Shown in pieces: positions 1-14,983 of a DNA stretch of 14,983 nt (the first letter of the stretch is position 1; every line of letters starts with the position of its first letter). The position numbers were made by a program, and so were the translations under genes. The notes below the pieces were generated by a model, which saw nothing but the letters and a program-made list of their open reading frames with translations, did no database searches and was not told where the DNA came from. Source of the DNA: Deltaproteobacteria bacterium RIFOXYA12_FULL_61_11 (GTDB lineage Bacteria; Bdellovibrionota_F; JAHFAK01; YA12-FULL-61-11); NCBI GenBank assembly GCA_001799195.1, contig MGSU01000065.1:1-14983 (forward strand), in the 5' to 3' direction.

Positions 1-43
1 TTCCTCGCGCTACACCCCGCGACGGGGTCCTGCGGCCGAGGAA
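1..43 (-). terminator. Nested inverted repeat just downstream of the GT2 stop; possible terminator
   Basis: An outer pair of arms (TTCCTCG at 1-7, CGAGGAA at 37-43) encloses an inner perfect 6-bp hairpin (ACCCCG at 14-19, CGGGGT at 23-28, loop CGA). It begins 3 bp after the glycosyltransferase stop codon on the minus strand, the place expected for an intrinsic terminator. The bases that would hold a U-tract lie beyond the window edge, so termination cannot be confirmed. It could equally be an intergenic repeat. Confidence 0.35.
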
Positions 44-46
44 GTG

Positions 47-757
47 CTACCATCGATCGGACCGATGGGCAATGGCCAGCCTGGCCAATTCCAGACCCTG
101 GTGCACGATGACCCGGAGCGAAGCGCCGCTCGACCGGCCATGTGTTCTCGAAAAATGGTCGACCGGGAGTTGCACTACCCTACGCCCCTGCCGTTGCGCT
201 CTCGCAAGCAGCTCGACATTGATAGCGCCGCTCGTGGACCGAAACTCACCTCCGCCGAGCACGTCCCTCGGGAACAGCTTGAAGGCACAGTTGAGATCCT
301 GGACCTTCTGCTCTCCCAGGAGGAGGTTGCCGAGGAGCGTGTAGCTCTTCCCCAGGAACGCGCGGAAGTGTCCCTCGGCACGACGGAGGCGATACCCGAT
401 CAGCACGCCACGACCGGCCTCGGGATGGTCCAAGAAGCCCTGCAAGGCTTCGATGCGGAACTGGCCATCGGCATCCAGGAAGAGGACGTGCTCGAGGCGA
501 ACCGCCCGGAAGCCGGAACGAAGCGCCGCGCCATAGCCTTGTCGCCGGGGATGCCGAAGGACGCGCAGCGAGGAGCATTCGTCCCGCAAGCGGGAGAGGA
601 GTTCTTCCGTTCCATCGTCACTGCCGTCATCAACGACCAGGATCTCATGGTGGGTGAACCGGGTACGGCAGAAACGGTCGACCGAACGCACCACGGTTTC
701 GAGGTTTTCCGCCTCGTTCCTCGCCGGCAGGACCACGCTGAGCTGCTCGATCGGCAT
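47..757 (-). CDS. Family 2 glycosyltransferase (polyprenol-phosphate sugar transferase-like)
   Basis: This 236-residue cytoplasmic GT-A fold enzyme is expected to move a sugar from a nucleotide donor to a lipid or glycan acceptor. The N-terminus VVLPARNEAENL (residues 8-19), VDDGSDDGT (42-50) and the metal/donor motif DADGQ (95-99) are typical of the dolichol/polyprenol-phosphate mannosyltransferase branch. The later QDLNCAFKLF stretch (153-162) and a basic HFSRTHGRS segment fit the same group. No membrane segment is visible, so the acceptor is probably a membrane lipid met at the surface. The frame is open back to 1012, but ATG 757 is chosen because GGAG lies at good spacing in front of it (GGAGCAGGTGATG) and the family alignment starts there; the upstream part is Arg/Pro-rich and unlike protein. 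It diverges from carbamate kinase. The exact donor and acceptor cannot be read from the sequence. Confidence 0.85.
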   Translation of the reverse strand: MPIEQLSVVLPARNEAENLETVVRSVDRFCRTRFTHHEILVVDDGSDDGTEELLSRLRDECSSLRVLRHPRRQGYGAALRSGFRAVRLEHVLFLDADGQFRIEALQGFLDHPEAGRGVLIGYRLRRAEGHFRAFLGKSYTLLGNLLLGEQKVQDLNCAFKLFPRDVLGGGEFRSTSGAINVELLARAQRQGRRVVQLPVDHFSRTHGRSSGASLRVIVHQGLELARLAIAHRSDRW

Positions 758-1035
758 CACCTGCTCCGGAGAAACCCGCACCGGGAGCCTCGCCTGGCTC
801 ACCAGCGGACCAACGCGAGGGCAACCTACACCAGTTGGAGGCCCGGTGCAAGCCTCAGGCCTACAGCGACGTGCGCAAGGCTCCTCGCGACACCGCCTTT
901 TCCTCGGTTTTCCTCTCGATGGTCGGTCGGGGTCGTTCTTTCCACTTGCAACCTCCACGGGTTTCAGCGACAAGGGGGCGTCGGCGAGGGAGTTCGCCGA
1001 CCCGACAATCACCTCCAGGACTGCGAGGTCCGCAC
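758..1035. other. Divergent intergenic region between the GT2 gene and arcC
   Basis: These 278 bp separate two divergent start codons and must hold both promoters. No convincing -35/-10 pair was found on either strand. The clear structure is a perfect 8-bp inverted repeat near the arcC end, listed separately. No small gene with a ribosome binding site was seen. Confidence 0.5.
980..1001. promoter_or_regulatory. Perfect 8-bp inverted repeat upstream of arcC
   Basis: GTCGGCGA (980-987) and TCGCCGAC (994-1001) are exact reverse complements separated by 6 bp (GGGAGT), ending 34 bp before the carbamate kinase ATG. It could be an operator for a dimeric regulator or a hairpin in the mRNA leader. 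No T-run follows, so it is not a terminator. Confidence 0.4.
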
Positions 1036-1983
1036 ATGACCAAAGAAACGATCATCGTCGCGCTCGGCGGCAACGCCATTACGAGGGAGGCGGAGGAGAG
1101 CAGCATCGCCGCCCAGTTCGCCAACACCCGTAAGAGCTTGAACGGTGCGCTCGACCTTATCGAGCAGGGGCATCGGGTAGTCATCACCCACGGCAACGGT
1201 CCCCAGGTCGGCAACTACATGATCCGCGTCGAGGCCTCGCGCACCCTTGCCCCACCCTTGCCGCTCGGCATCATGGTCGCCGACCTCCAGGGGGGTATGG
1301 GCTACATGATCGCCCAGACGATGATCAACTTCTTCCTGCAACGCTCCATCAAGCGCAACGTGGCCACGGTGCTGACCCAGGTCGTGGTCGACCGCAATGA
1401 CCCGACCATGCTCAACCCGACCAAGTTCGTCGGCCTGGCCTACAAGAAGGACGACGTCGAAGAGCTGCGCCGCGAACGCCACTGGGTGATGAAGGAAGAC
1501 ATCGGCCGCGGCTGGCGTCGCGTGGTTCCCTCGCCCACTCCCTTGGAAATCGTGGAGAAAGACGTCATTCGAGGACTGTGTGAGCGCGGCGACGTGATCA
1601 TAGCGGCGGGTGGTGGCGGTATCCCCGTCTACCGCAACGAGCAAGGACTGCTCGACGGCGTGGACGCGGTCATCGACAAAGACTTGGCCTCAGCCGTACT
1701 CGCGCGCGACATCGGCGCGGAACGGTTGATCATCCTGACCGCCGTCGACCAGGTCTGTCTCGGTTTCACGAAACCCAACCAACGATCCCTGCCGCGGCTC
1801 TCACTCGAACAGGCCCGACAATACCTCGCCGAGGGCGAGTTCCCGGCCGGGAGCATGGGCCCGAAGATCAAGGCCTGCATCAATTTCCTGGAATGGGGCG
1901 GTAAAGAAGCGCTGATCACCTCGGTCGAGCGTTTCACGGACGCTCTGGCAGGCAAGACCGGCACCCGCATCACCGTCGACTGA
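1036..1983 (+). CDS. arcC: Carbamate kinase
   Basis: This 315-residue cytosolic enzyme of the amino acid kinase family catalyses carbamoyl phosphate + ADP <-> ATP + carbamate, normally the ATP-yielding last step of arginine deiminase or other carbamoyl-phosphate-producing catabolism. The length matches the family. Visible signatures are ALGGNAI (9-15), THGNGPQVGNY (51-61), NPTKFVGLAY (127-136, the family's NPTKPIG loop with Phe-Val in place of Pro-Ile), VVPSPTPLEIVE (163-174), AAGGGGIPV (190-198), VIDKDLAS (212-219) and GSMGPKI (272-278). ATG 1036 is preceded by GAGG 7 nt upstream; an in-frame extension to 835 is not conserved-looking sequence. The gene is monocistronic here: it diverges from the GT2 gene and converges with the PilZ gene 26 bp after its stop. 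No arginine deiminase or ornithine carbamoyltransferase lies in the window, so the source of carbamoyl phosphate is unknown. Confidence 0.96.
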   Translation: MTKETIIVALGGNAITREAEESSIAAQFANTRKSLNGALDLIEQGHRVVITHGNGPQVGNYMIRVEASRTLAPPLPLGIMVADLQGGMGYMIAQTMINFFLQRSIKRNVATVLTQVVVDRNDPTMLNPTKFVGLAYKKDDVEELRRERHWVMKEDIGRGWRRVVPSPTPLEIVEKDVIRGLCERGDVIIAAGGGGIPVYRNEQGLLDGVDAVIDKDLASAVLARDIGAERLIILTAVDQVCLGFTKPNQRSLPRLSLEQARQYLAEGEFPAGSMGPKIKACINFLEWGGKEALITSVERFTDALAGKTGTRITVD

Positions 1984-2009
1984 CCCCCCCCTCCGAGCCC
2001 GTTCCCCAC

Positions 2010-2357
2010 TCACCCCTTGGAGGTCTTCCCACCCAGAAGGGCTTCCATCACCTTGACATAGCGTTCGTAATCCTGACTTGCGCGATCGAGCTGCACCCCC
2101 ATGCCCGGTTGCATCACGCTCACCAGGGCCGGCGGGCAGCGCTTGGCCCAGCGCACCATCCCCGACAACCGCAGAACAATGGCCGTGGTCACGTGCAACT
2201 CGATGTGCAGCAGAGTGCCCGGTTTGTACTGGGTGTTGGCCTGGATCTTGAGACCATCCATCGAGAGGTCGTTGGTGACCCCGGTGCGGGAGAGATCCGA
2301 GGTCCCAAATTTCAGGGTAAGACGTTTCTTGGTCCTGATCGAGGCTCGCTGACGCAT
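2010..2357 (-). CDS. PilZ domain protein (putative c-di-GMP receptor)
   Basis: This 115-residue single-domain PilZ protein keeps both elements of the c-di-GMP site: RTKKR (residues 8-12, RxxxR) and DLSMDG (30-35, the [DN]xSxxG motif). The following beta-rich stretch (GTLLHIELHV, LRLSGMVRW, GMGVQLD) fits a PilZ barrel, and a C-terminal helix (YERYVKVMEALLGG) ends the protein. Binding of cyclic di-GMP would be expected to change its interaction with a partner; the partner is unknown. ATG 2357 has GGGAG 7 nt upstream. It starts 39 bp after the stop of the secreted propeller-like protein on the same strand, so the two are probably co-transcribed. No signal peptide is present, so it acts in the cytoplasm. 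Confidence 0.9.
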   Translation of the reverse strand: MRQRASIRTKKRLTLKFGTSDLSRTGVTNDLSMDGLKIQANTQYKPGTLLHIELHVTTAIVLRLSGMVRWAKRCPPALVSVMQPGMGVQLDRASQDYERYVKVMEALLGGKTSKG

Positions 2358-2396
2358 GGCCTCACTCCCGCGTTGCCATCGAGAGAGTCGTTCCGG

Positions 2397-4334
2397 TCAC
2401 GGTCTCCGCGGGGTGCGGAGCCGACCGAGCAGCACGAGGGCGAGCAGAGCGAACAGCGCGCTTCCCCAAGAGACCATGGCCGCGGGTCCGAACGGGTTCC
2501 CGCCATTCCGGCTCGCTGCTCCGCAGATGCCTCCACCGCCCTCGCGGTTGCATTCGACCTCGGGAGGGCTCGTGTACTCACCCACCACCTCCACACCCAT
2601 GCGGTCGCAGTTGGAGAGGGTCTTGTCCACGTTCACGCAGAAATCGAATTCGTACCGCCCCTGGTAGTGCTTGGTAGGATCGGGGGTGAAATTGGCCACC
2701 TCGGTGCTGCTGTTGGCGATGGTCGGTTTGTTCTTGAGGTCTTTGTCGCGCGGCACCTGCACCGCTTTCCAAAGCTTCTTCAGTTCTGCCTTCTTGTAGC
2801 AGACCATGGCATCGAGGTTGGCCGGATCGTACGAGCCGGTAAGCACGATTTTCTGGTTGAGGCTGCCCGAGGTATCGCAACCGTTCTCACCCGCAACCGG
2901 TTGCGGCAGGTAACATTCGCTGCCGAACATGGCGGTATAGGTGGTGATGTAATCGTCTCCCTTGTCGTCTTGGAAATCGGATCTGCCCCACCAGAGCACG
3001 GTGCGCGTCCCGAGTACGTCGATCCCGTCCGCCCAGTGTTTGAAGACCCTGGCTTCGCGTTCTCCGGGGACGAGCAATTTGACCCAGTACTTGCCGATGC
3101 TGTGGCCTGTCCAGGCGATGGTTCCGTCATCGGCGATGGTCACCCGGTCGGCCTTCTCGTCGATGTGATTCACTTCTTCACCCGGGTTGGCGACCATGAC
3201 CTTGTCGCCCTGGGCCCAGACCACCGTGCCCTCGGCGTTGATCGCCGCGCTGTGCGGATCGGCGTCGAGGTGACGAACCTCGACCCTTGCGAGGATCTCG
3301 GCGATCTGCTCGTCCTCCCCCAGACCGGCAAACCCGGCGACCTCGGCCTCGGCGAGGGCCTCGGCGGTTTCATAGAAATCGTCGTACAGGATCTTGATCT
3401 TCCCGTCCCCCCACCAGAGCATGGTGCCGTTCGGGGTCACGTGGAGGTCGTCGAAGGACCCGTCGAAGGTCAGGATGCGCCGAGAATCGAGCTCCCGGTA
3501 CTCGGGGGGATCGTCGGAGGGATCGGTCTCGACCGTCTTCTCTTCCAGGAGCCCCGCCTTGAGGACGTTGATTTCACCCCCGCGGAAGCCGTGGTCGTAC
3601 CAGATCACGGTGTCGTCGGCGAGAAAGCGTACGTCCTCGACCGTGGTATCGATGCGGTAGGGCTTGGTGTCCTTGGCCTTGAGTAGGAAAAGCTTCTTTC
3701 CGAACACATTGTTCTGCCACCATATTGTGGTGCCGGCATCGGTCACCCGCACGGCAGAGGCATTCGCATCGAACTTGCAAAGCGTGAGATCGGCGCGGCC
3801 GAAGTCCTCGTCCTTGATGTCGCGGGTCTTGTTGTCCTTGAGATCTTTGACTTTTGCCGTCTTGGCGAGATCCGCGGGGATGATCTTGACCGAGTTGTCA
3901 AAGGTCCCGGAGAGGGTGCAGGCGATGGTGCCGTCACCACCGATCGAACAGTCGGTGGCGAGAATATCTGCCTTTTTGGTAATGGAGACGGAGGTGAGGG
4001 CCGTGGTCCCGGTGGTGGGGGAGGACCACTTGATGACCTTGTCGTTCTTGGAGTTGTCCACCAGCACCGCGGTGCCGTTGCTGCCGAACGAGATGGCATC
4101 ATAGGTGGCGCTGGTGGATATCTGCTTCACCTTGTCGGGTAGCTGGACGAAGATCTTCTTGCTGTCGTTCAAGGTGCGTTCAATGAACCAGTAGTTGCCG
4201 TCCGTCGTGCGAAAGGCCTTCTCGATCATGAACTCGTGCTTGCTCGGGTCGAAATCGAGCACCAACGGAGAATAGGCAGGGAGTGAGGTGGCCGTCACCA
4301 GGAACAGAACCGGCAGGAAGTGCAAGCGGCGCAT
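2397..4334 (-). CDS. Secreted beta-propeller-like protein with C-terminal Gly/Cys-TM-Arg sorting-type tail
   Basis: This 645-residue protein matches no family I can name. A signal peptide is clear (MRRLHFLPVLFLVTATSLPA, cleavage near residue 20). From about residue 45 to 450 a degenerate motif, hydrophobic strand then (D/N)GT-hydrophobic-W, recurs about nine times, near residues 46, 87, 135, 201, 242, 303, 369, 404 and 445. Spacings are 35-66 residues, as in a beta-propeller. A Cys-containing domain follows (residues 470-600, Cys at 474, 486, 512, 566, 576, 595). The C-terminus is a Gly/Cys stretch (GGGGICG, 600-606), a hydrophobic segment (about 618-637) and a basic end (RLRTPRRP). That arrangement resembles C-terminal sorting tails of the PEP-/MYXO-/Synerg-CTERM kind, and I cannot assign a named class. 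ATG 4334 has AAGGGGGG close upstream. A role at the cell surface is inferred; substrate and function are unknown. Confidence 0.8.
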   Translation of the reverse strand: MRRLHFLPVLFLVTATSLPAYSPLVLDFDPSKHEFMIEKAFRTTDGNYWFIERTLNDSKKIFVQLPDKVKQISTSATYDAISFGSNGTAVLVDNSKNDKVIKWSSPTTGTTALTSVSITKKADILATDCSIGGDGTIACTLSGTFDNSVKIIPADLAKTAKVKDLKDNKTRDIKDEDFGRADLTLCKFDANASAVRVTDAGTTIWWQNNVFGKKLFLLKAKDTKPYRIDTTVEDVRFLADDTVIWYDHGFRGGEINVLKAGLLEEKTVETDPSDDPPEYRELDSRRILTFDGSFDDLHVTPNGTMLWWGDGKIKILYDDFYETAEALAEAEVAGFAGLGEDEQIAEILARVEVRHLDADPHSAAINAEGTVVWAQGDKVMVANPGEEVNHIDEKADRVTIADDGTIAWTGHSIGKYWVKLLVPGEREARVFKHWADGIDVLGTRTVLWWGRSDFQDDKGDDYITTYTAMFGSECYLPQPVAGENGCDTSGSLNQKIVLTGSYDPANLDAMVCYKKAELKKLWKAVQVPRDKDLKNKPTIANSSTEVANFTPDPTKHYQGRYEFDFCVNVDKTLSNCDRMGVEVVGEYTSPPEVECNREGGGGICGAASRNGGNPFGPAAMVSWGSALFALLALVLLGRLRTPRRP

Positions 4335-4430
4335 GATCCCCCCTTACGCTTTGCGTTACACGCAGACGGTGTTCCATACACCATCGCGCGTCAAAACGCC
4401 AGCATTTTCTTAGGAAACCTAGGACAATCC
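4335..4430 (-). promoter_or_regulatory. Leader between the GT4 gene and the propeller gene
   Basis: These 96 bp are richer in A/T than their surroundings. They hold a strong Shine-Dalgarno (AAGGGGGG), a small inverted repeat GGTGT-N5-ACACC at 4368-4382 and a CCTAGG palindrome near 4420. The gap is long enough for a separate promoter, but no good -35/-10 pair was found. No terminator with a T-run follows the GT4 stop. Confidence 0.3.
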
Positions 4431-5540
4431 TCAGAGTTCGGCCAGAGCGTCGAGCAGAGCGGTCAGGGCCACGTCCCTAGCCCCCCAACTCAAGACCTCC
4501 TCGCTGCGTCGCTTGGCCCCCTCGAGAGTCCACGAGCCGTACGCCTCGACCACGGCGGCCTTCAGCGCTGCACGGTCGGAGGGATCCACTCGGCGGGCCG
4601 AGGTGCCGAGGTATTCCCAGGCATGGGAGTGCTTGGTCAGCACGACCTCGCACCCCAGGGCCATGGCCTCGAGACTGACCTGCCCGATGGCTTCGACCCA
4701 ACTGGGCTGGACGTGGACCCGCGCGGCGAGAAAGGTCTCCGTATAGCGTTCCGCGGCGACCTCGGACAGGTGCGAGGCTCCCGGGAGAGTTTCGAGGGCT
4801 TTGCGGAAGGCTCGAACGTACCACCAGTGGAAGGGGTTGGGCCGCCCCAGGAACCTGGCCTCAAGACCAGTCCCGGCCAAGGCGTGAACCAGGGCGAGCT
4901 GATTCTTGAGGTCCTCGATCCGGCCGACCTGGAGCACGGCAGTCCCGCGACGACGGAGCTCGCGCCCGCGCCCTATCAGGCCCAAACGCTCGGGATTGAC
5001 GAAATTGGGCACCACCCGCAGCTTCCCGGGATCCAAGCCGGGGAAATCGGCCCGCAAACTCTCTCCCTCGGCGCGGCTCGAGCACAGCACGAACCGACAG
5101 GCCTCGAGCAATCGGACCTGACCACTGCGGTGACCCAGGATGACCTCCCGCAGAGCGCTACCTCGATGACGGTTGCCCCTGCACGCGCTGCTCAGCGAAC
5201 GCAGCCGTTCCATGCTTTCGATCTCCATCGACGACAGGAAGCGATAGGGCGGGAACCTCCCGCACCGGTGGTACAACTCCAGCGAGTGGTAGATCGGGAA
5301 CAACAGGACAGGTATCCCGAGCCTCTCGGCCGCCGAGAGGAGCAGGAGATGTTCGTGGACCACGTTGAGGTTGAACAGGAGGAGGACCCCTGCCGTGCGG
5401 AGCACTCTCGGATCCGGTCGTTCGAGGAGCTCGGCGGCAAACCCCTTGCTCGCGAGGAAGTCGCGGCATTCTCCGAGTTGCCACCCGTCCCCTCCCGGTT
5501 TCTTGCGCAGGTCGGAGCGGGCGAAGAGCAGGACCTTCAT
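4431..5540 (-). CDS. GT4-type (GT-B fold) glycosyltransferase
   Basis: This 369-residue cytoplasmic glycosyltransferase should transfer a sugar from a nucleotide-sugar to an envelope glycan or glycolipid. The N-terminal acceptor domain covers about residues 1-175. The C-terminal donor domain begins near VVPNFVNPERLGL (176-188), followed by VLQVGRIEDLKNQ (202-214) with the conserved Arg and Lys. VHVQPSWVEAIGQVSLEAMALGCEVV (275-300) contains the E-x7-E signature (Glu283 and Glu291) that defines family 4 type enzymes. Its ATG overlaps the stop of the VanZ-sulfatase fusion as ATGA, a sign of translational coupling, so the two products probably serve one pathway. The N-terminal Gly-Gly loop is KPGGDGWQ (14-21). 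No membrane segment is seen. Sugar and acceptor cannot be told. Confidence 0.88.
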   Translation of the reverse strand: MKVLLFARSDLRKKPGGDGWQLGECRDFLASKGFAAELLERPDPRVLRTAGVLLLFNLNVVHEHLLLLSAAERLGIPVLLFPIYHSLELYHRCGRFPPYRFLSSMEIESMERLRSLSSACRGNRHRGSALREVILGHRSGQVRLLEACRFVLCSSRAEGESLRADFPGLDPGKLRVVPNFVNPERLGLIGRGRELRRRGTAVLQVGRIEDLKNQLALVHALAGTGLEARFLGRPNPFHWWYVRAFRKALETLPGASHLSEVAAERYTETFLAARVHVQPSWVEAIGQVSLEAMALGCEVVLTKHSHAWEYLGTSARRVDPSDRAALKAAVVEAYGSWTLEGAKRRSEEVLSWGARDVALTALLDALAEL

Positions 5541-7777
5541 GGCAAGACCTCGGCAGGCGCGGGTTCAGGGGGGACGTGGACCTGGTACCAAGGCGAGGCG
5601 GCGCCGGTGCTCTCGACCACCAGGCGGAACCTCCAGGGATTGAACTGGAGCAATTCCCGGCGCAGCCCTTCGGAAAACGGCCCGAAGCGCTGACCCCCGC
5701 AATCGACTGCGAAGCCGCCGACCAGGTGCCGGTACCCGCTGCCGACCTCGTACTCCAGGCGGCAGGGTAGGCCGGGGGGAAGATTCCAGCGCAGCTCGAG
5801 CGTACCTTCGAAGAACGCGGCCTCGAGCGACGCGAGGTCGTTCTGCAACGCGGGAAACAGCCCCTCGCCTCCGGCCCCGGCCTTCGAGGCGCTCGTCGCG
5901 GCAAGCTCCGCGCTCAGCCGGCGATCGGCCTCGCGTTCTCCCTCGAGGAGCTTGAGCAGGTCGCCCGGCACGCCCAGGGTCGGCACCAGCTCGTCGCGCT
6001 CGGCCGGATCTGCGGCGAGATCGTAGTACTCGTAGGTGCGTACGCTCCCGCGTCGCAGCTCGAGCAACTTCCTGCGCCCGTGCAGGAGCATGGTCACCTG
6101 GTCGCCGTCACCCCGCCGTTGTTGATACCCTGCCCAGCTCGAGACGGCCAAGACCGGTGGAGACGGGCCCGCGTTCCGGCCTTCGAGCGCTCCGACCAGT
6201 GAACGCCCCTGGACCCTCGGGGTCCTGGCTCGAAGCCCCAAGAGTTCGAGTACGGTCGGGACGAGGTCGGCCTGGACAACCGTCTCGTCGATGCGCCGGG
6301 CCTCCCCAAACCACGGCACCCCGAGCAGCAAGGGGATGCGCACGACTTCTTCGTTGAGCTTCGCGGCCAGAGCAGTGGAAGCGTGCCCGAGATGGCCATG
6401 CTCGAACAGCTCTTCCCCGTGGTCCGCGGTCACCACCACCACGGTCCGTTCCTCCAGACCTTTGCGGCGCAGACAGGCCAGCACCTCGGCGAAAAAATCG
6501 TCCGCGGCCAGAACCTCGCCATCGTAGAGGTCCGAGATGCGGGTCTGTTCCTCAGGGGAGAAGGCGAAAACTCCGACCGGCAGGAGGACCTCCCGCTGCA
6601 CGGCCTCCACCCGCAGAGGCCTTCGGCTGCCGAAGCGGTCGTACTTCTCTCCTGGATCATAGGGCAGATGGACGTGTCGGTAGTGGTACCAGAGGAAGAA
6701 GGGTTCGGCCACCTCGTGCTCGAGCCATTCCACGACCAGGTTGGAGGTGCGGTCAGCCTCGAGCCTCCCGGCATAGTCGCCCCCCTCGGGATACCCCAAC
6801 CGACGGTAACCGGGGACAGAGGTCAGGTAGTTCAAATCGGGGAGCGCGTACCCGGCTTCGCTCAACACCTTCGGGAGGGCGCGCACCCCATCGGGCAGGT
6901 CGGTCTCGCGATCGGTCACCCCGTGGGCTCCGGGCCGCAGTCCGGTGAGCAGGCTAACCAAACCGGGCGCAGTCCAGGCCGAGTGTGCATAGGCCCGGGT
7001 GAACACCGCAGTCCGTGCCGCGAAGGAATCGAGGGCCGGGGACGTCGGGCGGGAATAGCCATAGCTCCCGAGGCGTGTCGGACGCAGGGCATCGACAGTG
7101 AGCAAGAGGAGGTTGGGCCGTTGCGGCGGCACCACGGTTGACGGCTCTTGGACCGGCATACGAGCCACAGCGAGCAGCCCTACCATGGCCGCAGCAGCCG
7201 CTAAGGTGGTAAGAGCGACCGAACGCCGCCAGCCCTTATCGCAGGAAAGCCCGCGCACGAGGGCAGCACCGAGCAATGCCGCAAGCAGGTTCAACAACAG
7301 ATCGGCAGGGTCGAACACCCGGTCGGGCACGAAGCACTGGAGACCTTCGTCGAAGAGGCCGAGCACTACGGCGAGTCCGAGCACGCCTCCGTCGCGCCAC
7401 GGCCGGTCAACTCCTGGCAACCCGCGATGCAGGGCCAGAACAAGGAGCCCGTATTCGAGGAAGTGGAAACGCTCTTCGGGCAGGTCATAGAGGAAGTACC
7501 CGAAGAGGTACAGCAGCCCGGTCGAGCTCAGTAGGGCCGGCGAGGGACGGAGCGTCGAGACGGCAGCTTCCCCCGGTGTGGCAAGGCGATGGAAGCGGGC
7601 GCTCAACCCGAGCAAGGCCACTAGCGCTGCCCCCCCGAGAAAAGCCCCGCCGATCAGAAGACCGAGCACTCCTTCCCGTCTCAGGCCATCGACCAGAGGG
7701 CGACCCAGCGGCACCATGGCCAGGATAAAGACCGCGAGCACAATGGCGGTCAGCAGCCAGAGCGTCCTACCGCTCAC
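5537..7777 (-). CDS. Membrane protein: N-terminal VanZ-like domain fused to a sulfatase/alkaline phosphatase-superfamily domain
   Basis: About 746 residues. The first 205 hold six or seven hydrophobic segments, including a VanZ-like module: HFLEY near 105-109, GLFDEGLQCFVPDR near 140-153, DPADLLLN near 156-163. A sulfatase-fold domain follows (about 221-535) and should face the periplasm. It has the first metal Asp in LLLTVDALRP (Asp229), a YHYRHVHLPYDP loop (His368, His370) and ADHGEELFEHGHLGH (Asp452, His453). At the nucleophile site the sequence is TAPGLVSLLTG (269-279): where sulfatases carry the Cys that becomes formylglycine (CxPSR) this protein has Thr, as in phosphoethanolamine transferases and LtaS-type enzymes. 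Phospho-transfer or hydrolysis is therefore likelier than sulfate ester cleavage (inference). The last 110 residues form an unassigned domain. The GTG at 7777 has AGGTGAGG just upstream; a TTG at 7792 is an alternative without one. It is coupled to GT4 by an ATGA overlap. Confidence 0.85.
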   Translation of the reverse strand: MSGRTLWLLTAIVLAVFILAMVPLGRPLVDGLRREGVLGLLIGGAFLGGAALVALLGLSARFHRLATPGEAAVSTLRPSPALLSSTGLLYLFGYFLYDLPEERFHFLEYGLLVLALHRGLPGVDRPWRDGGVLGLAVVLGLFDEGLQCFVPDRVFDPADLLLNLLAALLGAALVRGLSCDKGWRRSVALTTLAAAAAMVGLLAVARMPVQEPSTVVPPQRPNLLLLTVDALRPTRLGSYGYSRPTSPALDSFAARTAVFTRAYAHSAWTAPGLVSLLTGLRPGAHGVTDRETDLPDGVRALPKVLSEAGYALPDLNYLTSVPGYRRLGYPEGGDYAGRLEADRTSNLVVEWLEHEVAEPFFLWYHYRHVHLPYDPGEKYDRFGSRRPLRVEAVQREVLLPVGVFAFSPEEQTRISDLYDGEVLAADDFFAEVLACLRRKGLEERTVVVVTADHGEELFEHGHLGHASTALAAKLNEEVVRIPLLLGVPWFGEARRIDETVVQADLVPTVLELLGLRARTPRVQGRSLVGALEGRNAGPSPPVLAVSSWAGYQQRRGDGDQVTMLLHGRRKLLELRRGSVRTYEYYDLAADPAERDELVPTLGVPGDLLKLLEGEREADRRLSAELAATSASKAGAGGEGLFPALQNDLASLEAAFFEGTLELRWNLPPGLPCRLEYEVGSGYRHLVGGFAVDCGGQRFGPFSEGLRRELLQFNPWRFRLVVESTGAASPWYQVHVPPEPAPAEVLP

Positions 7778-7855
7778 ACCCTCACCTGGCAACGATCGAC
7801 TCGGTTGCTCGGAGGGGGAGGTCCCAGGGGCTTTGTCGGACAGAGGAACTCGGGT

Positions 7856-8371
7856 TCATCGCCGGGTATCCTCCGGGTAACGGGCGTCCCACAAGGCTTG
7901 GAGATCGTTCCGCTCCTGTTTGATCTTCCGGGGCGCCGCCTCGATGGCCGAGAGCAGATCAGCCCTGGTCCGCAGGGTCGCATGGAAGACGTACCCATCG
8001 AGGGTGCGATCGAACAAGGTCTTGAACTCGTCGAGCAACCGTACTTCGTGGAACACCTCGGCCCCGAAGACCAGGATCAGCTCTTCTTCGGTGATGACCT
8101 CGGGCGAGAGTTGGGGTTCGGGTTCCACCGGAGCGGGCACCGGATCAGAGGACGGCTCGGGGGATGGCGTCAGGACCGGTTGCTGCACCGGTTCGGTGGC
8201 GGTGGGAGAAGGCTCAGCTGGAACAGGATCCGCGGGCGTGGGGGTTGCCGGGTCGACCGCTGCCCCGGGTTGATCGAGCTTGACGTACGAGGAACCGCCC
8301 CCGCACCCGACCAGCCCCCCTACCAGCAACCACCCTGCCAACCGGGCTCGAGAGCTCGTTCGTCCGCCCAT
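7856..8371 (-). CDS. Small lipoprotein with Pro/Ala-rich linker, unknown function
   Basis: This 171-residue protein is of unknown family. The N-terminus has a basic start, a hydrophobic stretch (LAGWLLVGGLVG) and a canonical lipobox LVGC with Cys23, so it should be lipidated and anchored in the outer or inner membrane. Residues about 36-90 are a low-complexity Pro/Ala/Thr/Glu linker. Residues 91-171 are a compact, charged, mostly helical-looking domain (EEELILVFGAEVFHEV, RADLLSAIEAAPRKIKQERNDL). The frame is open to 8665, but ATG 8371 is chosen because GGAGG lies 7 nt upstream and the lipoprotein signal begins there. A TATAAT element is found about 50 bp upstream. It is followed by the VanZ-sulfatase fusion on the same strand after about 78 bp, suggesting a shared transcript and a role in the envelope. 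Confidence 0.8.
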   Translation of the reverse strand: MGGRTSSRARLAGWLLVGGLVGCGGGSSYVKLDQPGAAVDPATPTPADPVPAEPSPTATEPVQQPVLTPSPEPSSDPVPAPVEPEPQLSPEVITEEELILVFGAEVFHEVRLLDEFKTLFDRTLDGYVFHATLRTRADLLSAIEAAPRKIKQERNDLQALWDARYPEDTRR

Positions 8372-8388
8372 AACGCCGCCTCCGTTCC

Positions 8389-8414
8389 ACCCCCCCGACC
8401 AGGGAGGGGCTTTT
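8389..8414. promoter_or_regulatory. GC hairpin with T4 in the lipoprotein leader
   Basis: A C7 run (8390-8396) can pair with GGGAGGGG (8402-8409) around a 5-nt loop, followed on the plus strand by CTTTT. On the minus strand it lies between the TATAAT element and the Shine-Dalgarno of the lipoprotein, so it would fold in the 5' leader. On the plus strand it looks like a weak intrinsic terminator that could stop antisense transcription across the aat gene. Which applies is not known. Confidence 0.35.
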
Positions 8415-8420
8415 GTATCT

Positions 8421-8426
8421 ATTATA
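8421..8426 (-). promoter_or_regulatory. Perfect TATAAT -10 element for the lipoprotein gene
   Basis: The plus strand reads ATTATA here, giving a perfect TATAAT on the minus strand inside a short AT island in GC-rich DNA. It sits 50 bp from the lipoprotein ATG, giving a transcript start near 8414. The -35 region 17 bp away reads TGGAGG, only a partial match to TTGACA. It probably gives the lipoprotein-sulfatase-GT4 group its own promoter inside the dnaA-aat transcript. Confidence 0.5.
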
Positions 8427-8493
8427 TACACTGTCCGCTCCTTCCTCCACCGATCGCTCCCGACCACGGACGAAGGGTTGGAGAACCTCGAGG

Positions 8494-9255
8494 TCAGTTC
8501 CTCGCCGTTCCCCCTCCCGGAAGCCCGCCGGGCAGGGTAGGCACGCCGGCCCAAGACCCCCGTCGGCCGGGACGTTCGAGAGCGCCGGCCAAGGCGGCGA
8601 GGAACTGTCGCCGCGGAACCTCGACACTGCCGAGGGAACCAAGATGGGGGGTCGGGAGCTGGCAATCCAGGAGGAAGTACCCCCAGTGTTCGAGCCTCCG
8701 TACCAGGACGAACAAGGCAGCCTTGGAGGCATCCCGCTCCAGGTGGAACATGGATTCTCCGAAGAACCCTGCCCCGAGGGCCAAGCCGTAAAGCCCCCCG
8801 ACTAGGTCCTGGCCTCGGAAGACCTCGACGCTGTGGGCATACCCCACCTCATGGAGTACCGTGTAGGCCGCCTGCATCTCCACCGTGATCCAAGTGCCGA
8901 CCTGTCCCCCGCGGGGGACCATGGCGCAGGCCTTCATCACTCGCTCGAAACAGCGGTCGAAGGAGAAGGTCCAGCGGCCGGAGTTGAGCGCGCGACGCAC
9001 ACCGTGGTCGAGGCGCAGGGCCCCCGGCCAAAGCACCGCTCGAGGATCGGGGCTCCACCACATGATGCTCTCCCCGGGGCCGAACCAGGGGAAAATGCCG
9101 TGACCGTAAGCTTCCAGGAGCACGGAGGGAGCGAGGGTACCGCCGATCGCGAGCGGACCGTCCCGTGGCCCTGTGCGGGGATCCGGGAAGATGGTGCGCG
9201 GCAGGTGATCCTCCGACCACGGTTCCGGACCGTGGTCCTCGGCCAGGTCAGTCAC
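8494..9255 (-). CDS. aat: Leucyl/phenylalanyl-tRNA--protein transferase
   Basis: This cytosolic 253-residue enzyme transfers Leu or Phe from charged tRNA to proteins with N-terminal Arg or Lys, marking them for ClpS/ClpAP degradation by the N-degron pathway. Family signatures run in order: AYGHGIFPWF (49-58), WWSPDPRAVL (66-75), TWITVEMQAAYTVLHEVGYAHSVE (121-144), LVGGLYGLALGAGFFGESMF (151-170), ASKAAL (176-181) and LLDCQLPTPHLGSLGS (195-210). The C-terminus carries about 20 extra Gly/Pro/Arg-rich residues compared with the common length near 235. The start is GTG 9255, overlapping the dnaA stop as GTGA. The Shine-Dalgarno is weak, so translation probably depends on coupling to dnaA. No clpS or clpA is present in the window. 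Confidence 0.96.
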   Translation of the reverse strand: MTDLAEDHGPEPWSEDHLPRTIFPDPRTGPRDGPLAIGGTLAPSVLLEAYGHGIFPWFGPGESIMWWSPDPRAVLWPGALRLDHGVRRALNSGRWTFSFDRCFERVMKACAMVPRGGQVGTWITVEMQAAYTVLHEVGYAHSVEVFRGQDLVGGLYGLALGAGFFGESMFHLERDASKAALFVLVRRLEHWGYFLLDCQLPTPHLGSLGSVEVPRRQFLAALAGALERPGRRGSWAGVPTLPGGLPGGGTARN

Positions 9256-10622
9256 GGTATGAACTCGCGCTCGATGGCGAGCAAGGCGTTGCGCAGGTCC
9301 TCGTCCTGTTCGAGGTCCTCGAGGGCCTTGTCGCAGGCATGGATCACCGTGCTGTGATCCTTACCGCCGAATTTCGCCCCGAGCTCGGGATAGGACAAGC
9401 CGAGGTGTTTCCGACAGAGGAGCATGGCCATCCGCCGAGGCTCGGTGTATTTCCTCTTACGGCACTGAGAGCACAGGTCAGCCACTTTGATCCCGAAATA
9501 GCGAGCCACGCAGTCCTGGATCTTCTCGACGGTCACCTTCTCTTCGGCCTCGCGCAGGATCGACTGCAAAGCCTTCCGGGCAAGGTCCTCGGAGACCTCG
9601 ACACCGTGGAAGGAGGCATAGGCGAGCACCCTGGTCAGGGCCCCCTCGAGCTCCCGCACGTTGGAACGGACGCAGGAGGCGATGAAGGTCGAGACCTTGG
9701 AGTCGAGATGCACGCCCTCGCGCTGGGCCATGTTCTCGAGGATGGCGATCCGGGTCTCGAGCTCGGGCGGCGAGATGTCGACGATCAGGCCATGCGCGAA
9801 GCGGGTCCTGATGCGCTCCTCGAAGGCTCCGATCTCGGCGGGGGGTTTATCGGAGGTGAGCACGACGAGTTTGCTGGCGGCAGTCAGGCTATTGAAAGTA
9901 TGAAAAAATTCCTCGAGAGTGCCGGTTTTTCCGGCCAGGAACTGGATATCGTCGACGAGCAGGACATCGCACTGTTCTCGGTACTTGCGCCGGAATTCCT
10001 CCATGTTGTGGGTGCGCACCTGGGCAATGAACTCGTTGGTGAACTTCTCGGCCGTGACCACGCTGATGGTCGCGGATGTGTCCTGTTCGTGGATGAAGTG
10101 GCCGATAGCCGTGAGTAGATGCGTCTTCCCCAACCCGGAACCCGCTGCGATGAAGAGGGGGTTGTACCTCTCCCCGGGTTTTTCCGCGCAGGCCCGGCAG
10201 GCATTGTACGCGAACTGGTTGCTCTTGCCCTCGACGAAATTCTCGAAGGTGTGCCGTGGATTGACCGCCCCGAGGAGTACCCCGGTGGCTCGCTTGCCCG
10301 ATTTCGCCACCTGTGGAGGCTCAGGCGGCGGCAACAGCTCGGCCTCAGGCTCTACGGGCAGCTTGAGCTCAGGGTTGACCCTGAAGATGAGATGCGGGGT
10401 GAGATTTAATATCTCTTTGAAATGTTTGTAAAATATGTCGTAATAATGATTATCGAGGTGATCCCGGAAGAACTGGTTGGCCACCTCGAGCACGATCTTG
10501 CTGTCCCCTATCTCAGCCAACCGGATCCGGCCGAGCCACACGTTGAGTTGCTGCGACTTCTCGTGTTCCTGGATGCTGGTGACGACCATCTGCCAAATCT
10601 GGTCTTCTCGGCGTTCACTCAT
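9252..10622 (-). CDS. dnaA: Chromosomal replication initiator protein DnaA
   Basis: This 456-residue AAA+ ATPase binds DnaA boxes at oriC, opens the duplex and loads helicase. Domain I (1-80) begins MSERREDQIWQMV. A short Pro/Glu-rich domain II (about 85-115) follows. The AAA+ core begins NPRHTFENFVEGKSNQFAYNA (121-141). Walker A is AGSGLGKTHLL (160-170), with Ala where the first Gly is usual. Walker B is LLVDDIQFL (221-229), and FEERIRTRF (267-275) holds the Arg finger/sensor region. Domain IV has the signature KDHSTVIHA (421-429). Unusual are Cys384 and Cys387 (CSQC) at the start of domain IV, where Arg/Ser-rich sequence is common. ATG 10622 is chosen for its match to DnaA N-termini and total length; an in-frame extension to 10868 has no homology-like sequence. 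The Shine-Dalgarno (AGGAA) is rather far from it. No dnaN, gyrB or DnaA-box cluster lies nearby. Confidence 0.97.
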   Translation of the reverse strand: MSERREDQIWQMVVTSIQEHEKSQQLNVWLGRIRLAEIGDSKIVLEVANQFFRDHLDNHYYDIFYKHFKEILNLTPHLIFRVNPELKLPVEPEAELLPPPEPPQVAKSGKRATGVLLGAVNPRHTFENFVEGKSNQFAYNACRACAEKPGERYNPLFIAAGSGLGKTHLLTAIGHFIHEQDTSATISVVTAEKFTNEFIAQVRTHNMEEFRRKYREQCDVLLVDDIQFLAGKTGTLEEFFHTFNSLTAASKLVVLTSDKPPAEIGAFEERIRTRFAHGLIVDISPPELETRIAILENMAQREGVHLDSKVSTFIASCVRSNVRELEGALTRVLAYASFHGVEVSEDLARKALQSILREAEEKVTVEKIQDCVARYFGIKVADLCSQCRKRKYTEPRRMAMLLCRKHLGLSYPELGAKFGGKDHSTVIHACDKALEDLEQDEDLRNALLAIEREFIP

Positions 10623-10879
10623 GGACTGGTACCGTTCCTGCTGACTTTCGTCGGAGGCATCGCGCTGCCGCGGAGGGCCCATATCCAGCGCAACCGTCGA
10701 GAAAAGGCAAGCAGGAAAATCGACCATTGCCACGCCAATGCCTTGCCCCCGGCCGCGCCCCCTCGTCCCGGCCCTCCGGACGAAAAATCCTGTGGCACAG
10801 GACGCTTTCTGCCGATAGGTATTCTGAGGACGAGGACCGCGACACGGACGCGCGGCGAGAACCACCACGGAGGATGACC
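10623..10879. other. Divergent region between dnaA and the 47-residue gene
   Basis: These 257 bp hold the promoters of dnaA (minus) and the small gene (plus). No canonical DnaA box (TTATCCACA) was found on either strand, so it does not look like oriC. Its clearest elements are a 15-bp perfect palindrome at 10788-10802 and a TATTCT hexamer at 10820 that could serve as a weak plus-strand -10. A 6-bp hairpin at 10763-10783 is followed by A-residues, not T-residues, on the plus strand. Confidence 0.45.
10788..10802. promoter_or_regulatory. 15-bp perfect palindrome TCCTGTGGCACAGGA, candidate operator
   Basis: Seven-base arms (TCCTGTG / CACAGGA) flank a single central G. It lies 165 bp from the dnaA start and 78 bp from the start of the small plus-strand gene, within the shared divergent promoter region. 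It contains CTGT and ACAG, but the spacing is too short for an E. coli-type LexA box. It could be the site of a dimeric regulator of dnaA, of the small gene, or of both. Confidence 0.4.
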
Positions 10880-11023
10880 ATGCACGACGAGAAGACGGTA
10901 CCCAAGACCCCTGAGAAAAAGACCATCGCCATCGGGTCGCTCGACCTATGGAACACCCTGTTCATGGCCGTGCACTTCCCGGAGACCATTAAAACCATCC
11001 GCGCGACCACGCCGACCACCTGA
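10880..11023 (+). CDS. Small protein of 47 residues, unknown function
   Basis: This short gene has a strong Shine-Dalgarno (GGAGG at 10869-10873, 6 nt from ATG 10880; ATG 10874 is an alternative adding two residues). Codon use is as GC-rich at third positions as the neighbours. The product begins with a Lys/Glu/Pro-rich segment (MHDEKTVPKTPEKK), continues with a hydrophobic, possibly amphipathic stretch (IAIGSLDLWNTLFMAVHF), then PETIKTIR and a Thr/Pro tail. There is no signal peptide and the hydrophobic part is probably too short and polar for a full membrane span, though surface membrane binding is possible. It diverges from dnaA. I do not recognise the family. Coding status rests on the ribosome binding site and codon use. 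Confidence 0.55.
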   Translation: MHDEKTVPKTPEKKTIAIGSLDLWNTLFMAVHFPETIKTIRATTPTT

Positions 11024-11139
11024 CCTCGGTTCCTACCCGCCCTTGCTACCCCACACTCCCTCTGATGAATATCCCTTTCGTCAAGAGCCAGGGAACGGTC
11101 TTGGGTGTAGTGCTCTGGAGTGACTCTAACCTCGCAGGG

Positions 11140-11166
11140 GTGGCACCGACGGGGGTCCCCCGCCAC
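11140..11166. repeat. GC-rich hairpin
   Basis: CGGGGG-T-CCCCCG (11150-11162) is a perfect palindrome, with outer arms GTGGC (11140-11144) and GCCAC (11162-11166). No T-run follows on the plus strand (GCGCAAGAATG), so it is not a standard intrinsic terminator for the small gene 120 bp upstream. It may be part of a structured RNA. Confidence 0.4.
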
Positions 11167-11252
11167 GCGCAAGAATGAGCATGGTGGGGGTGAGAGGTGT
11201 CAGGACCCCTTAAACCACCCAAGACTGAAGGTCTCTGATCACGCTTTTTCGA

Positions 11253-11286
11253 TTGACACCGCTTCACGTCTGCAAGTACCTTGCAG
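11253..11286 (+). promoter_or_regulatory. TTGACA -35 box with overlapping inverted repeat, promoter/operator candidate
   Basis: A perfect TTGACA (11253-11258) lies 93 bp before the lipoprotein ATG. Where the -10 should be, 17-18 bp on, only GTACCT/TACCTT is found, a poor match. That position is covered by the inverted repeat CTGCAAGTACCTTGCAG (11270-11286, 7-bp arms, 3-bp centre). A weak -10 overlapped by a palindrome is the arrangement of a regulated promoter. Confidence 0.5.
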
Positions 11287-11295
11287 CGGTTCAAT

Positions 11296-11319
11296 GTGTC
11301 CGCCATATGGAGAGGACAC
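11296..11319. promoter_or_regulatory. Nested inverted repeat GTGTCC..CCATATGG..GGACAC
   Basis: GTGTCC (11296-11301) and GGACAC (11314-11319) are exact reverse complements and enclose the 8-bp palindrome CCATATGG (11303-11310). It lies 31 bp upstream of the ATG of the large lipoprotein, either in the leader or over an alternative start site. It could be a second operator or an mRNA hairpin near the ribosome binding site. Confidence 0.4.
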
Positions 11320-11350
11320 CGTTCCTATTTGTTGCGTGAAGGGGGAAACC

Positions 11351-14300
11351 ATGCACTCACTTCGTTCCCACCAATCTTTCCTTATCATCGCCTTAGCAGC
11401 CTTCTTCCTGCTGTTCCTCGGGTGTTCCTCGAGCGGCGGAGGTAAGACCGACGATCCGAGCGCCGACCCCTCGGATCCGACCAATCCGATCACCGATCCG
11501 ACCGACCCGGGTACCGATCCGACCGACCCGACCGATCCGGGCACCGACCCGACCGACCCGGGCACCGACCCGGCCGATCCCGGTGATCAGACCGACAACA
11601 CCGACCCGACCGACCCCGGCACCGATCCCGGCACCGATCCCGGCACCGATCCCGGCACCGATCCGAACAGCCAAGCCCTGACCGTCACCGAGAACTACTT
11701 CAACGTCGAGGCCAATAACTACGAAGAGCAGTTCTGCCGCTTCGCGGCCAATCAGGCTCTGACGAAGATGGGCTTCGCCCGCATCGGCAACGCGAACACC
11801 AACCCGGCAGCCCTGATCACCAACCTGAGCGTGGCCCTCGAAGCCGTTACCGAAGAAGTCAGCCTGACTTTCAACGACCCCTCGGTCGACTCGAAAGAAC
11901 GCAACGTCACCAAGAGTGTCGAGGTCCGTTTCGAGGTCCGCACCGACAATCACCCGGCCATCAATCAGGCAGGCATCGTCACCCGGCCGCCCTACGGCTC
12001 CGCTCCCGCCACCGGCACCGTGCGCGTGGTGGCCTGGACCTGCGCCGGCGGCTCCACCTACCGTGACTTCGAAATCACGGTTCCGGCCGCGACCCTGGTG
12101 GGGGACACCACCCTGCTCACCGACAGCATCGTGGTCTTCGACCCGGCCGGTTACCAGATCCTGCAAAACCAAGCGGGCGAGTACCAGGTCTCGCGCACCA
12201 CGAAGAACATCGGGGTCATGGCCCTGGCCAACGCCCCCGGCGCCCACGTCGAGATCAATTACGCCGGCGGCGGACACATCGCCGATCCGTACACCATTCC
12301 TATCGTCTATGACGGTACCACCCAGCTCGAACTGGTCGTCGTGGCCCAGGACGGCACCCGCGGCGCTACTCCCTACACCATCACCGTGGTCCACACCGCA
12401 GCAGACGGCCTGCCGGTCGCCGAGGACAGCGTGATCATCGCCAGCAGCAACGTGCGCACCGAGTACAACTGGCGCGTCGCCCTGCACGATAACGACGAGA
12501 ACGCCGACGGTTCGCCGTTGGACGCCGGTTTTTTCAATGATGAAGCCAACACCAACACCCCGCGGCTGCGCATCCAGGTGACGGGCACGACCTTCGTGAA
12601 GGAGGTCAACGCCGAGGAATTCATCGTCAGCGGCCTCACCGGCAGCGGCATGAAGGTCCAGGACCGCGAGGGCATCAGCCGCATCTCCGAGGACACCGTG
12701 GAGATCCTGCTGGTGGCCGACGGCGAAGACGAGTACCACACCAACTTCTGGGACACCGACGCCCAGACCAATTGGCCGGACTACGGCGACAAGAACGTGA
12801 CCATGAACGTCGCGATCAGCGCCAACCAGTTCATGGACCGCCTGGTCCGCACGGTCAGCTACACCTTCCAGGGCTATGACGAGCAGCCGGTCCTGACCTG
12901 GCGCCTCGACGTCAGCGGCGACACCCAGGTTGTCCGGGCCACAGACCGCGACGGCATCCTCAACCACGAGTGGCTGCGTCTGACCCTGCCGCAGGGCAAC
13001 CCGCTGGAGCGCTTCGAGGTCAACACGGACAACGCGGCCGAGAACGTGCCCATGGAGACCCTGACCACGGCCCAGCTCTTCAACGATCTGGCCTCAGCAG
13101 AGGACGCGGTCAATTACCGCATCCTGGTCGTGGCCAAGGGCGACGACCCGACCGATCCGCTCGACCTCGTCAACCTGGACTACGGCATCGACGAGACTCC
13201 TCGCGGGGTCGGCATCGACGAGGACGATGAAGGCTTGGCCCGCTGGGTCGACCTCGAGATCGACTGGGACGGCACGCAGATCGAAGAAGACCTCGACTTC
13301 TACGTCGAGGCCTACGGCCAGATCTTCCAGTTCAGCCAGAAGGACGAGCTCTCGACCAAGGCCGAGTTCGTCCACGTGAAGGAACTGACCATCGTGATCA
13401 ACAACTTCGAGCACACCCTCGACGGCGCTATCGTCACGGCGACCCTCGAGGAAGCCGTTTCCAACCGCTACTTCTTCGACGTCGAGGTGGTGCTCCCAGA
13501 CGGCGAGTGGCAGTTCACCGGCAACGCCATCGACCTGTACGGCATCCGCAGCTTCTCCTGGGACGACGACGACGGCCACAAGTACTGGGTTTTTGCCGAC
13601 GACGTCGAGTTCATCGATGACAAGACGGTCGAAATCCAGGTCCAGTGGGACGGCACGGACATCGACACGGAATATCTTGAGAAGGCCGACCTGACCCTGC
13701 ACCTCTTCGACGGCGACAACGACGATGAGATCGAGGGGCTCAACCTCGACGATCCCAACGACGAGACCAAGGTCTACGACGAGGAGATTCTCGGCCCGGC
13801 CGAGTCCAACCTAGCCACGGGCATCACCTCCAACACCATCGACCTCACCCCGCAGCCTGAGACCCTGGTGGTGCGGCTGCTCAACCGCCACAGCGCGGTG
13901 GTCAACCTGGGCGAGGAGAACATCGACACCCTGGCCAATGGCGAGTGCCTCATCGACGAGGACACCTTCGGCCAGGCCGACTGCGGTTACGAGGAACTGG
14001 ACAACGGCCAGCTCCAGATGATCTTCGTCGAGGCCCGCCTGACCGGCGCGATCTGGACCGAGACCGCGGCCAACACGCCTAACTACTTCGACCTGTTCAT
14101 CAACAAGGTCGACGCCTCGGACGACCTCTATCCCACCCCGGGCTTCACCATCGACTCCGTGTCCCGCATCAGCGATGAGGTCATGGAGGTGCGGGTGATC
14201 GGCTCGACCACGGACTGGGACGAGGACTTCCAACTCGTGCTCGGTGTCGACGGCCGCGCCATCCGCCACGACGGTTGGGTGGATGATGATCACATCGTGG

Positions 14301-14983
14301 ACAAGGGACACGCCGCCGACCCGCTGGGCGACGAGGTGCTGAAGATCAGCAACGACGTCTACCGCACCCTCGACGACGATGGCGACCTCTACGCCTCCAG
14401 CGCCACCCTGACCTTCACCGCGGTGCGCGAGGGCATCACCCTGACCCCGGCCCTGGTCAGCGAGAAGGCGCTCAAGGACGATCCGGCTCAGACCGGCGCC
14501 AGCCTGACCCTGGCCATCACCAACGACAAGTGGGCCAACGGCCTTAACATCAACCAGTTCACCCTGGTTACGGCCACGACCATGACCGGCACCGCGGTCA
14601 ACGACTGCCCGGCCGGCATCGGCGTGCCGGTGTCCGGCGTGGTCCTGGGCGTGGGCGGCGGCACCCTCGAGCTCGAACCCTCGCAGGATCTCAGCACCAT
14701 GGAACTGAAGAACCTCGCGTTGAACTTCCGAGTCACCTGGGACAGCATCAACGGCGACGTGGACTCGCCCAATCCGACCAACGGCTTCGTCTCGTCGGAC
14801 GGCATCATCCATTTGCAGCTCAAGGTCTCGGCTGCGGCTATGCAGGACAACGAGAGCGATCTCCTGTCGATCAACAAGCTGCAGATCCAGGTCGTGGATG
14901 AGTATATCGCCGTGGTGAACGCTGCCCTGGCCGAGAAGGGCCTGGACACCGCCTTCCGCGAGAGCGACGACGGCACCAAGATG
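11351..14983 (+). CDS. Very large acidic modular surface lipoprotein, partial at the 3' end
   Basis: The frame from ATG 11351 stays open for 1211 codons to the window edge, so the C-terminus is missing. GAAGGGGG lies 5 nt before the ATG. Residues 1-24 are a lipoprotein-type signal (hydrophobic ALAAFFLLFLG then Cys25); Phe and Leu at -3 and -2 make the lipobox slightly atypical. Residues 34-105 are a (T/S)DP(G/T)TDP repeat, an acidic stalk. A domain at about 265-350 (AGEYQVS..., ELVVVAQDGTRGATPYTITVVH) resembles the cadherin-like beta-sandwich domain (PF12733). From about 440 a strand motif of the form G(I/L)xxIS-x-DTVEI recurs near residues 450, 542, 633, 760 and 945, suggesting diverged Ig-size modules. 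Asp/Glu are very abundant (for example DGDNDDEIEGLNLDDPNDE near 705-735), which may bind Ca2+. Codon use is strongly biased to ACC, GAC, CTG. A surface adhesin or structural role is inferred, not shown. Confidence 0.88.
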   Translation, partial: MHSLRSHQSFLIIALAAFFLLFLGCSSSGGGKTDDPSADPSDPTNPITDPTDPGTDPTDPTDPGTDPTDPGTDPADPGDQTDNTDPTDPGTDPGTDPGTDPGTDPNSQALTVTENYFNVEANNYEEQFCRFAANQALTKMGFARIGNANTNPAALITNLSVALEAVTEEVSLTFNDPSVDSKERNVTKSVEVRFEVRTDNHPAINQAGIVTRPPYGSAPATGTVRVVAWTCAGGSTYRDFEITVPAATLVGDTTLLTDSIVVFDPAGYQILQNQAGEYQVSRTTKNIGVMALANAPGAHVEINYAGGGHIADPYTIPIVYDGTTQLELVVVAQDGTRGATPYTITVVHTAADGLPVAEDSVIIASSNVRTEYNWRVALHDNDENADGSPLDAGFFNDEANTNTPRLRIQVTGTTFVKEVNAEEFIVSGLTGSGMKVQDREGISRISEDTVEILLVADGEDEYHTNFWDTDAQTNWPDYGDKNVTMNVAISANQFMDRLVRTVSYTFQGYDEQPVLTWRLDVSGDTQVVRATDRDGILNHEWLRLTLPQGNPLERFEVNTDNAAENVPMETLTTAQLFNDLASAEDAVNYRILVVAKGDDPTDPLDLVNLDYGIDETPRGVGIDEDDEGLARWVDLEIDWDGTQIEEDLDFYVEAYGQIFQFSQKDELSTKAEFVHVKELTIVINNFEHTLDGAIVTATLEEAVSNRYFFDVEVVLPDGEWQFTGNAIDLYGIRSFSWDDDDGHKYWVFADDVEFIDDKTVEIQVQWDGTDIDTEYLEKADLTLHLFDGDNDDEIEGLNLDDPNDETKVYDEEILGPAESNLATGITSNTIDLTPQPETLVVRLLNRHSAVVNLGEENIDTLANGECLIDEDTFGQADCGYEELDNGQLQMIFVEARLTGAIWTETAANTPNYFDLFINKVDASDDLYPTPGFTIDSVSRISDEVMEVRVIGSTTDWDEDFQLVLGVDGRAIRHDGWVDDDHIVDKGHAADPLGDEVLKISNDVYRTLDDDGDLYASSATLTFTAVREGITLTPALVSEKALKDDPAQTGASLTLAITNDKWANGLNINQFTLVTATTMTGTAVNDCPAGIGVPVSGVVLGVGGGTLELEPSQDLSTMELKNLALNFRVTWDSINGDVDSPNPTNGFVSSDGIIHLQLKVSAAAMQDNESDLLSINKLQIQVVDEYIAVVNAALAEKGLDTAFRESDDGTKM
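11450..11665 (+). repeat. Coding tandem repeat of Asp-Pro units, ending in four 12-bp copies
   Basis: The DNA encodes some 70 residues built from TDP, TDPG and SDP units. The last part (11618-11665) is four near-identical copies of GGCACCGATCCC, differing only in the final base of the last copy. All units are multiples of three, so slippage would change the stalk length without breaking the frame. Confidence 0.85.

Follow-up and report, generated by a model that had tools for sequence, protein, structure and literature searches.

A truncated gene for a large acidic surface lipoprotein with a stalk, a cadherin-like domain and repeated beta modules, predicted from a contig of a barely sampled bacterial phylum

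The plus-strand frame at the end of contig C65 is, judged by its composition and recognisable parts, a genuine coding gene for a large modular surface lipoprotein, truncated at its 3' end. Contig C65 forms the entire window analysed here (14,983 nucleotides), and belongs to a draft genome of 4.64 Mb in 342 contigs. The true stop of the gene is beyond reach because the window is the complete contig, and the assembly cuts the protein; no contig overlapping the end of C65 was found when the genome was searched with its last 120 bases. The reading as a large surface lipoprotein with a stalk, a cadherin-like domain and repeated beta modules, proposed in the initial annotation, is supported by the predicted lipobox, the stalk, the PF12733 match and the module repeats. 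The protein is probably a rod of Ig-like modules, anchored by lipid and used for display or adhesion. The features are listed in Table 1.

Table 1. Features of the lipoprotein gene and of its opposite strand (positions in the window, residues of the plus-frame translation)
Feature	Position	Strand	Basis
Large acidic lipoprotein gene, 1211 codons present, 3' end cut at the contig end	11351..14983	+	Open frame, codon log-odds, GC3, window = whole contig
Shine-Dalgarno-like AGGGGG, 5 bases upstream of the ATG	11340..11345	+	Read from sequence
Predicted lipoprotein signal peptide, residues 1-24, and lipobox Cys25 (LFLG/C)	11351..11425	+	Direct reading of the translation
Asp/Pro/Thr/Gly stalk, residues 33-107 (TDPG/TDP)	11447..11671	+	Tandem repeats in DNA
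N-terminal domain, residues 108-250, weak aBig_2-like end at 198-246	11672..12100	+	Profile match
Cadherin-like beta sandwich (PF12733), residues 278-347	12182..12391	+	Pfam profile match, alignment with other members
Candidate module M1, residues 351-506, motif GISRISEDTVEILLVADGED at 441	12401..12868	+	Self-comparison; weak profile match, hhalign score 15.2
Candidate module M2, residues 507-665, motif WVDLEIDWDGTQIEED at 632	12869..13345	+	Self-comparison; weak profile match, score 19.5
Module M3, residues 666-834, motif DDKTVEIQVQWDGTDIDTE at 756	13346..13858	+	G317 repeat profile match, score 36.4, probability 87%
Module M4, residues 837-1025, motif SVSRISDEVMEVRVIGSTTDWDED at 936	13859..14425	+	G317 repeat profile match, score 30.6, probability 73%
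Candidate module M5, residues 1026-1178	14426..14884	+	Self-comparison alone; profile score 12.4, not significant
Antisense shadow frame, not a gene	11393..12967	-	Mirrored GC-by-position, lower codon log-odds, length as in codon shuffling, no Pfam match
Antisense shadow frame, not a gene	13811..14983	-	GC-by-position, no Pfam match, codon shuffling

The open reading frame list and the translation both gave a frame without a stop from the ATG at 11351 to the contig end, and the chance of a stop-free run of this length at this base composition is about 4e-15. The GC content by codon position is 0.62/0.40/0.89 (GC3 0.89). Codon log-odds, calculated with a table built from the Pfam-supported neighbour genes, reached 0.38 bits per codon, compared with 0.32 for dnaA; the codon use is as strong as that of dnaA. 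The open frame and the Shine-Dalgarno site described initially were both confirmed, the former with a strong coding composition.

The neighbouring genes include dnaA (9252-10868) and aat (8494-9255), which lie on the minus strand with a 4-base overlap and are divergent from the lipoprotein gene. Between dnaA and the lipoprotein gene is a short plus-strand frame of 47 codons (10880-11023). A replication origin in this interval was considered and rejected, as DnaA-box-like sites were no more frequent than expected by chance. Further upstream, a minus-strand frame of 751 amino acids (5537-7792) carries a sulfatase domain after a VanZ-like membrane part; the two are probably fused into one function or are two functions joined together. 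Another minus-strand frame (2397-4334, 645 amino acids) has a signal-peptide-like start and good coding composition (0.30 bits per codon), and no Pfam or NCBIfam match was found for it.

Judged by eye, the N-terminal region MHSLRSHQSFLIIALAAFFLLFLGC fits the relaxed form of the lipobox rule, with F at -3 and G at -1, and the predicted lipoprotein signal was borne out on reading the translation (LFLGC). The repeat stalk was also recovered as described; its DNA is a tandem repeat with units of 9, 12, 21 and 30 bases. The aBig_2 match in the following domain is weak (E=0.0073, 16.5 bits, under the 27-bit cut-off). The cadherin-like domain was found as a weak PF12733 match: the hmmscan of the whole protein gave E=3e-4 and 21.5 bits, which is under the cut-off of 24.2 bits, and the genome search gave 28.2 bits, which is above it. 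Positions shared with four other PF12733 members are visible in the alignment, and the profile comparison of this single domain with the same four members was weak (probability 15%).

The protein is acidic, as had been noted, with a pI of 4.05 and a D+E content of 19-25% over residues 350 to 1000. From residue 350 onward, five stretches were cut by eye, each carrying a strand motif of the VEIQVQWDGTDID type. The recurring motif reported initially is real but modest. Self-alignment, suggested as a way to define module length, gave a significant result for the best set of four copies (reached by 0.7-2.7% of shuffles) but not for any single ungapped pair (the best was reached by 14% of shuffles). 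The modules differ strongly from one another. AlphaFold2 models made without an alignment had a mean pLDDT of 38 and 34; residues 664-1027 were mostly strands, which is unreliable at this confidence.

The search of 386 genomes with the five-module profile revealed two places in one frame of 2544 amino acids (L113) in the genome G317, with E=4.7e-4 and 3e-3. The bacterium is distant, and the protein encoded by this frame is secreted and modular, containing cadherin domains and a dockerin. It contains a repeat of about 100 residues in about a dozen copies (L113 1100-8731, minus strand), which has no Pfam name and is uncommon in the genomes sampled (3 of 366). Profile-profile comparison between the G317 repeats and the lipoprotein modules gave a probability of 91.5% over 71 columns. 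The hhalign score of the module set was 40, compared with a maximum of 20 for 150 column-shuffled controls and 11 for the cadherin-like alignment. When the modules were taken singly, M3 and M4 held, with a collinear match that beats the shuffled controls; M1, M2 and M5 were within the control range (scores in Table 1). In the reciprocal direction, the HMM of the G317 repeats gave 12.6 bits for the lipoprotein and at most 8.8 bits for 300 locally shuffled copies, a test that is partly selected, since G317 had been picked for giving the best match among the 386 genomes, where about 0.2 such matches are expected by chance at E=4.7e-4. Despite this selection, two separate repeats of the same G317 protein were matched. 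At the level of sequence profiles, M3 and M4 (about residues 666-1025) were shown to belong to the Pfam-unassigned repeat type of the G317 protein. Two other genomes, G114 and G222, also matched the module profile (E about 0.04). These matches were attributed to chance, and no such repeats were seen on reading the G114 frame. The L113 repeat of about 100 residues may itself deserve a new domain entry.

No homologue of the lipoprotein was found in 59 genomes, nor subsequently in 386 (its own included), and none was found in the one other genome of the phylum searched or in species contigs, plasmids or viral contigs. Matches in PHROGs, NCBIfam and PDB did not rise above chance level. The organism stands isolated: over its main part, the DnaA shares no more than 43% identity with any entry listed, and a few partial matches reach 48%. 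The negative homologue search is therefore a poor guide to how widely the family occurs. A match of the stalk alone on contig C229 (E=0.007) was rejected as low complexity rather than homology. Contig C229, from the same genome, carries a lipoprotein-like frame (L004 1-1755, minus strand) that has a stalk of Ser/Asp/Pro and consecutive ALPAS pentapeptides.

The initial annotation also suggested that the whole protein may be an undescribed architecture. This stands only in so far as no full-length homologue was found; the literature searched yielded no description of the architecture. It does not stand for the parts, as a similar front half occurs twice in G001, the only other genome of the class searched, and M3 and M4 match the G317 repeat. 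The lipoprotein combines in a new way parts whose kinds are already known and are common in bacterial surface proteins; it does not represent a new kind.

In the proposed rod, the signal peptide would send the protein to lipoprotein processing, and Cys25 would be lipidated. The protein would be located at the surface, where the stalk of about 75 residues may keep the folded part off the membrane. Beyond the stalk would come a beta domain, then the cadherin-like sandwich, then as many as five acidic modules, each about 150-190 residues long and presumably with an Ig-like fold. The rod is probably stiffened by Ca2+ bound to its Asp-rich loops (DGTDID, DDDDGH and LDDDGD). It likely serves in adhesion or display, with a surface, a glycan or another cell as the binding partner. 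It is a tentative suggestion that the acidic modules represent a Pfam-unassigned beta-sandwich family across distant bacteria, used here in a lipid-anchored, calcium-stiffened adhesin rod of a barely sampled phylum.

The opposite strand was considered as the coding strand, with the plus frame as its shadow. Several long minus-strand frames, which had been flagged as liable to mislead annotation, do exist: three lie opposite the lipoprotein gene, all interrupted by stops. Their GC-by-codon-position pattern mirrors that of the plus gene, and no Pfam domain was matched in them; the lipobox, the stalk and the Pfam match were found on the plus strand only. Their codon log-odds are 0.12, 0.37 and 0.21 bits per codon, compared with 0.38 for the plus gene. 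In the short minus frame at 13094-13702 the value matches that of the plus gene; the plus frame was higher in each stretch tested. The longest antisense stop-free run was 566 codons, compared with a mean of 554 in the same frame after codon shuffling of the plus gene. The minus frames are regarded as shadows because the codon-shuffled plus gene yields equal lengths. Minus-strand genes, already refuted on composition, have a negligible probability.

Two other readings accept the plus gene. The contig ends within the gene, and the missing C-terminus could hold a catalytic or sorting domain; the protein might accordingly be a large secreted or surface enzyme, of which the modules present are the anchor and a carbohydrate-binding or spacer region. 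The most similar modular protein found, that of G317, has an N-terminal region with weak M10-like metalloprotease matches as well as the dockerin. However, no catalytic domain or enzyme family was found in the 1211 residues present, and the class relatives in G001 terminate in repeats, of the FG-GAP type in the protein that was scanned, which makes an enzyme unlikely. The strong divergence among the modules and the lack of a detected homologue would also fit a decayed or fast-evolving lineage-specific lipoprotein that has no binding function of its own, such as a structural coat component. This is improbable, since the frame is intact over its whole length and its codon use is as strong as that of dnaA.

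With this lipoprotein, a barely sampled phylum gains one surface protein, and a Pfam-less repeat module comes to light that is shared with the modular secreted protein of a distant bacterium; the general picture does not change. Compared with the PF12733 family, the lipoprotein domain covers profile positions 20-87 of 89; it scores low and has an insertion of a few residues ahead of the last strands. The two best PF12733 proteins of G001 (L096 and L102) have, like the lipoprotein, a lipobox-like signal, an acidic low-complexity stalk, one or more further domains and a single PF12733 domain in the middle of the protein. However, their stalks are rich in Thr/Glu/Ser instead of TDP, another domain precedes the cadherin-like one, and the C-terminal half is different; the one scanned by Pfam has one cadherin-like domain and seven FG-GAP repeats (PF14312). 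The G317 protein shares the repeat that resembles M3 and M4, and also contains cadherin domains; it has no recognised stalk or lipobox and carries true Cadherin (PF00028), dockerin and FlgD-like domains. Moreover, its repeats are far more alike than the lipoprotein modules, with 54-67% to the first repeat.
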